A model generated the notes under the pieces. That model saw nothing but the letters and a program-made list of their open reading frames with translations, did not search any database and was not told the origin of the DNA. Source: Desulfurobacterium thermolithotrophum DSM 11699 (GTDB taxonomy: Bacteria; Aquificota; Aquificia; Desulfurobacteriales; Desulfurobacteriaceae). Taken from it: a stretch of DNA of 64,000 bases. Below are positions 1 through 64,000 of the stretch, one piece after another (position 1 is the first letter of the stretch; every line of letters begins with the position of its first letter). Where the stretch lies: NCBI RefSeq assembly GCF_000191045.1, contig NC_015185.1, forward strand, positions 1 through 64,000, given 5' to 3'. The position numbers and the translations under genes are program-made.

Positions 1-39
1 GCCTTAAAATTTAACCAAAATCAAATTAGGGAAATAGTT

Positions 40-1125
40 ATGAAAATTCTACACGTTGATACTGAAAAAGGATGGAGAGGTGGAGAACAACAGCTTTTTT
101 ATTTAGTTAAAGGTTTAAAGGAAAAAGGAATAGAATCTGCTATTGCATGTAGAAAAGGAGACGAACTGGAAAAAAAGTGTAAAGAAAGCGGCTTTACAAC
201 CATTCCTCTTTCCGGAAGGCAGTTTGAGGATATCTTTAGAATCGGAATAGTAGGAAAAGAGTTTGACATAATCCACGCTCACGCAGCAAAAGCTCACACG
301 ATATCTGCTCTTTCAAAAAAATTTCACCAAAAACCTGTCATCTATACAAGAAGGGTTGATTACTTACCAAAGAAAAACAGAGTAACCGCTCTTAAATACA
401 GATTGACAGACAAGGTAGTGGCAATTTCTAAGTATGTAAAAGAAGTCCTTGAAGAATCTATTAAAATTCCAACTGATAAATTAAGTGTTATTTACTCTGC
501 TGTTGATACAGAAATTGAAAAAAACGTTGATTATGAAAAAGTAGAGAGAATAAAAAAAGAGTTAAAAGGAAAACCTCTCATAGGCACAGCAGCTGCTCTT
601 ACACAGCAAAAAAACATTCCAAACTTTATAGAAGCAGCAAAAATTCTTATCAAAAGATATCCAGAAGCTAAGTTTGTTGTAGCAGGAGAAGGAAAGCTAA
701 GAAAAGAGCTCCAGTCGTTAATAGAAAGGTTAAATCTACAGGAAAACTTTAAACTCTTAGGTTTTAAAAAAGACATTCAAAACTACATAAAAGCATTTGA
801 CATATTCGTTCTTCCTTCAGATTTTGAAGGACTTGGAAGTTCTATTCTAATAGCAATGTTTCTGAAAGTACCGGTTGTTTCAACCGATGCCGGTGGTACC
901 AAAGAAGTTGTAATTGATGGAAAAACAGGAATTCTTGTTCCAAAGAAAAATCCACAAGCTCTTGCAGAGGGAATCTTAAGACTTTTAGAAGATGAAAAGC
1001 TAAAAGAACAAGTCACTTCAAATGCCTACAGTATGGTTATGGATAAGTTTTCTGTTGATAAAATGGTAGATGCATATATTGCTCTTTATGGAGAGGTAAT
1101 CAAAAGTGGAAAAAACTTGGGATAA
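40..1125 (+). CDS. Glycosyltransferase family 4 (GT-B fold)
   Basis: A 361-residue protein with the layout of a retaining GT4 enzyme that moves a sugar from a nucleotide-sugar donor to a lipid or polysaccharide acceptor at the cytoplasmic face of the membrane. The N-terminal half opens with ILHVDTEKGWRGGEQ, the glycine-rich acceptor-side loop of the family. The C-terminal half has VVAGEGKLRKEL and FEGLGSSILIAM followed by VVSTDAGGTKE, the donor-binding region. In most GT4 enzymes this segment carries an E-x7-E motif; here the second Glu position is Ile, so donor handling may differ. The ATG follows a weak GGGAA site. The end overlaps the dnaA start by 20 bases, so the two are probably co-transcribed. 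The substrate cannot be told from sequence. Confidence 0.85.
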   Translation: MKILHVDTEKGWRGGEQQLFYLVKGLKEKGIESAIACRKGDELEKKCKESGFTTIPLSGRQFEDIFRIGIVGKEFDIIHAHAAKAHTISALSKKFHQKPVIYTRRVDYLPKKNRVTALKYRLTDKVVAISKYVKEVLEESIKIPTDKLSVIYSAVDTEIEKNVDYEKVERIKKELKGKPLIGTAAALTQQKNIPNFIEAAKILIKRYPEAKFVVAGEGKLRKELQSLIERLNLQENFKLLGFKKDIQNYIKAFDIFVLPSDFEGLGSSILIAMFLKVPVVSTDAGGTKEVVIDGKTGILVPKKNPQALAEGILRLLEDEKLKEQVTSNAYSMVMDKFSVDKMVDAYIALYGEVIKSGKNLG

Positions 1126-2515
1126 ATGCCTAAGAGAAATAAGAAAAGAAGTAAAACCCCAACTTTATAAAACTATGTTCAAAGACTTAAAAGTTGTATC
1201 TATTGACTCAGGAGTTTTAAAACTAAAAGCAAAAGATAGAATAGTAAAAGAGTATCTTGAGAAAAATTATCTAAACGTGATAAAAGAAGTCGTTTCAAAA
1301 GAATTTGGAAGACAATTAGATGTGGCAATCGTACTAGCAGAAGATATTCATAAACCTCTCCAGTTAGAACTTAACCTCTTTGAAGTTAAGAAAAGAAAAG
1401 AAAATTTAGAATCAAACCTTAATCCTAAGTACACTTTTGAAAATTTCGTAGTAGGAGCAAATAACCAATTTGCTCATGCTGCAGCAGTAGCAGTAGCAGA
1501 AAATCCTGGCAAAGCTTATAATCCTCTATTTATCTATGGTGGGGTAGGACTTGGGAAAACCCACCTTATGCAAGCAATTGGGAATTTTATAAAAAATGTC
1601 TCTCCTTCAAAAACAGTTGTTTACATAACCACTGAAAGCTTCATGAATGAACTGATTGATGCTCTAAAAAATGACAAAATGACTGAATTTAGAGAAAAAT
1701 ATAGAACAGTAGACGTTCTTTTAATAGACGATATACAGTTTATTAGTGGCAAAGATGGAACACAAATAGAGTTTTTCCACACCTTTAATGCTCTTTACGA
1801 TGCAGGAAAACAGGTAGTCTTAACCAGTGATAGACCCCCTAAGGATATTCCAATGCTTACAGAAAGACTTAGAAGTCGTTTTGAATGGGGATTAATTGCA
1901 GATATACAACCGCCAGATTTTGAAACAAGAATTGCAATACTGAGAAGAAAAGCAGAAGCAGAAGGAATAGAAGTAGAAGACAGTATACTCAAGTTGATAG
2001 CAAACATTATAAAGTCAAACATTAGACAACTTGAGGGAGCTCTAACAAAACTTAAAGCAAAAGCAACCTTAGAAGGTAAACCTATAAACGAAGAACTTGT
2101 AAAAGAACTCTTCTCTGAAACCACCTTTACAAACTTAAAAAATACCTCTACAAAAAAATTACCAATAGAAAAAATAAAAAAAGTCGTGTGCGAAGAATTT
2201 AAAATTGAAATGAAACAAATGGAAGGAACTTCCAGAAAAAAGCAAATAGCTTTAGCTAGACAAATAGCAATGTATTTAGCAAGAAAGTTAGGAAACTTTT
2301 CTTACTCTAAAATAGCTTCTGCTTTTAATAGAGATGACCATACTACAGTTATTCATGCAGTCCATAAGATAGAAGAGATGAGAAAGAAAAATCCTAATCT
2401 AAACCAAATAATCATGGAGCTTGAAGTTCGTTTAGAAGAGTTCTCACAAGATGTTGATGAAGTTATCCACAGGAGTGTGGATAAGTATGTGGATAAGTAT
2501 GTGGATAAGTCGTAA
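1106..2515 (+). CDS. dnaA: Chromosomal replication initiator DnaA
   Basis: DnaA binds its boxes at the origin as an ATP complex, melts the adjacent AT-rich DNA and loads the helicase. All four domains are visible in 469 residues: an N-terminal domain (about 1-80), a short linker, the AAA+ domain with Walker A GGVGLGKTH near residue 145 and Walker B LLIDDIQF near 210, and the C-terminal helix-turn-helix with the signature SKIASAFNRDDHTTVIHA near 405-425. The protein ends in an odd tail with VDKY repeated twice and then VDKS. This tail is the translation of DnaA boxes that lie inside the coding region, and is probably dispensable for function. Translation starts inside the preceding glycosyltransferase gene. 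Confidence 0.98.
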   Translation: MEKTWDKCLREIRKEVKPQLYKTMFKDLKVVSIDSGVLKLKAKDRIVKEYLEKNYLNVIKEVVSKEFGRQLDVAIVLAEDIHKPLQLELNLFEVKKRKENLESNLNPKYTFENFVVGANNQFAHAAAVAVAENPGKAYNPLFIYGGVGLGKTHLMQAIGNFIKNVSPSKTVVYITTESFMNELIDALKNDKMTEFREKYRTVDVLLIDDIQFISGKDGTQIEFFHTFNALYDAGKQVVLTSDRPPKDIPMLTERLRSRFEWGLIADIQPPDFETRIAILRRKAEAEGIEVEDSILKLIANIIKSNIRQLEGALTKLKAKATLEGKPINEELVKELFSETTFTNLKNTSTKKLPIEKIKKVVCEEFKIEMKQMEGTSRKKQIALARQIAMYLARKLGNFSYSKIASAFNRDDHTTVIHAVHKIEEMRKKNPNLNQIIMELEVRLEEFSQDVDEVIHRSVDKYVDKYVDKS

Positions 2516-2619
2516 AGATGTGGATAACTATAAATGGTACCCCTGTTATCCACACTAATTTGAGTTATCCACAGAAGTTATCCACAAAAGTTATCCACAA
2601 TTTTTGTGAGTTATCCACA
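2463..2619. other. oriC: Chromosomal origin oriC: ten perfect DnaA boxes
   Basis: The 9-mer TTATCCACA occurs ten times without mismatch. On the plus strand it starts at 2463, 2546, 2565, 2578, 2591 and 2611. On the minus strand it covers 2476-2484, 2488-2496, 2500-2508 and 2519-2527. The boxes from 2476 on form two oppositely oriented arrays around a centre near 2537, with spacings of 12, 12 and 19 on the left and 19, 13, 13 and 20 on the right. The first four boxes lie inside dnaA, whose stop codon ends at 2515. The position between dnaA and dnaN is the usual bacterial origin location. Confidence 0.96.
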
Positions 2620-2683
2620 ACTTGTGAAAAAAGGTTGTTGAAACACAAAGGTTAAACAAACCATTGCACTTTTTTTGTGCACC

Positions 2684-2735
2684 TTACTACTACTATATAT
2701 AATTACTTAGTATAAATACTTATAGGAGGATAGTA
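2684..2735 (+). promoter_or_regulatory. Candidate DNA-unwinding element and dnaN promoter
   Basis: Downstream of the box array lies TTACTACTACTA at 2684-2695, followed by an AT-rich run. On the complementary strand this reads as repeated GAT triplets in the 3' to 5' sense, the form of the DnaA-trio element to which DnaA binds as single strand. A -10 hexamer TATAAT at 2698-2703 with TTGTGC 17 bases upstream would serve as a dnaN promoter, and AGGAGG precedes the dnaN ATG. An inverted repeat, TGCAC-T7-GTGCA, sits at 2665-2681. The roles are inferred from position and motif only. The trio lies about 65 bases from the last perfect box, further than in Bacillus subtilis. Confidence 0.5.
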
Positions 2736-3833
2736 ATGAAAATAAGGATTAGTAGTAATAATATTAAGAGTGCTGTGAAAAAAGTTTTTTCCGCTGCGGA
2801 TAAAAGAGGTAATATTCCAATTCTTTCCAATATTCTTTTTGAAGCTGAAGACAATATTTTAAAGCTCACTGCAACAAATCTTGAAATTGGAGTTTCTACT
2901 TTTATTGATTGTGAAGTAACTGAATCTGGAAAAACTACAGTTAATGCTCAAAAATGTGCAAAACTCTTTTCAAGTCTCATTGGAGAAGAGTTTGAGGTTG
3001 AAACTGATGATAGTAAACTAATTGTTAAATCTGCAAATTCCCGTTTTTCCTTAGCAACTCTTCCTCCTGAAGAGTTTCCTGAAATTGAGTTTCCCGAATC
3101 GTTTGGAGTAAAGTTATCTTCTTCTGATATCGATAGAGCAATTAAGAAGGTTTCTTACGCCGTTAGTAAAGACGAAGCACGTTACATCCTTACCGGTGTT
3201 TATTTTCGCTCTTTTGGAGATAAAATACATGCAGTAGCTACTGATGGTCATAGATTAGCTCTTTTTGAAATGAAAGCGGAAGCAGAAGAGTTTTCTTCTA
3301 TTATTCCAAGAAAAGCTCTTTCTGAACTTAAGAAACTTCTTAAAGAAAGTGATGAAATTGAGCTTCTTGGGAAAGAGAACAAGATTTTTTTCCGTATTGG
3401 AGATACTCTATTTTGGAGCTCTGTAATAGATGGAGAATATCCTGATTACATGGCTGTTATACCTGAGGATAATCCATTAGAATGCATAGCTATTAGAGAA
3501 GAACTTGTTAACGCTCTTAAAGAGGTTTCTGTTATTTACGATAAAGAAGAAATAAGAGCAGTTATACTTAACCTCACTCCTGGCAATTTAAGGTTAATAG
3601 CAAGGAAGATGGAACTCGACTCGGCATCCGAAGAAGCTGAAGTAAACATACCTGTTGAGTATAGCGGAGAAGAGTTTGAGATAGGTTTCAATATAAATCA
3701 TCTTCTTGAAGCCGTTTCTTCCTTTGATGGAGATACTATTAAAATTTTAATGGATCAGCCTATTTCTCCAGTTTTAATTGTTTCAGAAGAAGAACCTGAG
3801 CTAAAAAATGTAATAATGCCTATGAAGGTGTAA
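2736..3833 (+). CDS. dnaN: DNA polymerase III sliding clamp (beta subunit)
   Basis: The beta clamp is a ring-shaped dimer that tethers DNA polymerase III and repair enzymes to DNA. At 365 residues the length is normal for three clamp domains of about 120 residues. Recognisable features are the N-terminal NIPILSNILFE region, VATDGHRLALFEM in domain 2 near residue 170, SSVIDGEYPDY near 230, and the C-terminal PVLIVSE and NVIMPMKV ending, which forms the partner-binding pocket. An AGGAGG site precedes the ATG. It follows the origin directly and starts a plus-strand run with pgsA, plsY, ispA and dxs. Confidence 0.97.
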   Translation: MKIRISSNNIKSAVKKVFSAADKRGNIPILSNILFEAEDNILKLTATNLEIGVSTFIDCEVTESGKTTVNAQKCAKLFSSLIGEEFEVETDDSKLIVKSANSRFSLATLPPEEFPEIEFPESFGVKLSSSDIDRAIKKVSYAVSKDEARYILTGVYFRSFGDKIHAVATDGHRLALFEMKAEAEEFSSIIPRKALSELKKLLKESDEIELLGKENKIFFRIGDTLFWSSVIDGEYPDYMAVIPEDNPLECIAIREELVNALKEVSVIYDKEEIRAVILNLTPGNLRLIARKMELDSASEEAEVNIPVEYSGEEFEIGFNINHLLEAVSSFDGDTIKILMDQPISPVLIVSEEEPELKNVIMPMKV

Positions 3834-3836
3834 CTT

Positions 3837-4364
3837 ATGGGAAAAGTTAAAACTATTCCCAACTTTTTAACCTTAATAAGAATTTTCCTTTTACCATTTG
3901 TAGTTTTTTCAATCATAAGTAAGCAGTTTTTTGTTGCTCTTGTCTTATTTGTACTTAGCGCTGTTACAGATTTTCTTGATGGTTACATTGCAAGAAAACA
4001 AAAGAGCATTACCAGTCTTGGAATGTTGCTTGATCCTGTAGCAGATAAACTTTTAACCTCATCAACTCTTATATCTCTTGCTTATGTTAAACTGTGTGAT
4101 CCTTATTCTGTTATTGCAATAGTTGGAAGAGAGGAAGCAGTAACAGGAATGAGAGCAATAGCTGCCTCAAGGGGATTAGTAATTCCCGCATCTAAAGGGG
4201 GAAAGATAAAAACAACCTTGATAATGATTTCTATTATTCTTTTACTTTCTGGATTAAAGAATGTAGGAGAAGTTTTTCTTATAGTTTCGGCTGGAGTTGC
4301 TCTTTATACAGGTTTTGTTTATTTCATAAGATTTTTCGAAAGTTTCGGGGAGGAAGATGATTGA
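3837..4364 (+). CDS. pgsA: CDP-diacylglycerol-glycerol-3-phosphate phosphatidyltransferase
   Basis: This enzyme makes phosphatidylglycerol phosphate from CDP-diacylglycerol and glycerol 3-phosphate, the committed step to phosphatidylglycerol. The CDP-alcohol phosphotransferase signature DG-x2-AR-x8-G-x3-D-x3-D is complete: it begins at DGYIARK near residue 49 and ends at GMLLDPVAD. Several hydrophobic segments place the 175-residue protein in the inner membrane. It starts three bases after dnaN and overlaps plsY by eight bases, so a phospholipid operon is likely. The close relative phosphatidylserine synthase is less likely, given the length and the PNFLTLIRI start typical of PgsA. Confidence 0.93.
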   Translation: MGKVKTIPNFLTLIRIFLLPFVVFSIISKQFFVALVLFVLSAVTDFLDGYIARKQKSITSLGMLLDPVADKLLTSSTLISLAYVKLCDPYSVIAIVGREEAVTGMRAIAASRGLVIPASKGGKIKTTLIMISIILLLSGLKNVGEVFLIVSAGVALYTGFVYFIRFFESFGEEDD

Positions 4365-4947
4365 CTCTATAGTTATTTTGTATAGCTTTTTAGCCTTTCT
4401 TTTTGGTTCTATTCCTTTTGGTTATGTTATTGGAAAGTTAAAGGGAGTTGATGTCAGACAACATGGAAGTGGAAATATCGGAGCCACAAATGTTTCAAGA
4501 GTTTTAGGGAAAAAGTATGGTGCTTTTGTTCTTTTCTTAGATGCTTTAAAAGGTTTTCTTCCTGTTTTTATTCTAAAGTTTTTAGGCTATCCTCTCGAGT
4601 ACCAGGTTCTTGCAGGATTTTTTGCGATTTTAGGACACTGCTTTTCGCCTTTTCTCAAATTTAAAGGAGGAAAGGGAGTTGCTACAGGTTTAGGTGTTTT
4701 TCTCGTTATTTCTCCAAAGGTAACTTTTATTGTTCTTGGTATTTTCTTTTCAGTTTTTTTCTTAACTCGTTATGTTTCTTTAAGTTCGATAATTGCAGCA
4801 CTTTCATATCCAATAATCTTTAGGTTCCTTGAAAAGCCTTCAGAATTTACGTCTCTTTTGGTATTCTTAACTGCGTTTGTTGTTGTAGGAAAACATTATC
4901 AAAACATCATAAGGTTGTTAAAAGGTGAAGAGAAGAGGTTTAAGTAA
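4357..4947 (+). CDS. plsY: Acyl-phosphate:glycerol-3-phosphate acyltransferase
   Basis: PlsY is an inner-membrane enzyme that puts the first acyl chain on glycerol 3-phosphate, using acyl phosphate as donor. The family markers are present: GSIPFGYVIGK near residue 17, GSGNIGATNVSR near 37, GHCFSPFLKFKGGKGVATG near 93-110, and a late GKHYQNIIRLLKG. At 196 residues with several hydrophobic segments the length is normal. It overlaps pgsA upstream, and its stop shares a base with the ispA start, which indicates translational coupling. The PlsX partner that supplies acyl phosphate is not in the window. The later acyltransferase (plsC) is at 29.8 kb. Confidence 0.95.
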   Translation: MIDSIVILYSFLAFLFGSIPFGYVIGKLKGVDVRQHGSGNIGATNVSRVLGKKYGAFVLFLDALKGFLPVFILKFLGYPLEYQVLAGFFAILGHCFSPFLKFKGGKGVATGLGVFLVISPKVTFIVLGIFFSVFFLTRYVSLSSIIAALSYPIIFRFLEKPSEFTSLLVFLTAFVVVGKHYQNIIRLLKGEEKRFK

Positions 4948-5831
4948 TGGAACTTAAAGAATATCTAAAAGAAAGAAAAGCCATAATAGATAGAGAAATT
5001 CTTAAATATTTACCTTCTGTTCCACCTTTTGGAAAAAGACTTTACGAGGCTGTGAAGTATTCTTTAACTGTCGGTGGTAAGAGGTTAAGGCCTATTCTTT
5101 GTATGGCAGGGTGCGAGGTTGTCGGAGGAAATTACGAAGAAGCATTAACTCCAGCTTGTGCAATAGAGATGATACATACTTATTCTTTAATTCACGATGA
5201 TTTACCAGCTATGGATAATGATACGCTTAGAAGAGGTCATCCTACTACTTGGTATAAGTTTGATGAAGCTACTGCTATCTTGGCAGGAGACGCTCTTTTA
5301 AATAGAGCTTTTGAAGTTCTGTCTCAGTGGAATTTTGATTGTGATAGAAAGATAAAGGTAATTGAGGAAATTTCAAAGGCTTCTGGAATGCTTGGAATGG
5401 TCTTAGGACAGCAGTGTGATATGGATGCTGAGGGACGTAAAGATGTAACGTTGGAAGAACTTCTTTTTATACATAGACATAAGACTGGAAGACTTATAAC
5501 TGCTTCTGTTGTTTCAGGTGGAATTACTGGAGGAGGAAGTGAAGAAGAAATTGGAACTCTTAAAAAGTATGGAGATAGCATAGGTTTAGCATTTCAGATA
5601 ATAGACGATGTTCTTGATGTTATTGGAGATCAAAATAAAATCGGAAAGAACGTTGGTTCAGACTTGGAAAAAGGGAAAGTTACGTTCGTTACTTTTTTTG
5701 GTGTTGATGGTGCGAAAAGAAAAGCAAGAGAAGAAATTGAAAAGGCTATTTCTGCATTAGAGTTATTTCCTGCTAAAAAGAATGAACTTCTTAAAAAATT
5801 AGCACACTTTATAGTTGAAAGAGAATATTAA
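4947..5831 (+). CDS. ispA: Polyprenyl diphosphate synthase (farnesyl/geranylgeranyl type)
   Basis: This enzyme condenses isopentenyl diphosphate with allylic diphosphates to give C15 or C20 prenyl chains. The 294-residue protein has GGKRLRPILC near residue 44, the first aspartate-rich motif DDLPAMDND near 85-93 with the two-residue insertion typical of bacterial farnesyl synthases, and the second, DDVLDVIGD, near 217. The length fits short-chain synthases rather than the octaprenyl type. It lies directly upstream of dxs, the first enzyme of the MEP route that supplies its substrates, and ispH is at 30.5 kb. Exact chain length is not predictable here. Confidence 0.93.
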   Translation: MELKEYLKERKAIIDREILKYLPSVPPFGKRLYEAVKYSLTVGGKRLRPILCMAGCEVVGGNYEEALTPACAIEMIHTYSLIHDDLPAMDNDTLRRGHPTTWYKFDEATAILAGDALLNRAFEVLSQWNFDCDRKIKVIEEISKASGMLGMVLGQQCDMDAEGRKDVTLEELLFIHRHKTGRLITASVVSGGITGGGSEEEIGTLKKYGDSIGLAFQIIDDVLDVIGDQNKIGKNVGSDLEKGKVTFVTFFGVDGAKRKAREEIEKAISALELFPAKKNELLKKLAHFIVEREY

Positions 5832-5845
5832 AGGAGGTTTTCTGT

Positions 5846-7705
5846 TTGGTTTTAGAAAGAGTAAATTCTCCAGATGATGTGAAAAAGCTTTCGACAGAAG
5901 AGCTTAGGCAGTTGGCTCAAGACGTTAGAAAGTTCATTATAGATGTTGTAACAAAGACTGGTGGTCATCTTGCTTCTTCTCTTGGAGTAGTTGAGCTTAC
6001 CCTTGCGTTGCTAAAAGTTTTTTCTCCCCCAAAGGATGAAATTATCTGGGATGTTGGACACCAATCCTATCCTTACAAAATCCTTACAGGAAGAAAAGAG
6101 AAGTTCTATACTCTTAGGCAGTATGGAGGCATTTCTGGTTTTCCTTCAATAAAGGAAAGTCCTTATGATGTTTTTGGAGTAGGACATAGTAGCACTTCCA
6201 TTTCTGCTGCTCTTGGTATAAGAGTGGGAAAGAAGTTAAAAGGTGAAGAAGGGCATGTTATAGCAGTTATTGGAGATGGTGCTCTAACTGCTGGTGAAGC
6301 TTATGAAGGTTTAAATAATGCCGGTCAACTTGGAGAAGACTTAATTGTTATTCTCAATGACAATGAGATGTCTATATCAAAAAATATTGGGGCAATTTCA
6401 AATTACCTTACAAAGGTAACAACTGGAGAATTCTTAAGAAAAGCAAAACATCGTCTTGAAGAAGTAACAAAAAAAATATTTGGTGAAAAGGTTTATAAAG
6501 GTCTTAAAAGAGTTGAAGACTTAATAGTTAAGGGACTTTTTCCTCCAGGAATGCTTTTTGAAGAGTTAGGATTTAGATATGTGGGACCAATAGACGGTCA
6601 TGATCTTGATACTTTAATTGTTACTCTTGAAAATGTTTCAAAAATGAGTGGTCCTACACTCGTTCATGTTATAACTAAGAAAGGAAAAGGATACGAACCA
6701 GCCGAAGAAAAACCTGAAAGATTCCACGGTATTTCTCCAAAAAAGACAAATTCTGACAGTAAACAACCAACATACACTGAGGTTTTTTCAAAAACACTAA
6801 TAGAAATTGGAAAAAAGTATAAGGACATTGTTGCAATAACTGCTGCAATGCCTTCTGGAACTGGACTTGATAAGTTTAAAGAAGTATTTCCAGAAAGATA
6901 TTATGATGTAGGTATAGCAGAACAACATGCTGTTACCTTTGCAGCAGGAATGGCTAAAAAAGGATTAAAACCTGTTGTTGCAATATATTCAACATTTTTG
7001 CAAAGAGCTTTTGATCAGATAGTTCACGATGTAGCTCTTCAGGAGCTTCCAGTAGTTTTTGCAATTGACAGAGCAGGGCTTGTAGGAGAAGATGGCGCTA
7101 CACATCACGGAGCTTTTGACCTTTCATATCTCAGAATTATTCCAAATATGGTTGTTGCAGTTCCAAAAGATGAAGAAGAGCTAAGACATTTACTTTACAC
7201 AGCAGTAAGATCTAATAAACCTTTTGCTGTTCGCTATCCAAGAGGTAGAGGTTACGGGGTTTTGTTAAGAGAACCTCTTTATGAAATCCCTATTGGGACG
7301 TGGGAAGTTTTAAGGAAAGGAAAAGACATGGCAATTCTTGCAAATGGTTGGACTGTTTATCAGGCTCTTGATGCTGCCAAAGAGCTAGAAAAGTTAGGAA
7401 TTTCTGTAACTGTTGTAAATGCAAGATACGTTAAACCTCTTGATGAAGTTCTTCTAAGGGAATTAGCTAAGGAATATGAGTTGATTTTAACTGTTGAGGA
7501 AAACACAGTAAAGGGAGGTTTTGGTTCAACTGTTGATGAATTTTTAGCTCCTTGGTATCAAGGAAAACTTGTAAATATTGGTCTTCCAGATGAGTTTATT
7601 GAACATGGAGATCAAAATCTTCTAAGACGTTTAGCTGGAATAGATAAAGAAGGAATAAAGAAAAAGGTAATGGAGTTCTTAAAGAAAAGAGCATCAAGTT
7701 TGTAA
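5846..7705 (+). CDS. dxs: 1-deoxy-D-xylulose-5-phosphate synthase
   Basis: DXS is a thiamine-diphosphate transketolase-like enzyme that joins pyruvate and glyceraldehyde 3-phosphate, the entry step of the MEP isoprenoid route. The 619-residue protein has GGHLASSLGVVELT near residue 40, the thiamine-binding GDGALTAGEAYEGLNNAG near 145, and the catalytic-glutamate segment DVGIAEQHAVTFAAGMA near 360, then the C-terminal transketolase domain. The start is TTG, eight bases after an AAGGAGG site, and directly precedes the conserved N-terminus. The gene converges with pdxA, and the two coding regions overlap by 12 bases at their ends. Confidence 0.97.
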   Translation: MVLERVNSPDDVKKLSTEELRQLAQDVRKFIIDVVTKTGGHLASSLGVVELTLALLKVFSPPKDEIIWDVGHQSYPYKILTGRKEKFYTLRQYGGISGFPSIKESPYDVFGVGHSSTSISAALGIRVGKKLKGEEGHVIAVIGDGALTAGEAYEGLNNAGQLGEDLIVILNDNEMSISKNIGAISNYLTKVTTGEFLRKAKHRLEEVTKKIFGEKVYKGLKRVEDLIVKGLFPPGMLFEELGFRYVGPIDGHDLDTLIVTLENVSKMSGPTLVHVITKKGKGYEPAEEKPERFHGISPKKTNSDSKQPTYTEVFSKTLIEIGKKYKDIVAITAAMPSGTGLDKFKEVFPERYYDVGIAEQHAVTFAAGMAKKGLKPVVAIYSTFLQRAFDQIVHDVALQELPVVFAIDRAGLVGEDGATHHGAFDLSYLRIIPNMVVAVPKDEEELRHLLYTAVRSNKPFAVRYPRGRGYGVLLREPLYEIPIGTWEVLRKGKDMAILANGWTVYQALDAAKELEKLGISVTVVNARYVKPLDEVLLRELAKEYELILTVEENTVKGGFGSTVDEFLAPWYQGKLVNIGLPDEFIEHGDQNLLRRLAGIDKEGIKKKVMEFLKKRASSL

Positions 7706-8641
7706 GTCAAGGGCCATTTTAACAGCAGTTTTAAAACTTTCAGAATCTGCTATTCCCTTTCCAGCTATGTCGTAAGCTGTTCCATGGTCAACAGAAGTTC
7801 TTACTACTGGAAGTCCAAGAGTTACATTTACTGAATTTCCAAAACCTAAAAGTTTAATTGGAATTAGTCCCTGGTCGTGATACATACAGAGGACGACGTC
7901 AAATTCTCCTTTTAGAGCTCTTACAAAGACAGTGTCTGACGAGATAGCTCCATTTACATTTATTCCTTTTCTTTTTGCTTCTTTAACTGCCGGATTGATT
8001 ATTTTTATCTCTTCATCTCCAAATAATCCATTTTCTCCAGCATGGGGGTTTAAAGCAGCAACAGCTATTTTGGGTGAGTTTAGAGATTTATGGATTAGTC
8101 TTAGTTTTGAGAGGATTTTTTCCTTTGAGATAAGCTTAGGTACATCTTTTAAAGCTACGTGAGTTGTAAGAAGGACCACTTTTAACTTTTCATTTGCCAA
8201 CATCATTGCAAATTCAGAGGTTTTAAAAGCATAAGCCAAATATTCTGTATGTCCTGGAAAAGTAAATCCACCAAGTCTTGCAGATTCCTTATTTATTGGA
8301 AGAGTTACTATAGCATTTATTAAACCTTTTTTTGCGTCTTTTACAGCTCTTTCTAAAAATGCAATTTGAGCTTTTCCCGCCTCTTGAGAAACTTTTCCAA
8401 CTTCAAATTTAATCTTGTCAATAACGTTGATAAGATGAGTTCCAGGTTCGTTAATAGGAGAGCTTACCTCTTTAATACTAAATGGAAGTCTTAGTAATTT
8501 AGAATAAAAGCTTAAAACTCCTTTTGAGCCATAGATAAAAATAGGAATGTTAAGAGAGCGAAGAAATGGAAGAGATTTTAAAAGTATTTCGCTTCCTATC
8601 CCTGCAGGATCTCCAAGTGTTATTCCTATTGCTCGTTGTAT
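7694..8641 (-). CDS. pdxA: 4-hydroxythreonine-4-phosphate dehydrogenase, apparent AUA start
   Basis: PdxA oxidises 4-phospho-hydroxy-L-threonine in the DXP-dependent vitamin B6 pathway. Reading from 8641 gives 315 residues, normal for the family. The protein has [14 protein letters not shown] at residues 6-19, [36 protein letters not shown] and [12 protein letters not shown] with the metal-binding His and Asp. No ATG, GTG or TTG occurs in frame before the conserved motif; the first is a TTG at 8239, which would remove the N-terminal 134 residues. The best start is ATA at 8641-8639, seven bases after GGAGG, inside the end of ribBA. Its substrate pathway uses deoxyxylulose phosphate made by the converging dxs. 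Confidence 0.93.
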
Positions 8642-9879
8642 TTTTCGTCCTCCTTTTTTTCTAAGTTCAATAAATGTCCAAGTTTTTCCTTTTTTGTTTT
8701 TAAGTAGTTGATATTATATTCACAAATTCCAACTTCTATAGGAACTCTTTCTACAACTTCAAGTCCGTAACCTTCAAGCCCTATAAGTTTTTTAGGATTG
8801 TTTGTAAGAAGTTTCATTTTTTTTACGCCCAAGTCTCTTAGTATTTGAGCTCCAATTCCAAAGTCTCTCATATCCGGAGGAAAACCTAACTTTTTATTCG
8901 CTTCTACCGTGTCAAATCCATGATCTTGCAAGTGATAAGCTTTTATTTTGTTAACAAGTCCTATTCCTCTACCTTCCTGTCTTAAATAAACTATAACGCC
9001 TTTTCCTTCTTCTGAAATCATTTCCATAGCTTTGTGAAGCTGAGAGCGGCAGTCACACTTTAAAGAACCAAAAACATCTCCTGTAAGACATTCAGAATGT
9101 ACTCTAACAAGGATAGGTTCATCTTCTCTAATTTCTCCCATTGTAAGAGCAACATGTTCTTTGTTGTCAACTAAGGAAGTGTACGCATATATCTTCCACA
9201 TTCCATATGGAGTAGGTAAGTTTGCTTCGGCTTCTCTTCTTATCAAGCTTTCGCTTTTCATTCTGTATTCAATAAGATCAGCAATACTTATTATTTTCAG
9301 TCCGTGTTTTCTTGCATAGTCTATAAGCTTAGGAAGACGCATCATTGAGCCGTCTTCATCCATTATTTCGCAAATAACTCCAGCTGGATAAAGTCCTGCT
9401 AGTCTTGCTAGGTCAACTGCTGCTTCTGTGTGTCCTGACCTTTTTAAAACGCCTCCTTTTCTTGCTCTTAAGGGAAAGACATGCCCCGGCTTAATAAAAT
9501 CTTCAGGCTTAGCTTCGGGGTCTATAGCTCTTTTTATCGTTATAGCTCTGTCATAGGCCGATATTCCTGTTGTTGTTCCAAATTTGGGGTGGGCATCTAT
9601 AGAAATTCCGAAAGCAGTTTCTTTTGGGTCTGTTGGACGAGGAGTCATTGGTTCTATTTCAAGCTCATCACACCTTTCTTCCGTTAAAGCAAGACATATT
9701 AATCCTCTTCCATATTTTGCCATAAAGTTAATAGCTTCTGGGGTAACCTTTTCTGCAGCGATAACTAAATCTCCTTCATTTTCTCTATTGGGGTCGTCAA
9801 CGACGACCACCATTTTTCCTTTTTTAATTTCCTCAATAGCTTCTTCTACTCTATCTAACGGGAATCTTCCCTTTACCAA
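8626..9879 (-). CDS. ribBA: Bifunctional DHBP synthase / GTP cyclohydrolase II
   Basis: One protein makes both riboflavin precursors: the N-terminal half converts ribulose 5-phosphate to 3,4-dihydroxy-2-butanone 4-phosphate, and the C-terminal half opens the GTP ring. The RibB half shows [19 protein letters not shown] and [14 protein letters not shown]. The RibA half shows [20 protein letters not shown], with zinc cysteines, and [11 protein letters not shown]. The frame is open back to an ATG at 9942, but that would run deep into clpP. The TTG at 9879, just after the clpP stop and behind an AGGAG site, gives 417 residues and is preferred. The 3' end overlaps pdxA by 16 bases. Confidence 0.95.
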
Positions 9880-9880
9880 T

Positions 9881-10483
9881 TTACTCTCCTCTCCTTGTAA
9901 GAACTTTATCAATAAGTCCATACTTTTGAGCTTCTTCTGCACTCATGAAGTAATCTCTTTCTGTGTCTTTTTCAATTTTTCTAAGAGATTGACCTGTGTG
10001 CTTTGAAAGAATTTCGTTTAGCATTTTCTTTAATCTTAGAATTTCCTTAGCATGTATTTCTATATCAGTTGCCTGTCCTTGAAATCCTCCAAGAGGTTGA
10101 TGGATCATTATTCTTGCATGAGGAAGAGCAAATCTTTTACCTTTTGCACCAGCAGCAAGGAGAACAGCTCCCATACTTGCTGCCTGCCCCAAACAGATTG
10201 TTACAACGTCAGGTTTGATGTACTGCATAGTATCGTAAATAGCTAATCCTGCAGTTACAACACCTCCGGGACTATTTATGTAGAGGTAGATATCCTTTTC
10301 AGGATCTTCTGCTTCTAAAAAGAGGAGTTGAGCAACTATAAGGTTTGCCACGTGGTCATCAATAGGAGTTCCTAACATAATAATTCTATCTTTTAGGAGT
10401 CTTGAATAGATATCGTAAGCTCTTTCTCCTCTTCCCGTTTGTTCAATTACTATCGGAACAAACTGGTTTAAAATCTCTTCCAT
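9881..10483 (-). CDS. clpP: ATP-dependent Clp protease proteolytic subunit
   Basis: ClpP forms the 14-subunit proteolytic chamber fed by ClpX or ClpA. The 200-residue protein has the nucleophilic Ser in [14 protein letters not shown] near residue 98, the catalytic His in [11 protein letters not shown] near 123, and the late Asp region. [19 protein letters not shown] is the oligomer interface helix. The ATG at 10483 follows a GGAGG site. It lies between rel upstream and ribBA downstream on the minus strand. The usual neighbours tig and clpX are not here. Confidence 0.97.
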
Positions 10484-10542
10484 GCTATATCCTCCAAACT
10501 TTTCTGAAGTTAAAAATAGTTATTGAAATTTTTATTTTCAAT

Positions 10543-12693
10543 CTACATAACTTTTTGAACTTTTTCTCTATAGATTCTTTTAGCTGCAATAACTCCTTTA
10601 ACCTGCTTTATAGTATGTATAACTTTTTGGAGCTCTTCTTTACTTTTGACCTGAACAATGAAGTCTAAGACAGCTCTACCAGAAAGACTTTTAGTTTGAA
10701 CAGAGGTAATATTTATCTTCAGTTTAGCAATAGCTGAAGATACATTTGCAAGTAATCCCGGTCTATCTTCAGCAGTTACTCTTATCTTTGCATTGTAAAC
10801 CCTATCAGAAGGTAAAAACTCAACCTTTACAAGCTTTCCTGGAGAACTCTCTTTTACCTGTTTTGCAACTATGCAGTTTGCGGTGTGTATAACTATACCT
10901 TTGCCTGAATTAACTACTCCAATTACTCTGTCTCCGGGTAATGGATGACAGCAGGTTCCTAGTGATACCATAACATTATCAATGCCATCTACTTTTATGC
11001 CACTGACTTTTCCTACTCTTTTCTTCTTTTTCTTTCTTTTTTCAGTTTCAATTGGAAGCTTTAGAAGTTTTTTAGCAAGTTTTTCAGCATCTAATTTTCC
11101 ATAACCGACATCTGCAAGAGCAGAGTCAAGATTAGAATATCCAAAAGATTTAAGAATGTCTTCTATTTCTTCCTCTTTAATAGAATTAAGGCTTTTTTCA
11201 GAAAATTTTCTAACCATCTTATCTACAAGGCTTTCTCCTAATTTTCTTGCTCTTTCATTTTCTTCTTTTCGTATAAAGTTTTTAATGGCGTTTTTTGCCT
11301 TTGAGGTTTTCACGAAGTTTAGCCAGTCTCTACTTGGTCTTTCTTCGTTACTTGTTATGATTTCTACCTTGTCTCCACTTTGAAGAATGTGGTTTAGGGG
11401 AACCAATTTACCGTTTACTTTTGCTGCTTTGCATCTATGACCTATTGAAGTGTGAATTGCATAGGCAAAATCTACGGGAGTTGAACCAACAGGAAGCGTT
11501 TTTAAATCACCTTTTGGAGTGAAAACATAAATATCTTCGCTATATAAGTCGTTTCTTACTGTTTCAATAAACTCTTGAGGATTTTTTTCCTCTTTTACCC
11601 ACTCAAGTAGATTTCTCAGCCAGATAAATCTTTCTTTTTCAGTTTCTGTGAGAGCTCCTCCACCTTCTTTATACTTCCAGTGGGCAGCAATTCCCATTTC
11701 TGCAACTTGATGCATTTCGTAAGTTCTTATTTGAAATTCAATAAACTGCCCTTTGGGTCCAACCACTGTTGTGTGTAAGGACTGATACATATTTGGTTTA
11801 GGAGTGGCGATGTAATCTTTTATCCTTCCTGGAACAGGTATCCAAATACTGTGTATAATTCCCAATATCTGATAACACGCTCCTACTGTATCTGTAATAA
11901 CTCTTATTCCTGCAACGTCGTAAACTTCTTCAAAAGGAATTCCCTTTGTTACCATTTTTCTGTATATACCGTAAATGTGTTTAACTCTCCACTGAATATC
12001 ACCTTTTAAACCATTTTCTTTTAGCTTCTCTCTAACTGTCTTGATTATTTCCTCAAGATAAGGAAGTATTTTTCTCTTTTTTTCTCTTACTTTTTTTTCT
12101 AATTCATTGTAAGTTTCTGGATCAAGATATTTTAATGAAAGGTCTTCCAGTTCATTCTTAATTCTATACATACCAAGTCTATTGGCTAAAGGTGCATAAA
12201 TTGTGAGAGTTTCCTTTGCGTTTCTTTTTTGACTTTCAGGTTTCATACTTTCCATAGTCCTCATATTGTGGAGTCTATCTGCAAGTTTAACTATTAAAAC
12301 TCTTATGTCTTCTGCAAGAGATATAAGAAGATTTCTAAAGCTTTCTGCATCTCTTTCTTCTTTACTTGAAAACTGATAACCTTCAAGCTTTGTTACTCCC
12401 TTTACAATGAAAGCAACTTCTTTTCCAAACTCTTTTTCAATTTCTTCTATTGTGGTGTCTGTATCTTCAACTACATCGTGTAAAAGTCCAGAAATGATTG
12501 TTGGAGTGTCCATTCTTAGTTCTGCTAGTATGTAAGCAACTTCTGCAGGATGAGAAAAAAACGGTTCTCCGGATTTTCTGAATTGTCCTTCGTGCCTTTC
12601 CTTGGCAAAGTTGTATGCTTTAATTATTAATTCTTCATCAAAAGAGTCTCTATATTCTTTTACTTTTTCTATAATTTCTTTACAGCTTCTCAT
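10543..12693 (-). CDS. rel: Bifunctional (p)ppGpp synthetase/hydrolase
   Basis: This long RelA/SpoT homologue makes and breaks the stringent-response alarmone. Domains in order over 716 residues: an HD hydrolase with HDVVEDT near residue 68 and RLHNMRTM near 140; a synthetase with GIRVITDT near 253, RIKDYIATPKPNMYQSLHTTV near 290 and EMGIAAHWKYKEG near 335; a TGS domain beginning at IYVFTPKGDLKTLP; a Cys-containing helical or zinc-finger region with CCHPLPGD; and a C-terminal ACT domain. The RxKD motif in the synthetase and the intact HD site point to a bifunctional enzyme rather than a synthetase-only RelA. It is divergent from murI and likely first in the rel-clpP-ribBA-pdxA run. Confidence 0.96.
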   Translation of the reverse strand: MRSCKEIIEKVKEYRDSFDEELIIKAYNFAKERHEGQFRKSGEPFFSHPAEVAYILAELRMDTPTIISGLLHDVVEDTDTTIEEIEKEFGKEVAFIVKGVTKLEGYQFSSKEERDAESFRNLLISLAEDIRVLIVKLADRLHNMRTMESMKPESQKRNAKETLTIYAPLANRLGMYRIKNELEDLSLKYLDPETYNELEKKVREKKRKILPYLEEIIKTVREKLKENGLKGDIQWRVKHIYGIYRKMVTKGIPFEEVYDVAGIRVITDTVGACYQILGIIHSIWIPVPGRIKDYIATPKPNMYQSLHTTVVGPKGQFIEFQIRTYEMHQVAEMGIAAHWKYKEGGGALTETEKERFIWLRNLLEWVKEEKNPQEFIETVRNDLYSEDIYVFTPKGDLKTLPVGSTPVDFAYAIHTSIGHRCKAAKVNGKLVPLNHILQSGDKVEIITSNEERPSRDWLNFVKTSKAKNAIKNFIRKEENERARKLGESLVDKMVRKFSEKSLNSIKEEEIEDILKSFGYSNLDSALADVGYGKLDAEKLAKKLLKLPIETEKRKKKKKRVGKVSGIKVDGIDNVMVSLGTCCHPLPGDRVIGVVNSGKGIVIHTANCIVAKQVKESSPGKLVKVEFLPSDRVYNAKIRVTAEDRPGLLANVSSAIAKLKINITSVQTKSLSGRAVLDFIVQVKSKEELQKVIHTIKQVKGVIAAKRIYREKVQKVM

Positions 12694-12760
12694 TTATTTT
12701 CGTCCTGTGTTTAATTTTGCTTAACCATTTAAATTTAGAGCTTTCCTTTTAGGAGATGCA

Positions 12761-13552
12761 ATGTCAGAAAGGCCAATTGGAATTTTTGATTCTGGAGTAG
12801 GTGGACTCACTGTTTTAAGAGCTCTCAGGAAAAAACTTCCATCCGAAGATCTAATTTACTTTGGAGATACGGCAAGAGTTCCTTATGGAACAAAATCTCC
12901 AAAAACGATAATAAGATACAGTATTGAAAACACAAAGCTTTTAAAACGCTTCAATGTTAAAATGGTTATTGTTGCTTGTAATACCTCTTCTTCTTATGCT
13001 CTTGAAATTTTAAAAAGTGAATTTTCAGATGTGCCAATTTTGGGAGTGATAAATCCAGGTGCAAGATTGGCTGTTTCCGCTACAAAATCAGGAAAAGTAG
13101 GGGTAATTGGAACAGAAGCTACAATTAAAAGTGGTGCGTATAGAAAGGCAATACATTTTATAAATCCTTCATGTCTTGTTTTTGAAAAGGTCTGTCCTCT
13201 TTTTGTTCCCCTCATAGAAGAAGGTTGGCTTAATGATCCTGTAACCTTAGAGGTCGCAAGACGCTACGTTTTGCCTCTTCTTGGAAAAGGAATAGATACT
13301 CTTGTTTTAGGATGTACTCACTATCCTTTAATTAAAGATATTTTGTTAAAAATATGTAAAAACGTAACCTTAATAGATTCTGCACAGGCAATAGCTGATG
13401 AAGTTGCAAAAGCTTTACCTTCAAAGAAAGAATCTGGAAAAGGAAATGTGAAGATACTTGTTAGCGATAAGACTGACCGTTTTGAAAAAATAGCTAAGAT
13501 GATTATGGGAAACAAGATAGAAATAGAGGAGGTTTCTATTGATAAGGAATGA
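12761..13552 (+). CDS. murI: Glutamate racemase
   Basis: MurI interconverts L- and D-glutamate and supplies the D-Glu of peptidoglycan. The 263-residue protein has the family signatures: [14 protein letters not shown] at the N-terminus, the first catalytic Cys in [11 protein letters not shown] near residue 73, and the second in [11 protein letters not shown] near 185. An AGGAG site precedes the ATG. It starts a plus-strand run of rph, rdgB, yggT and the DivIVA-like gene, with its end overlapping rph by 14 bases. Confidence 0.96.
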
Positions 13553-14246
13553 TGGAAGGAAAATAGATGAACTAAGACCTGTAAAAATCACGGTAGACTA
13601 CATAAAACATGCAGAGGGTTCATGTCTTATAGAATTTGGAGATACAAAAGTAATCTGTACTGCTTCTGTTGAGGAAAAAATACCTCCTTTTTTGAAAGGA
13701 ACGGGACAAGGTTGGATAACTGCTGAGTATTCTATGCTTCCAAGAGCTACTGCCACAAGGACTATTAGAGAATCTGCTAAAGGAAGATTAACCGGAAGAA
13801 CTCAAGAGATTCAAAGATTGATAGGTCGTTCTGTAAGAAGTACTGTTGATTTAACAGCTCTTGGAGAGATAACTGTGTGGATAGACTGTGATGTTATACA
13901 GGCAGATGGCGGAACAAGAACTGCTTCCATAACTGGAGCTTTTGTTGCACTTTATAGAGCTCTTGAGAAAATAGATAAGCTTGACGCAGTAAAAAACTTT
14001 GTGGCTGCTGTGAGTGTAGGAATAGTTGGAGGAGAGTATCTACTTGATTTAAATTATGAAGAAGATTCTATTGCCGAAGTTGATATGAATATTGTGATGA
14101 ACGATGTTGGAGAATTTGTAGAACTTCAAGGAACAGCTGAAGGGAAGCCTTTTTCAAGAAAAGATCTTGAAAAACTCCTTTCTCTTGGAGAAAAGGGAAT
14201 AACCAAGCTTATTTTAAAACAAAAGGAAATCTTGGGAGTTAAGTAA
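13539..14246 (+). CDS. rph: Ribonuclease PH
   Basis: RNase PH is a phosphate-dependent 3' exoribonuclease that trims tRNA precursors and acts as a hexamer. The 235 residues are normal in length. [14 protein letters not shown] at the start, [17 protein letters not shown] near residue 35, [14 protein letters not shown] near 58, and [13 protein letters not shown] near 86 are typical, and [20 protein letters not shown] holds the catalytic Asp region. The start is a TTG behind GAGGAGG, inside the murI 3' end. The stop and the next ATG share one base, so rdgB is translationally coupled. The rph-rdgB pairing is common in bacteria. Confidence 0.96.
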
Positions 14247-14842
14247 TGGAAATAGTTTTTGCTTCAAAAAATAAAGGTAAGCTAAGAGAATTTCAGGAGA
14301 AACTTTCTCACTTTGGAATAAAAGTTATTTCAATAGATCAAGTAAAAAGGCTAAAAGAACCACCGGAGACAGGAAATACTTTTCTTGAAAATGCTTATCA
14401 AAAGGCAGTTTACTACGCCAAAGCTATTGGTAAACCTGTAATTTCGGAAGATTCGGGGCTTGAAGTTGAGGCCTTAGGAGGTCTTCCAGGAGTAAGATCT
14501 TCGCGATTTGCGGGAGAAAATGCTACAGACGATATGAATAATCAAAAGCTCATTGATGAATTAAAAAAGAGAGGGCTTTTTGAATCTCCAGCACGATACG
14601 TTTCCTTTATCGTTCTTGCCTTTCCTGAAGGAATGGGACTTTGGAGTGAAGGAGAAGTGAAAGGAAAAGTAATTACAGAACCAAGGGGTAATGGAGGTTT
14701 TGGTTACGATCCTCTCTTTGTTCCTGAAGATTACTTAAAAACTATGGCAGAACTATCTCTTGATGAGAAGAATAAGATTAGTCACAGAGGAAAGGCTATA
14801 GAAAAGTTAGTTAAGCTTATAAAGGAGATGAAAAATTGGTAA
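14246..14842 (+). CDS. rdgB: XTP/dITP diphosphatase (RdgB/HAM1)
   Basis: This house-cleaning enzyme hydrolyses ITP, dITP and XTP to monophosphates and keeps deaminated purines out of nucleic acids. The 198-residue protein starts with the phosphate-binding VFASKNKGKLREF, has SEDSGLEVEALGGLPGVRSS near residue 72, and FGYDPLFVPE near 152 followed by KNKISHRGKA, the family C-terminal motif. The ATG overlaps the rph stop. Its last bases overlap the TTG start of the YggT gene. Confidence 0.96.
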   Translation: MEIVFASKNKGKLREFQEKLSHFGIKVISIDQVKRLKEPPETGNTFLENAYQKAVYYAKAIGKPVISEDSGLEVEALGGLPGVRSSRFAGENATDDMNNQKLIDELKKRGLFESPARYVSFIVLAFPEGMGLWSEGEVKGKVITEPRGNGGFGYDPLFVPEDYLKTMAELSLDEKNKISHRGKAIEKLVKLIKEMKNW

Positions 14843-15078
14843 AAGAAATTGTTCATATCTTGATAGAGTTTACTATATGGTTCATTATCATTGGAACACT
14901 ACTTACCTGGATTCCTCCCCGTAGTAGAAACACAACTGTATGGAAAGTAATAGATTTAACTGAAAAATTTCTAAGACCAATAAGAAGTTTTGTTCCTCCG
15001 ATTGGAGGAATAGATATAAGTCCCATTGTTGCTATAATCGTTCTTCAGATAATAGATAGTATTATCAGGAGACTATAA
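14836..15078 (+). CDS. YggT family membrane protein
   Basis: An 80-residue protein with two hydrophobic helices, one near residues 8-26 and one near 55-75, separated by the YggT family motif RPIRSFVPPIGGIDISPIV. YggT proteins sit in the inner membrane; roles in cell-envelope maintenance, ion handling or division have been suggested for relatives. The start is TTG, five bases after the GGAGATG of the upstream gene's end. The order rdgB, yggT, divIVA-like, yggU resembles the yggT/divIVA/yggU clusters seen in other phyla and supports a link to cell division or envelope growth. Confidence 0.85.
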   Translation: MVKEIVHILIEFTIWFIIIGTLLTWIPPRSRNTTVWKVIDLTEKFLRPIRSFVPPIGGIDISPIVAIIVLQIIDSIIRRL

Positions 15079-15080
15079 AG

Positions 15081-15584
15081 ATGAAAGAAGGGAAAAAGTT
15101 AAAGCCACAGGAGATAAGAACTAAAGAATTTAGTAAAAAACTTTTTGGATATGATCCAGACGAGGTAGAGGCTTTTTTGATAGAAGTTGCGAATGCGTAT
15201 CAAGATCTTTTGAAGGAAATAGAATCTTTAAAAAGAAGTACTCCAGAGTATAAAACCGAAGAACTTGTAGAAAAAGCTCGAAAAAGAATAGAAGAAATTC
15301 TTCATAAGAAATTGGAAGAAAAGGAAGAACTGGAAAGACAGAAAAAAGAGTTAGAGATTGAAATAGAAAAACTTAAACTTGTTCAGAAACAAATTTTTGA
15401 CAAGCTTAAACTTACTATTTTTGATATGACAAGAATAATTGAGGAGATAAGACCAAATGCTCCAAGTAAAGAAGAAAGGAGAGGCAATAGAGATAGAAGT
15501 GAAAGTTCAACCCAAAGCTTCTCGCAACAAGATAGAGAAAGTGGAGGAGGGGAGACTGAAGATAAAAGTAACAGTGCCTCCTGA
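15081..15584 (+). CDS. DivIVA-domain coiled-coil protein
   Basis: The N-terminal 55 residues match the DivIVA/GpsB domain: LKPQEIRTKEFSKKLFGYDPDEVEAFL, broken here as LKPQEIRTKEF and GYDPDEVEAFL. Such domains sense membrane curvature or scaffold growth and division proteins. Residues about 65-125 form a charged coiled coil rich in Lys and Glu. The last 42 residues (PSKEERRGNRDRSESS and onward) are of low complexity and lie wholly in a second reading frame of the YggU gene that starts at 15457. That tail is probably an unselected extension created when the ancestral stop was lost. The whole protein is 167 residues. Confidence 0.8.
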   Translation: MKEGKKLKPQEIRTKEFSKKLFGYDPDEVEAFLIEVANAYQDLLKEIESLKRSTPEYKTEELVEKARKRIEEILHKKLEEKEELERQKKELEIEIEKLKLVQKQIFDKLKLTIFDMTRIIEEIRPNAPSKEERRGNRDRSESSTQSFSQQDRESGGGETEDKSNSAS

Positions 15585-15762
15585 AGGAGGAAAAGCTAAT
15601 CAGAAGATTATAGAACTCCTTTCTAAAGCTTTAAAAGTTCCTAAAAGGGACATAGACATTGTAAAAGGAGAAACTTCTCGTATAAAAGTTGTAAGAATAG
15701 AAGGTGTTACCTTGGCAAATTTGCAAGAAAAACTTGGAGTAAAAGTGGTAAAAATCTCTTGA
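15457..15762 (+). CDS. YggU (DUF167) family protein
   Basis: A 101-residue member of the small YggU family, alpha/beta proteins of unknown function. The family core is clear: IEVKVQPKASRNKI near residue 12, then LKIKVTVPPEGGKANQKIIELL near 33-55, and a late VKGETSRIKVV. It overlaps the 3' end of the DivIVA-like gene by 128 bases in another frame. Its ATG has GAGGAG ten bases upstream. The family core falls inside the overlap, so this frame, not the DivIVA tail, is the constrained one. Confidence 0.85.
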   Translation: MLQVKKKGEAIEIEVKVQPKASRNKIEKVEEGRLKIKVTVPPEGGKANQKIIELLSKALKVPKRDIDIVKGETSRIKVVRIEGVTLANLQEKLGVKVVKIS

Positions 15763-15787
15763 CAACTAATAGCTAAAATAGTATTTT
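15759..15787 (+). promoter_or_regulatory. Sigma-70-type promoter for the HU gene
   Basis: TTGACA at 15759-15764 is followed after exactly 17 bases by TATTTT at 15782-15787. It overlaps the YggU stop codon and lies about 50 bases upstream of the HU start. A strong separate promoter fits the high expression expected of a nucleoid protein. Confidence 0.65.
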
Positions 15788-15838
15788 CTTTCTAAAGTAT
15801 TGGTAGGCTTAACTTTAAACCCACTAGGAGGGAGCGGC

Positions 15839-16120
15839 ATGACAAAGAGCGATCTTGTAGCAGCAATTGCAGAAAAAGCAGGCATCAGAAAGAAAGATGC
15901 CGAAGCAGCTCTTAACGGATTTATCGATGTAGTTACAGAAGCTCTTGCAAAAGGAGAGAAAGTAGAAATCAGGGGCTTTGGTACTTTCCTCATGAAGGAA
16001 AGAGCTCCAAGAGTTGCAAGAAACCCAAGAACAGGAGAGAAGGTAGAAGTTCCTGCTAAGCTCTCACCTGCTTTTAAGCCAGGAAAAGACCTCAAAGAGG
16101 CAACAGAAAAAGTAAAGTAA
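15839..16120 (+). CDS. hup: DNA-binding protein HU
   Basis: HU is a small dimeric nucleoid protein that bends DNA. The 93 residues begin MTKSDLVAAIAEKAG, carry the amphipathic dimer helices, GEKVEIRGFGTF near residue 40, and the DNA-grasping arm with ARNPRTGEKVEVPA near 60. The frame is open back to 15800, but the ATG at 15839 follows GGAGGGAGCGGC and matches the family start exactly. It has its own promoter upstream and a strong terminator downstream, so it is a single-gene unit. IHF subunits are related, but the sequence fits a homodimeric HU better. Confidence 0.95.
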   Translation: MTKSDLVAAIAEKAGIRKKDAEAALNGFIDVVTEALAKGEKVEIRGFGTFLMKERAPRVARNPRTGEKVEVPAKLSPAFKPGKDLKEATEKVK

Positions 16121-16128
16121 AATAAGAG

Positions 16129-16150
16129 AAAGGGGGTACTTCCCCCTTTT
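16129..16150 (+). terminator. Rho-independent terminator after HU
   Basis: A perfect 8-base stem, AAAGGGGG with CCCCCTTT, around a TACTT loop, runs into a T-rich stretch nine bases after the HU stop. Confidence 0.85.
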
Positions 16151-16238
16151 CCTATCATTTCTGATACTTTCTTTTTCTTCTAATAATTTTCTTCCAATAG
16201 AAAAAAATTGGTGTTTGTTGCTTAGGAATATTTTTTTG

Positions 16239-16267
16239 TTGACATAATTTGTTAATACGAATATAAT
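16239..16267 (+). promoter_or_regulatory. Consensus sigma-70 promoter
   Basis: TTGACA at 16239-16244 and TATAAT at 16262-16267 match both consensus hexamers exactly with the ideal 17-base spacer. It serves the exported protein gene that starts at 16311. It is the strongest-looking promoter in the window. Confidence 0.85.
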
Positions 16268-16310
16268 TTAATTGACTTTTATGAATACTTATTTAAAATA
16301 GGAGGTAGTA

Positions 16311-17063
16311 ATGAGAAAGATAATTTTTCCTTTGCTTGCTTTAACTCTTTTGGGATCTTCTGCTTATGGAGTTGAAACAGAAATAACAGTGAGAGCAAAA
16401 GCGCATGATGCTAAATTTATAGGTAGTGCTATTGGTGGCATTAAAGTAATTGTGAAGGATGCCTATTCTGGAAAGGTTTTGGATGAAGGTTTTATTGAAG
16501 GAGGTACCGGAAATACGAAAAAACTAATGAAGGAATGTTTAAAAAGAGGTGAAGAACTCTCAGATGAAAAAACTGCTAAGTTTGTTGCCAAAGTAGATAT
16601 TGATAGACCTAAAAAAGTTGAGATAGACCTTATAGGTCCTCTCTCGGCTGGTTTAGGTGCATTAAAACTTTCTAAAGAGCTCTGGGTCATTCCTGGTCAT
16701 GACATTAAGGGCGATGGAGTTGTTTTTGAATTTTACGGTCTTGTTGTTTATCCAGTAAGTCCAGCTCCCCATCAATTTTTTAAAGTAGGAGAAAAAGTTA
16801 AAGTTAAAGCAAGAATAGACATGATGTGTGGTTGTCCGATAAAGAAAAATGGTATCTGGAATGCTGACGACTTTAAAGTTAGAGCAATAATTGAAAAAGA
16901 TGGAAAATTCTATAAGGAAATTCCTCTTTACTTCACAGGAAAAACAAGTACTTTTGAGGGAGAATTTATTCCAGCTGAAAAGGGTAGTTACAGAATTACA
17001 ATTTTTGCTACAGATAGAAGAAATAATACAGGTGTAGGTATAACATCGTTGGCTGTTATGTAG
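16311..17063 (+). CDS. Exported protein of unknown function with a Met-Cys motif
   Basis: I do not recognise this 250-residue protein. It begins with a clear signal peptide (MRKIIFPLLALTLLGSSAYG, cleavage likely after residue 20), so it should be periplasmic. The body looks all-beta: a first region with GGIKVIVKDAYSGKVL, and a second, Ig-like region near residues 145-250 with FKVGEKVKVKARIDMMCGCPI and a YRITIFATDRRNN ending. The MMCGCP segment near 176-181 could bind copper or another soft metal, or form a disulphide; another Cys lies in MKECLKRG. It stands alone between a consensus promoter and a terminator, so it may be abundant. Confidence 0.7.
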   Translation: MRKIIFPLLALTLLGSSAYGVETEITVRAKAHDAKFIGSAIGGIKVIVKDAYSGKVLDEGFIEGGTGNTKKLMKECLKRGEELSDEKTAKFVAKVDIDRPKKVEIDLIGPLSAGLGALKLSKELWVIPGHDIKGDGVVFEFYGLVVYPVSPAPHQFFKVGEKVKVKARIDMMCGCPIKKNGIWNADDFKVRAIIEKDGKFYKEIPLYFTGKTSTFEGEFIPAEKGSYRITIFATDRRNNTGVGITSLAVM

Positions 17064-17070
17064 TTTTTTT

Positions 17071-17104
17071 CCCCCTTATTCCTTTTTGGAAATAAGGGGG
17101 TTTT
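17071..17104. terminator. Bidirectional terminator hairpin
   Basis: CCCCCTTATT at 17071-17080 pairs with AATAAGGGGG at 17091-17100, with T runs on both sides (TTTTTTT before, TTTT after). It can end the exported-protein transcript on the plus strand and the purA transcript on the minus strand. Confidence 0.8.
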
Positions 17105-17110
17105 AAAGTC

Positions 17111-18400
17111 TTACCAAATTTCATGACGAGGAATGGTTTCGTCTCTTTGAGGTCCTGTTGATACTACTGGAATTTCAACTTCAAGGTAGTCTTCGATGAA
17201 CTTTAAAAAGTTTTGAGTTTCTTTCGGTAAATCTTCAAATCTTTTAATGTGAGTAGTTTTACTTTTCCAGCCTGGGAGAGTTTCGTATACAGGTTTAACT
17301 TCTGATAGTTCTTTTGCTGTTGATGGGAAGTAGTCAATTATTTCACCGTTTAGTTCATAACCAATACACACCTTTATTTCGTCAAAGGCATCAAGAACAT
17401 CAAGTTTTGTAATTATTAGACCGTCAAGGTCATTTACCATCTTTGAAAACTTTAACGCAAAAAGGTCAAGCCAACCGCATCTTCTTGGTCTTCCTGTTGT
17501 AGAACCGTACTCGTGTCCTCTTGCTCTTAAGAGTTCTCCAACGTTATTTTTAAGTTCAGTTGGGAATGGTCCTCCACCAACTCTTGTAGTATAAGCCTTT
17601 GCAATTCCATAAATCTTTTCAATTTTCTTAGGACTTATTCCTGTACCGGTAGTAACACCAAGAGCAGATGAGTTAGAAGATGTTACATATGGGTAAGTTC
17701 CGACATCTATATCAAGAAGTGTTGCCTGAGCTCCTTCAAAGAGAACTTTCTTTCCTGTATCTATTGCTTGGTTAAGAAGAGAAACTGTATCAGCGACAAA
17801 CGGATTTATTTTTTCGTAAACTCTCATCGTATGAGAATAAACTTCGTCAAAGTCAAAACTTACATCATAGTTATAAACGTGTTTTAGAATAAGTTCCTTT
17901 TCTCTTATGTTCCACTTTAGTTTTTCTTTAAAAGTTTCTTCATCTCTTAAATCTGCAATTCTTATTCCAATTCTTCCAGCTTTATCCCTATATGCAGGAC
18001 CAATACCTTTTAAAGTTGTTCCAATAGAACCATTACCTTTTAGTTTTTCAGAAGCTGCATCAAGCTCTTTGTGATATGGAAGGATTAGATGAGCTCTTTC
18101 GCTGACAAAAATTCTTTCTTCAACAGACATTCCTATTTTCTTTATAAATTCTATTTCATTTAAAAGTCCTTCAAGATCTATAACCATTCCATTTCCGAGA
18201 ATGCACTTTTTTTCATCGTGAAGAATTCCGGATGGAAGAAGGTGAAGAATATACTTTGTTCCATCAATTACTACAGTATGACCTGCATTGTTTCCTCCTT
18301 GAAATCTCACAATGTAATCTGCTTTTTCGGATAAAATATCCACGATTTTTCCTTTTCCTTCGTCTCCCCATTGGGTTCCAACAATTGCAATTGTAGACAT
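17111..18400 (-). CDS. purA: Adenylosuccinate synthetase
   Basis: PurA joins IMP and aspartate with GTP to make adenylosuccinate, the first AMP-specific step. The 429-residue protein begins with IVGTQWGDEGKGKIVD, the GTP-binding loop, and has GGNNAGHTVV near residue 36, GIGPAYRDKAGR near 130, and TGRPRRCGWLDL near 297. The length is normal. The ATG follows AGGAGG. It is last in the minus-strand order thrC, hisZ, purA, next to a shared terminator. GuaA, the other branch from IMP, is at 60 kb. Confidence 0.97.
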   Translation of the reverse strand: MSTIAIVGTQWGDEGKGKIVDILSEKADYIVRFQGGNNAGHTVVIDGTKYILHLLPSGILHDEKKCILGNGMVIDLEGLLNEIEFIKKIGMSVEERIFVSERAHLILPYHKELDAASEKLKGNGSIGTTLKGIGPAYRDKAGRIGIRIADLRDEETFKEKLKWNIREKELILKHVYNYDVSFDFDEVYSHTMRVYEKINPFVADTVSLLNQAIDTGKKVLFEGAQATLLDIDVGTYPYVTSSNSSALGVTTGTGISPKKIEKIYGIAKAYTTRVGGGPFPTELKNNVGELLRARGHEYGSTTGRPRRCGWLDLFALKFSKMVNDLDGLIITKLDVLDAFDEIKVCIGYELNGEIIDYFPSTAKELSEVKPVYETLPGWKSKTTHIKRFEDLPKETQNFLKFIEDYLEVEIPVVSTGPQRDETIPRHEIW

Positions 18401-18418
18401 TAAGCTGCCTCCTATTAA

Positions 18419-19687
18419 TTAAATTTTTTCGAGAGCTGCTGCTTTTACTATCTCTTCAGCTTTTGGTACATATGCATATTGATACGTTTTTTTATTAGAG
18501 AGAAATAGTGTACATTTATGCTCATCGTTTTCTCTGTTTAGAACTATTACGTTTTTAAATCCTTTCTTGAAAGCTATTTCTAACGAACTTTTAAGATCCC
18601 TTTTAACTATATCCCTTGCTACTTTATAGCCGAGTTTTCTTAAAGCTTTTGCAAGTTCATAAGCTCTATGAAGTTCTTTTTCTAAATCTATTATGTAAAA
18701 GTCGCCTGAGTCTTCAACTTTAAGAAGTCCTTTTTTTTCAAGGAGCTCTTGAAGTGCATCAACGTTAAGAGCTACTCCCGTTGCTGGAAGATTTCTACCA
18801 AACTTTTTCATAAGTCCATCGTATCTTCCACCACTTCCAAGAGAAAATCCATACAGAGGATGAAATACTTCAAAGGTAATTCCTTTGTGATATTCCATTC
18901 CTCTTTTTTCTGAAAGATCAAAAATAACTTTTTTCTCAAAACCATAACTTTTGAGAATTGCAAACATTTCCTTTAGTCTTTTAAGAGCAGCTCTAGACTT
19001 ACTGTTTTCAAAAAGCTGATAAGCACTATCTAAAACCTCTTCTCTGCCGTAAAGCTCAAGGAGTTTTTCAATCTTTATTCTTGTATCTTTACTTATCTTT
19101 CTCTCTTCTAAGAAAATCTCAATTCCTGATAAATCTTTGTGACTAAGGAGCTTTAAAAACTCTTCTCTATCTGGGATCTTAAGTTCTTCAAGAGCTCCTT
19201 CTAAAAATTCGGAATTTCCGATATCTATTTGGAAAGAAGAAAGTCCCAACTTTTCAAGTATGTTAACAACAACAGACACTACCTCTGCATCAGCTTCAAC
19301 TTCCGAAACACCTATTACTTCAAATCCGAACTGAAAAATTTCTCTATCTTTTCCAGCATCTCTAAAGATTTTTCCCTTATAGAAGAAGCGAAAAGGAGGG
19401 TCGTCGTCTTTAAAAGAAGAAGCCACTATTTTTGCTACTTGAGGAGTAAAGTCTGGCCTTATAGCCATTAGTTTTCCGGTAAACCTGTCAACGAGTTTAA
19501 ACGAAAATTCCTCCAAATTTTCGTCAACTATTTTAAAAGTTGAAAGGTATTCAATCGTAGGAGGAGACAGAAGTCTATATCCCCACAATGAAAGAACTTC
19601 TTCCATTATTTTTAGGATTCTTTCCCTCTTTTCTGCTTCTTCTGGAAGAAATGTTTTAAATCCTTTTGGTATTTCTGTCGGTCTCAT
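18419..19687 (-). CDS. hisZ: ATP phosphoribosyltransferase regulatory subunit
   Basis: HisZ is a histidyl-tRNA synthetase-like protein that pairs with short HisG to form the first enzyme of histidine synthesis and passes on feedback by histidine. The 422-residue protein has the class II fold (GYRLLSPPTIEY near residue 36, AIRPDFTPQVAKIVAS near 74, FRFFYKGKIFRDAG near 98) and a late GSGGRYDGLMKKFG. The early PDFTPQ segment is typical of HisZ, where true HisRS has different class II motif residues and an anticodon-binding C-terminus. It starts two bases after the thrC stop. HisG is not in the window, but hisA is at 23.8 kb. Confusion with hisS remains a small risk. Confidence 0.85.
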   Translation of the reverse strand: MRPTEIPKGFKTFLPEEAEKRERILKIMEEVLSLWGYRLLSPPTIEYLSTFKIVDENLEEFSFKLVDRFTGKLMAIRPDFTPQVAKIVASSFKDDDPPFRFFYKGKIFRDAGKDREIFQFGFEVIGVSEVEADAEVVSVVVNILEKLGLSSFQIDIGNSEFLEGALEELKIPDREEFLKLLSHKDLSGIEIFLEERKISKDTRIKIEKLLELYGREEVLDSAYQLFENSKSRAALKRLKEMFAILKSYGFEKKVIFDLSEKRGMEYHKGITFEVFHPLYGFSLGSGGRYDGLMKKFGRNLPATGVALNVDALQELLEKKGLLKVEDSGDFYIIDLEKELHRAYELAKALRKLGYKVARDIVKRDLKSSLEIAFKKGFKNVIVLNRENDEHKCTLFLSNKKTYQYAYVPKAEEIVKAAALEKI

Positions 19688-19689
19688 CC

Positions 19690-20751
19690 TTAAAATCCTA
19701 AGTGTTTTACTATTTCGTTTTTATCAGCTGGAAGTGTAACTGGTTTTACTCCCATAGATATTGCTGTATCTGGGTCTTTGAGTCCATGTCCGGTAAGTGT
19801 ACAGACAATTACATCTCCTTTTTCAAACATATCTTTTTCTCTTACCGATTTTATAACTCCTGCGATTGAAGCAGCAGATGCTGGTTCGCAGAATATTCCT
19901 TCTGTTCTTGCAACGAGCCTGTAAGCTTCAAGTATTTCCTCGTCTGTGACCATATCTATAAATCCTTTAGATTCTTTGGCTGCGTTTACTGCTCCTTCCC
20001 AGCTTGCAGGATTTCCAATTCTAATTGCTGTTGCAATTGTTTCGGGATTTTTTACTGGATGACCTAAGACTATGGGAGCAGCTCCAGCAGCTTGCCATCC
20101 ACACATCTTTGGTTTAGAGTCAATTTTTCCAACCTCAAAGTATTCTTTGTACCCCATCCAGTAAGCTGTGATGTTTCCAGCGTTTCCAACAGGGATAAAG
20201 TGGTAATCTGGAGCTCTTCCAAGCTGCTCGCAGATTTCAAATGCAGCCGTTTTCTGTCCCTGAAGTCTGTACGGATTTATTGAGTTAACAATTGTAATAG
20301 GGTATTCAGCTCCAATCTTCCTAACTATTTCAAGGGCCTCGTCAAAGTTTCCTTTTATCTGAACAACCTCGGCACCATACATTACAGCCTGAGAGAGTTT
20401 GCCAAGTGCAATTTTCCCTTCAGGAATAAGAACAACTGCTTTGAGTCCAGCTTTTGCAGCATAAGCTGCAGCAGATGCTGAGGTGTTCCCGGTAGAGGCA
20501 CATATGACAGCCTTTGCTCCTTCTTCAACAGCCTTTGAGACGGCCATTGTCATTCCTCTATCCTTAAAAGAGCCCGTAGGGTTGAGACCTTCAAACTTAA
20601 GATAAAGTTTTATTCCAGGTTTTATCTCTTTTGCTAAGTTGTTAGCCTCTATTAAAGGGGTATTTCCTTCAAGTAGTGTTACTACTGGTGTCTTATCTGT
20701 AACTGGTAGAAACTCCCTAAATTCTTCTATTACTCCTTTCCATCTTTTCAT
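19690..20751 (-). CDS. thrC: Threonine synthase
   Basis: ThrC is a PLP enzyme that converts O-phosphohomoserine to threonine. The 353 residues fit the shorter (plant/thermophile-like) class. The PLP lysine is in [16 protein letters not shown] near residue 62, [19 protein letters not shown] follows near 87, and [15 protein letters not shown] near 190 is the phosphate-binding loop. The [15 protein letters not shown] segment near 287 is typical. It is first in the minus-strand thrC-hisZ-purA unit and is divergent from dapA, so two branches of aspartate-family amino acid synthesis start from one intergenic region. Confidence 0.95.
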
Positions 20752-20828
20752 TTAAAACCTCCAAAAAAACGCTATAGAAATTAAGTTAAAATAACACAAA
20801 GAATTATATTTATTTTAAGTTTATTTGA

Positions 20829-20842
20829 CCAAATTAATTTGG
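20829..20842. promoter_or_regulatory. Perfect palindrome over the dapA ribosome-binding site
   Basis: CCAAATTAATTTGG is a perfect 14-base inverted repeat. Its last two bases are the first GG of the GGAGG ribosome-binding site for dapA. It could be an operator, or in RNA a short hairpin that hides the site. No regulator can be named. Confidence 0.4.
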
Positions 20843-20849
20843 AGGTAGC

Positions 20850-21722
20850 ATGTTTGAAGGTATATACGCTGCTATTCCAACGCCGTTTAAAAATGGAAAA
20901 GTAGATGAAGGAGCTCTTATAAGACATATTGAGTTTCTCATAGAAAACGGCGTTGATGGAATAGTTCCATGTGGAACGACAGGCGAAAGTGCAACTCTTT
21001 CTTACAAAGAACATGAAGAAGTAATAGCTTTAGCAGTTGAACGGTGTAAAGGAAAAATAAAAGTAATTGCTGGAACAGGTTCAAACTCTACGGAAGAAGC
21101 TATAGAACTTACAAAGTTTGCTGAAAAAGTAGGAGCAGATGGAGCTCTCCTTATAACTCCTTACTACAACAAGCCAAATCAGGAAGGACTTTACCTCCAC
21201 TTCAAAGCTGTTGCTGAAGCTGTGAGTATTCCAATTGTTCTTTACAATGTTCCAGGAAGAACCGGTGTTAACATGCTTCCTGGAACAGTTGCAAGACTTT
21301 CTGAAATTGACAACATAGTTGCAATTAAGGAAGCAACGGGAAATCCAAATGTAGCTACAGAAATTATTGAACTGTGTGGCAATAAAATGACCGTTATTTC
21401 TGGAGATGACCTTACGTTTCTTCCGTTGCTTTCTGTTGGGGCAAAAGGAATTATTTCAGTAACTGCTAACATTGTTCCTGCTAAGATGGTTAAGATGTAC
21501 AAAAGTTTTGTTGAGGGAGATATTGAAAAAGCTATGAAGCTTCATTTCGAACTTTATCCATTGTCAAAAGTTTTATTCGTAGATACTAATCCTATTCCTG
21601 TAAAAACTGCTCTTAACTTTATGGGAAGAATGGAAAAAGAGTTTAGACTACCTCTATGTCCAACAACTTGTGAAAATGAAGAAAAAATAAAGGCTGTATT
21701 AACCAAATTGGGAGTTCTATAA
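20850..21722 (+). CDS. dapA: 4-hydroxy-tetrahydrodipicolinate synthase
   Basis: DapA condenses pyruvate with aspartate semialdehyde, the branch point to lysine and diaminopimelate. The 290 residues form a TIM barrel with the family motifs: GTTGESATLSYKEH near residue 43, ITPYYNKPNQEGLYLHFKA near 103, LYNVPGRTGVNM near 131, and the Schiff-base lysine in VAIKEATGNP near 160. The ATG has a GGAGG site. Its stop shares a base with the next ATG, that of the globin fusion, and dapB follows that gene. Confidence 0.97.
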   Translation: MFEGIYAAIPTPFKNGKVDEGALIRHIEFLIENGVDGIVPCGTTGESATLSYKEHEEVIALAVERCKGKIKVIAGTGSNSTEEAIELTKFAEKVGADGALLITPYYNKPNQEGLYLHFKAVAEAVSIPIVLYNVPGRTGVNMLPGTVARLSEIDNIVAIKEATGNPNVATEIIELCGNKMTVISGDDLTFLPLLSVGAKGIISVTANIVPAKMVKMYKSFVEGDIEKAMKLHFELYPLSKVLFVDTNPIPVKTALNFMGRMEKEFRLPLCPTTCENEEKIKAVLTKLGVL

Positions 21723-22750
21723 TGGCATTTACCGTAAACTACAGGGATCTTGAGAAGCTCTTTCATTACTTTGAGATAAGGGAAAAAGATGCGAAAAATA
21801 TGCAGTTCCTTGGGAAGATTCTTCTACCCTACGAAGAGGAGTTCGCAGAGGCTTTCTACAACAACCTGATGAAATTTGAGGATATAAAAGAATATCTTCC
21901 AGAAAGCAAATTAGAGAAGCTTAAAAAGACTATAAGAATTTGGTACAGAAAACTTTTTTCTGGGAAATACGATTCTGAATATCTCCTTTATCTTCTTCGA
22001 GTTGCAAAAGCTCATGTCGAGGAAGGAATTCCTCCCCACTATATCATTGTAGCAATGAATTTCGTTGGTAGATTTTGTACCAGGAGAGTTGCAAAATATT
22101 TTTCAGAAAGGGCACATCAGTTCTTTAATAAGAAGTATGAAGATGAGAAAAATGAAATTTGTGATTCTTCACAAAGGGAAATCATAAAAGATTTCATTCT
22201 TGATGAAGTATTTGAAAGAATGGAAGATCTAAATAGATCTTTAAGAAAATTTCTAGCGCTTAATGAAGATGTTCTTGTCTCTTACTATGTAGATTCTGAA
22301 CTAAGAACGTTTATAAATGCAAGTAAAATAGAAAGATTTATCATTTCTTTTAGTAAAAAATTTGCAATATTTATGGATATTGCAATACTTTTGGGGCTTA
22401 TGTTTCTTGCTATCTTTGTTATTGGTCTTTTCGGCATGGATATATCCCACATATTCCATGGAGATCTTGCTCACGGACTCATTGCTGCGCTTGGTGATTT
22501 ACTGATTCTTTGGACAGTTCTTGAACTCCTCAATAGTGAAATTAAGTTCATGCTTGGTGGGGAGCTCGCAGTTAGTGCATTTGTTAGTGTTGCTCTTGCA
22601 GCAACCATCAGGGAAGCCTTGGTTGTTTCACTTGAGCACGATAAACCGATAGAGTTTAAGCTGGGGATAGGAGCTTTAATTCTTATTCTTGGTATTGTTT
22701 TTGGAATCGTTAAGTGGTTTGAGCTGAAAAAACAAAGAAGAAGAGGTTAA
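21722..22750 (+). CDS. Protoglobin-like sensor fused to a PsiE-like membrane domain
   Basis: The 342-residue protein has two parts. Residues about 1-175 read as a protoglobin or globin-coupled-sensor domain, with the usual WYRKLFSGKYDSEYL then RVAKAHVEEGIPPHYIIV; His98 is the likely haem ligand. Residues about 210-335 hold four hydrophobic helices and resemble the PsiE family, seen in LWTVLELLNSEIKFMLGG and SVALAATIREALVV. The first part would sense O2, NO or CO in the cytoplasm and signal to, or anchor at, the membrane. No kinase, receptor or GGDEF output is attached. It lies between dapA and dapB with tight junctions (one shared base, then three bases). The link to lysine synthesis is unclear. 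The domain calls come from motifs alone. Confidence 0.72.
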   Translation: MAFTVNYRDLEKLFHYFEIREKDAKNMQFLGKILLPYEEEFAEAFYNNLMKFEDIKEYLPESKLEKLKKTIRIWYRKLFSGKYDSEYLLYLLRVAKAHVEEGIPPHYIIVAMNFVGRFCTRRVAKYFSERAHQFFNKKYEDEKNEICDSSQREIIKDFILDEVFERMEDLNRSLRKFLALNEDVLVSYYVDSELRTFINASKIERFIISFSKKFAIFMDIAILLGLMFLAIFVIGLFGMDISHIFHGDLAHGLIAALGDLLILWTVLELLNSEIKFMLGGELAVSAFVSVALAATIREALVVSLEHDKPIEFKLGIGALILILGIVFGIVKWFELKKQRRRG

Positions 22751-22753
22751 GAG

Positions 22754-23536
22754 ATGGTAAAAGTAGCTGTAGCTGGTGCTAAAGGAAGGATGGGAAATTT
22801 GATAGCAGACTTGGTTCTTCAAGATAGAGATTTAAAGCTTGTAGGAGTTACAGAAAGACCAGATTCAGATGTTATTGGTGGAGAGTTTTCTGAGGGCGTT
22901 AATTTCTATGCTTCGCTAAGGGATATTCCAGAGAAGCCTGATGTTGTAATTGATTTTACGGTTCCAGAGGCTACTTTGAGACTTTTAGACGAAGCAAAAG
23001 AAATCGGAGCTGCTCTTGTTATAGGGACTACAGGTTTTACAGATGAAGAGAAAAGGAAAATAGAAGGAACTGCAAAATCTGTTCCTGTTGTTTTCTCTCC
23101 TAACATGAGTCTTGGTGTAAACCTTCTTTTTAAATTGGTTGCTGAAGTAACAAAAGCCTTAAAGGATAAAGGTTACGATATAGAGATATTCGAAATTCAC
23201 CACAGGTTCAAAAAAGATGCTCCTTCTGGAACTGCAATGAGGCTTGCTGAGATAATTGCTGAGAATCTTGGGAAGGATTTAGATGAGATAGGGGTCTATG
23301 GCAGAAGGGGAATTGTTGGAGAGAGAAAGCCGGATGAGCTTGGGGTCTTAGCTGCAAGAATGGGAGATGTTGTTGGAGACCACACAGTGTTTTTTGCAAC
23401 ACTTGGGGAGAGATTGGAACTTACCCATAGAGCTACAAGCCGTGAGACATTTGCAAGAGGTGCAGTAGTTGCTGCAAAGTGGGTAGCTGGAAGAGAAGCA
23501 GGGCTCTATACGATGTTTGATGTTTTGGGGATTTGA
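22754..23536 (+). CDS. dapB: 4-hydroxy-tetrahydrodipicolinate reductase
   Basis: DapB reduces the DapA product with NAD(P)H on the way to diaminopimelate and lysine. The 260-residue protein has the nucleotide-binding VAVAGAKGRMGNLI at the start, VVIGTTGFTDEEK near residue 83, and the catalytic segment IEIFEIHHRFKKDAPSGTAMRLAE near 143-165. GDHTVFFATLGERLELTHRA is the typical late motif. It follows the globin fusion by three bases, and its stop shares a base with the ATG of a 23-codon ORF. Confidence 0.97.
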   Translation: MVKVAVAGAKGRMGNLIADLVLQDRDLKLVGVTERPDSDVIGGEFSEGVNFYASLRDIPEKPDVVIDFTVPEATLRLLDEAKEIGAALVIGTTGFTDEEKRKIEGTAKSVPVVFSPNMSLGVNLLFKLVAEVTKALKDKGYDIEIFEIHHRFKKDAPSGTAMRLAEIIAENLGKDLDEIGVYGRRGIVGERKPDELGVLAARMGDVVGDHTVFFATLGERLELTHRATSRETFARGAVVAAKWVAGREAGLYTMFDVLGI

Positions 23537-23607
23537 TGAAAGAGGCACTGAAGGAAGAAATTGGTGTTTGGAAAGAGAATTTAAGAGAAAAATTTCAAAG
23601 TTGTTAA
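23536..23607 (+). CDS. Possible 23-residue peptide after dapB
   Basis: An ATG that overlaps the dapB stop opens a 23-codon frame with a charged, helix-prone product (MKEALKEEIGVWKENL and on to REKFQSC). There is no clear separate ribosome-binding site, but coupling to dapB would serve. The length allows chance; listed because of the ATGA junction. Confidence 0.25.
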   Translation: MKEALKEEIGVWKENLREKFQSC

Positions 23608-23628
23608 AGCTATTAAGAGAGGTTGAAA

Positions 23629-23715
23629 ATGGTTGAAATTCTTTTTGTCTTATTCTTGATGTCGATAATCCTTGGACTGTTTCTTTATATGCTTAAAACG
23701 AGCCCTACTAAATGA
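23629..23715 (+). CDS. Small single-helix membrane protein (28 residues)
   Basis: A 28-codon frame with an AGAGAGG site eight bases before its ATG. Residues 2-22 are a single hydrophobic helix (VEILFVLFLMSIILGLFLYM), followed by a short polar, positively charged end LKTSPTK. This is the form of a real small membrane protein with its C-terminus inside. It superficially recalls the helix of CcoS-type proteins but lacks their tail. It lies between dapB and hisA. Confidence 0.45.
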   Translation: MVEILFVLFLMSIILGLFLYMLKTSPTK

Positions 23716-23814
23716 AAGAGGAAAAGAGGAAAGTTTAGCTCTAAAACCGAAAAGAACCTTAGGTATTGTCTAATGTTAGTTGAAAGTTGTACAATCTTTA
23801 GGGGGTCAAACCAG

Positions 23815-24537
23815 ATGTTCGAAGTCATTCCAGCAGTTGATATAAAAGGTGGAAAGTGTGTAAGGCTCTATCAGGGAAAAGCTGAAGAGGAGAAGGTCTA
23901 TTTTGAAAATCCTGTTGAAGTTGCAAAGAGGTGGGAAGCAGAAGGAGCTAAAAGGATTCATGTTGTTGACCTTGACGGAGCTTTTGAGGGAATTCCAAAA
24001 AACATTGCCATAGTTGAAGAGATTGTGAAAAGTGTTTGTGTTCCAGTTCAGTTTGGCGGTGGTGTCAGGACTATTGAAGCAGTTGATAGACTATTTGAGA
24101 TTGGGGTTGACAGAGTAATAGTTGGAACGGTTGCAGTGGAGAAGCCAGAACTCTTTGAGAAAATGGTTAAAAAATATCCAGGAAAGATCGTTCTTGGTAT
24201 AGATGCAAAAGGTGGAATGGTTACGACAAGAGGCTGGGTTGAAGTAACTGAAATACCTGCTGTAGAACTTGCCAAAAAATACGATGAAATGGATATATGG
24301 GGCTTTGTTTATACAGATATTTCAAGAGATGGAACTTTAACAAGTCCAAACTTTGAAGAGGTAGAGAAATTCTCAAATAATGTTAAAAAGCCTGTAATAG
24401 CCTCTGGTGGAGTTTCTAAGGTAGAAGATATCCTCAAACTCTCAAAGATTGAAAACGTTGCTGGAACAATAGTAGGTAAAGCTCTTTATGAAGGAAAAGT
24501 TTCTTTAAGAAAATGCCTTGAAAAGTTAAAAGTTTAA
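23815..24537 (+). CDS. hisA: Phosphoribosylformimino-5-aminoimidazole carboxamide ribotide isomerase
   Basis: HisA is the TIM-barrel isomerase of the fourth step of histidine synthesis. The 240 residues start FEVIPAVDIKGGKCVRLYQG with the first catalytic Asp, have RIHVVDLDGAFEG near residue 45, FGGGVRTIEAVDRL near 80, and the second Asp in YTDISRDGTLTSPNFE near 165. The frame is open back to 23773, but the ATG at 23815 behind AGGGGG gives the normal N-terminus. TTGTCT and TACAAT, 18 bases apart, lie upstream as a possible promoter. Other his genes are not beside it, so the pathway is scattered. Confidence 0.95.
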   Translation: MFEVIPAVDIKGGKCVRLYQGKAEEEKVYFENPVEVAKRWEAEGAKRIHVVDLDGAFEGIPKNIAIVEEIVKSVCVPVQFGGGVRTIEAVDRLFEIGVDRVIVGTVAVEKPELFEKMVKKYPGKIVLGIDAKGGMVTTRGWVEVTEIPAVELAKKYDEMDIWGFVYTDISRDGTLTSPNFEEVEKFSNNVKKPVIASGGVSKVEDILKLSKIENVAGTIVGKALYEGKVSLRKCLEKLKV

Positions 24538-24541
24538 TTTG

Positions 24542-24572
24542 CTCAGGACTTTGCAGTCCTGAGTTTTCTTTT
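24542..24572 (+). terminator. Rho-independent terminator after hisA
   Basis: CTCAGGACT and AGTCCTGAG form a perfect 9-base stem with a TTGC loop, followed by TTTTCTTTTTTT. Confidence 0.9.
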
Positions 24573-24578
24573 TTTCTT

Positions 24579-25469
24579 CTATTCACAAACTCTTTCTATC
24601 GCTCTTAATTTTGCACTTCTTGATGCTGGATTTTTCTTTATTTCTTCTTCTGTTGGTTCAACTGGTTTTTTTGTTATTACTTTAAATCCTTCAAGGTTTC
24701 TAAAAATATTTTTTACAAGCCTATCTTCTAAGGAATGGAATGTTATAACGACTATCCTACCGCTACAGGCAACATGGTTTGCAGCTTCTGGAATTCCTTC
24801 TTCTATTTCCTGAAATTCTCTGTTAACAAAAATCCTTATGGCTTGAAATGTCTTGATTGCTGGATGTTTTTTTCTTCCTGCCCAAAGTTTTTTTGGAATT
24901 ACCTCCTCAACGATTTTTGCAAGTTCTAAGGTTGTCTCAATCGGTTTGATTTTTCTCCTTCTAACAATTTCACGGGCGATTTTTCTGGCAAACTTTTCTT
25001 CTCCGTACTTGAATATGATGTCGGCAAGCTCTTTTTCTGAAAGCTTATTAACTACATCTCTTGCAGTTAACTTCTGTCTTCTGTCCATTCTCATATCAAG
25101 AGGCTGCTCTTCCCAAACTGTAAAACCTCTGTTTCCCCTTAGGTGAAAGTGGGAAACTCCAAGGTCAAACAAAACTCCATTTACTTCTTTTATTCCTTCA
25201 GCTTCTAAGACTTCTCCAATTTGGGAAAAGTTTGCGTGATAGATTGAAATCCTGTCTCCAAACCTTTCAAGCCTTTTCATTGCTCTTTCTATTGCTTCTT
25301 CGTCTCTGTCTATTGCAATAACTCTGTTTTCGGGATTTGCTTCAAGGATCGCTTCTGTATGGCCTCCTCCTCCCAATGTTGCATCAACGAATATCCTCGC
25401 GTCCTTTGCCTTAAGAAGTTCTATTGACTCCTTTAATAAAACAGGTGGGTGGTAAATCTCTTTTTCCAT
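24579..25469 (-). CDS. rsmH: 16S rRNA (cytosine-1402-N4)-methyltransferase
   Basis: RsmH methylates N4 of C1402 in the decoding centre of 16S rRNA. The 296 residues have YHPPVLLKESIELL at the start, the SAM-binding DATLGGGGHTEAIL near residue 33, LFDLGVSHFHL near 107, FGEEKFARKIA-type sequence near 170, and the late ITFHSLEDRLVKN near 235. The frame is open to 25607, but the ATG at 25469, six bases after AAGGAG, gives the normal start. The gene is alone and divergent from glnB. The mraZ-rsmH-ftsL order of other bacteria is absent. Confidence 0.96.
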   Translation of the reverse strand: MEKEIYHPPVLLKESIELLKAKDARIFVDATLGGGGHTEAILEANPENRVIAIDRDEEAIERAMKRLERFGDRISIYHANFSQIGEVLEAEGIKEVNGVLFDLGVSHFHLRGNRGFTVWEEQPLDMRMDRRQKLTARDVVNKLSEKELADIIFKYGEEKFARKIAREIVRRRKIKPIETTLELAKIVEEVIPKKLWAGRKKHPAIKTFQAIRIFVNREFQEIEEGIPEAANHVACSGRIVVITFHSLEDRLVKNIFRNLEGFKVITKKPVEPTEEEIKKNPASRSAKLRAIERVCE

Positions 25470-25487
25470 CGCTTCTCCTTTTTTGAT

Positions 25488-25504
25488 TGCATAAAAAAAG
25501 TGCA
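25488..25504. promoter_or_regulatory. NtrC-like enhancer site upstream of glnB
   Basis: TGCATAAAAAAAGTGCA has TGCA half-sites spaced as in the 17-base NtrC consensus (TGCAC-N7-GTGCA) and an A-rich centre. It lies about 75 bases upstream of the sigma-54 promoter, a normal enhancer distance. A further TGCA half-site is at 25532. Binding by an NtrC-type activator is inferred. Confidence 0.5.
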
Positions 25505-25576
25505 GTCTTGATGATAAATTTACAGCTTTTGTGCAGATAAAAGAAAAAATATTCTTTTTTCTTAAGTTTTCTAATT

Positions 25577-25592
25577 TGGCATGCTTGTTGCT
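25577..25592 (+). promoter_or_regulatory. Sigma-54 promoter for glnB-amtB
   Basis: TGGCATG, four bases, then TTGCT matches the -24/-12 consensus TGGCACG-N4-TTGCW with a single change. GG at 25578 and GC at 25590 keep the required 10-base gap. It is 35 bases upstream of the glnB start, in the position expected for nitrogen-regulated transcription. Confidence 0.85.
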
Positions 25593-25615
25593 AATTACTA
25601 AATACAAAAGCTTAA

Positions 25616-25966
<351 letters not shown>

Positions 25967-25989
25967 AAATAATCAAGGAGGTTTAAGCA

Positions 25990-27273
25990 ATGAAGAGGAT
26001 ACTTGGAGTTCTGTTGATGGCTTTAACACCCTTAGCAGCAATGGCAGAAGAAACACCAACTTTAAACAGTGGTGATACGGCGTGGATGCTTGTTTCAACA
26101 GCTCTTGTTATGCTCATGACGCCTGCTGGTCTTGCACTCTTTTACGGTGGGATGACAAGAAGTAAGAACATTTTGAATACCATAGGAATGAGCTTTCTTG
26201 CCTACTGTGTAGCATCAGTTGTTTGGGTTCTTTGGGGATATACTCTTGCCTTTGGGCCAGATATCGGCGGTTTTATTGGCGGTCTTGAAAAGGTCTTTAT
26301 GAAAGGAGTTGGTGTTGAAACTTTAAGCGGAACCATTCCTGAGTTTCTCTTTGCTGCATTTCAGGGAACATTTGCAGCAATTACGGTTGCCCTTGCAAGC
26401 GGTGCTGTCATTGAGAGATTAAAGTTCTCAACCTGGTTCATTTTTACAGTTCTCTGGGTAACAGTTGTCTATGCACCTGTTGCTCACTGGGTTTGGGGAG
26501 GAGGATTCCTTGGAAATGATGGAGCTCTCGATTTTGCTGGTGGGACTGTTGTCCACATTAACGCAGGTATAGCAGGCCTTGTAATGGCACTTCTACTCGG
26601 AAAAAGAAAAGGTTACGGAAAGACAGCTTTCTTCCCTTCTTCTGTTGTCCTGACAGTTCTTGGAGCAGCTCTCTTGTGGTTTGGATGGTTTGGATTTAAC
26701 GCAGGTTCTGAACTTGCTGCAGATGGGGTTGCTGCATCTGCATTCTTGGTTACTAACGTAGCTGCATCAATGGCTGCAATTTCGTGGATAGTTACAGAGT
26801 GGATAATGTTAAGGAAACCTACACTTCTTGGCGCTGCTTCTGGTGCTGTTGCAGGACTCGTTGCTATTACTCCTGCTGCAGGGTTTGTTGATGTAACGGG
26901 AGCAATTGTTATCGGTCTTGTTGCAGGAATTTTAGGATGGTTTGGGGTCTTTGTCCTTAAGAAGAAACTTGGATACGACGATTCCCTTGATGCTTTCGGT
27001 GTTCATGGACTTTGCGGTGTCTGGGGAGCTATAGCTACAGGTATCTTTGCGGTTAAGACAATAGGTGGAACTCCTGGAGTTCTTGAAGGAAACCTACCTC
27101 AGCTCTGGATTCAACTTAAAGCTGTAATAGCAACAATTGTTTACTCTGGAATTATGACTGCAGTTGTTTACTTTGTTTCTTCAATCCTTACTGGTGGAGC
27201 AAGAGTTAGTGAAGAAGAAGAAATCGAAGGTCTTGATTCTGCAATTCACGGAGAAAAAGGTTTTAACCTTTAA
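25990..27273 (+). CDS. amtB: Ammonium transporter
   Basis: A trimeric inner-membrane channel for ammonium. The 427-residue protein has a cleavable signal sequence (about 19 residues, ending AAMA), then eleven expected helices. The start motif DTAWMLVSTALVMLMTPAGL, ALFYGGMTRSKN, and the twin pore histidines in VVHINAGIAGLV and DAFGVHGLCGVWG are all present. It follows glnB by 23 bases, with its own AAGGAGG site, and shares the sigma-54 promoter. PII of this operon would block it when nitrogen is plentiful. Confidence 0.97.
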   Translation: MKRILGVLLMALTPLAAMAEETPTLNSGDTAWMLVSTALVMLMTPAGLALFYGGMTRSKNILNTIGMSFLAYCVASVVWVLWGYTLAFGPDIGGFIGGLEKVFMKGVGVETLSGTIPEFLFAAFQGTFAAITVALASGAVIERLKFSTWFIFTVLWVTVVYAPVAHWVWGGGFLGNDGALDFAGGTVVHINAGIAGLVMALLLGKRKGYGKTAFFPSSVVLTVLGAALLWFGWFGFNAGSELAADGVAASAFLVTNVAASMAAISWIVTEWIMLRKPTLLGAASGAVAGLVAITPAAGFVDVTGAIVIGLVAGILGWFGVFVLKKKLGYDDSLDAFGVHGLCGVWGAIATGIFAVKTIGGTPGVLEGNLPQLWIQLKAVIATIVYSGIMTAVVYFVSSILTGGARVSEEEEIEGLDSAIHGEKGFNL

Positions 27274-27286
27274 TAATTAATAAAGG

Positions 27287-27305
27287 GGGGGAGGGGTGCT
27301 CCCCC
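27287..27305 (+). other. GC-only hairpin between amtB and the porin gene
   Basis: GGGGGAG at 27287-27293 and CTCCCCC at 27299-27305 form a perfect 7-base stem with a GGGTG loop. It is followed by an A tract, not a T tract, so it is not a standard terminator on the plus strand. It may protect or weaken the message between the two genes. Confidence 0.45.
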
Positions 27306-27332
27306 AAAAATAAAAAAAACAGGAGGTAAAAC

Positions 27333-28355
27333 ATGGTAAAACGCGCACTAACTATTTTAACAACTACTCTACTAATGGCTGTTGCTGAATCAGGTGCGAC
27401 AGAAGTAAAGGTTGATATTCCAAACATCAAGCTCTCCGGAGGTATTTCTGCCACTGGATTTAATGAATCTAAGGCAAACGCTGATGGGAGCTCTACAAAC
27501 GACATAAAGCTTACAGATGCTGTAATTGAGCTTTCTGGCGGTGATGATTTTGGTGGATTTGATATTGCTGTCGGTTCTTTAGTAACTCCAACGGTAATTG
27601 GTAGTGTTGACGCAGAAAATCAAGGAAACTTTGGTCTTAATAGGAATAATGATAAATTCGGCATTCTCTGGAGCTATGTTTCTGTTACTCCAATAAAAGG
27701 TCTTCAAATAGATGCGGGAGTTTTACCTACTAACGTAGGTTATGAACTTGCAGCTACTTATCTTAATCCTAACACCACTTTTGGTCTTGTCTGGAATTCT
27801 CAGCCCTTTATTTATAAAGGTGTAAGAGCCACTTATACCGTTACAGATGACGTTCAAGTTTACGCAGAATACGATAGAGGTAGTGAGCTAAATGGATATA
27901 GCAAAGACCATGCTTTTGCAGTTGGAAGCATAGGGAGTATTAAAGATATTAACTATACCTTTACTTACTTTGACTATGGAAATTACAAAAACCTTGTTGA
28001 TTTTACACTTGGCTACAAATACGGAAACGTTCAGTTTGGAGTTAACGGTGATTACCAGTGGCTTGATAGCGACAGCAGCAAAAAAGGTTATGGAATTGCC
28101 CTTTATGTAATTCCTGAGTTTGATAAAGTTTCTCTTCCTGTAAGAGTTGAATATGTAAAGAATAAGAACGGTTCAAGAATCTATGGATTTAAAGATAAAG
28201 GAACTTATTCATTTACTGTTACACCAACTTATAAGTTTTCAGACCATACATTCGTTAGAGCTGAGTACTCTTATGTTAAAAGCAACGACAAAACTGCATT
28301 TAACGGTTCAAGCCATAAAGGTGTAGCCTCTCTCCAATTTGCATTTACTTTCTAA
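27333..28355 (+). CDS. Outer-membrane beta-barrel protein (porin-like)
   Basis: The 340-residue protein has an N-terminal signal sequence (about 22 residues, through AESGAT), then strongly alternating aromatic/polar segments typical of a beta-barrel, and ends in the classical outer-membrane C-terminal signature LQFAFTF with a terminal Phe. Segments such as IKLSGGISATGF and VRAEYSYVKSND are barrel strands. It resembles the OmpL-like putative porins of Gram-negative bacteria. It lies 59 bases after amtB, with an AGGAGG site, and may be co-transcribed from the sigma-54 promoter, which would make it a nitrogen-responsive pore. The substrate is unknown. Confidence 0.75.
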   Translation: MVKRALTILTTTLLMAVAESGATEVKVDIPNIKLSGGISATGFNESKANADGSSTNDIKLTDAVIELSGGDDFGGFDIAVGSLVTPTVIGSVDAENQGNFGLNRNNDKFGILWSYVSVTPIKGLQIDAGVLPTNVGYELAATYLNPNTTFGLVWNSQPFIYKGVRATYTVTDDVQVYAEYDRGSELNGYSKDHAFAVGSIGSIKDINYTFTYFDYGNYKNLVDFTLGYKYGNVQFGVNGDYQWLDSDSSKKGYGIALYVIPEFDKVSLPVRVEYVKNKNGSRIYGFKDKGTYSFTVTPTYKFSDHTFVRAEYSYVKSNDKTAFNGSSHKGVASLQFAFTF

Positions 28356-28368
28356 AGCTTTTCATAAA

Positions 28369-28398
28369 AGGTACCTTCGGGCACCTCCCTTTTTATTT
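28369..28398 (+). terminator. Rho-independent terminator with UUCG loop
   Basis: AGGTACC and GGCACCT, with one mismatch, flank an extra-stable TTCG tetraloop closed by C-G. TTTTTATTTTTTT follows within four bases. It ends the glnB-amtB-porin unit. Confidence 0.8.
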
Positions 28399-28480
28399 TT
28401 TTAAACAAACTTAACAAACTTTCCTTTAAAATTATAAAAGTACTTTTAACTTCCTCATCCTACACCTCTTTACTTTTGTT

Positions 28481-28509
28481 AAAGCCCCTTTGGGGACTCT
28501 TTTTTTCTT
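28481..28509 (+). terminator. Second weaker terminator hairpin
   Basis: AAAGCCCC, loop TTT, GGGG, then ACTCTTTTTTTC. The stem is short, but the T run is strong. It acts as a backup about 110 bases after the first terminator. The 211-base interval between the porin and EAL genes holds only these terminators and the next promoter. Confidence 0.6.
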
Positions 28510-28520
28510 TAATAGAGTTC

Positions 28521-28549
28521 TTGAAATTTTTTAACTAATTTTTTATAAA
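28521..28549 (+). promoter_or_regulatory. Sigma-70-type promoter for the EAL gene
   Basis: TTGAAA at 28521-28526 and TATAAA at 28544-28549 are 17 bases apart, 18 bases before the EAL start codon. Confidence 0.6.
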
Positions 28550-28566
28550 TTGACTAGGGTTTAAAA

Positions 28567-29805
28567 ATGGAAATTTTGAAGTTGTTAGATTTAGATGATC
28601 TTTTTATCTATTTTCAACCGGTTATTTTTACCAAGAGAAAGAAAGTTATAGGATTTGAGGCTCTTGCTCGAGGGAGAAAGGACAAAAAGATTATTTCTCC
28701 TCTTGTTCTTTTTGAATTAGCAGAAAAGAAAGGAATAAAAATAGAACTTGATCGTTTATGTAGGAAAATTGCCTTTAAGGAGTTTAAGAAATTTTATCAT
28801 CAGAATCCAAATCTTATGCTTTTTTTTAATTTTGATGGTTCAGTAATAGATCTTGGAGTAAAGTATACAGGTTTTATTTTTAGAATTGCGAAAGAAAATA
28901 ATATTTCTCCCTCTAATGTAGTTATTGAAGTTACAGAATCTGAAGTTAAGGATTCAGGAGCTCTAAAAGACTTTGTAGAAAATTATAGAAAACTTGGTTT
29001 TCTCATTGCACTTGATGATGTAGGTATTGAACATTCCAATTTAAACCGTATTGCAGAACTTAAGCCTGATATTTTGAAAATAGATAGAACACTTATTAAA
29101 GGTATTAATAAGGAAGAATATAAAAGTAAAGTTGTAAAAGCTTTAGCTTACATGGCAAAAGAGATAGGTTCTTTAACTTTAGCTGAAGGTGTGGAGACAG
29201 AAAAAGAGCTCCTTAAAACTATGCGATTAGGAATAGACTTACATCAAGGCTTTTATTTTGCAAAACCTCAGTTTCCCACTAAAGTTTTTATAGAAAAAGA
29301 GTTAAAAGACCTGCAGGAAAAGATTGCAGATATTGATAAACTTTTTCACTCTTTAGTGAAAGAAAATTTCCAAAAAAGAGAAACTATTCATCAAAGATAT
29401 AAAGAAATTGTTATGACGTACATAAAAAAACTTAAAAACTCAAAGGAAGAAGAATTTGAAAAAGTTCTTGAAAAACTTGTTTTAAAAGAAAAAGAAATAG
29501 AATGTCTTTATATTCTAGATTCAAAAGGTACTCTGATTACAAGGACTGTTTTTAATCCAAAAATTAGTTTAAGAAACTCTCCTCTTTTTAGACCTGCTTC
29601 TTTTGGTGAAAATCTTTGTCATAGAGAATACGTACACTCGATAGTAAATGGAAATTCTTCATTTTTTATTACAACAGAACCTTATGTTTCATTAGCTACA
29701 GGTAATAAAATTATTACAGCTTCATGTAAATTAAAAGCATCAAATGGAAAAATTTTTATTTTGTGTATTGATTTTAAAGCTAAAGATTTGGAAAATATTT
29801 GGTAA
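28567..29805 (+). CDS. EAL-domain cyclic-di-GMP phosphodiesterase
   Basis: A 412-residue soluble protein. Residues about 10-245 form an EAL domain that should hydrolyse cyclic di-GMP. The catalytic and metal-binding pattern looks intact: EAL at 31-33, Asn88, EVTES at 121-125, the Asp pair in ALDDVG at 150-151, Lys171 in LKIDR, AEGVE at 206-210 and Gln227 in LHQGFYF. Residues about 250-412 are a coiled linker and then a predicted sensory region ending in FILCIDFKAKDLENIW, like the PDC/dCache-type C-terminal domains of some EAL proteins, with RPASFGENLCHREYV. It has its own promoter. The GGDEF partner at 40.6 kb would make the same messenger. Confidence 0.88.
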   Translation: MEILKLLDLDDLFIYFQPVIFTKRKKVIGFEALARGRKDKKIISPLVLFELAEKKGIKIELDRLCRKIAFKEFKKFYHQNPNLMLFFNFDGSVIDLGVKYTGFIFRIAKENNISPSNVVIEVTESEVKDSGALKDFVENYRKLGFLIALDDVGIEHSNLNRIAELKPDILKIDRTLIKGINKEEYKSKVVKALAYMAKEIGSLTLAEGVETEKELLKTMRLGIDLHQGFYFAKPQFPTKVFIEKELKDLQEKIADIDKLFHSLVKENFQKRETIHQRYKEIVMTYIKKLKNSKEEEFEKVLEKLVLKEKEIECLYILDSKGTLITRTVFNPKISLRNSPLFRPASFGENLCHREYVHSIVNGNSSFFITTEPYVSLATGNKIITASCKLKASNGKIFILCIDFKAKDLENIW

Positions 29806-29814
29806 AATTGGATT

Positions 29815-30471
29815 ATGAAATCTTTAACGAAAAAGTATCCGTGGGTAAGAAAAACTAGCATTTATTGGTTCTGGTTAAACACTGTTGGAAGATTTATATC
29901 AAATTTTTGTCATTTAAAAGTTTATGGGAGAGAAAATATTCCTAAAGAAGGTAAGGTTTTGTTAGTAGCAAACCATAAAAGCTACTTGGATCCACCTTTA
30001 GTAGCTTATGCTGTAAAAAAAAGACCAGTTTTTTTTATGGCAAAATCAGAACTTTTTGAAATGCCGTTTCTTTCATCTTTAATAAAGCACTGGGGGAATG
30101 CTTTTCCTGTAAAAAGAGGAAGAGCTGATTTAACGGCTTTGAAAACTGCTCTTGAAGTTATTAATAATGGTGAATTGGTTTGTATTTTTCCCGAAGGTCA
30201 ACGAGCTCCTGCAAATAGTTTTGCACGAGCAAAGTGGGGAGCTGGAATGGTTGCTCTTAAAGCAAAGGTACCGATAGTTCCTTGTTTGATTGAAGGAAGT
30301 GAAAAAATTATAGGTAAGGAAAAGATAATCTCTGGATGGCCTAAGGTAACAATTAGATTTGGAGAGCCTTTTTACATAGATTTAGAAGATAAGAAGGAAA
30401 ACTATCAAAAAGCTGCTGATGTATTGATGGAAAGAATACAGGAGCTTAAAGTTGGAAACAAGAGTAGCTAA
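29815..30471 (+). CDS. plsC: 1-acyl-sn-glycerol-3-phosphate acyltransferase
   Basis: PlsC adds the second acyl chain to make phosphatidic acid. The 218-residue protein has the NHKSYLDPPL motif (the H-x4-D catalytic pair) near residue 52, PVKRGRADLTALK near 98, FPEGQRAPANSF near 125, and VPCLIEGSEKI near 152. It is likely peripheral or anchored in the inner membrane. The gene starts nine bases after the EAL stop and overlaps ispH by 20 bases. Together with plsY and pgsA it gives the route from glycerol 3-phosphate to phospholipid. Confidence 0.92.
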   Translation: MKSLTKKYPWVRKTSIYWFWLNTVGRFISNFCHLKVYGRENIPKEGKVLLVANHKSYLDPPLVAYAVKKRPVFFMAKSELFEMPFLSSLIKHWGNAFPVKRGRADLTALKTALEVINNGELVCIFPEGQRAPANSFARAKWGAGMVALKAKVPIVPCLIEGSEKIIGKEKIISGWPKVTIRFGEPFYIDLEDKKENYQKAADVLMERIQELKVGNKSS

Positions 30472-31351
30472 AAGTGCTGGTTTTTGTTGGGGTGTCAAGA
30501 GAGCTGTAAACATTGCTGTTGATGCTGTAAGAAAAAATGGAAAAGTTTACTGTCTTGGGGAACTAATTCACAATAAAAGAGAAATAGAAAGACTAAAAAA
30601 ATTGGGAATAGTTTTTATCGAAGATATAGATGTTTTAAAAAAGGGGAATACGGTAATAATTCGTTCTCATGGAGTTTCTCCAAAAGTTATTGAATTTTTA
30701 AAAAGAAAAGGTCTTCAAATAGTAGATGCTACATGTCCATTTGTAAAAGATGTTCATGAAAAAGTTATGAAACTTGAAAAAGAAGGATATCCTGTTCTTA
30801 TATTAGGAAATCCAAAACATCCAGAAGTTATAGGTATAGCCGGTCATGTTAAGTCCCCTATGATAATGAACACAATTGAAGAGATAGAGAGACTTCCAAA
30901 ACTATCAAAGTTAGGCGTTGTCTGTCAAACGACTTTAAACATGGATTTCTTTCGAGAAGCTGTTTTTCGTTTGGCGCTAAAAGTTAAAGAACTAAAAGTT
31001 TACAATACTATTTGCAGTGCTACGTCTATTAGACAAAGTGAAGCCAAAAAACTTGCTTTACAGGTAGATGTTATGTTAATTGTTGGTGGAAGAAACAGTT
31101 CTAACACAACAAAGCTTTACCAAATTTCAAAAAGTGTTAATAGCAAAAGCTATCATATTGAATCAAAAGAAGAGATAGATTCTTTATGGTTTGAAAATGC
31201 TCAAATTATTGGAATCACAGCTGGAGCATCAACACCTCAGTGGGTTATAGAAGAAGTTGTTAATTATGTGAGACTTCTTGATAAAGGGGGAGATATAAGT
31301 GGAAGGGGAGTTTGCCAGACTATTAGAAAAGAGTTTCAAACGTCTAAATAA
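30452..31351 (+). CDS. ispH: 4-hydroxy-3-methylbut-2-enyl diphosphate reductase
   Basis: IspH is the iron-sulphur enzyme of the last step of the MEP route, giving isopentenyl and dimethylallyl diphosphate. The three cluster cysteines are in SAGFCWGVKRAV, VDATCPFVKDVH and NTICSATSIRQ. Other family marks are SHGVSPKV, GNPKHPEVIGIAGH and TAGASTPQWVIEEV. The 299-residue length is normal. The TTG start at 30452 has AGGAG upstream inside plsC. The 3' end overlaps the S1 gene by 53 bases. ispH and an S1-protein gene are often adjacent or fused in other bacteria. Confidence 0.96.
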   Translation: METRVAKSAGFCWGVKRAVNIAVDAVRKNGKVYCLGELIHNKREIERLKKLGIVFIEDIDVLKKGNTVIIRSHGVSPKVIEFLKRKGLQIVDATCPFVKDVHEKVMKLEKEGYPVLILGNPKHPEVIGIAGHVKSPMIMNTIEEIERLPKLSKLGVVCQTTLNMDFFREAVFRLALKVKELKVYNTICSATSIRQSEAKKLALQVDVMLIVGGRNSSNTTKLYQISKSVNSKSYHIESKEEIDSLWFENAQIIGITAGASTPQWVIEEVVNYVRLLDKGGDISGRGVCQTIRKEFQTSK

Positions 31352-32315
31352 TGAAATAATTACTGGAACTGTCGTAAAAGTTACAGATAGGGAAGCTTTT
31401 ATTGATTTTGGATGGAAATCAGAAGGGATAGTTCCTTTAAAAGAGTTGGGATACAAACCAAAGATTGGGGAAGAGATAGATGTATGCGTTGTAGAGCCAG
31501 AGACAGAAGAAGGTTATGCACTCCTTTCTGTTAATTGTGCTCGTTCTATTAAAGAATGGGAAAAAATTGCTAGTGATTTAGAGAAGAAAGGAGTTATTAG
31601 GGGAAGGATAAAGCAAAGAGTAAGAGGAGGATACAAAGTTGCTATTAGTCAAGGAATAACTGTTTTCCTTCCTATGTCGCAAGTAGATATTATGCCTGTT
31701 ACAAAACCTGATGATTGGCTCGATAGAGAAATAGAAGCAAAAGTTCTTTCTGTAGATAGAAAGAGAAGGAGTATCGTAATCTCTAGGAGAAAACTATTAG
31801 AAGAAAAAAGAGCTAAGATGAGGAAGGAAACTCTTGAGAAATTAAAAGAGGGGGATGTTGTAGAAGGTATTGTTAAGAATGTTGTAGATTTTGGAATTTT
31901 TGTTGATGTTCAAGGTGTTGATGGCTTGGTTCATAAAAGTGATATTTCTTGGTCAGGCTTAAAGACTCCTTTTGATACTGCAGAAATTGGTGATAGGATA
32001 AAAGTAAAAATAAAGAAGATAGATAGGGAGAAAGAGAGACTTGTTTTAAGTATTAAAGATATAAGTGAAGATCCTTGGCTAGAAGTTAATAAGAGGTATA
32101 AAGTAGGAACTCTTGTAAAGGGAATCATAGTTAGAGAAGATAAGTCAGGATACTGGATTGAGTTACCAGATGATATTGCGGGTTATGTTCCTGTCGACAC
32201 TCTTCCAAAAGGAATTAAATTAAAATACCACCATAAGTATAGATTTATGGTTGATAGAATAGACGAAGAAAAAAGGAGAGTGATTTTAAAATGGCAGGAA
32301 GAACGCCAGAAATAA
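31299..32315 (+). CDS. S1 RNA-binding domain protein (short RpsA-like)
   Basis: A 338-residue protein with three or four S1 OB-fold repeats. They begin at TGTVVKVTDREAFIDFGWKSEGIVPL (near 20), RGRIKQRVRGGYKV (near 100), EGIVKNVVDFGIFVDVQG (near 190), and KGIIVREDKSGYWIELP (near 270). E. coli ribosomal S1 has six repeats, so this is a short form of the kind found in many phyla. It probably binds messenger RNA at the ribosome. The GTG start has AAAGGGGG upstream inside ispH. Its end overlaps smpB by 25 bases. I would call it an S1 homologue rather than true rpsA. Confidence 0.85.
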   Translation: MEGEFARLLEKSFKRLNNEIITGTVVKVTDREAFIDFGWKSEGIVPLKELGYKPKIGEEIDVCVVEPETEEGYALLSVNCARSIKEWEKIASDLEKKGVIRGRIKQRVRGGYKVAISQGITVFLPMSQVDIMPVTKPDDWLDREIEAKVLSVDRKRRSIVISRRKLLEEKRAKMRKETLEKLKEGDVVEGIVKNVVDFGIFVDVQGVDGLVHKSDISWSGLKTPFDTAEIGDRIKVKIKKIDREKERLVLSIKDISEDPWLEVNKRYKVGTLVKGIIVREDKSGYWIELPDDIAGYVPVDTLPKGIKLKYHHKYRFMVDRIDEEKRRVILKWQEERQK

Positions 32316-32749
32316 AGAACAAAAAAGCTTTTTATGACTATGAAATACTTGAAAAATATGAAGCAGGAATAGAACTTAAAGGAACTGAGGTAAAATCTTT
32401 AAGGGAAGGAAAGGCAAATTTAAGGGATTCATTTGTAAGGATAGAAAACGGAGAAGCTTTCCTATTTAATGCCTATATTGCTCCTTATACTCATGGAAAT
32501 CTTTTTAATCACGAACCAAATAGAAAGAGAAAACTTCTTCTTCATAAGTCTGAGATAAAAAGACTTTTAGGAAAAACACAAGAAAAGGGTCTCACTATTG
32601 TTCCTTTGAGAATGTACTTTAACAAAAGAGGAAAAGTAAAAGTAGAGATAGCTCTTGTTAAGGGTAAGAAAAAGTATGATAAAAGAGAGGCTATAAAAAG
32701 ACGAGAGCTTGAAAGAGAAGCACAAAAAGCAATGAAATATTATAGATAA
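32291..32749 (+). CDS. smpB: SsrA-binding protein SmpB
   Basis: SmpB carries tmRNA to stalled ribosomes for trans-translation. The 152 residues have the family core: KKAFYDYEILEKYEAGIELKGTEVKSLR (near 11-40), FLFNAYIAPYTHGN near 57, and the basic C-terminal tail KGKKKYDKREAIKRRELER that inserts in the mRNA channel. The start lies inside the S1 gene. No tmRNA gene was found nearby; the small downstream intergenic region does not look like ssrA. Confidence 0.96.
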   Translation: MAGRTPEIKNKKAFYDYEILEKYEAGIELKGTEVKSLREGKANLRDSFVRIENGEAFLFNAYIAPYTHGNLFNHEPNRKRKLLLHKSEIKRLLGKTQEKGLTIVPLRMYFNKRGKVKVEIALVKGKKKYDKREAIKRRELEREAQKAMKYYR

Positions 32750-32757
32750 GTTCTTAT

Positions 32758-32786
32758 TTGCTAATTTTGCAATTTTGCACTAAATT
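32758..32786 (+). promoter_or_regulatory. Candidate promoter in the smpB-rimP interval
   Basis: TTGCTA and TAAATT are 17 bases apart, directly after the smpB stop. The same TTGCTA -35 hexamer with 17-base spacing appears at the chemotaxis promoter near 47.6 kb. Confidence 0.4.
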
Positions 32787-32841
32787 TAATTGCGGCGGTT
32801 AGAAGCTGTCTGTGTTCATCGCACTCATATTCCTTTTTCAC

Positions 32842-32868
32842 GAGCGGTTCTTTGGAACCGCTCCTTTT
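32842..32868 (+). terminator. Terminator or attenuator upstream of rimP
   Basis: GAGCGGTTC and GAACCGCTC form a perfect 9-base stem with a TTTG loop and CTTTTT after it. It ends only about 30 bases before the rimP ATG. An upstream copy of GCGGTT at 32795-32800 could pair with the right arm instead, so this may be a regulated attenuator of the rimP-nusA unit. The 149 bases between smpB and rimP contain no ORF of note. Confidence 0.7.
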
Positions 32869-32898
32869 TATTTAATTTAATGTGATTTGAGGTTTATC

Positions 32899-33387
32899 AT
32901 GGAGGAAAGAACAAAAGAAATCGTTGATAGAGTAAAAGAGCTCCTTTTTCCAATTTTAGAAGAAGGTGGTTTTGAACTTGTTGATATAGAGTTTGTAAGA
33001 GAACCTATTGGATGGGTTTTAAGAATATATGCAGATAGACCCGAAGGTGGTATTACTATTTCCGATTGTCAGTGGATTAGTGAGAGAATAGGAACATTAC
33101 TTGATATTGAGGATCTAATACCTCATGCTTACAATCTTGAGGTTTCTTCTCCAGGACTTAACAGACCTTTGAAAAATCAAAGGGACTTTGAAAGGAATCT
33201 TGGAACAGTTGTAAAGATAAAAACTCATGAACCTATGGATAATCAGAGGAACTTTAAAGGTGAGGTTATCTCTGCTTCAGAAAGTGCTGTAGTTATTCAT
33301 GATGTTTCAAGAAATGCTGAAGTGGAAATACCTTTTGAAAACATTAAAAGTGCCAGAATAGACATAGATTCTCTTTTTAACAGGTAA
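32899..33387 (+). CDS. rimP: Ribosome maturation factor RimP
   Basis: RimP helps mature the 30S subunit and is the usual first gene of the nusA operon. The 162 residues hold LFPILEEGGFELVDIEF near residue 18, AYNLEVSSPGLNRPLKNQRDFE near 79-100, and a C-terminal SH3-like beta domain. The frame is open back to 32887 through a TTG, but the ATG at 32899 is better placed after GAGG. It is followed by nusA with 16 bases between. Confidence 0.93.
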   Translation: MEERTKEIVDRVKELLFPILEEGGFELVDIEFVREPIGWVLRIYADRPEGGITISDCQWISERIGTLLDIEDLIPHAYNLEVSSPGLNRPLKNQRDFERNLGTVVKIKTHEPMDNQRNFKGEVISASESAVVIHDVSRNAEVEIPFENIKSARIDIDSLFNR

Positions 33388-33403
33388 ATAAGGAGGAAAA
33401 CTT

Positions 33404-34528
33404 ATGGAAAGTCTTGGTAAAACTGTTGAGTTGCTTTGCCGGGAGAAAGGTATATCAAAGGAAGATGTGGTCAAAGCAGTGAAGGTTGGTATTATTAATG
33501 CTGCAAGAAAAGCTGGTTACAAAGGTCATCTTGTAGTTAAAATAGATGAAGATGGTAAGGATTTTGGTATATTTCAGGAAAAAACAGTAGTAGAGGATGT
33601 AAAAGACATAGATTATGAAATCTCCCTCGAGGAAGCTAAGGAGCTCTTTGGAGATAGTGTAAAACTTGGAGATAAAGTTCTTGTAGAGATAAAAACAGAA
33701 GAACTTGGTCGTATTGCTGCAAAAGCTGCAGCTCAGGTAATACATGAAAAAATTTCAGAAGCTGAGAGAAAGGCTCTTTATGATTACTTTAAGGAAAAGG
33801 TAGGAGATATAATTTCTGGAACTGTTAAAGAAATTAAGAGAAATGGAGATGTTATTTTAGATCTTGGAAGAATTGTTGGTATTTTGCCAAAAGAAGAGCA
33901 GATATCGAAGGAGAAATATAGAATAGGAGATAGGGTAAGAGCTTATATTTACGATGTTGTTTTTGATTATAAACGTTACAATAGAAGGAAACCTTCTAAG
34001 ATAGATGATTATCCACCTCCTTACGTTATCCTTTCAAGAACTCATCCAAAATTTTTAAAAAGGCTTATGGAAATCGAAATTCCAGAAGTTGCTGATGGAC
34101 TTGTAGAAATTAAGGCAGTGGCAAGAGAACCTGGGATAAGAGCTAAAGTTGCAGTAGATTCAAAAGAAGAATACATCGATCCTGTAGGAGCTTGTATAGG
34201 TGTTAAAGGAAGTAGAATTCTTCCAATTTCAAGAGAGCTCTCAGGAGAAAAAATAGAAATAATCAGATGGACAGACGATGTTGCAGAGCTTGTGGCAAGA
34301 GTTCTTTCTCCTGCTAAGGTTCTTCAGTCTGAAAGCTACGAGGACGAAAATGGAGAGCTCCGAGTGGAAGTTGTTGTTCCCGATGATCAGCTCTCTCTTG
34401 CAATTGGAAAGCACGGTGTTAATGCAAGACTTGCTTCAAAATTAGTAGGTCAAATTGTAGGAATTGACATTATAAAAGAAAGTGATTTTAGAAAGCTTGA
34501 AGAGCTTGAAGCATTGGAAGAAGAATGA
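33404..34528 (+). CDS. nusA: Transcription termination/antitermination factor NusA
   Basis: NusA binds RNA polymerase and nascent RNA and tunes pausing and termination. The 374-residue protein has the N-terminal polymerase-binding domain (about 1-125), an S1 domain starting near GTVKEIKRNGDVILDLG (about 135-200), then two KH domains with YVILSRTHPKFLKRLME, GACIGVKGSRI and LAIGKHGVNARLASKL. The C-terminal acidic repeats found in E. coli are absent, as in many bacteria. AAGGAGG precedes the ATG. The stop overlaps the YlxR start in an ATGA junction. Confidence 0.96.
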   Translation: MESLGKTVELLCREKGISKEDVVKAVKVGIINAARKAGYKGHLVVKIDEDGKDFGIFQEKTVVEDVKDIDYEISLEEAKELFGDSVKLGDKVLVEIKTEELGRIAAKAAAQVIHEKISEAERKALYDYFKEKVGDIISGTVKEIKRNGDVILDLGRIVGILPKEEQISKEKYRIGDRVRAYIYDVVFDYKRYNRRKPSKIDDYPPPYVILSRTHPKFLKRLMEIEIPEVADGLVEIKAVAREPGIRAKVAVDSKEEYIDPVGACIGVKGSRILPISRELSGEKIEIIRWTDDVAELVARVLSPAKVLQSESYEDENGELRVEVVVPDDQLSLAIGKHGVNARLASKLVGQIVGIDIIKESDFRKLEELEALEEE

Positions 34529-35058
34529 GAACATGTGTGGGATGTAAAGTGAAGGATGAAACAGATAAGTTTATAAGATACGTTGAATTTGAAGGAAAGC
34601 CTCTGCCTGATATAGCTAGAAAGCTTCCAGGTAGGGGCTTTAATATTTGTCCAAACTTTAACTGTATTAAAAATTTTGTTAAAAAAAGATTCAAAAATAA
34701 GGTTTCTCCGGAAGAAGTTTACGAGTACACAGTAAAGGCTCTAAAAGATTACTTCCTCCATTTACTTTCTTTGTCGCACAAAACTGGAGTTACCGTTATA
34801 GGACAGGATAACATTAAAAGACTTGGAGAAAGAGAAGGAACTCTTATACTTGCCTTAGATTTAAGCGAGAAAACAAAAAAGAGATTAATGAAGTCCTCTT
34901 ATCTTATTGTAGATAATGTTTTTACTTCTCTTGAAATTGGTAATGCTCTTAGAAAAGATAGAACAATTGGTGCTGTTTTTGTTGAAAGGGCAGGGATTGG
35001 AAGAAAATTAAGAGAAATAGGTGAAAAACTTCAAAAACTTATAAATTCCAGGAGATAA
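34525..35058 (+). CDS. YlxR domain fused to an L7Ae-like RNA-binding domain
   Basis: A 177-residue fusion. Residues 1-75 are the YlxR domain (DUF448), with RTCVGCKVKDE, LPGRGFNICP and a distal Cys. Residues about 85-177 match the YlxQ/L7Ae fold, with TGVTVIGQDNIKRLG, LILALDLSEKTKKRL and IGAVFVERAGIGRKLREIG. Many bacteria encode YlxR and YlxQ as separate genes of the nusA-infB operon. Here they are joined. infB, which normally follows, is not found next; a PfkB kinase gene is. The RNA target is unknown. Confidence 0.85.
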   Translation: MRTCVGCKVKDETDKFIRYVEFEGKPLPDIARKLPGRGFNICPNFNCIKNFVKKRFKNKVSPEEVYEYTVKALKDYFLHLLSLSHKTGVTVIGQDNIKRLGEREGTLILALDLSEKTKKRLMKSSYLIVDNVFTSLEIGNALRKDRTIGAVFVERAGIGRKLREIGEKLQKLINSRR

Positions 35059-35059
35059 T

Positions 35060-36031
35060 GTGGGGGATGTATTAGCTTTTGGAAGCATTGTTATAGATAA
35101 TGTTCTTGTTGCTGAGAAGTTTGCTTCTATTAACGAAACTGTTTTAGCGAAAAAGTATAGATATACTTATGGGGGTGCTGGAGCAAATGTAGCTGTTGCA
35201 GTTGCAAGACTTGGTGTAAAAAGCGGTATCTTTGCTGTTTCTGGTTATGATTTTGAAAAATTAAACTACGAAAAAGCTTTAAAGGAACAAGGAGTAGATA
35301 TAAGAGGAATTATAAAAACAAAAACATTTCCAATGGCAAGGAGTTTTATAATTAGTAAAGAAAAAAGCAACGATCAAATAATTTATTACTATGAAAATAA
35401 AAAGGAAACGGCAAACCTTCTATTTAAAAATGAAAAACTTGCCTTGAGTTTAATAAAAAAGTACAAAATAGTTCATTTTTCAACTGGTCACTTTGAATTT
35501 TATTATCACTTACTAAAAAATAACAATTTTAAAACCCTAATAAGTTTTGATCCAGGACAGGAAACTTTTTCTTATTCTTACAGAGTAGTTAGACTTTTAA
35601 AGTATGCCAATCTTCTTTTTATGAATAATCATGAGGCTAAAAGAATAAAAGAAATCTTAAAAATAAAAAGTATAAGGGAAATAAAAGGTCCAAAACTCAT
35701 TTGTATTTCTCTTGGAGCTCACGGTGCAGTAGTTATCTATAGAGGAAAGCTTTTCCGTATTCCTCCTGTTAGACCCATTCGGCTTGTTGATCCGACGGGA
35801 GCAGGAGATTCTCATAGAGCAGGTTTTTTAGTTGCTCTTTTGAAAGGTTACGACGTGCTTACGGCAGGGAAAATTGCTTCAACTGTAGCTTCTTTTACGA
35901 TAGAAGCAGAAGGAGCACAAACAAGTCTTCCAACATGGAATGAAGTTGTAAAGAGATATGAGCACTTCTTTAAAGAAAAGTTTCCAAAACCAAAAAGAAA
36001 TTGGGAAGAAATAAAGGCAAAATTGTTATAA
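35060..36031 (+). CDS. PfkB-family sugar or nucleoside kinase
   Basis: A 323-residue ribokinase-fold protein that phosphorylates a sugar or nucleoside with ATP. The start has GDVLAFGSIVIDNVLVAEKF, then YTYGGAGANVAVAVARLG near residue 37, the first PfkB signature. The second, VDPTGAGDSHRAGFLVALLKG near 247, has the catalytic Asp of GAGD. Adenosine-kinase-like or fructokinase-like activity is possible; the substrate is not predictable. The start is GTG, right after a GGAG and the previous stop, so it is probably co-translated with the nusA unit. Confidence 0.8.
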   Translation: MGDVLAFGSIVIDNVLVAEKFASINETVLAKKYRYTYGGAGANVAVAVARLGVKSGIFAVSGYDFEKLNYEKALKEQGVDIRGIIKTKTFPMARSFIISKEKSNDQIIYYYENKKETANLLFKNEKLALSLIKKYKIVHFSTGHFEFYYHLLKNNNFKTLISFDPGQETFSYSYRVVRLLKYANLLFMNNHEAKRIKEILKIKSIREIKGPKLICISLGAHGAVVIYRGKLFRIPPVRPIRLVDPTGAGDSHRAGFLVALLKGYDVLTAGKIASTVASFTIEAEGAQTSLPTWNEVVKRYEHFFKEKFPKPKRNWEEIKAKLL

Positions 36032-36032
36032 T
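36027..36032 (+). promoter_or_regulatory. Extended -10 promoter element
   Basis: TGTTATAAT, a TATAAT with an upstream TG one base away, lies 28 bases before the diiron-protein ATG. No good -35 is seen at 17 bases, as is usual for extended -10 promoters. AGGGGG is the ribosome-binding site. Confidence 0.45.
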
Positions 36033-36060
36033 GTAAACTTGACTAGAAGCAGGGGGTGCT

Positions 36061-36837
36061 ATGGGAAACTATTTTATTTCTCCTGATTTAGATTTACGGA
36101 AAGATACTGTTTTGTTTGATAATGGAAAGCATATGGTAATTTACCTTGGTAGTAGAGGAGTAGCTTCAAGTAATGAAGCAGTTGATGTTCTTTCTTATTT
36201 AATAGTTAATAATAATGAAGCTATTCTTATTGATCCAGGAGGTTATCATTTATTTCCTTTACTTGTAGCCAATGTTACTAAATATATTTCTCTTGAAAAA
36301 ATTAAATATATCTATTTCTGTCATCAAGATCCTGATGTATGTGGCTCTCTCCCTATGTGGAAAGATGTTTGTCCTAAAGGGAAAATAGTCATCGGAGAAC
36401 TTTGGACGAGATTTCTTCCACATTTTGGGGTTGAAGATATGGAAAGTTCTGTACATCCAATTCCTATGGAAGGTGGTCATCTTAATCTTGGAAGGGTTCC
36501 CTTAGAAATTATTCCTGCTCATTATATGCATTCTCCTAATCATTTTTCTATCTATGATCCTGTTTCTAAGTTTCTTTTTACAGGAGATATAGGAATAGCT
36601 TTAGGAGATATTGATTATCTGGTTGTAAAAGATTGGATGGAACATATGGATAAAATGTATATTCCTCATAGAATCTTAATGTGTAGTAATAAAGTTACAA
36701 GAGGATGGGCTGAAAGAATCAAAAATTTAGAGATAAAGGCAATACTTCCTCAACATGGAGCAATAATTCCTGAACAGTTTGTTAAATACTTCTTAAGATT
36801 TATGGAGAATATAAAGTGCGGGGTAGATCTGGTTTAG
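36061..36837 (+). CDS. Oxygen-binding diiron protein (metallo-beta-lactamase fold)
   Basis: A 258-residue metallo-beta-lactamase fold of the flavodiiron class without the flavodoxin domain. The six metal ligands can be placed: His88, Asp90 and Asp92 in [10 protein letters not shown], His157 in YMHSPNHF, Asp176 in FTGDIG and His232 in PQHGAIIP. Such stand-alone proteins, known as ODP from Treponema denticola and Thermotoga maritima work, bind O2 and in Treponema act with chemotaxis proteins. The next gene is a receptor signalling domain that overlaps this gene by 22 bases, which suggests a two-part oxygen sensor. Asp90 replaces the usual Glu. Flavin-linked catalysis is unlikely without a flavodoxin domain. 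Confidence 0.8.
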
Positions 36838-37547
36838 ATTCATTAATAGAGGCTCTTTCAGGTATAGAAAGATGTCATTTATCTCAAAAGAGGATGGCAG
36901 AAACTATTGAATCCTTGGTTAAGGAAATAGAGAAAGTATTTTTAAAGAATAATAGTGTAATAGCTAAAGATGTTGAGTCTCTTAAGAAAATTTCAGATGA
37001 TCTAAAACTGTTTCTTGAAGATTTTATTCCTCTTATGAGAGAACTTGTAAAGGTTTCAGTTGATTTTAAGCATCTTTATGAGAGTTTAGATGCTATGAGA
37101 AAATCTTTAGAAGATATTGAGAAAATAGCATCTCATACTGAGCTTATAGCTATTAATGCTTCTATTGAAGCTGCCAGAGCAGGAGAAGCAGGAAGAAACT
37201 TTGCTGTTGTTGCTAATGAAATAAGAACAATGGCACGAGATACATTTAAATCTGTTGGAGAAGTAAAAGAAATAGAAAAGGAAATAGATGAGAAAATTAG
37301 TAGGCTAAGAAATAGTATAGATACTATTGACAAAATAAAAGAAGATGTAGATAAATTGGTTTCAGGAATAAATAGTATAGTTAGTATTTCTGATGAACTA
37401 GATCTTATTTATCGTCAACAATCCCGTGTTATTAATGATATAAAAGGGCTTTCAGGAATATCTGCTGGAATAAAAAAAATATCAAAGATACTTTTTAGTG
37501 TTAAAAAAAATATTGTTACTTCTATTAGAGAGTTCCTTTCTAAGTAG
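36816..37547 (+). CDS. Soluble methyl-accepting chemotaxis-type signalling protein
   Basis: A 243-residue helical protein with no membrane segment and no sensor domain of its own. The conserved hairpin tip of chemoreceptors is at about residues 110-140: [21 protein letters not shown], split as [13 protein letters not shown] then [19 protein letters not shown]. The tip binds CheA and CheW. The short length and CheA-binding tip suggest it takes its input from another protein, here most likely the diiron protein whose gene it overlaps. The start is GTG, ten bases after GGAG. The kinase it would feed is in the chemotaxis operon at 41-47.5 kb. Its methylation sites were not mapped. Confidence 0.8.
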
Positions 37548-37589
37548 AAATTTTGCCTATATTTAATCAAAACTTTTTGAGGGAGATGT

Positions 37590-39386
37590 ATGAATCAGGA
37601 GCTCATAAGGAATTTTTGCATAATTGCTCATATAGATCACGGAAAATCAACTCTTGCAGATAGACTTTTAGAGTTTACCGGTACTGTTTCAAAAAGAGAA
37701 CTAAAGGAACAGATGCTTGATACTCTCGAGCTTGAAAGAGAAAGAGGTATTACCATTAAACTTAACGCTGTTCGGATGAACTATGAAGCTAGTGATGGTA
37801 AAACTTATACTATGCACCTAATAGACACTCCAGGACACGTTGACTTTACCTATGAAGTTTCTAGAAGTCTTTCTGCTTGCGAAGGAGCTCTTCTTGTTAT
37901 AGATGCAACTCAAGGTATTGAAGCTCAAACAATTGCTAATTTCTTTTTGGCTCTTGATGCTGGTCTTGAAATAATTCCTGTGATAAACAAGATAGATCTT
38001 CCAAGTGCGAACGTTGAATGGGTAAAAGAACAAATTGCAGATGTTTTAGGACTTGACCCAGACGATGCAATATTAGCATCAGCTAAAGAAGGAATTGGAA
38101 TAAAGGAAATACTAGAAGCTATTGTAAAAAAAGTTCCGCCACCATCTGGAGATGTAAATAAACCATTAAAAGCACTAATTTTTGATTCTTTTTATGATAA
38201 CTATAAAGGAGTTATTCCGTTTATTAGGGTATACGATGGAGAAATTAAACCTGGTATGAGAATAAAACTAATGTCAAACAATAAAGAGTTTGAGGTAGTA
38301 GAAGTTGGAACTCAGTCTCCGAACATGATAAAGCTTGATAGTCTTAAGGCAGGAGAAGTAGGTTGGTTGGCGGCTAACATTAAAAATATTGAAGATACGC
38401 AGGTTGGAGACACTATTACTAATGCAGAAAATCCGACAAAGGAACCTTGTCCAGGATTTAGACCAGCTAAACCTATGGTGTTTGCAGGTCTTTATCCTAT
38501 AGATTCAGATAGATATGAAGATCTAAAAGAGGCACTTGAAAAACTCAAATTAAATGATGCAGCTCTTTTCTTTGAGCCTGAAACTTCGGCAGCTCTTGGT
38601 TTCGGGTTTAGATGTGGCTTTTTAGGACTTCTTCATATGGAAGTAATAAAAGAAAGACTTGAAAGGGAGTTTGGTTTAGAGCTTATTGCAACTGCTCCAA
38701 GCGTTGTTTATAAGGTTTACCTTAGTGACGGAACTGTTATTGATGTTCAAAACCCTGCTGAAATGCCACCAAAAGAAAAAATAGAAAGAATAGAAGAGCC
38801 ATATATTTCAGCTTCAATTATTACTCCTGCTGAGTATGTTGGTTCAATCATGCAGCTTTGCCAGGATAGAAGAGGTATACAGACAGGGTTTACTTACCTT
38901 GATGAAAATAGGGTTGAGCTTAGATACGATATGCCACTTTCGGAAATTCTCTTTGATTTCTTTGACAAGCTAAAGTCAGTTTCTCGTGGTTATGCTTCTT
39001 TTGACTATGAACTTGCTGGGTATAAACCTTCAGAGCTTGTAAAACTTGATATTCTCATAAATGGAAAACCCGTAGACGCTCTTTCTGTTATTGTTCATGA
39101 AAGTAAAGCTTACCAGAGAGGAAGACAGCTTGTTGATAAACTTAAGGAAATTATTCCAAGACAGCTTTTTGAAGTTGCTATTCAAGCTGCAATTGGAAAT
39201 AAAATAATTGCTCGTTCAAATGTTAAAGCGCTTAGAAAGGATGTTCTTGCTAAATGTTATGGTGGTGACGTAACGCGTAAGAAAAAGCTTCTTGAAAAGC
39301 AGAAAGAAGGTAAAAAGAAAATGAAAATGCTTGGAAAAGTAGAAGTTCCTCAAGAAGCTTTCTTAGCTGTTTTGAAGGTGGAATAG
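37590..39386 (+). CDS. lepA: Elongation factor 4 (LepA)
   Basis: LepA is a ribosomal GTPase. The 598 residues match the normal length. The G1 loop [13 protein letters not shown] is near residue 16, DTPGHVDF is G3 near 81, NKIDLPSA is G4 near 135, and the LepA-specific C-terminal domain ends [29 protein letters not shown], shown as [15 protein letters not shown] and [22 protein letters not shown] site precedes the ATG. It stands alone between the receptor gene and the FIST gene. Confidence 0.98.
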
Positions 39387-39476
39387 TTCTTTAAAAATGA
39401 AAATTACTTTCAATTTTAATGGGAAGGGGTAAATTTTTCCAAATTTCTTATATAATTTAAGTAGAGAGGTAGTAAA

Positions 39477-40630
39477 ATGAAAGTTCAGATTTATAGTTCT
39501 ACTAATCCCATTTTAAGGTTAGCGTTAGAAGAAATTGCATCTCAGGTTAAATATCCTTTTGATTTTGTTATTTTAGCAATTTCTCCTAAGTATCCTTCTA
39601 AAGATATCCCTATTTATGTTCTTGATATATTGGAAATTAAAGAAGATCAATATCTTGCTTTTAATGCTATTGATGCTTTTGGAAATACAGATATTGTTGA
39701 AAATGGTGTTGTTGCTTGTTTTATAACTTTTGAAAGAAAGGGCAGTATCAAAAAATTTATAAAAAAAACATTACAAACTGTAAATTTTCAGAGTTAGTAT
39801 CAGATACAGTAGATTACATTTCAAAGAATTCATCTCTCTTTCACATAATTATTGCCGATTACTGTCAAGGATATTTTCCCCTTTTTTTTGAAAAATTGAG
39901 TGTAGAACTAGAAAAAAAGAATATTTCCCCAAATAAGATTTGTGGTGGGATAACTTCATCTTTTATGGAAGATGGAAAAAGATTTCCAGGATACCTGTTT
40001 ACTGATCGTAAGTTTATAGAAGAAGGTTTTGTAATACTGAGTTTTGAAAATGTTTTAGCAGAAGTTGGAATATCAACAGGAACATTTAAAAGAGGACCTA
40101 TTTATACAATTACTTTAGGAAAAGGTTTTAAAATTTATGAACTTGATGGTAGACCTGCAGGTTATTTACCCAAGACTCTTCTTAAAAATATTGATGGAGA
40201 GAGATTAGAATACTTATGGTATACGCCTTTTATTATAATTGACGATAAGGGAAATCATCATGCTGTTAGAACTTTTAAAGGTTTTACAGATGAGTACATA
40301 GAGGTATGGGCACCTATAAAAGAAGGACAAAAAGTTAAGCTTTCATTCCTTATACCTGAAGAAATATTGAAAGATACAGAAAAAACAGCAAGAAGACTTA
40401 AGGCAACAATTAAGACAGCTGATTTATGTCTTAATTTTTCCTGTACCGCAAGACAATACACCTTAGAAGATAAAGCAGAAGAAGAACTAATAATCTATGG
40501 AAGTGTAGTTAATGCTCCTCTTTTTGGTTTTTTCACTCATGGAGAAATTACTCTTAATCCAAATAGTAATAAGAAAAAACTAGAAATACATAATCAAACT
40601 TCTGTAGGAGTAGCTTTAAAGGAGATTTGA
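39477..40630 (+). pseudogene. FIST-domain sensor protein, split by a -1 frameshift at an A8 tract
   Basis: Frame one (39477-39797) codes 106 residues beginning MKVQIYSSTNPILRLALEEI, like the FIST N domain. Frame two (open from well before 39896 to 40630) supplies the rest, with the FIST C core GGITSSFMEDGKRFPG, YELDGRPAGYL and ELIIYGSVVNAPLFGFF. The join is at A8, 39761-39768, read ATA AAA AAA ACA; A-AAA-AAA at 39761-39767 is a perfect slippery heptamer. Slipping back one base gives a full FIST protein of about 384 residues. It could therefore be a real programmed or slippage-rescued gene, or a one-base deletion or sequencing error. FIST domains sense small ligands. A GGDEF gene follows by three bases. 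TATAAT lies 21 bases upstream of the start. Confidence 0.75.
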
Positions 40631-40633
40631 GTT

Positions 40634-41230
40634 ATGATTGAAAAAGTAAAAGTAAATCTTTTGTTTAATTACTTGGAAGAACTTACCAGAAAATATGAGG
40701 AAACTTTTGAACTTAAAGAAAGACTTTTAAAAGAACTCAAAGAAAAAGCAATGTACGATTCTCTCACTGGCACTTACAATCGCCATATTTTACTTGATTT
40801 TCTTGAGAAAGAGCTTAAACGGCTTGAGAGAACAAAAAAAGGAAAAATTTATTTTGTTTTTATGGATTTAGACAAATTTAAGTTAGTTAATGATGTTTAT
40901 GGACATAAAAAAGGAGACGAAGTTTTAAAAAAAGTAGCTAAGATAATAAAAGATAGCTTTAGAGAGTACGATATAGTTTCTCGATTTGGGGGAGATGAGT
41001 TTGTTGTAGTAGTAAAAGATGATTCTGGGAAAAGTTTAAATTCTATTCTTCAAAGAATAAAAGAAAAGATAGAATCTGCCTTTTCTTCTTACGGTATATC
41101 TATAAGTTATGGCGTAGCTGTTGCTCCCGATGAAGGACTTAATTCTAATACACTACTTCAGTTAGCTGATAAAAGAATGTATGAAATGAAAAAGAAAAAG
41201 AGGAGAGAAAATGAAGAAAAAAACTTATAA
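40634..41230 (+). CDS. GGDEF diguanylate cyclase
   Basis: A 198-residue soluble protein that should make cyclic di-GMP from two GTP. The domain starts after a short coiled-coil N-terminus at YDSLTGTYNRHILL (near residue 41). The active-site GGDEF is at 119-123, and the inhibitory I-site RxxD (REYD) is at 110-113, five residues upstream, so both catalysis and product inhibition look intact. ISYGVAVAPDEG and LADKRMYEMKKKK complete the fold. The sensor is missing in this protein; the FIST gene just upstream is the obvious partner. It converges with cheY with a 13-base gap. Confidence 0.93.
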   Translation: MIEKVKVNLLFNYLEELTRKYEETFELKERLLKELKEKAMYDSLTGTYNRHILLDFLEKELKRLERTKKGKIYFVFMDLDKFKLVNDVYGHKKGDEVLKKVAKIIKDSFREYDIVSRFGGDEFVVVVKDDSGKSLNSILQRIKEKIESAFSSYGISISYGVAVAPDEGLNSNTLLQLADKRMYEMKKKKRRENEEKNL

Positions 41231-41243
41231 GAAAATAAAGTTG

Positions 41244-41645
41244 TTATTTGTTTAGAGAAGAGAAAATTTTTTCTATTTTTTCCTTAAGTGTTTCAGCCGT
41301 AAAAGGTTTAACTATGTAGTTGTTAACACCTGCTTTTATGGCCATTAGTACATTTTCTTTCTTTGCTTCTGCTGTAACCATGAGAATTGGAATATTTTTA
41401 AGTTCAGGATCTTTTCTAATTTCCTGAACGAGCTCTATTCCTGTCATATTAGGCATGTTCCAATCGGTAATAACAAGACCATATTTATTAGGGTTTTTCT
41501 TTAGAATTTCAAGAGCCTGTTTTCCGTCTTCTGCTTCATCAACATTTTTATAACCAAGTTGTGCAAGAAGTGTTTTTAATATCTTTCTCATAGCAGCCAT
41601 ATCGTCTACTGTAAGAATGTTTATATTTTGATCAGGCATAGCCAT
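41244..41645 (-). CDS. cheY: Chemotaxis response regulator CheY
   Basis: A stand-alone 133-residue receiver domain, phosphorylated by CheA to act on the flagellar motor. The acidic pocket is ILTVDDMAAMRKIL, the phosphoacceptor Asp is in LVITDWNMPNMTG (near residue 62), and the later Thr and Lys are in MVTAEAKKENV and NNYIVKPFTAETL. Start at 41645, after AAGGAGG. The last gene of the chemotaxis unit, directly after cheV. It ends 13 bases from the GGDEF stop on the other strand. Confidence 0.95.
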   Translation of the reverse strand: MAMPDQNINILTVDDMAAMRKILKTLLAQLGYKNVDEAEDGKQALEILKKNPNKYGLVITDWNMPNMTGIELVQEIRKDPELKNIPILMVTAEAKKENVLMAIKAGVNNYIVKPFTAETLKEKIEKIFSSLNK

Positions 41646-41668
41646 TCTTTTCTAACCTCCTTCTTCCT

Positions 41669-42634
41669 TTACTTGCTAATAACATGTTGGTGAACCAGCT
41701 TTACCAAATCTGGAGCATCAAATTTTACCAGATGAGCATCTGCTCCTACAAATCTACTCTTATCAACATTAGCTCTGTCGCTTAAAGAGGTATTAATTAT
41801 AACAGGTATTTTTGAAAATTCTGTATCTTCTTTTACTTTTCTAGTAAATGTTAGTCCGTCCATTCCAGGCATTTCGATATCTGAAATAATGAGTTGTACA
41901 TAATCTGTAATATCTCTTCCTGTAGTTTTTGCTTCCTCAAGCCATTTGTGAAGCATCTGAAGAGCTTCTATTCCGTTCTGTGCCTCAAAAACTGTGTGCC
42001 CATCATTTTCAAGAATTTTGCGGATTATCTTACGTGCTACTGGACTATCGTCAAGGATAAGAATCTTGAAATGACCTTTCTTCTCAATTCCTTCTACCTT
42101 TTCCAATTCTTCCATTCCAAATATCTTTATCATTCCAAGTTCATCAAGAATTCCTTCAAAATCAAGAAGAAGTAACAGCTTATTGTCTTCAATCTCAACT
42201 ACACCTACAACTTTTCCACCCAGCTTCTCATCTATGCTCTTAGGAGGCCTTTTTATATCTGCCCACCTTATTCTCCTTATCCTCTTCGCTTCATGGACAA
42301 TAACCCCAACAGTTTCTCTTAGAAACTCCATAACAATCACATACTTACCTGCACCAGATGGCTCTTTTATCTTCATCCACTTAGCAAGGCTTATAATAGG
42401 AATCATTTGTCCTCTAATTTTTGCAAGACCTTCTGCTTCAGGAGGTAGACCAGGAGCTTTGATAATGTCTTTTGGCTTAAATATTACTTCCTTAACTTTT
42501 GCTACGTTTACACCTAATATCCATTCATAAGTTTCTCCATCTTCAAGAACTTCATACATTCTAAAATCAATAATTTCTAACTCATTTGCTCCTGTCTCTA
42601 ATATTTTGGGTAGAAGCTCTTTCTTCCTTGCCAT
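41669..42634 (-). CDS. cheV: CheV-type coupling protein (CheW plus receiver)
   Basis: A 321-residue two-domain protein. Residues about 15-175 are CheW-like (LGVNVAKVKEVIFKP, GLPPEAEGLAKIRGQMIPIISLAKWM) and couple receptors to CheA. Residues about 185-321 are a receiver with ILILDDSPVARKIIRK, the phosphoacceptor Asp in LIISDIEMPGMDGLTF, and a conserved Lys in DAHLVKFDAP. CheV is thought to damp or adapt signalling in bacteria that have it. It lies between the receptor and cheY, four bases after the receptor stop. Confidence 0.93.
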   Translation of the reverse strand: MARKKELLPKILETGANELEIIDFRMYEVLEDGETYEWILGVNVAKVKEVIFKPKDIIKAPGLPPEAEGLAKIRGQMIPIISLAKWMKIKEPSGAGKYVIVMEFLRETVGVIVHEAKRIRRIRWADIKRPPKSIDEKLGGKVVGVVEIEDNKLLLLLDFEGILDELGMIKIFGMEELEKVEGIEKKGHFKILILDDSPVARKIIRKILENDGHTVFEAQNGIEALQMLHKWLEEAKTTGRDITDYVQLIISDIEMPGMDGLTFTRKVKEDTEFSKIPVIINTSLSDRANVDKSRFVGADAHLVKFDAPDLVKLVHQHVISK

Positions 42635-42637
42635 CTC

Positions 42638-44515
42638 TTATTTCCTTTCCTGTTTTAAGGTTAGAAGGACAATAGATATTGCTTCTATGAGCTGACTGCT
42701 TATTTCGTTTGTAATAGAAGTAATCTCTCCTTCTTTTTCAATGATTTCTTTAATATCATCTGAACTGATAGCTAAGAAAAGTTCCTTTAGTAAAAGCTTA
42801 ATGTCGAAAAGACGTTCTTCCAAGGAGTTAAAGTATCTTTCGATCTCAGGATATTTTCTGATTATTCTAGAAATCTCTTTATCTTGTGGACCAAGTATTC
42901 TAATTAGATTATCAACTTCTGCAATAATAGAAATATCAGGATTGATATCATCAACCAATTTTCCTTTTATAATCTCATTTATTTTTGCGGTGAACTTTCC
43001 AAGTTCAGCAAGCCTATCAAGGAGTATCGCTGCATCGCCAGTATCAACAAGAGAGAATGTCTCCCAGATCTTGTGAAGACTTGTGTCTGTTTTCTCAGCA
43101 ACTTTGATGATCTTGCTAGCTTGTTCCTTAATAGAGTTGATATACTCGTTAGACTTCTGAATGTTCTTAACAATATCTCCTATGTTGATCTTTTGAGTAT
43201 TAACAAAATCCGTTAACTTATTGATAACTCCCAGAACTTCTTCGGATGCTCCTTTCAACTTATTGTAAATCTCTTTGTTTTCCTTGAATATGTTCATTCC
43301 ATCATCAACAGCTCTAACGCTCTTATCTGTAATCTCTGCTGTTTTGTTCATCTGTTCTCTCATATTCTTAACAACTTCTCTGATTTCTGTAGCAGACTTA
43401 TTTGTTCTTTCTGCAAGCTTTCTAACTTCATCAGCCACAACAGCAAATCCTCTACCTGCTTCTCCAGCTCTTGCTGCTTCGATTGCTGCATTTAGAGCAA
43501 GAAGATTTGTCTGTTCTGTAATTGATGTGATTACTTCAACAACTCTATCAATTTGTTCAGTCTGAGCCTGGAGAGCTTTTACAACATCTTCCATGTCTCG
43601 AGTAATATCTTTGATGTACTGCATCTGTTCAATTGACTCTAGAGTTTTCTTCTCGGCAATGCCAAGTTCTTCTAAAACAAACTGATAATTTTCAAGAAGC
43701 TTATCTGATACTTCTACAAGTTTGTTAACAGCACTTTCTATTTCTTGCGTAGAATTTATCTGGTTTTCTGAAAGCTTCAATGTTTCTTGTAGTTCTTTAA
43801 TAGCAACGGAAACTGCAACAATGGTCGCAAGGTTGTTCACAAGAGACTGCTTGGTTGCTTTTAGATTTGAAAGGAACATTTTCTGGGCTTTTTCAAGTTG
43901 CTTTTCAATTTCTCTTTCAGGGGTAGCATCCTTCCAGGTAGCTATGTAACATCTGATAGATCCATCTTTGTTTGCAATAGCATGTCTATAAGATGCCATG
44001 ATATAAGGACCTACAGGAATATCAGCATTTTTCTTGTGTTCTCCTGGCTTTGTAGCTTTAAGGAGCTCTTTAACCCTTTCTGGATCTTTATGAAAGAGGT
44101 GAATACTTGCACCTATTAACTTATCTGGATCTATCCCAAATTCAGAGATAAAGGCATCTCTCCACTTATTAGCAATCTCAAAAGCCTTTCTATTTGCATA
44201 AATAATCTCATTTCCTGCCCTTCCCGGTTTAAAGTCAGGAGTGGCAATGAAAATAGCTTCTTCCATAAGAGAATCTAAGATTTGCTGGTACATATAAACG
44301 TCGTTATCAAGTACTTCTTTTTCTTTTTTTAGTTTTTCTATTTCTTTAGAAAGTTCGAGATTTTTTTGAGAAAACTCTGAAAGTTTTTCCTTTAAGGATT
44401 CTTTTTCTTTTTCACATGCGTCGTATGCTTTTTGAAGGTTTTGATATTTTTGTTTTAAAGAGTTTAACTCTTCTTCAAGTCTTTTTATTTCCTTTTTTTC
44501 CCATGAGCAAAACAT
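42638..44515 (-). CDS. Cytoplasmic chemoreceptor with PAS-like sensor
   Basis: A 625-residue receptor with no membrane helix. Residues about 10-80 are a long coiled coil, 80-205 a PAS-like domain ([36 protein letters not shown] and TWKDATPER), then the signalling region with the conserved tip [21 protein letters not shown] (near 345), and a C-terminal helical domain of about 170 residues that I do not recognise. The PAS may bind haem, flavin or another cofactor; no ligand is evident. The ATG at 44515 follows AGGAGG and is preferred over an ATG at 44545 that would run into cheW. It is encoded inside the chemotaxis operon and is likely its main receptor. Confidence 0.9.
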
Positions 44516-44516
44516 T

Positions 44517-45020
44517 TTAGACCTCCTGATTAAAAATCGATTCAATGTTAAGAATTATTAAAAGTTCTCCTTCTAATTGAACAACTCCAGAGATATATTT
44601 AACGTCAATTCCTATAGTTCCTATTGGTTCAGGAAGAACATCTCCTTCCAGAAACTTAATCGAACCTACAATTTCATCAACTATTATTCCAACTTCTCCT
44701 TTAGGCGTTTCAACTATAACTATTTTATTTTTTGTGTATACATCTTCAGGAATTTCATCTTTTATTCCTAAATGTTCTTTAAGGTTGATAACAGGAACAA
44801 TCTTTCCCCTTAGATTCATTACTCCAATAACGTAACTAGGAGCTTTTGGAACAGGGGTTATATCTCTATTGTTTGTTATTTCAACAACCTGCTCTATAGG
44901 AACACTAACCAGCTCATCTTTTAGCCTAAAAGCAATAACTTGAATCTCTTTTTCTTTAATCTCTCCTATGAGATCCTCAACACCAACAATATTCATTTCT
45001 TCATTTATTTTTTCATTCAT
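44517..45020 (-). CDS. cheW: Chemotaxis coupling protein CheW
   Basis: A 167-residue CheW protein that links receptors to CheA. The fold is seen in [22 protein letters not shown] near residue 28, [28 protein letters not shown] near 58-85 (here [17 protein letters not shown]), and [16 protein letters not shown] near 112. Its ATG overlaps the cheA stop by four bases. The operon also has CheV, which contains a second coupling domain. Confidence 0.95.
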
Positions 45021-46993
45021 CTTCCAACCCCTATAAGCTTTACCTTGTAGTCGGAAAGTAGGGAATTGAGATCAAGTATTAGAACGACCTTACCATCTCC
45101 TGCAATGGTTGCTCCAGCAATGCCTGGAATATCTGATAAAAGTTCCCCAAGAGATTTAATAACAATTTCTTCTTCTCCGAAAAGTTCTTCTATTGAAACA
45201 GCTATTAACCTTTCTCCTACTTTTACAATTACTACAAAGTTCTTTTCATTCTCATCACTAAGTTCAAGAAGCTCGTTTAGAGAAAAAAGAGGTAAAACTT
45301 CGTCTCTGAGCATAAAGCTTTTAAAACTTCCTACTTCTTTTACGTTTTTTTCATCATATCTAACAATTTCCACAACAGAATGTAGTGGAACAGCAAAAAC
45401 TTGGTCTTTTACACTAATCATTAAAGTTCTGATAATTGCTACTGTCAAAGGTAGTTTTAATATTATGGTTGTTCCTTTTCCTAATTCGCTGTTTATTTCT
45501 ATTGAACCTCTTAGAGAGTGAATTGTGCTGGCAACAACATCCATTCCAACACCACGACCAGAAACATCGCTGACCTTTTCTGCCGTAGAAAATCCAGGCA
45601 TGAAGATAAGTTCATAAGCCTCTTTTTCCGACATCTGAGCAGCCTGCTCAGGCGTAATAAGACCTTTTTCAATAGCCTTCTGTTTTACTTTTTCAGGATC
45701 TATTCCTTTTCCATCATCCTGTATTCCAACAATTATGTGATCCCCTTCGTGATAAGCAAAAAGTTTTACTGTTCCTACTTCAGGTTTTCCTTTTGCTACT
45801 CTTTCTTCAGGAGGTTCTATTCCATGGTCAAGGGCATTTCTAACAAGATGAATGAGAGGATCTTCTAATTTATCAAGAATTGATCTATCAAGTTCAGTAT
45901 CTTCACCTTCAATTATAAGTTGAACTTTTTTATTGAGTTTTCTAGCAAGGTCTCTAACAAGTCTTGGGAATTTGCTAAATATTTTCTTGATAGGTTGCAT
46001 GCGAAGTTTCATAACTGCAACCTGTAAATCACTAACAGTTCTATCAAGGCTGGTTACTGCTTCAACAAGTTTTTCAACTGATTCACTTCTACACTCTTTG
46101 TCAACCTCTGAAGTTACTCTTAGTATCCTATTTCTATCAAGAACTATTTCTCCGACCAAGTTCATTAGGTTTTCAACTCTTTCAACATCAATACGAATGG
46201 TCTCTGTGGTTTTCTTTTCTGATACTGCTTTTTTCTGCATAGATTGGGATGGTGTTTTTTCTTTTCTCTCTTCAACCGTTGGAGGCTGTGGTTTCTCCTC
46301 TGCTTTCTGCTTCGGAGCAGTTGTTTTTTCTTCCTTTTTCTTTACTTTTACTATGTCCTGAATGTCCTTTCCTTCCTCGATCAACTTCTCAATTTCAGGA
46401 ATAACCTCCATAGGCCTCTCATCAGGAGGCATGAGAATTATCTCTTCAAGAAGATCAGCAAGGTTTTTTCCAGGAAATTTTTTTATTAGCTCTTTCAGTT
46501 CATCAGATACGTCTTCTACAAATTCAAGTTCACTCTCCTGAGGAGCATCTTCAGTGGAAGGAACTTCAACTTCTGGAGATTCAACAAATTCACCTTTGAG
46601 TGCAGTATCAAGTTTTTTAAGAACGGACTCTATATCTTCCATATCGGGAAGTTCTTCGCTCTCTTTCAACATCTGAATGGCTAATTTTAGATGATCAATT
46701 CCCTCAAGAATAATGTCCATAAGCTCCGTAGTCAGAGTCATTTCATCGTTCCGGAGCTTATTAAAGATATCTTCTATTCGATGAGCTAATTCAACTATAG
46801 GAGTAAGGTTTAAAAAACCAGCCCCTCCTTTAAGAGTATGCATTCCACGGAATATTTTGTTTAAAAGATCTTTATCTGTAGGATTGTTTTCCAGGTCTAT
46901 CAAATCTTGGTCTAAGTTTTCTAATATTTCTTCTGCTTCAACGAGAAACTCTTCAAGTATTTCCTTTAATTCCTCTGGAATATTCGCTTTCAT
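45017..46993 (-). CDS. cheA: Chemotaxis histidine kinase CheA
   Basis: A 658-residue CheA. The phosphoacceptor His is His52 in GMHTLKGGAGF in the N-terminal Hpt domain. A linker rich in Glu and Lys follows, with EKKTTETIRIDVERVENLMN starting the dimer domain near 268. The kinase domain has HLVRNALDHGIEPPEER (N box), IQDDGKGIDPEKV (G1) and VSGRGVGMDVV, with GKGTTIILKLPL near 510, and a CheW-like end (PLHSVVEIVRYD). CheW and CheV follow in the operon. The CheY-binding P2 domain is not obvious and may be short or absent. AGGAG precedes the ATG. Confidence 0.97.
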   Translation of the reverse strand: MKANIPEELKEILEEFLVEAEEILENLDQDLIDLENNPTDKDLLNKIFRGMHTLKGGAGFLNLTPIVELAHRIEDIFNKLRNDEMTLTTELMDIILEGIDHLKLAIQMLKESEELPDMEDIESVLKKLDTALKGEFVESPEVEVPSTEDAPQESELEFVEDVSDELKELIKKFPGKNLADLLEEIILMPPDERPMEVIPEIEKLIEEGKDIQDIVKVKKKEEKTTAPKQKAEEKPQPPTVEERKEKTPSQSMQKKAVSEKKTTETIRIDVERVENLMNLVGEIVLDRNRILRVTSEVDKECRSESVEKLVEAVTSLDRTVSDLQVAVMKLRMQPIKKIFSKFPRLVRDLARKLNKKVQLIIEGEDTELDRSILDKLEDPLIHLVRNALDHGIEPPEERVAKGKPEVGTVKLFAYHEGDHIIVGIQDDGKGIDPEKVKQKAIEKGLITPEQAAQMSEKEAYELIFMPGFSTAEKVSDVSGRGVGMDVVASTIHSLRGSIEINSELGKGTTIILKLPLTVAIIRTLMISVKDQVFAVPLHSVVEIVRYDEKNVKEVGSFKSFMLRDEVLPLFSLNELLELSDENEKNFVVIVKVGERLIAVSIEELFGEEEIVIKSLGELLSDIPGIAGATIAGDGKVVLILDLNSLLSDYKVKLIGVGR

Positions 46994-47002
46994 TTGTTAC
47001 TC

Positions 47003-47536
47003 CTAAAGCCCAAACTGTTTCATAATTTCATCAACTTCGTTTTGAGATATCTCTTTTTTCCATTCTAGTTCTTCAAGCTTTTTCTCTAATTCTCCTCTCT
47101 TTTTTTTATCAGTTTCTTCTATACCAGCAAGAATAGCTATTTTAAGAATACTTTTTTCAATATCAGACAAAAAATTTTTTACTTTTAAAAGTCTTTGAGC
47201 CAAAATATCTTGGAACTCTAAAAGAGTTAGAGCATTAATTAAACTGGAAGTAGTAGCACTTAAAAGTTCTCTTAACCTTTTAGCTTTCTCAGTAGAATCT
47301 TCCTTAACTTTTATTTGTGAAATTAATTCAAGACTTTCTTGAACTGCCTCAAGGGAAGAACCGATAAAGTCTATTATTTTTTTGGTTGCTTCTTCGCTTT
47401 CCAATATAGCTATATCAATATGGTGGTTTATAGCTTTAAAACCTGCTTTCTGTGCAGAAATTTGAGAAATTTCTGATTTAAATGACTCAATGAGATCTAA
47501 AAGTTCTTTTAATTCCTGCAAAAGACTTTTTTCCAT
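47003..47536 (-). CDS. cheZ: CheY phosphatase CheZ
   Basis: A 177-residue all-helical protein. It has the CheZ catalytic signature EFQDILAQRLLKV at 107-119, in which Asp110 and Gln114 match the E. coli FQDLTGQ pair, and a C-terminal tail NEVDEIMKQFGL, which resembles the CheY-binding peptide of E. coli CheZ. CheZ dephosphorylates CheY-P. The ATG at 47536, after GGAGGG, is preferred to an upstream one at 47566. It is first in the chemotaxis operon. The early helical region diverges from enteric CheZ, so the call rests mainly on the motif and tail, plus the operon. Confidence 0.83.
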   Translation of the reverse strand: MEKSLLQELKELLDLIESFKSEISQISAQKAGFKAINHHIDIAILESEEATKKIIDFIGSSLEAVQESLELISQIKVKEDSTEKAKRLRELLSATTSSLINALTLLEFQDILAQRLLKVKNFLSDIEKSILKIAILAGIEETDKKKRGELEKKLEELEWKKEISQNEVDEIMKQFGL

Positions 47537-47571
47537 ATTCCCTCCTGGTTTATTTAAGTCCCCCACTAATA

Positions 47572-47600
47572 ACTATATAATGTCTAATATATTTTAGCAA
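47572..47600 (-). promoter_or_regulatory. Promoter of the chemotaxis operon
   Basis: On the minus strand, TTGCTA (47600-47595) and TATAGT (47577-47572) are 17 bases apart. The start of transcription would fall about 25 bases before the cheZ ATG. The left inverted repeat of the insertion sequence begins only 11 bases upstream of the -35, so the insertion may have replaced older control DNA. Confidence 0.55.
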
Positions 47601-47610
47601 GTATTTATTT

Positions 47611-48590
47611 GAGGATGTTTGAAAATTGCCAAAATTAAGAAAAAAGCCTATCCTCTCCGGTATGAAAGCGAAAAGACTAAATTTCCACAAAGTACTCAAC
47701 CTATCAAAAACATACATGAACCGGAGAGGACAGGCTGTACTGGTATATTTATATCCTTTTAAAACCAAAAGAGGAAGACCCAAGAAATACCCTGACGAGA
47801 TAATTCTTACCCTTCTTTTCCTCCAAGTAGCCTAGAACCTATCATTCAGAGACCTTGAATATTTGGCAGTTCAGATATTTGGAAGAGAGAATATTCCTGA
47901 TTTTTCAACCTATTATTACCGACTCAAGCAACTACCTTCCATTCTCCTTGTAAATTTTCTGAACTTTGTCTCTCGAAGACTCTTAGGGAAGTATCATAAA
48001 GAATTAAGATTTCTGATAATAGATGGAACTGGCTTCAAATACAATGAGATTTATCCATTGAAAATTCTAAGAGGCAAAGAGATAAAGGAGGTAAAAAGCC
48101 ACGTTAAAGTTGTTGTATTAAGCGTTCATCTAAAAGATGGAAAAAGGTTCATTCTTACTGCATTACCTGGAGAGAGTTACGCTTCGGAAGTGAAACTTGG
48201 AGAGAAAATAGTTAGGTGGTTAAACGAAAGGAGATTTATATGGAGAGCTTTGAAAGGAAAGCCATTTTTAGGAGACAAAGCTTATGACAGCATTAAGTTT
48301 ATTGAGCTTGTTCTGTTAGCAGGCTTAAAGCCTTACATAAAGGTGAGAGAAACATTAAGGAAGGGAATTAAATCTGAGATTAGGCTTAAATGCAAAGAGC
48401 TTTTAGAATCTGATGAAATTTACAGGTTTAGAGGACTGATAGAGAGTATTTTTGGAGAAGTTAAGCAGGATGTTGGAAGTTACGAGAGAACAAAGAGCTT
48501 TCATATAGCTCAACTGTTTGTTTTAGCTAAGTTTATCCTCTTTAACATGGGAGTTTTGTTCTTTGTCTGGATGATTTTTCAAACACTCTC
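47611..48590 (+). mobile_element. Insertion sequence of the IS4/IS5 superfamily, decayed
   Basis: A transposase gene lies between imperfect inverted repeats. The left GAGGATGTTTGAAAA at 47611-47625 matches the reverse complement of 48576-48590 (GAGAGTGTTTGAAAA) at 13 of 15 positions. The element is about 980 bases. No target-site duplication was seen in the flanking bases, and the transposase has an in-frame stop, so it is old or inactive. The DNA just outside (48591-48852) carries the end of the transposase frame and otherwise nothing recognised. Confidence 0.7.
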
Positions 48591-48603
48591 GGAGTTTGAT
48601 TAG
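47626..48603 (+). pseudogene. DDE transposase with an in-frame amber stop
   Basis: The frame starts at 47626 (MPKLRKKPILSGMKAKR) and is stopped by a TAG at 47833-47835. It then continues in the same frame from NLSFRDLEYLAV to 48603. The N-terminal segment has RGRPKKYPDEIILTLL, typical of these transposases. The catalytic residues are visible in the second part: Asp in FLIIDGTGFK, Asp in FLGDKAYDS and Glu in RGLIESIFGEVKQD. The joined length is about 325 residues. The stop codon runs 13 bases past the right inverted repeat. Either the gene is dead or the stop is read through. Confidence 0.8.
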
Positions 48604-48852
48604 TTTCTCTAATTCTTATCTCTTAAAAGATTTACGTTGTCACATACTTCTATTTCTGCTTTTAGCAGAGATTCAAAGATACTTTTCCTCTTGTTCCAGT
48701 TTTCACTTCACACTTCTTTTGCGTAGGAGTAGTTGATTATTACTAGTCAATACCAATTTATTCAATCATAAAAGATTCAGAACTATTCTATAGTTTACCA
48801 TGCATTTTCAAATTTCATGGGTTAGACTAGAAAATATAGATGGGTATTCTAA
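48604..48852. other. Unassigned 249-base intergenic stretch
   Basis: AT-rich DNA between the insertion sequence and the Hfq fusion genes. I see no ORF of note, no tRNA and no repeat. A small hairpin, TCTGCT-TTT-AGCAGA, is near 48655-48670. It is a possible insertion-sequence relic or sRNA locus, with no support for either. Confidence 0.3.
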
Positions 48853-49347
48853 TTAAGTTTTATAAACTATTGTTGAAATGGCGTGCTTATAAACTAGGAT
48901 GTTTCCTCTATAGTTTCTCATTTTTAGGGTAAATCTATCAAATCCTTTTAATCTACCCTCTAGTCTGCTTCCATTCCTGAAGAAAACTATAATCCTTTTT
49001 CCCATAGCTTGACGCAATTCTCTACTTTGAACACCTCCCATATAGGAAGAAGCTATTAGTCTATAACCTTCAGATAGCTTTTTTTCAATTTCTTCCTTTT
49101 GTTCTTCTGTAGGTGTAGGAGGAAGAAGAGGTATAAACGTTGCTGGTCTTATGATTAATTCATCTTCGATTTCTTCGTAGACAATATCCCCTGCAGATTT
49201 CATAAGTTGCAGGAGAGGTTTTATATTTTCTGGTTTAACAGAAAGCCTTTCAGCTAATTCTTCAATTGAGCCTCTGAATTCTCCTTCTTCTTCAAGAAGC
49301 TCTATTAATTCTATTTGTGCGTCTTCGAGAGTTTTGTACCTTTTCAT
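48853..49347 (-). CDS. Hfq-domain protein with N-terminal winged-helix-like region (copy 1)
   Basis: A 164-residue protein. Residues about 5-68 look like a winged helix (FRGSIEELAERLSVKPENIKPLLQLM), then a charged linker, then an Hfq/Sm domain at about 100-164. The Sm2 signature YKHAISTIV is at 153-161, and the Sm1 part is IIVFFRNGSRLEGRLKGFDRFTLKM. In E. coli Hfq the start carries Gln8-Asp9; here VQSRELRQAMGK keeps Gln but replaces Asp with Ser. Hfq rings bind sRNA and mRNA. Hfq proteins are normally 70-100 residues with no added domain at the N-terminus. The gene begins nine bases after the stop of copy 2. Confidence 0.8.
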   Translation of the reverse strand: MKRYKTLEDAQIELIELLEEEGEFRGSIEELAERLSVKPENIKPLLQLMKSAGDIVYEEIEDELIIRPATFIPLLPPTPTEEQKEEIEKKLSEGYRLIASSYMGGVQSRELRQAMGKRIIVFFRNGSRLEGRLKGFDRFTLKMRNYRGNILVYKHAISTIVYKT

Positions 49348-49356
49348 AACAGCTAC

Positions 49357-49893
49357 CTATTCAAAAATTATTGTAGCAATTGCGTGTTTGTAAACAAGAG
49401 ATTTTCCCTTTGGAGCTGTCATAGATAATGTAAAGTTATCAAAGTCTAAAAGTTTTCCTTCGAGTCTTGTTCCGCTTATAAGGAATACAGTTATATCCTT
49501 ACCTATTAGAGAAGTTAATACTCTATCTTGAAGAGAGAGTTTTTTCTCTTTTTTCTTTTTTTCTGGCTCTTCTTTTGTTTTTTCTTCTTCTACTTTTTCT
49601 ATGATTTGAGTTTCCTTTTCTTCTTTTGCTTCAACTTCTTCTTTTTGCTCTTCATGAGTATCTTCCACTTTTTCTTCTTGTGAAAGTAAGGTTATTATTA
49701 ATCCTTTTCCTCTTCTTGATTCAGATTTTACTAAAGATTCTTCCTCTAACTCTGTAAGAGCTTTTTTGACAAGATAGGGAGTTGAGTTTGCAAGATGAGC
49801 AAGTTCTTCTAACGTTCCAGAATACTCTCCAAATTCTGAAAGATATTCTCTCAACCAAATTTTTACTTTTTCGGCTTTCGATTGAGAAGCCAT
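49357..49893 (-). CDS. Hfq-domain protein with N-terminal winged-helix-like region (copy 2)
   Basis: A 178-residue protein, upstream of copy 1 in the same operon. Residues about 5-70 look like a winged helix (YSGTLEELAHLANSTPYLVKKA), 72-118 are a highly charged Glu/Lys linker, and 119-178 are Hfq. LSLQDRVLTSLIGK retains the Gln-Asp pair of the RNA-binding face, followed by FLISGTRLEGKLLDFDNFTL and YKHAIATII. This copy is the better candidate for normal Hfq RNA binding. The ATG at 49893 sits after GGAGG and is preferred over one at 49926. The helix-turn-helix-like part may bind DNA or protein; that is inference. Confidence 0.8.
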   Translation of the reverse strand: MASQSKAEKVKIWLREYLSEFGEYSGTLEELAHLANSTPYLVKKALTELEEESLVKSESRRGKGLIITLLSQEEKVEDTHEEQKEEVEAKEEKETQIIEKVEEEKTKEEPEKKKKEKKLSLQDRVLTSLIGKDITVFLISGTRLEGKLLDFDNFTLSMTAPKGKSLVYKHAIATIIFE

Positions 49894-50004
49894 GATTTCC
49901 TCCAAATACATTGTATAGCTTTGCAACTCTTAAGAAGATTTCTGAGATGAAAAAATCCTCACTCTATAATTAAAGCTTAAAACAAAATCATAAAAAAGTA
50001 AAGA

Positions 50005-51354
50005 TTATCTTTTAAGCTTAGGTAGAATTTTATTTTCAAGAATTTTTGTGTCAAGAGCTCCCTTTATAAAGTTTTCATCTTTTAAAAGTTTCAAGTGAAA
50101 TGGAATTGTCGTTTTAAGATTCCCTTCAATTACAAATTCTGAAAGAGCTCTTTCTCCTCGTTTTATTGCTTCCTCTCTTGTTTCTCCCCAAACAATTAAT
50201 TTTGCTAAAAGAGAATCGTAGTACTGCGGCACTTTGTAACCTTCATATATGTGAGTATCAACTCTTACACCAAATCCACCAGGAATTAAAAGCTTTTCAA
50301 TTTTTCCAGGAGTAGGACGAAAGTCTTTTTCATAATCTTCACAAGTTATTCTGAATTCTATTGCATGTCCCTTTAGTTTAACGTCAGAAATATTTAGTTT
50401 TTCTCCAGCAGCAGCCATAATTTGTTTTGCTATTAAGTCTTTTTCGGTTACAAATTCTGTAACAGGATGTTCAACCTGAATACGAGTATTCATTTCAATA
50501 AAGTAAAAGTTTTTATCCTTATCAACTAAAAATTCTACTGTTCCAGCTCCTTCGTAATTAATAAATTCAGCAATTTTTTTAGCAGCATCCGAGAGTTTAT
50601 TTCTTAGATCTTCATCTACAAAAGGAGATGGTGCTTCCTCAAGAACTTTTTGATGTCTTCTTTGAAGAGAACATTCTCTTTCTCCGAAAGTTACAACGTT
50701 TCCAAATTGGTCTGCAACTACCTGGATTTCTATATGGCGAGGATTTTTTATGTACTTTTCTATGTAAACTTCTCCGCTTCCAAAAGCAGCTTCAGCTTCA
50801 GCCATTGCTGTAACTATTAAAGTTTTTGCTTCTTTGGAAGAAGTAATAAGTCTCATTCCTCTACCACCACCACCATGGGCAGCTTTAACTAGAACTGGAT
50901 AACCAATTTCCTCACAGACTTTTAAAGCTTCTTGAACGTTCTTTATAATTCCACTACCTGGAACAACAGGAACACCGGCCTTTATTGCAACTTCTCTTGC
51001 TTTTGCCTTGTCTCCCATTAAAACCATAGTTTCTGGCGAAGGGCCTATGAATTTCATGCCACAGGCTGTACAAATTTCTGCAAAACCAGGATTTTCGGAA
51101 AGGAATCCATAGCCAGGATGGATGGCATCTGCACCTGTTATCTCTGCTGCAGAGATGATAGAAGGAATGTTTAGATAACTTTCCTGGGGACGGGGACCTC
51201 CTATACAAACTGCTTCATCTGCAAGAAAAACATGAAGGGAATCTCTGTCCGCAGTAGAATAAATAGCTACTGTTTTTATTCCAAGCTCTCTACAGGTACG
51301 AATTATTCTTACAGCAATTTCTCCTCTATTTGCTATGAGAACTTTTTTGAACAT
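50005..51354 (-). CDS. accC: Biotin carboxylase (acetyl-CoA carboxylase subunit)
   Basis: AccC charges the biotin of AccB with CO2 using ATP and bicarbonate. The 449 residues begin [21 protein letters not shown], shown as [17 protein letters not shown], with [11 protein letters not shown] near 125, the Gly-rich [14 protein letters not shown] near 155-170, and [16 protein letters not shown] near 285, the active-site segment. The ATG at 51354 sits after AAGGTGG. The gene comes directly after accB. Pyruvate or oxoglutarate carboxylase A subunits look alike, but the accB-accC pair favours acetyl-CoA carboxylase. AccA and AccD are not in the window. Confidence 0.92.
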
Positions 51355-51364
51355 ACAGCCCACC

Positions 51365-51799
51365 TTATGCTTTTTCTATGTAAAAAAGAGGCTGGCCATA
51401 CTCAACAGGCTGGCCGTTTTCTACTAAGATTTTTTTAACTACTCCTGAAACTTCTGCTTCTATTTCATTCATTACCTTAAGAGCTTCGATAATGCAGAGA
51501 GTTTGTCCCTTTTCAACAAAATCTCCCTCTTTTACAAAAGGCTCCGCTCCGGGAGCAGGAGCTCTATAAAAAGTTCCTACCATTGGGGACTCTACAACGT
51601 AGTAGTCTTCAGTATTTTTTGTAATTTCTTCTTTTTCTTCTTTCTTTATCTCCTTAGGAACTACTTCCTGTAATGGAATTTCTTTAACTACACCTCGAGC
51701 AAACTTAGCTCGTAATTTTATTCCTTCAACTTCAATTTCTACTTCTTCAATAGAAGTATTTTCCAAAGCTTTTAAAAGTTCTCTTACCTTATCAAGCAA
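51365..51799 (-). CDS. accB: Biotin carboxyl carrier protein
   Basis: A 144-residue biotin carrier. The C-terminal biotinyl domain starts with [19 protein letters not shown] near residue 71, and the biotinylated Lys is Lys108 in [12 protein letters not shown], where the usual EAMKM reads EALKV. The N-terminal part is a charged linker. The start is TTG, after AGGAGGG. It sits between efp upstream and accC downstream. Confidence 0.92.
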
Positions 51800-51808
51800 A
51801 ATACCCTC

Positions 51809-52381
51809 CTACTTAATATTAACCCTTTCTATGTATTCACCAGTTTCTGGATTTACCTTTACATAATCACCAGGATTAATAAACATTGGCACTTGAATAA
51901 CAGCACCTGTTTCAAGTGTTGCAGGTTTTGTAACGTTTGAAACAGTATCCCCTTTAAATCCAGGTTCTGTATCGGTAACTTGTAAAACTATGCTCTTTGG
52001 TAGTTTAACAGAAATCGCTTCTCCTTTATAAAATTGAACCATTACAGTAGTATTTTCTTTGAGAAATTTTGCTTTCTCACCTAAAGCAGTTTCTGAAACG
52101 CCAACTTGCTCGTAGGTTTTTGTGTCCATGAAGTAGTAAGATTCTCCATCATTGTAAATGTATTCCATTTCTCTTTCTTCAAAGTCTGCCAACTCAAGCT
52201 TTTCGCCGACTTTATAAGTCTTCTCAACAACGTTTCCGGTTTTCAAGTTTTTAAGCTTTATCCTTGCAAATGCCTGTCCCTTTCCAGGTTTTACGTGCTG
52301 ATAATCTACTATTTCGTATGGGTAACCTTCAATTTCAAGTTTCATTCCCTTTGCTATTTGATTTACATCGATAGAAGCCAA
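51809..52381 (-). CDS. efp: Translation elongation factor P
   Basis: EF-P relieves stalling at polyproline. The 190-residue protein has three beta domains; the tip loop KPGKGQAFARIKLKNL near residue 32 carries the Lys that is modified in some bacteria, and YIERVNIK ends the protein. The frame opens at a TTG at 52387, but that codon touches the GGAGG site. The second TTG at 52381 is six bases after GGAGG and gives MASIDVNQIAKGMKLE, the normal start. It is first in the efp-accB-accC unit and is divergent from the lipoprotein gene. efp-accB neighbours are common. Confidence 0.94.
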   Translation of the reverse strand: MASIDVNQIAKGMKLEIEGYPYEIVDYQHVKPGKGQAFARIKLKNLKTGNVVEKTYKVGEKLELADFEEREMEYIYNDGESYYFMDTKTYEQVGVSETALGEKAKFLKENTTVMVQFYKGEAISVKLPKSIVLQVTDTEPGFKGDTVSNVTKPATLETGAVIQVPMFINPGDYVKVNPETGEYIERVNIK

Positions 52382-52460
52382 CTTCAACCTCCAAAATGAA
52401 GTTTTGAAAATTATAACAGTTTATTTTAATACTGTGCTAAAATTTCAAGCGGAGGGTGAC

Positions 52461-53387
52461 TTGAGGAAGTTATTACTTTTATGTTTCGTGCCTTTTGTTT
52501 TTTCTTTTACGATGTGTGGAAACAGAGGTGACCCTTTACCTCCATTGAGTTATTCTCCAGAATCTCCAGAAATTTCAAAAATAGAAGAGGTTTATAAAAA
52601 CTTTTTAGTGAGGTGGAAACCAATAGAAAAATTTTCAGATGGAAGGAAACTGGCCAATTCTAAGGATGTATATTATATAGTTTCAATCAACTTTGGAAAG
52701 GAAAAAGTAAAAGTAAAAGATGCTTTTTTTCTTGATAACAAAACAATTTCTGTAGGTGAAAGAAGGTGTTACACCATTACTGCTGTTTATAGGGGAAAGT
52801 ATTTTAGCCAGCCTTCAGAATCTGTTTGTGTAAAGGCTGAAAAACCAATAGAAAAAATACCAAAAATTTTAAGTTATAAAGCTGGTGATGGTTTTGTTGA
52901 ATTTAGATTTAAACCAGTAAATGGCTATAAAATTGAAGTTTTTAAAAATGCCGATACTTTTTCTCCTTATCAAATTCTTTCTCCTAAAGTTAATACATTT
53001 ATTGATAAAAAAGTGGTTAATGGTAAAGAATATTTCTATAAGTTTAGATTTTCAAAAGGAAACGTAAAAGGAAGATTTTCAAAAGTTTATAAGCTTAAAC
53101 CTGAAGATAGAATGCCTCCTAAACCTCCAAAAAATGCTTTTCTTATAAGAAAAGGTAAGGGATGTGTAATCTTGTGGGATCCTTCTCCTTCTAAAGATGT
53201 AGTTAAATATATAATTTTTCGAGGAAATGAAGTTGTAGGTTCTACTAATGGCGGTATATACCTTTTCCTTCCAAATTGTTCAAATAATTACTATGTAAAA
53301 GCAATTGATAAAGCTGGAAATAGTTCAAAACCAAAAGAGGTAAAGGAGGTTCACAATGAAGAAGGTAGCAGTAATAATGGGAAGTAA
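52461..53387 (+). CDS. Putative lipoprotein with fibronectin-like domains
   Basis: A 308-residue protein. It begins with a hydrophobic signal (RKLLLLCFVPFVFSFTMC) and Cys19 followed by GNRGDPLPP; the Cys-Gly-x-x-Gly and Pro-rich pattern recalls LptM-like small lipoproteins, but the box FTMC is weak. The rest is beta-rich, with fibronectin-like repeats near residues 35-110, 115-200 and 215-300. The TTG start at 52461 follows GGAGGG and is preferred over an ATG at 52404 that has no signal sequence. It overlaps purE by 32 bases. It may sit at the outer membrane. Function is unknown. Confidence 0.6.
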   Translation: MRKLLLLCFVPFVFSFTMCGNRGDPLPPLSYSPESPEISKIEEVYKNFLVRWKPIEKFSDGRKLANSKDVYYIVSINFGKEKVKVKDAFFLDNKTISVGERRCYTITAVYRGKYFSQPSESVCVKAEKPIEKIPKILSYKAGDGFVEFRFKPVNGYKIEVFKNADTFSPYQILSPKVNTFIDKKVVNGKEYFYKFRFSKGNVKGRFSKVYKLKPEDRMPPKPPKNAFLIRKGKGCVILWDPSPSKDVVKYIIFRGNEVVGSTNGGIYLFLPNCSNNYYVKAIDKAGNSSKPKEVKEVHNEEGSSNNGK

Positions 53388-53823
53388 GTCTGACCTTCCA
53401 GTTATGGAAAGCTGTACAAAAACTCTTGATGAATTTGGAGTTCCTTATGATGTAAAAGTTCTCTCAGCTCACAGAACAATTGATGAAGTAATTACTTTTT
53501 GTGAAAAAGCAGAAGAAGAATATGACGTTATTATTGCTGCAGCGGGATATGCTGCTCACCTTGGAGGAGTAATTGCTGCAAAAACAACTCTTCCTGTTAT
53601 TGGAGTACCGCTTGATGCTTCTCCTCTCAAAGGTATAGACTCTCTTCTTTCCATAGTCCAAATGCCTGGAGGTATTCCTGTAGCAACGGTTACAATAGGA
53701 AAAGCTGGAGCTAAAAATGCTGCTGTTTTAGCTGTTGAAATAATGGCAATTAAGTATCCTGAGTTAAAAGAAAAGCTTAAAAACTATAGAGAAGAGATGA
53801 GGAGAAAAATTTTAGAGGGTTAA
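53356..53823 (+). CDS. purE: N5-carboxyaminoimidazole ribonucleotide mutase
   Basis: PurE shifts the carboxyl group to carbon in purine synthesis. The 155 residues have VAVIMGSKSDLPVM at the start, VLSAHRTIDEV near residue 37, AAAGYAAHLGGVIAA near 66, and VPLDASPLKGIDSLLSIVQMPGGIPVATV near 85-112. This is the bacterial class I type that needs PurK. purK is not next to it. The start is inside the lipoprotein gene, after AGGAGG. DUF89 and tsaC genes follow closely. Confidence 0.96.
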   Translation: MKKVAVIMGSKSDLPVMESCTKTLDEFGVPYDVKVLSAHRTIDEVITFCEKAEEEYDVIIAAAGYAAHLGGVIAAKTTLPVIGVPLDASPLKGIDSLLSIVQMPGGIPVATVTIGKAGAKNAAVLAVEIMAIKYPELKEKLKNYREEMRRKILEG

Positions 53824-53824
53824 G

Positions 53825-54724
53825 ATGAAAGTTTATCCTGAATGTATTCCTTGTTTTATGAAACAAATTCTTAATGTTTCAAGAATTGCAGATATTCCTG
53901 ACTCTGCTATAATGGAAGTTTTGAAAGAATCTGCTAAGTTTATAGCAAAAGATCTTAAGATTAATAAATCTCCAGGTCATAATGCTACTTTTTTACATAG
54001 GATTTTTAAAGAAAAAACAAAAATACAGGATCCATATAAATCTTTGAAGGATAAATACACAGAAATTGCCTTAAGATTAGAACCTTATCTTGAAGAAGAA
54101 TTCTACAGAAAGTCTGATGACCAACTTTCTATGGCTATAAGACTTGCTGCCTTAGGAAACGTCATAGACTTTGGAATTCCTCGAGAGTTTGATTTATTAG
54201 AGGAAATAAAGAACTTATTGCACATTCCTTTTGCCTACTTTGATGTAGCTATCTTAGAAAGATTTTTTGTTTCTGGAAAGCCTGTCCTTTACGTTGCAGA
54301 TAATGCTGGAGAAATAGTTTTTGATAAGTTTCTCCTTAGAGAGCTCAAAAATAGAGGTCTCAAAGTTATCTTTGCTGTTAGGGGTGGTCCAATTCTCAAT
54401 GATGCTACTGTAGAAGATGCTCTTAAATCAGGGATAGCAGAAGTTGTTGACGAACTTATAACAACAGGAAAAGACTTTATAGGAATTGATTTTGATTTTG
54501 TTTCTGAGGAATTTAAAAACTATTGGGATAGAGCCTTTTTTGTTATTTCTAAAGGACAGGCAAATTTTGAAACCCTTGATGGAATAAACTCCAAGGATAT
54601 TTTCTTTATACTTAAAGCAAAGTGTAAACCCGTTGCAAAGGAACTTAATTGTAATGTTAATGACCTTATTTTCTTGTACAATAAACATCTTTTAGAGATA
54701 GCAGAAAGTGCAGGTACTAAGTAA
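53825..54724 (+). CDS. DUF89 family metal-dependent phosphatase
   Basis: A 299-residue DUF89/ARMT1-like protein. The family is thought to hydrolyse damaged or excess phosphometabolites with a divalent metal. Markers are YPECIPCFMKQIL at residues 4-16 with a CxxC, VADNAGEIVFDKFLL near 157, and VRGGPILNDATVEDA near 184. DNAGE is the metal-binding region. It starts two bases after purE and overlaps tsaC by 17 bases. A role in clearing a by-product of the neighbouring purine step is possible but not shown. Confidence 0.82.
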   Translation: MKVYPECIPCFMKQILNVSRIADIPDSAIMEVLKESAKFIAKDLKINKSPGHNATFLHRIFKEKTKIQDPYKSLKDKYTEIALRLEPYLEEEFYRKSDDQLSMAIRLAALGNVIDFGIPREFDLLEEIKNLLHIPFAYFDVAILERFFVSGKPVLYVADNAGEIVFDKFLLRELKNRGLKVIFAVRGGPILNDATVEDALKSGIAEVVDELITTGKDFIGIDFDFVSEEFKNYWDRAFFVISKGQANFETLDGINSKDIFFILKAKCKPVAKELNCNVNDLIFLYNKHLLEIAESAGTK

Positions 54725-55319
54725 AGAAGACATAGAAAAAATTTCTCAGATTTTAAGAGCTGGGGAGCTTATTTGCTCCCCAACAGATACTCTTTTTGGA
54801 ATACTTGGAAATGCTCTTGATAAAGAGGTTGTAAAAAAACTTTATTCTGTAAAAAAAAGAGATGTAAACAAACCATTAATTGTTCTTTTTAGTTCTATTG
54901 AGCAGTTAGTAAACTTTGGAGTGCTTGTTCCTTTGAAATACTTAAACGGTTTAAAAAAACTCTATCCTGCTCCAGTTACAGTTATTCTTCCTCTTTCAAA
55001 AGAGAGTCCGTTTAGAAAAGTTTTCCAAAGGGATAATCTTGCTGTTAGAATACCTAAGGATGATTTTTTGCAGAAACTCATAAAAAAGACATTTCCTCTT
55101 TTTGCTCCAAGTGCAAATCCTCAGGGAGAATTGCCTGCAAAAAACTGTAAAGAGTGTAAAAACTACTTTGATGGAGTGATTAATTTCTGTATAGAAGGAA
55201 AAGTTTCAGAAGCTCCATCCACAATAGTTGACCTTACTGGTGAAACACCTGTACTTATAAGGAAAGGAATAGTTAAGTTTGAGAAAGTTTTGGAGGTTTT
55301 AAGTGACAAAACAACTTAA
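54708..55319 (+). CDS. tsaC: L-threonylcarbamoyladenylate synthase (TsaC/Sua5)
   Basis: Makes the threonylcarbamoyl-AMP used for the t6A37 tRNA modification. The 203 residues match the YrdC domain, with GGELICSPTDTLFGILG-type sequence at residue 18 (AGELICSPTDTLFGILG), KRDVNKPLIVLF near 49, PAPVTVILPL near 90, and APSANPQGELPA near 136. The start is GTG, inside the DUF89 gene. The end overlaps fmt by 17 bases. tsaC-fmt proximity is common. Confidence 0.92.
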   Translation: MQVLSKEDIEKISQILRAGELICSPTDTLFGILGNALDKEVVKKLYSVKKRDVNKPLIVLFSSIEQLVNFGVLVPLKYLNGLKKLYPAPVTVILPLSKESPFRKVFQRDNLAVRIPKDDFLQKLIKKTFPLFAPSANPQGELPAKNCKECKNYFDGVINFCIEGKVSEAPSTIVDLTGETPVLIRKGIVKFEKVLEVLSDKTT

Positions 55320-56238
55320 AGTTGTTTTTATGGGAACACCGGATTTTGCAGTTCCTTCACTAAAAAAACTATTTGAAGCAGGTTTTGAAATTCCTCTTGT
55401 TATTACTCAGCCAGATAGACCTGCAGGCAGAGGAAAAAGAATAAAGCCTCCTCCTGTAAAGGTTTTGGCCGAAAAATTTAATATACCAGTTTATCAACCT
55501 GAGAAAGTAAAGGGAAATGAAGAACTTTTAAATAAACTAAAGGAAATCTCTCCAGACCTTATAGTTGTTGCTGCGTATGGAAAAATTCTTCCAAATGAAA
55601 TTTTAGATCTTCCAAAATTTGGTTGTATAAATGTTCATGCTTCGCTCCTTCCAGAGTATAGAGGAGCATCACCCATTCAATCTGCACTTTTGGATGGAAA
55701 AGAGAAAACAGGAGTTACTATTATGCTCATTTCTCCTGAGCTTGATGCAGGCGATATAATTTCTCAAAAGGAAGTTCTTATAGATAGAAAAGATAACGCT
55801 CAAACTCTCCATGATAAACTTGCAAATTTGGGAGCAGAACTCCTTGTAGAAACTATTCCTTATTATGTGTCCGGTAAACTAAAACCAATTCCGCAAGAAA
55901 ATTCAAAAGCTACCTACTGTAAGCCAATAACAAAGGAAATGGGAAAGATTGATTGGACTCTTCCTGCGGAGAAGATATTTAACATGATTAGAGCATTTAC
56001 CCCTTGGCCATCTGCTTATACAACTTTTAGAGGAAAAAGGATAAAGCTTTTAGAAGCTGAACCTATTGAAGGAAGTGGAAATCCCGGAGAAGTTATTAAA
56101 GCGGATAAGGAACTTGTCATCTCTACAGGAGAAGGAGCGTTGAAAGTGAAAAAACTAAGGCCTGAGGGTAAGAAAGAAATATCTGGAGAAGAGTTTATCA
56201 GAGGTTATAGAATAAAAGTTGGTGAAAAATTTTTTTAA
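55303..56238 (+). CDS. fmt: Methionyl-tRNA formyltransferase
   Basis: Formylates initiator Met-tRNA with 10-formyl-THF. The 311 residues have VVFMGTPDFAVPSL at the start, QPDRPAGRGKRIKPPPVK near residue 37, the catalytic GCINVHASLLPEYRGASPIQ near 107 with Asn, His and later Asp, and IDWTLPAEKIFNMIRAFTPWPSA near 210. The GTG start has TGGAGG upstream. It ends the lipoprotein-purE-DUF89-tsaC-fmt run. The def gene is not seen next to it. Confidence 0.96.
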   Translation: MTKQLKVVFMGTPDFAVPSLKKLFEAGFEIPLVITQPDRPAGRGKRIKPPPVKVLAEKFNIPVYQPEKVKGNEELLNKLKEISPDLIVVAAYGKILPNEILDLPKFGCINVHASLLPEYRGASPIQSALLDGKEKTGVTIMLISPELDAGDIISQKEVLIDRKDNAQTLHDKLANLGAELLVETIPYYVSGKLKPIPQENSKATYCKPITKEMGKIDWTLPAEKIFNMIRAFTPWPSAYTTFRGKRIKLLEAEPIEGSGNPGEVIKADKELVISTGEGALKVKKLRPEGKKEISGEEFIRGYRIKVGEKFF

Positions 56239-56318
56239 TTTACATATAGTAGTAGATGAAAAAAATTAAGAAGAAACATATATTTACAGGTGAACCTTTT
56301 AATTTGCGGGGTAAATAA

Positions 56319-56756
56319 GTGAAACTCATGGAGAAATTAGAAAGATTTAAGAGGATAACGAGAGAGAGAGGACTTAGAGTAACTCCTCAAAGAGTTGCTG
56401 TTTATAAAGAGATTCTTTCTAGGAAGGATCATCCATCAGCGGAAGAAATTTATGAAGCTTTAAAAGATAAAGTTGAGGGTATATCCTTAACAACGGTTTA
56501 TAGAACTCTTTCAAATCTTGAAGAGGTAGGTCTTGTTGTAAGAATTCCAACTTTAAAGGACAAAGTTCATTACGATGCAAGAGTTGAGCCTCACAGTCAT
56601 TTTATCTGCTTAAAGTGTGGCAGAATTTACGATGTGGAAGTTTCTCCGGAAGTAAGTTTTGAAAACTTAAAAAAAGAAGGATTTGAGGTTTCAAATTCTG
56701 CTTTTATATGTTACGGTATCTGTAAAAACTGTAAGGTAAAAAATGAAGAAGTATAA
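56319..56756 (+). CDS. Fur-family metal-dependent repressor (PerR-like)
   Basis: A 145-residue Fur-family protein: winged helix with RVTPQRVAVYKEIL near residue 21 and ISLTTVYRTLSNLEEVGL near 55, then a dimer domain. His and Asp residues in DARVEPHSHFICLKCGRIYDVE supply the sensing site; two CxxC pairs (CLKC and CKNC) are the structural zinc site typical of PerR and many Fur. The set is closer to PerR than to E. coli Fur, but one cannot tell whether iron, zinc or peroxide is sensed. The GTG start has a weak GGGG site. It ends 14 bases inside the HD gene. Confidence 0.88.
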   Translation: MKLMEKLERFKRITRERGLRVTPQRVAVYKEILSRKDHPSAEEIYEALKDKVEGISLTTVYRTLSNLEEVGLVVRIPTLKDKVHYDARVEPHSHFICLKCGRIYDVEVSPEVSFENLKKEGFEVSNSAFICYGICKNCKVKNEEV

Positions 56757-57936
56757 GCTCCTTATGGATCCTGTTTATAATGAATTTGTAATGGTGGAGA
56801 GAGGGGGAATTCTTGCAAAAATTCTTGATAGTCTTTACATACAAAGATTAAGACACGTAAGGCAATTAGGTCCTTGCTATTATGTGTATCCTGGTGCTGA
56901 GCATACCCGTTTTCAGCATTCTATTGGAGTTATGTGGCTTGCAAAGAAAGCTTTAGATTACTTAAGCTTGAAAGATTATCAAATAGACGAATTTCTTAAA
57001 ACTTCTATTCTTGTTGCTGCACTTACCCATGATACTGGTCATTCTCCTTTTTCTCATGCTCTTGAAGGAGTAATTCTTCCGTATAAACATGAAGATTTAA
57101 CACTTTATGCTTTAGATATGCTTTTAGAGGAATTGAATCTTGAAAAAGAGCTTATCAATACGGTGAAGGCAATAATCAAAAAGGAGCATTCTCTACCTTT
57201 TGTCTATCAGCTTATATCCAGTCAGCTTGATTGTGATAGATTGGATTATCTAACAAGAGATGCTTTCTATACAGGAGTTTCTTTTGGAAAGATTGATGTT
57301 AATAGAATTCTTGTTTCTGTGCTTATTGAAGATGGAGAGCTCATATGGAGTTTCAAAGGATTTAACGCGCTTGAAGCTTATGTAATGTCCCGTTATCAAA
57401 TGTACTGGGCTGTTTACTTTCATAAGGTTAATCTTTCAGTTCAGGTTCTATTAAAGAAAATAGTTGAAAGAATAAAGGAGTTGATTTTTAATGGTGTTTC
57501 TTTAGATATGGATTTAACTCTTTCAAAAGTCCTTAAAGAAGAAAATATTGAAAAGTTTTTTAGATTGACAGATGGAAATGTTGTTTCATCTATATATTTG
57601 CTCATGGATTCAAATGACAATATTCTTTCTGATCTTTGTAAAAGATTAGTTAAAAGAAATTTTTTTGAAACAGTGGAGGTTACTCCTTCTAAAGTTCTTG
57701 AATATCGAGAAAGGGTAGAAAGAGCTGGTTTTGATCCAAAATACTATTTTGAAGTTATCGAACCTTCTAAGGTTGCTTACTCTTATTATTCTCCTTCTGG
57801 AGTGGATATAATAAGGGTTAAAGTTGAAGATAGAATTGACGAGTTATCAAATGTAGCTCCAACAGATGCGCTTAAAGCTCTTTCAAGAAAAGTTTCTAAA
57901 ACTTATGTTGTCCTTCCGAAAGAAGTACTAAGTTAA
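56743..57936 (+). CDS. HD-superfamily phosphohydrolase (COG1078)
   Basis: A 397-residue HD-domain protein. DPVYNEFVMVERGG and LYIQRLRHVRQLGPCYYVYPGAEHTRFQHSIGVM are present; the His-Asp pair is in AALTHDTGHSPFSHALEG near residue 106. The later segment QLDCDRLDYLTRDAFYTGV is the family signature of dNTPase-like proteins. It may hydrolyse nucleotides; activity for this branch is not settled. It overlaps the Fur gene by 14 bases and converges with the ferredoxin gene, with a four-base overlap. Confidence 0.88.
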   Translation: MKKYKLLMDPVYNEFVMVERGGILAKILDSLYIQRLRHVRQLGPCYYVYPGAEHTRFQHSIGVMWLAKKALDYLSLKDYQIDEFLKTSILVAALTHDTGHSPFSHALEGVILPYKHEDLTLYALDMLLEELNLEKELINTVKAIIKKEHSLPFVYQLISSQLDCDRLDYLTRDAFYTGVSFGKIDVNRILVSVLIEDGELIWSFKGFNALEAYVMSRYQMYWAVYFHKVNLSVQVLLKKIVERIKELIFNGVSLDMDLTLSKVLKEENIEKFFRLTDGNVVSSIYLLMDSNDNILSDLCKRLVKRNFFETVEVTPSKVLEYRERVERAGFDPKYYFEVIEPSKVAYSYYSPSGVDIIRVKVEDRIDELSNVAPTDALKALSRKVSKTYVVLPKEVLS

Positions 57937-58349
57937 AATTCTGTTGAATAAATTATCCTAAGAGGACACGCAGGAATACAGTGGCCGCAACCGACACACT
58001 TATCTTTATCAAACTTAACTTTAAAAGTTTCTTGATCTAAGTAAAAGGCATTTGTAGGACAAGGAGCTATACATGCTCCACAGTGAACACATTTTTCATC
58101 TTCTCGAAAGATATCAAGTTCTAAGGGTTTTATCTTTATCTTTAGGCTTTTTAAAAACTTTACTGCTTCTCCTATTCTTTTTCTTTCACCGCGGAGCTCT
58201 ATTACTGCAGAGCCCTCCATTTTAGGAAGAATTTCTGCTCTTAGTATGTTAACAATTAAATCGTAATCTTTTACAAGCTTATATATAACCGGTTTATCCC
58301 AGGTCTCTTTTGGAAAGTGAAGAACAAGCCTTGTAGAAGTCTCTTTCAT
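57933..58349 (-). CDS. NIL-domain ferredoxin
   Basis: A 138-residue protein in two parts. Residues 1-75 match the NIL domain (TRLVLHFPKETWDKPVIYKLV), which is found with methionine transporters and in some ferredoxins. Residues 80-138 are a 2[4Fe-4S] ferredoxin: CVHCGACIAPCPTNAF and CVGCGHCIPACPLRII. The same NIL-ferredoxin pair has been linked to sulphur assimilation, such as homocysteine synthesis, in anaerobes. It is a likely electron donor. Ten bases separate it from the PH-like membrane protein gene upstream. Confidence 0.88.
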   Translation of the reverse strand: MKETSTRLVLHFPKETWDKPVIYKLVKDYDLIVNILRAEILPKMEGSAVIELRGERKRIGEAVKFLKSLKIKIKPLELDIFREDEKCVHCGACIAPCPTNAFYLDQETFKVKFDKDKCVGCGHCIPACPLRIIYSTEF

Positions 58350-58358
58350 TTATCTACC

Positions 58359-58808
58359 TCATCCTTTTATTACTTGAACTGGAATCTTCTTTCTAACAAA
58401 GACTTTTATAAAATTTTGAAACTTTCCAGTTAAACCTGCTTCTCTTGAAATTAAGGAAAACAATAAGTCTTCGTCACCTTTAACTCTAAAGTAAAAACTA
58501 TAAGTGTAAATAAGCCAAGTTTTTCTAAATCCTGCTGCAGCTCCTTCAACTTTTTTCCAATCAATTTTCCTTACAACGTTGCCTCTAAAGTCCAAAACCT
58601 TTATCTCTTTTGGAGTAATTACTAACTGGAAATTTTTGAAGATAGGTCTTGATTGATAAATAACCAATCCTGCAAAGATAAGTGAAAGGCTAATAAATAT
58701 CCAGCGCCAAATGCCGTCCATAAAGAGAGCTCCTATAAGGAGCAAAAAGTCTACTATTAAGGGAAAAAGGGCAACTCCCGATTCTTGCTTTACTCTAAAT
58801 TCTTTCAT
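58359..58808 (-). CDS. Two-helix membrane protein, PH-like domain
   Basis: A 149-residue protein. Two hydrophobic segments are near 14-30 and 35-52 (VALFPLIVDFLLLIGALF, IFISLSLIFAGLVIYQSR), followed by a soluble beta region (ITPKEIKVLDFRGNVVRKIDWKKV) that resembles a bacterial PH-like domain. The function is unknown. It lies between nadA and the ferredoxin gene on the minus strand. Confidence 0.55.
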   Translation of the reverse strand: MKEFRVKQESGVALFPLIVDFLLLIGALFMDGIWRWIFISLSLIFAGLVIYQSRPIFKNFQLVITPKEIKVLDFRGNVVRKIDWKKVEGAAAGFRKTWLIYTYSFYFRVKGDEDLLFSLISREAGLTGKFQNFIKVFVRKKIPVQVIKG

Positions 58809-58831
58809 TTTCTTCTCGCTCCGTAAAGTTA

Positions 58832-59734
58832 TTAACTCATCTCTATCATTTTCTCTATTGCTACTTTTGCTTTTTTAGCTGTATCTTTTGGAACTTCAAC
58901 CTCAAACTGTTCTCTTTCTAAGGCGTTAAGGAGTCTATCAACTGTTATCATCTTCATCTGATCACAGGAAAATTCACTATAAGCTAAAATGAACTCAATA
59001 TCAGGTCTTTGTTTTTTAAGCTGATGAATTATTCCTTCTTCTGTACCAACTATCACTTTATTAGCCTTAGTTTCTTTAACGAAATTTATAATCTGAGAAG
59101 TACTACCAACAAAGTCAGCTAAATCTCTTACTTCTTTTTTACACTCTGGATGAGCTACAAAAACAGCATTAGGATATTCTTTTTTCTTCTTTTCAACTTC
59201 TTCTACAGTTAACTTCTGATGAACCGGACAGTAACCACTCCAAACTTTTATTTCTTTATTTTTAACTTTTTCTGCAACATAACTTCCTAAATTTTTGTCA
59301 GGAACAAAGAGAATTTTTTCTGCATTTAAGTTTTCCACAATTTTTACAGCATTGGCAGAAGTACAGCAAACGTCTGATACTGCCTTTACATCGGCAGAGC
59401 TATTTACATAAGTAACAACTGCATAGTCAGGATTTTCTCTTCTAAATTCTTCTATTTCTTCAGCAATTGCCATATCTGCCATGAGGCAACCTGCTTTGTA
59501 GTATGGGATTAAAACTTTCCTGTCTGGGTTTAAGATCTTTGCAGTTTCTCCCATAAAGTAGACACCACAGAAAACAATAATATCACTTTCTACGCTTTTT
59601 GCCTTTCTTGCAAGTTCTAATGAATCTCCGACAAAGTCTGCAATATCCTGAATTGCTCCATCAACATAGTAATGAGCAAGGATTACAGCGTTTTTTTCTC
59701 TTTTTAACTCTTTTATCCTTTCAATTTTATCCAT
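58832..59734 (-). CDS. nadA: Quinolinate synthase
   Basis: A [4Fe-4S] enzyme that condenses iminoaspartate with dihydroxyacetone phosphate in NAD synthesis. The 300-residue protein has AVILAHYYVDGAIQDIADFVGDSLEL near residue 15, the cluster cysteines in VFCGVYFMGET, SDVCCTSANAV and AYSEFSCDQMKMI, with CPVHQKLT and AHPECKKEVRDLADFVGST between. The frame is open to 59782, but the ATG at 59734 after GGGAG begins the normal protein. It starts four bases after the guaA stop. Confidence 0.96.
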   Translation of the reverse strand: MDKIERIKELKREKNAVILAHYYVDGAIQDIADFVGDSLELARKAKSVESDIIVFCGVYFMGETAKILNPDRKVLIPYYKAGCLMADMAIAEEIEEFRRENPDYAVVTYVNSSADVKAVSDVCCTSANAVKIVENLNAEKILFVPDKNLGSYVAEKVKNKEIKVWSGYCPVHQKLTVEEVEKKKKEYPNAVFVAHPECKKEVRDLADFVGSTSQIINFVKETKANKVIVGTEEGIIHQLKKQRPDIEFILAYSEFSCDQMKMITVDRLLNALEREQFEVEVPKDTAKKAKVAIEKMIEMS

Positions 59735-59738
59735 CTTC

Positions 59739-61292
59739 TTACTCCCACTCGATTGTTCCTGGTGGCTTTGAGGTAATGTCATAAACTACTCTGTTTACTC
59801 CTTCGACTTCATTGATTATCCTGTTTGAAATCCTTTCAAGAAGCTCGTAAGGTAACTTAACCCAGTCAGCAGTCATTCCATCGACGCTTTCAACTGCTCT
59901 TATAGCAATTACGTAATCGTAAGTTCTAACGTCTCCCATGACTCCAACAGTCTGTACAGGTAAAAAGACTGCAAAAGACTGCCAAATCTTGTCGTAAAGT
60001 CCTGCTTTCTTTATTTCTTCAAGAACTATTGCATCTGCTTCGCGCAAGATTTTTATGTATTCAGGTTTTACTTCTCCAACTATTCTAATAGCAAGGCCAG
60101 GTCCAGGGAAAGGCTGTCTTTTAATTATTTCCTCAGGAAGACCTAATTCCTTTCCAAGTTCTCTTACTTCATCTTTGAAAAGTTCTCTCAAAGGTTCTAT
60201 AAGCTTAAAGTTTAGTCTTTCAGGTAGCCCACCAACGTTGTGGTGAGACTTAATTGTTGCAGATGGACCTTTAACTGAAACACTTTCTATAACGTCAGGA
60301 TAAAGTGTTCCTTGTGCTAAGAAGTGAGCGTTTGGAATTTCCTTGGCAGCTTTTTCGAAAACTTCTATGAAGGTATGTCCAATAATTTTTCTTTTCTTCT
60401 CAGGATCTGTTACTCCTTTTAATCTTTCTAAAAAGAGAGAAGATGCATCAACTGTTCTAAAGTTTTTCATCTGAAATTTTTCTCTGAAAGTCTTCTCTAC
60501 AGATTCTCTTTCACCTTTTCTTAAAAGTCCTGTATCAACAAAGATAGGGTAAAGCTGATCTCCTATTGCTTTGTGAAGAAGTGCTGCAACAACAGAAGAA
60601 TCAACTCCTCCAGAAAGAGCACAGATAACGTTTTTGTCTCCTACGATTTCTCTTATCTTTTTAATTTCGTATTCTATAAAGTTTTCCATAGTCCAACTTG
60701 GTTCACAACCGCAAATCTTGACTGCAAAGTTTTCTAAGACCTTGTCTCCATATTGAGAGTGCTTAACTTCGGGATGAAATTGAACACCAAAGATCCTTTT
60801 TTCCTTGTTTCTTATAGCGGCATAAGGAGCGTTTTCCGTTTTGGCTATAGGTTCAAACGTTGGTGGAATTCTTAGAACTCTATCTCCGTGGCTCATCCAA
60901 ACTACAAACTTTTCGGGGAGCTCGGCAAATAGATCGGAACTATCTAAAATTTCAAGTTCTGCTCTTCCGTATTCGTGTCTTTCAGCTCTTACAACCTCTC
61001 CGTCAAAAAGGTAAGTAATAAGCTGCATACCGTAGCATATTCCTAAGACAGGAACACCGAGCTCAAAAATTTCCTTGCTAATCTTTGGAGAATCTGGAGC
61101 ATAAACGCTTGCAGGTCCTCCAGAAAGTATTATTCCCTTTGGTTTGAATTCTTTTATTTTTTCAATAGAAATGTTAAAAGGATGAATTTCACAGTAGATA
61201 TGTTTTTCTCTTAGTCTCCTTGCAATAAGCTGAGTGTACTGAGAACCAAAATCAAGTATAAGTATTTTGCTTTCGTGTATATCCTTTACCAT
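59739..61292 (-). CDS. guaA: GMP synthase (glutamine-hydrolysing)
   Basis: Converts XMP to GMP with glutamine. The 517-residue protein has a class I amidotransferase with Cys in [13 protein letters not shown] near residue 82 and His in FGVQFHPEV near 165, then the ATP-PPase with [15 protein letters not shown] near 224 and a typical C-terminal dimer domain ending [16 protein letters not shown] precedes the ATG. It follows the tiny membrane ORF by 11 bases and precedes nadA. Confidence 0.98.
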
Positions 61293-61303
61293 CTCTCTAT
61301 CTC

Positions 61304-61396
61304 CTAAAGTTTCTTTACTACAAAGTAGAGAAAAATAAGCGAACTAACAAGTCCTAATGAGAAAATAATAATCAATTCTATTAACTTTGCATCCAT
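61304..61396 (-). CDS. Small single-helix membrane protein (30 residues)
   Basis: A 30-codon frame on the minus strand, before guaA. Residues 5-27 are one hydrophobic helix ([21 protein letters not shown]), with a charged MDAK start and VVKKL end, which places the C-terminus in the cytoplasm. The ribosome-binding site is weak. With the 28-residue ORF at 23.6 kb it is one of two such proteins in the window. It may be a real small membrane protein. Confidence 0.45.
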
Positions 61397-61439
61397 ATTT
61401 ACGCTCTTTGGAAATTGATTTAAAGATGGTGGAATTTTA

Positions 61440-62132
61440 TCAGAAAGAAGCTTTTATTTTTTCAAGGAGCTCCTTTCTACCTATAACTTTTATGTTTTTA
61501 AATTTATAAAACTTGAATACTTTTTTTACGTAGCAAGTAGTTAACTCTCCATCCAATCCACTACAGCAGACAATGACTTTTCTTTTACTTTTACAAACTT
61601 CAGGTAATTCATTCATAAAAAAAAGCTTTGCTCCTTTCTTACTTTTCTTTGAAAGAGGATCTCTCCACTGCCGTCCCATGTTTGATTTACATTCGTGAAC
61701 TTCAAGATATTCCTTAGAGGAAAAGGCTACATCTATTTCTTTGTCAGAAAGCTTTTTGTACTTTTTAAACATTTTACATTGATTTATTCTCTTGTTCTTA
61801 GCTTTAAACGTAAAAGGTCCTAAGATTGAAACAAGAAGTTCAAGGAAATTTCCTCTTTGTTTATCGGTTTTTTCTACAAAAAAGTTTTTGAGAAGTCTAA
61901 ATAACTCTTCTGACTGTGAAAAGCTTAAAAGACCAAGTTCGTGAACTTCTCTTACTGTTAAAAAAACTCTTTCTGCCTTTATCCTTTCAGGATCAATGGG
62001 ACGAAAGCTATTAACAAGGTTAGCTATAAAAAAGAAAAGCTCAGGATTTTTTTTCAAAAATTTAAGAAGTTCATCTATCTCTTTAGTCTTTAACTTCTTT
62101 GCACTTTTCCCTTTTCTACAACTACAGCTCAT
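61440..62132 (-). CDS. Unknown protein with PD-(D/E)XK nuclease pattern
   Basis: I do not recognise this 230-residue protein by family. It has the spacing of the PD-(D/E)XK nuclease core: Glu98 in RGNFLELL, Asp134 in KEIDVAFS, and Glu147-Cys-Lys149 in LEVHECKSNM. A short Cys motif, SCSC, lies at residues 2-5, and two more cysteines are in VIVCCSG near 188. It is last in a three-gene minus-strand run with overlapping starts; the start overlaps the second gene by 11 bases. It could be a defence or repair nuclease. This is inferred from a motif, not an established family. Confidence 0.5.
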   Translation of the reverse strand: MSCSCRKGKSAKKLKTKEIDELLKFLKKNPELFFFIANLVNSFRPIDPERIKAERVFLTVREVHELGLLSFSQSEELFRLLKNFFVEKTDKQRGNFLELLVSILGPFTFKAKNKRINQCKMFKKYKKLSDKEIDVAFSSKEYLEVHECKSNMGRQWRDPLSKKSKKGAKLFFMNELPEVCKSKRKVIVCCSGLDGELTTCYVKKVFKFYKFKNIKVIGRKELLEKIKASF

Positions 62133-62472
62133 ATTCTATTTCCTTTACAGTTATTCCAGCTTTTATTAAGTAAAGAGGAAGAAAAGCTAAAAGCTCTTCT
62201 ATTTTTCTTTTCATTACCTTTTTTGCAATTACCTTGTTAGCAGTTTTTTTATCTAAAGATAAGTTTGTAACGTTAACGAACCTAATATTTGCAATTTGTT
62301 CATTGCCAGAGGTAAGAGAACCAAATATTTCTACTGTTACTTTACATGTTGTTTTTTCTTTCTTAACATCTGTAGCTACCTTAACGTTTAAGTTGCATTC
62401 TACTGTTTTTCCCGCAATTCCTGGATCTATGAAAACTTCTTGAAGTACCCAGTAACTTGATTTTTCCTTCAT
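62122..62472 (-). CDS. Unknown protein, alpha/beta, middle gene of cassette
   Basis: A 116-residue protein that I cannot place. The first 75 residues look like beta strands (VECNLNVKVATDV, TCKVTVEIFGSL, IANIRFVNVTNL); the rest is helical (KVIAKKVMKRKIEELLAFLPLYL). The strands-then-helix outline is a little like SecB-type chaperones, but no motif supports it. The ATG overlaps the upstream gene stop by four bases and its end overlaps the nuclease-like gene. Co-translation of all three is likely. Confidence 0.55.
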   Translation of the reverse strand: MKEKSSYWVLQEVFIDPGIAGKTVECNLNVKVATDVKKEKTTCKVTVEIFGSLTSGNEQIANIRFVNVTNLSLDKKTANKVIAKKVMKRKIEELLAFLPLYLIKAGITVKEIEYEL

Positions 62473-62864
62473 TCTCTTTCTCCTAATACTCTTACCACTT
62501 CACAAAGGAAATCTACTGAAGAGGTAGCCCAAACTCGGAGCTCTATCTCTTTTTCTCTTCCGGCATCTTCTGCCCATCTAAGTCTTTGAAAAACTCTATG
62601 GAAGGAATTGTAAATTACCTTTCTTGCTTCCAGCGAAGAACAGTCAAGTTCTTTAAATTTTTTTTCTAAAAACTCTAACCTTTCTTTTCCTTCCTTTTTA
62701 AATATTTCCTTAATTGCTCTATTTGTAACCTTATTTGGAGGAAGCTGATTAATTACTTTAAAAAGTTTTCCTTTAAAAAGGTCAAAAGCCTCTGAAGGCT
62801 TCAAATTATAAATTGATGGCAAATCTGTTTTAGCAATCTTCACGCTAATCCTTATCTTTGTCAT
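62469..62864 (-). CDS. Unknown helical protein, first gene of cassette
   Basis: A 131-residue protein with no recognised domain. It is mainly helical and charged (RLEFLEKKFKELDCSSLEAR, VFQRLRWAEDAGREKEIEL), with a hydrophobic end ATSSVDFLCEVVRVLGERE. It begins the three-gene minus-strand cassette. Its ATG is only 17 bases from the pgeF start on the other strand, so the control region for both genes must lie inside coding DNA or be very short. Confidence 0.55.
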   Translation of the reverse strand: MTKIRISVKIAKTDLPSIYNLKPSEAFDLFKGKLFKVINQLPPNKVTNRAIKEIFKKEGKERLEFLEKKFKELDCSSLEARKVIYNSFHRVFQRLRWAEDAGREKEIELRVWATSSVDFLCEVVRVLGERE

Positions 62865-62881
62865 GTTAGAATTCTATCATT

Positions 62882-63484
62882 ATGAAGTATGAAATATTCA
62901 TTTCTGAAAAACCAAAAGACGGGCGTGAAATAAATGAAATTAAGGGAATACCTGTTTTAAAACCTATTCAAGTTCATGGAACTAACATTGTTTTTGTGGG
63001 TCGCTCTGTTCCGTTCAATCTTCAGGCAGATGCCATAGTTACAGATAGTAAGAACTACTGGATAGGGGTTTTAACTGCCGACTGTCTTCCTGTTTTTCTT
63101 GTGGGAGAAGGAGTTGTAGGTGTTGTTCATGCTGGTTGGAGAGGAACTCTTAAAGGAATTGTCTTTAATACTGTAAAGTATATTTCTGAGTTTTCTGCTG
63201 TTAAAAAGGCTATCTTGGGAGTTTCTATTTGCAGTCAATGTTACGAAGTAGGAGAGGATGTTTACTCTCTTTACCCAAAAGAGTATTCCAAATGTTTTAA
63301 AAAGTTAAAAAACAGCAAATTTCTTTTTGACCTTAAGGAGGCAAATAAGATTCAACTAAAAGCTGCAGGAGTCCATGAAATAGAAGACATTAAAAAATGT
63401 ACCGTTTGTAATAATGATATTTTCCATTCCTATAGAGCAGAAAAAACAGACAAGAGAATACTTTCGGCAATAAGGATTATTTAA
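62882..63484 (+). CDS. pgeF: Multicopper/laccase-domain protein (YfiH/PgeF family)
   Basis: A 200-residue YfiH protein, of a family shown to act as a purine nucleoside phosphorylase/deaminase and tied to peptidoglycan editing. Markers are IQVHGTNIVFVG near residue 32, VLTADCLPVFLVG near 63, VVHAGWRGTLKG near 81, and the metal-binding ISICSQCYEVGEDV near 115, followed by CTVCNNDIFHSYR. No Shine-Dalgarno site is seen before the ATG. The stop shares a base with the dprA start. Confidence 0.92.
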   Translation: MKYEIFISEKPKDGREINEIKGIPVLKPIQVHGTNIVFVGRSVPFNLQADAIVTDSKNYWIGVLTADCLPVFLVGEGVVGVVHAGWRGTLKGIVFNTVKYISEFSAVKKAILGVSICSQCYEVGEDVYSLYPKEYSKCFKKLKNSKFLFDLKEANKIQLKAAGVHEIEDIKKCTVCNNDIFHSYRAEKTDKRILSAIRII

Positions 63485-64000
63485 TGGAAGAAACTTTAAT
63501 TTCGATAGCTTTTCTATTTAAAAGAGGAATTGGTGCACGAAAGTATATTTTTCTTCTTAAGAATTATGAAAGCTTATCTGAAGCTGTAAGAAAAGAGAAA
63601 ATAGATTTAAGTAAAGAGCTAAAATTAGCTGAAAAAGAGTTAAGAAAAGCTAAAAAGCTTGGTATCAAGATAGTACCTTTATGTTCGGAAAGTTATCCTT
63701 CCCTTCTTAAAGAAATTCATCAACCTCCTATTGTTCTTTATGTAAGGGGAACTTTACCAGATATTCCTTTTATTGCAGTGGTTGGTTCAAGGAAAACATC
63801 TAACTATGGAAGAAGAATTGCTTATTCGCTTGGGAAATTCCTTTCAGAGAACGATATATCAGTCGTAAGTGGTCTTGCCTACGGAATAGACTCTTATGCT
63901 CATAAAGGAGCAATTGATGGAAAAGGAAAAACTATTGCTGTTCTTGGAAGTGGAGTTGATTCTATCTATCCACGAGGGAATTTTTCTCTTGCTGAGAGGA
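63484..64000 (+). CDS. dprA: DNA-processing protein DprA, partial (runs off the window)
   Basis: The first 172 codons of DprA, which loads RecA on single-stranded DNA taken up in transformation. The Rossmann fold begins with AVVGSRKTSNYGRR near residue 98, followed by VVSGLAYGIDSYAHKGA near 126-142 and TIAVLGSGVDSIYPR near 147, the family signature. The ATG overlaps the pgeF stop, so they are co-translated. The 3' half lies beyond 64000. Confidence 0.95.
   Translation, partial: MEETLISIAFLFKRGIGARKYIFLLKNYESLSEAVRKEKIDLSKELKLAEKELRKAKKLGIKIVPLCSESYPSLLKEIHQPPIVLYVRGTLPDIPFIAVVGSRKTSNYGRRIAYSLGKFLSENDISVVSGLAYGIDSYAHKGAIDGKGKTIAVLGSGVDSIYPRGNFSLAER

Follow-up and report, generated by a model that had tools for sequence, protein, structure and literature searches.

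More than one Hfq per genome, as found here, is also known from the Hfq1-3 paralogues of Bacillus anthracis and from double-Hfq proteins of the NF010691 type; to our knowledge, none of these proteins carries a winged helix. In its usual form, Hfq is a ring with nothing attached but a flexible tail. In E. coli and Caulobacter, Hfq is autoregulated by acidic tails, which mimic nucleic acid (PMC5606850, PMC6561178). PafB and PafC are paired homologous proteins with a wHTH-Sm (WYL) architecture. The transcription factor becomes active when ssDNA occupies the WYL Sm domains, whose contributions are unequal (PMC6789036, PMC11804915).

Layout of the gene pair

Herein, a pair of adjacent genes from the thermophilic vent bacterium Desulfurobacterium thermolithotrophum DSM 11699 is analyzed. 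All coordinates refer to the window, which is the whole stretch of 64,000 nucleotides examined (NC_015185.1, positions 1 to 64,000). The pair and its upstream neighbors are as follows.

51809..52387, minus strand: efp (elongation factor P), part of efp-accB-accC, ahead of the pair
51365..51799, minus strand: accB (biotin carboxyl carrier protein), part of efp-accB-accC, ahead of the pair
50005..51354, minus strand: accC (biotin carboxylase), same-strand upstream neighbor of the pair in 20/20 relatives
50027..50054, minus strand: candidate internal promoter (TTGACA-16-TAAAAT) lying within the 3' end of accC and upstream of A; a weak candidate, by consensus match only
49357..49893, minus strand: gene A (wHTH-Hfq 1), 178 aa, with an ATG start and a GGAGG ribosome-binding site
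48853..49347, minus strand: gene B (wHTH-Hfq 2), 164 aa, 9 bases behind A

Both genes were checked and are real, with the boundaries first assigned to them. The gene order on the minus strand is efp, accB, accC, A, B. Within Desulfurobacteriaceae the pair is syntenic and the gap between A and B ranges from -4 to +15 nt, as in coupled genes. This family-wide synteny indicates that the arrangement is not due to chance. A match similar to the candidate promoter was seen by eye in some relatives and is missing in others, and no shared palindrome or operator was seen by eye in the 160 bases upstream of A. Downstream of B, the neighboring genes vary among 20 relatives. In this window, a DDE-transposase element (window:47626-48603), apparently split into two open frames, lies between B and the chemotaxis genes; the close relatives L034 and L038 are without it. 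The protein encoded upstream of cheA (window:47003-47566) has no Pfam match, and its C-terminal QNEVDEIMKQFGL resembles the CheZ tail by eye.

Like PafB/PafC, A and B are two adjacent homologous genes, each encoding an N-terminal winged helix followed by an Sm fold, with Sm domains that appear to have unequal roles. Unlike PafB/PafC, the Sm domain is of the Hfq type and not the WYL type (A and B gave no Pfam match to WYL at E values up to 5), the WCX domain is missing, and no proteasome or DNA-repair genes are located near the pair.

Hfq domains and predicted winged helices

The structures of A and B were predicted by AlphaFold2 using family alignments. The domains identified are listed below.

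49687..49878, minus strand: A winged-helix domain, residues 6-69 (H-S-H-H-S-S), AlphaFold2 pLDDT about 90
49702..49716, minus strand: A basic wing RRGKG, residues 60-64, motif [KR][KR]G[KR]G
49549..49677, minus strand: A charged disordered linker, residues 73-115, AlphaFold2 pLDDT 32-43
49363..49542, minus strand: A Hfq/Sm domain, residues 118-177, with an intact uridine pocket and without the rim arginines
49144..49329, minus strand: B winged-helix domain, residues 7-68, by AlphaFold2; acidic, no basic wing
48859..49035, minus strand: B Hfq/Sm domain, residues 105-163, with D9S, E18K, E37K, Q41R and V27R

The original prediction, made from the letters of the DNA, was of a winged-helix-like N-terminal domain and a C-terminal Hfq domain in both genes, joined in one copy by a long charged linker. 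This architecture was borne out by the AlphaFold2 folds, by Pfam and by PDB Hfq matches, and the linker was located in A. A structure prediction without a winged helix had been named beforehand as a refuting outcome; the prediction returned a winged helix of the order H-S-H-H-S-S in both proteins. In the model of A, the Sm domain occupies residues 121-177 with a pLDDT of 92-95. The model of B consists of the winged helix, a helix at 81-92, an extra strand at 95-100, and an Sm domain at 108-163. The linker of A is acid-rich in its first part and ends in a lysine cluster, with 4-7 Lys in the 10 residues preceding SLQD in 21/21 A proteins.

The winged helix of A or B has no match at the curated Pfam cut-off, and the matches to GntR, Crp_2, Rrf2 and HTH_11 are all sub-threshold. 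Foldseek searches with the two models returned Hfq structures for each, and winged-helix structures were absent from the best 50 matches listed for either; the winged-helix assignment thus rests on the predicted topology together with the weak HTH profile matches. Naming a family for the winged helix from PDB profiles was given up, as the matches were weak and mixed.

Membership of the C-terminal domain in Hfq is clear. The Pfam Hfq model (PF17209), whose cut-off is 27 bits, scores 52.3 bits for A (E 4e-14) and 50.8 bits for B (E 1e-13), and matches to PDB Hfq chains reach an E value of 2e-8 for each protein. Borrelia FlgV, once called Hfq, is a cautionary case but unrelated, the Hfq domain of A and B being itself above threshold. 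Compared with standard Hfq (PF17209/TIGR02383; Aquifex aeolicus Hfq 5szd, E. coli Hfq), the pair shares the Sm fold and the Sm2 YKHA motif, and the uridine pocket is full in A and mostly present in B. However, unlike standard Hfq, A and B have an N-terminal winged helix and no C-terminal tail, and their NCBIfam scores of 56.1 and 48.2 bits lie below 61.7, the cut-off of the equivalog for the RNA chaperone Hfq. A match to the NF010691 double-Hfq model was also seen in the NCBIfam comparison.

The residues were then compared using E. coli Hfq numbering. Q8, D9, D40, F42, Y55, K56 and H57 are retained in 21/21 A proteins, making the proximal uridine pocket complete; B retains Q8, F/Y42, Y/F55, K56 and H57. 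Position 9 of B is Ser in 20/20 orthologues (VQS in place of LQD). The missing Asp of the Gln-Asp pair, described earlier for one copy, thus concerns the gene starting at 48853 (B), and the gene starting at 49357 (A) still has the Asp. Both proteins share a deletion of two residues between the first helix and the first strand. The rim arginine patch (RRER), which serves annealing, is lost, reading L/I-G-K-gap in A and L/I/M/V-G/N-K-gap in B, whereas the ordinary Hfq of Desulfurobacteriaceae reads R-K-E-R/K. Distal Gln33 (now Q33E) and Gln52 are missing from both. A and B therefore fail two marks of a working chaperone Hfq, the equivalog score and the rim patch. As they are not WYL proteins either, the pair is classed as a variant built on Hfq and not as standard Hfq.

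These residues bear on the possibility that the pair is a specialized RNA chaperone, with A and B forming mixed or separate Hfq rings and the winged helices serving as RNA-, ribosome- or RNA-polymerase-binding accessories instead of sequence-specific DNA binders. The pocket of A and the retained residues of the very basic B agree with this role, and the profile of A touches the ribosomal S19e/S25 winged helices at a level that is not significant. The missing rim arginines, Gln33 and Gln52 argue against it; here the lysine cluster ahead of the Sm helix of A may stand in place of the rim arginines. A chaperone of this kind is possible and, on balance, doubtful.

The two proteins also differ in charge. 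The Sm net charge is +10 to +12 in B and about 0 in A, compared with +3 in ordinary Hfq. In the E. coli Hfq core, the acids exposed to solvent are D9, E18, E37 and D40 (PMC5606850), and three of these four have therefore been replaced in B. The winged helix of B is acidic (net -6 to -9). The winged helix of A is near neutral overall with a recognition helix that is not strongly basic, and the basic wing is present in 23/23 A-type proteins, sister family included, and in 0/14 B-type proteins. The strongly basic surface of B would suit a nucleoid-associated or DNA-compacting protein, in which a multivalent winged-helix ring bridges DNA via the known DNA-binding side of Hfq. E. coli Hfq binds dsDNA, with PDB 5uk7 among the fold matches, and takes part in silencing (PMC10954037). 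Such a protein would have no need for the conserved uridine pocket of A, and this role is regarded as quite improbable.

Distribution and origin of the pair

A was found in 21/22 and B in 20/22 genomes of Desulfurobacteriaceae (Aquificota). The one family genome in which neither gene was found has a completeness of 62%, and in the one that has A but not B the contig breaks off beside A. Near matches come from Desulfurobacterium, Thermovibrio and Desulfurobacteriaceae, and in a pattern-limited scan of 84,980 species genomes the full-length protein appeared only in Desulfurobacteriaceae. No intact A-type match was among the matches listed for 112 other Aquificota genomes. Strong matches in 149 genomes of one Acidobacteria phylum and 399 genomes of one Proteobacteria phylum were to the Hfq part only, and the collections searched held no full-length match outside Desulfurobacteriales. 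Three Hfq domains lie within long open frames of other phyla, G136:C46:10998-11177 (385 aa), G140:C98:23173-23343 (290 aa) and G143:C17:5285-5455 (412 aa), which could be other Hfq fusions or merely long open frames. A phage origin was rejected, as no relative was found in the viral contigs searched; the PHROG matches reflect HTH and linker composition.

The open-access literature, to which the survey was confined, contained nothing on a winged-helix Hfq or on Desulfurobacterium Hfq, and the words 'paralog' and 'fused' are absent from the Aquifex Hfq structure paper. As far as could be found, the winged-helix-Hfq pair is apparently undescribed before.

A second divergent Hfq beside the ordinary one is likewise present in other Aquificota families, with a second match in 37/37 genomes checked with the Hfq model. 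The 13 that were fetched are frames of 62-111 aa with an ordinary-length Hfq domain and no winged helix. This short Hfq2, of about 62-71 aa counted from the likely start, differs from A and B in lacking the winged helix, in its locus, and in falling on a separate side of the tree. In L054-L066 (e.g. L054:2859-3068), its Sm domain is about neutral to acidic with K/Q/R at position 41.

The homology of A and B extends across the winged helix and the Sm domain alike (hhalign 99.5%, E 7e-23), which indicates that an already fused gene was duplicated. The two-residue deletion and Q33E are further features that they have in common. In the tree, A and B form a group apart from ordinary Hfq and short Hfq2 (support 100/98); based on only 62 columns with long branches, it serves as a guide only. 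One fusion followed by a tandem duplication would be the simplest history of A and B. The two copies have diverged in complementary ways.

Another Desulfurobacteriales family has the adjacent A-B pair in both of its 2 genomes (95% and 64% complete), between rpe and an RNA ligase gene. The A-type protein is a clear homologue of A (hhalign 99%, E 3e-18), and homology of the B-type protein to B is less sure (90%, E 2e-6). No ordinary hfq was found in either genome, and none behind miaA. The YKH motif is gone from the Sm parts, reading IDKNK in the A-type and YKD or YKN in the B-type, and the uridine pocket is lost. The ligase gene directly after the pair (L157:4296-5447, L053:84-1235) is of the T4 Rnl1 type (PF09511). 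This ligase was not found in the genome of the window and lies elsewhere in many Desulfurobacteriaceae genomes; a functional tie to the pair was dropped, the neighborhood being an accident as far as seen.

Conservation of the two halves was compared at both levels. Within Desulfurobacteriaceae, the Hfq part is better conserved than the winged helix (89% versus 71% identity in A, 77% versus 69% in B). This indicates that RNA binding is under strong constraint there, and it would favor a chaperone. Between the two families, the winged helix of A is 48% identical and its Sm part 19%, with the YKH motif lost; the values for B are 31% and 19%. The function of the winged helix therefore looks primary, and the retention of the A winged helix without the YKH motif speaks against a chaperone. 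The changes in the Sm part of the sister-family proteins could also be read as the drift of residual paralogues with no important function. A and B nevertheless sit side by side in 20/22 family genomes and in both genomes of the sister family; dozens of their residues are invariant, and their frames contain no internal stops. Conservation already disfavors this reading, which we consider most improbable.

Possible function of the pair

An ordinary Hfq of 77 aa (100 bits) is encoded elsewhere in the same genome, directly behind miaA. Therefore, the pair does not stand in for ordinary Hfq, and a replacement was ruled out. A normal third Hfq had been set beforehand as a finding that would speak against the original prediction, and a usual Hfq role for A and B is abandoned. 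It also weighs against the chaperone explanation, as an Hfq is already at hand. Of the new RNA-chaperone type that was proposed, the winged helix and the fusion stand, and the chaperone itself is one of several explanations still in play. The rim arginines and Gln33 are lost in both copies, and the pocket is gone in the sister family. These losses, together with the retained A winged helix, speak for a nucleic-acid-binding regulator ahead of a chaperone that anneals RNA.

Our preferred explanation, held tentatively and with somewhat less than even confidence, is that A and B together form a heteromeric regulator that evolved from Hfq and depends on nucleic acid, each gene supplying one of the two subunits. 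The Sm domains would assemble as a mixed ring or as paired rings, in which the basic surface for RNA binding comes from B and the intact uridine pocket from A. The acidic winged helix of B may shield or compete for the basic Sm surface, like the acidic tail of E. coli Hfq. The winged helix of A, with its basic wing and flexible linker, would contact DNA or structured RNA. Once RNA or ssDNA is bound at the Sm part, the winged helices would be switched or localized, and the outcome would be RNA-responsive or RNA-tethered transcription control.

The regulator explanation draws on the folds of A and B, their shared fused ancestor, and the between-family conservation of the winged helix. It further draws on the basic wing found in A and not in B, on the charge split, on the coupled genes, and on the retention of the pair in both sister genomes without a detectable ordinary hfq. 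The paired wHTH-Sm layout is known in PafB/PafC and occurs here with a true Hfq, by which the regulator is favored over the chaperone and over the DNA-compacting protein. Counted against the regulator are the missing winged-helix match at a curated cut-off, the winged helix of A as near neutral overall with a recognition helix that is not strongly basic, the Sm part as the more conserved half within Desulfurobacteriaceae, the neighbors efp, accB and accC, which point to no regulon, and the lack of a visible operator.

Mixed A/B rings are plausible, judging from obligate adjacency, coupled translation and complementary charge. A more specific proposal, which we consider unlikely, is that true-Hfq rings mixed from A and B, bearing as many as six winged helices, let the small RNA or mRNA that they bind influence which promoter is chosen. 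If true, this would be a direct physical link of sRNA control to transcription initiation.

If RNA and DNA binding are coupled, RNA-responsive transcription by an Sm ring would become directly testable. A natural experiment is offered by the sister family, which retains the A winged helix with a decayed RNA pocket and in which an ordinary Hfq was not found. Kept stably across the order, the duplicated fusion of Hfq with a winged helix shows that evolution can draw Hfq into a regulator-like protein of two subunits, along the architectural path also taken by the WYL regulators, with a winged helix plus an Sm fold encoded in paired genes.
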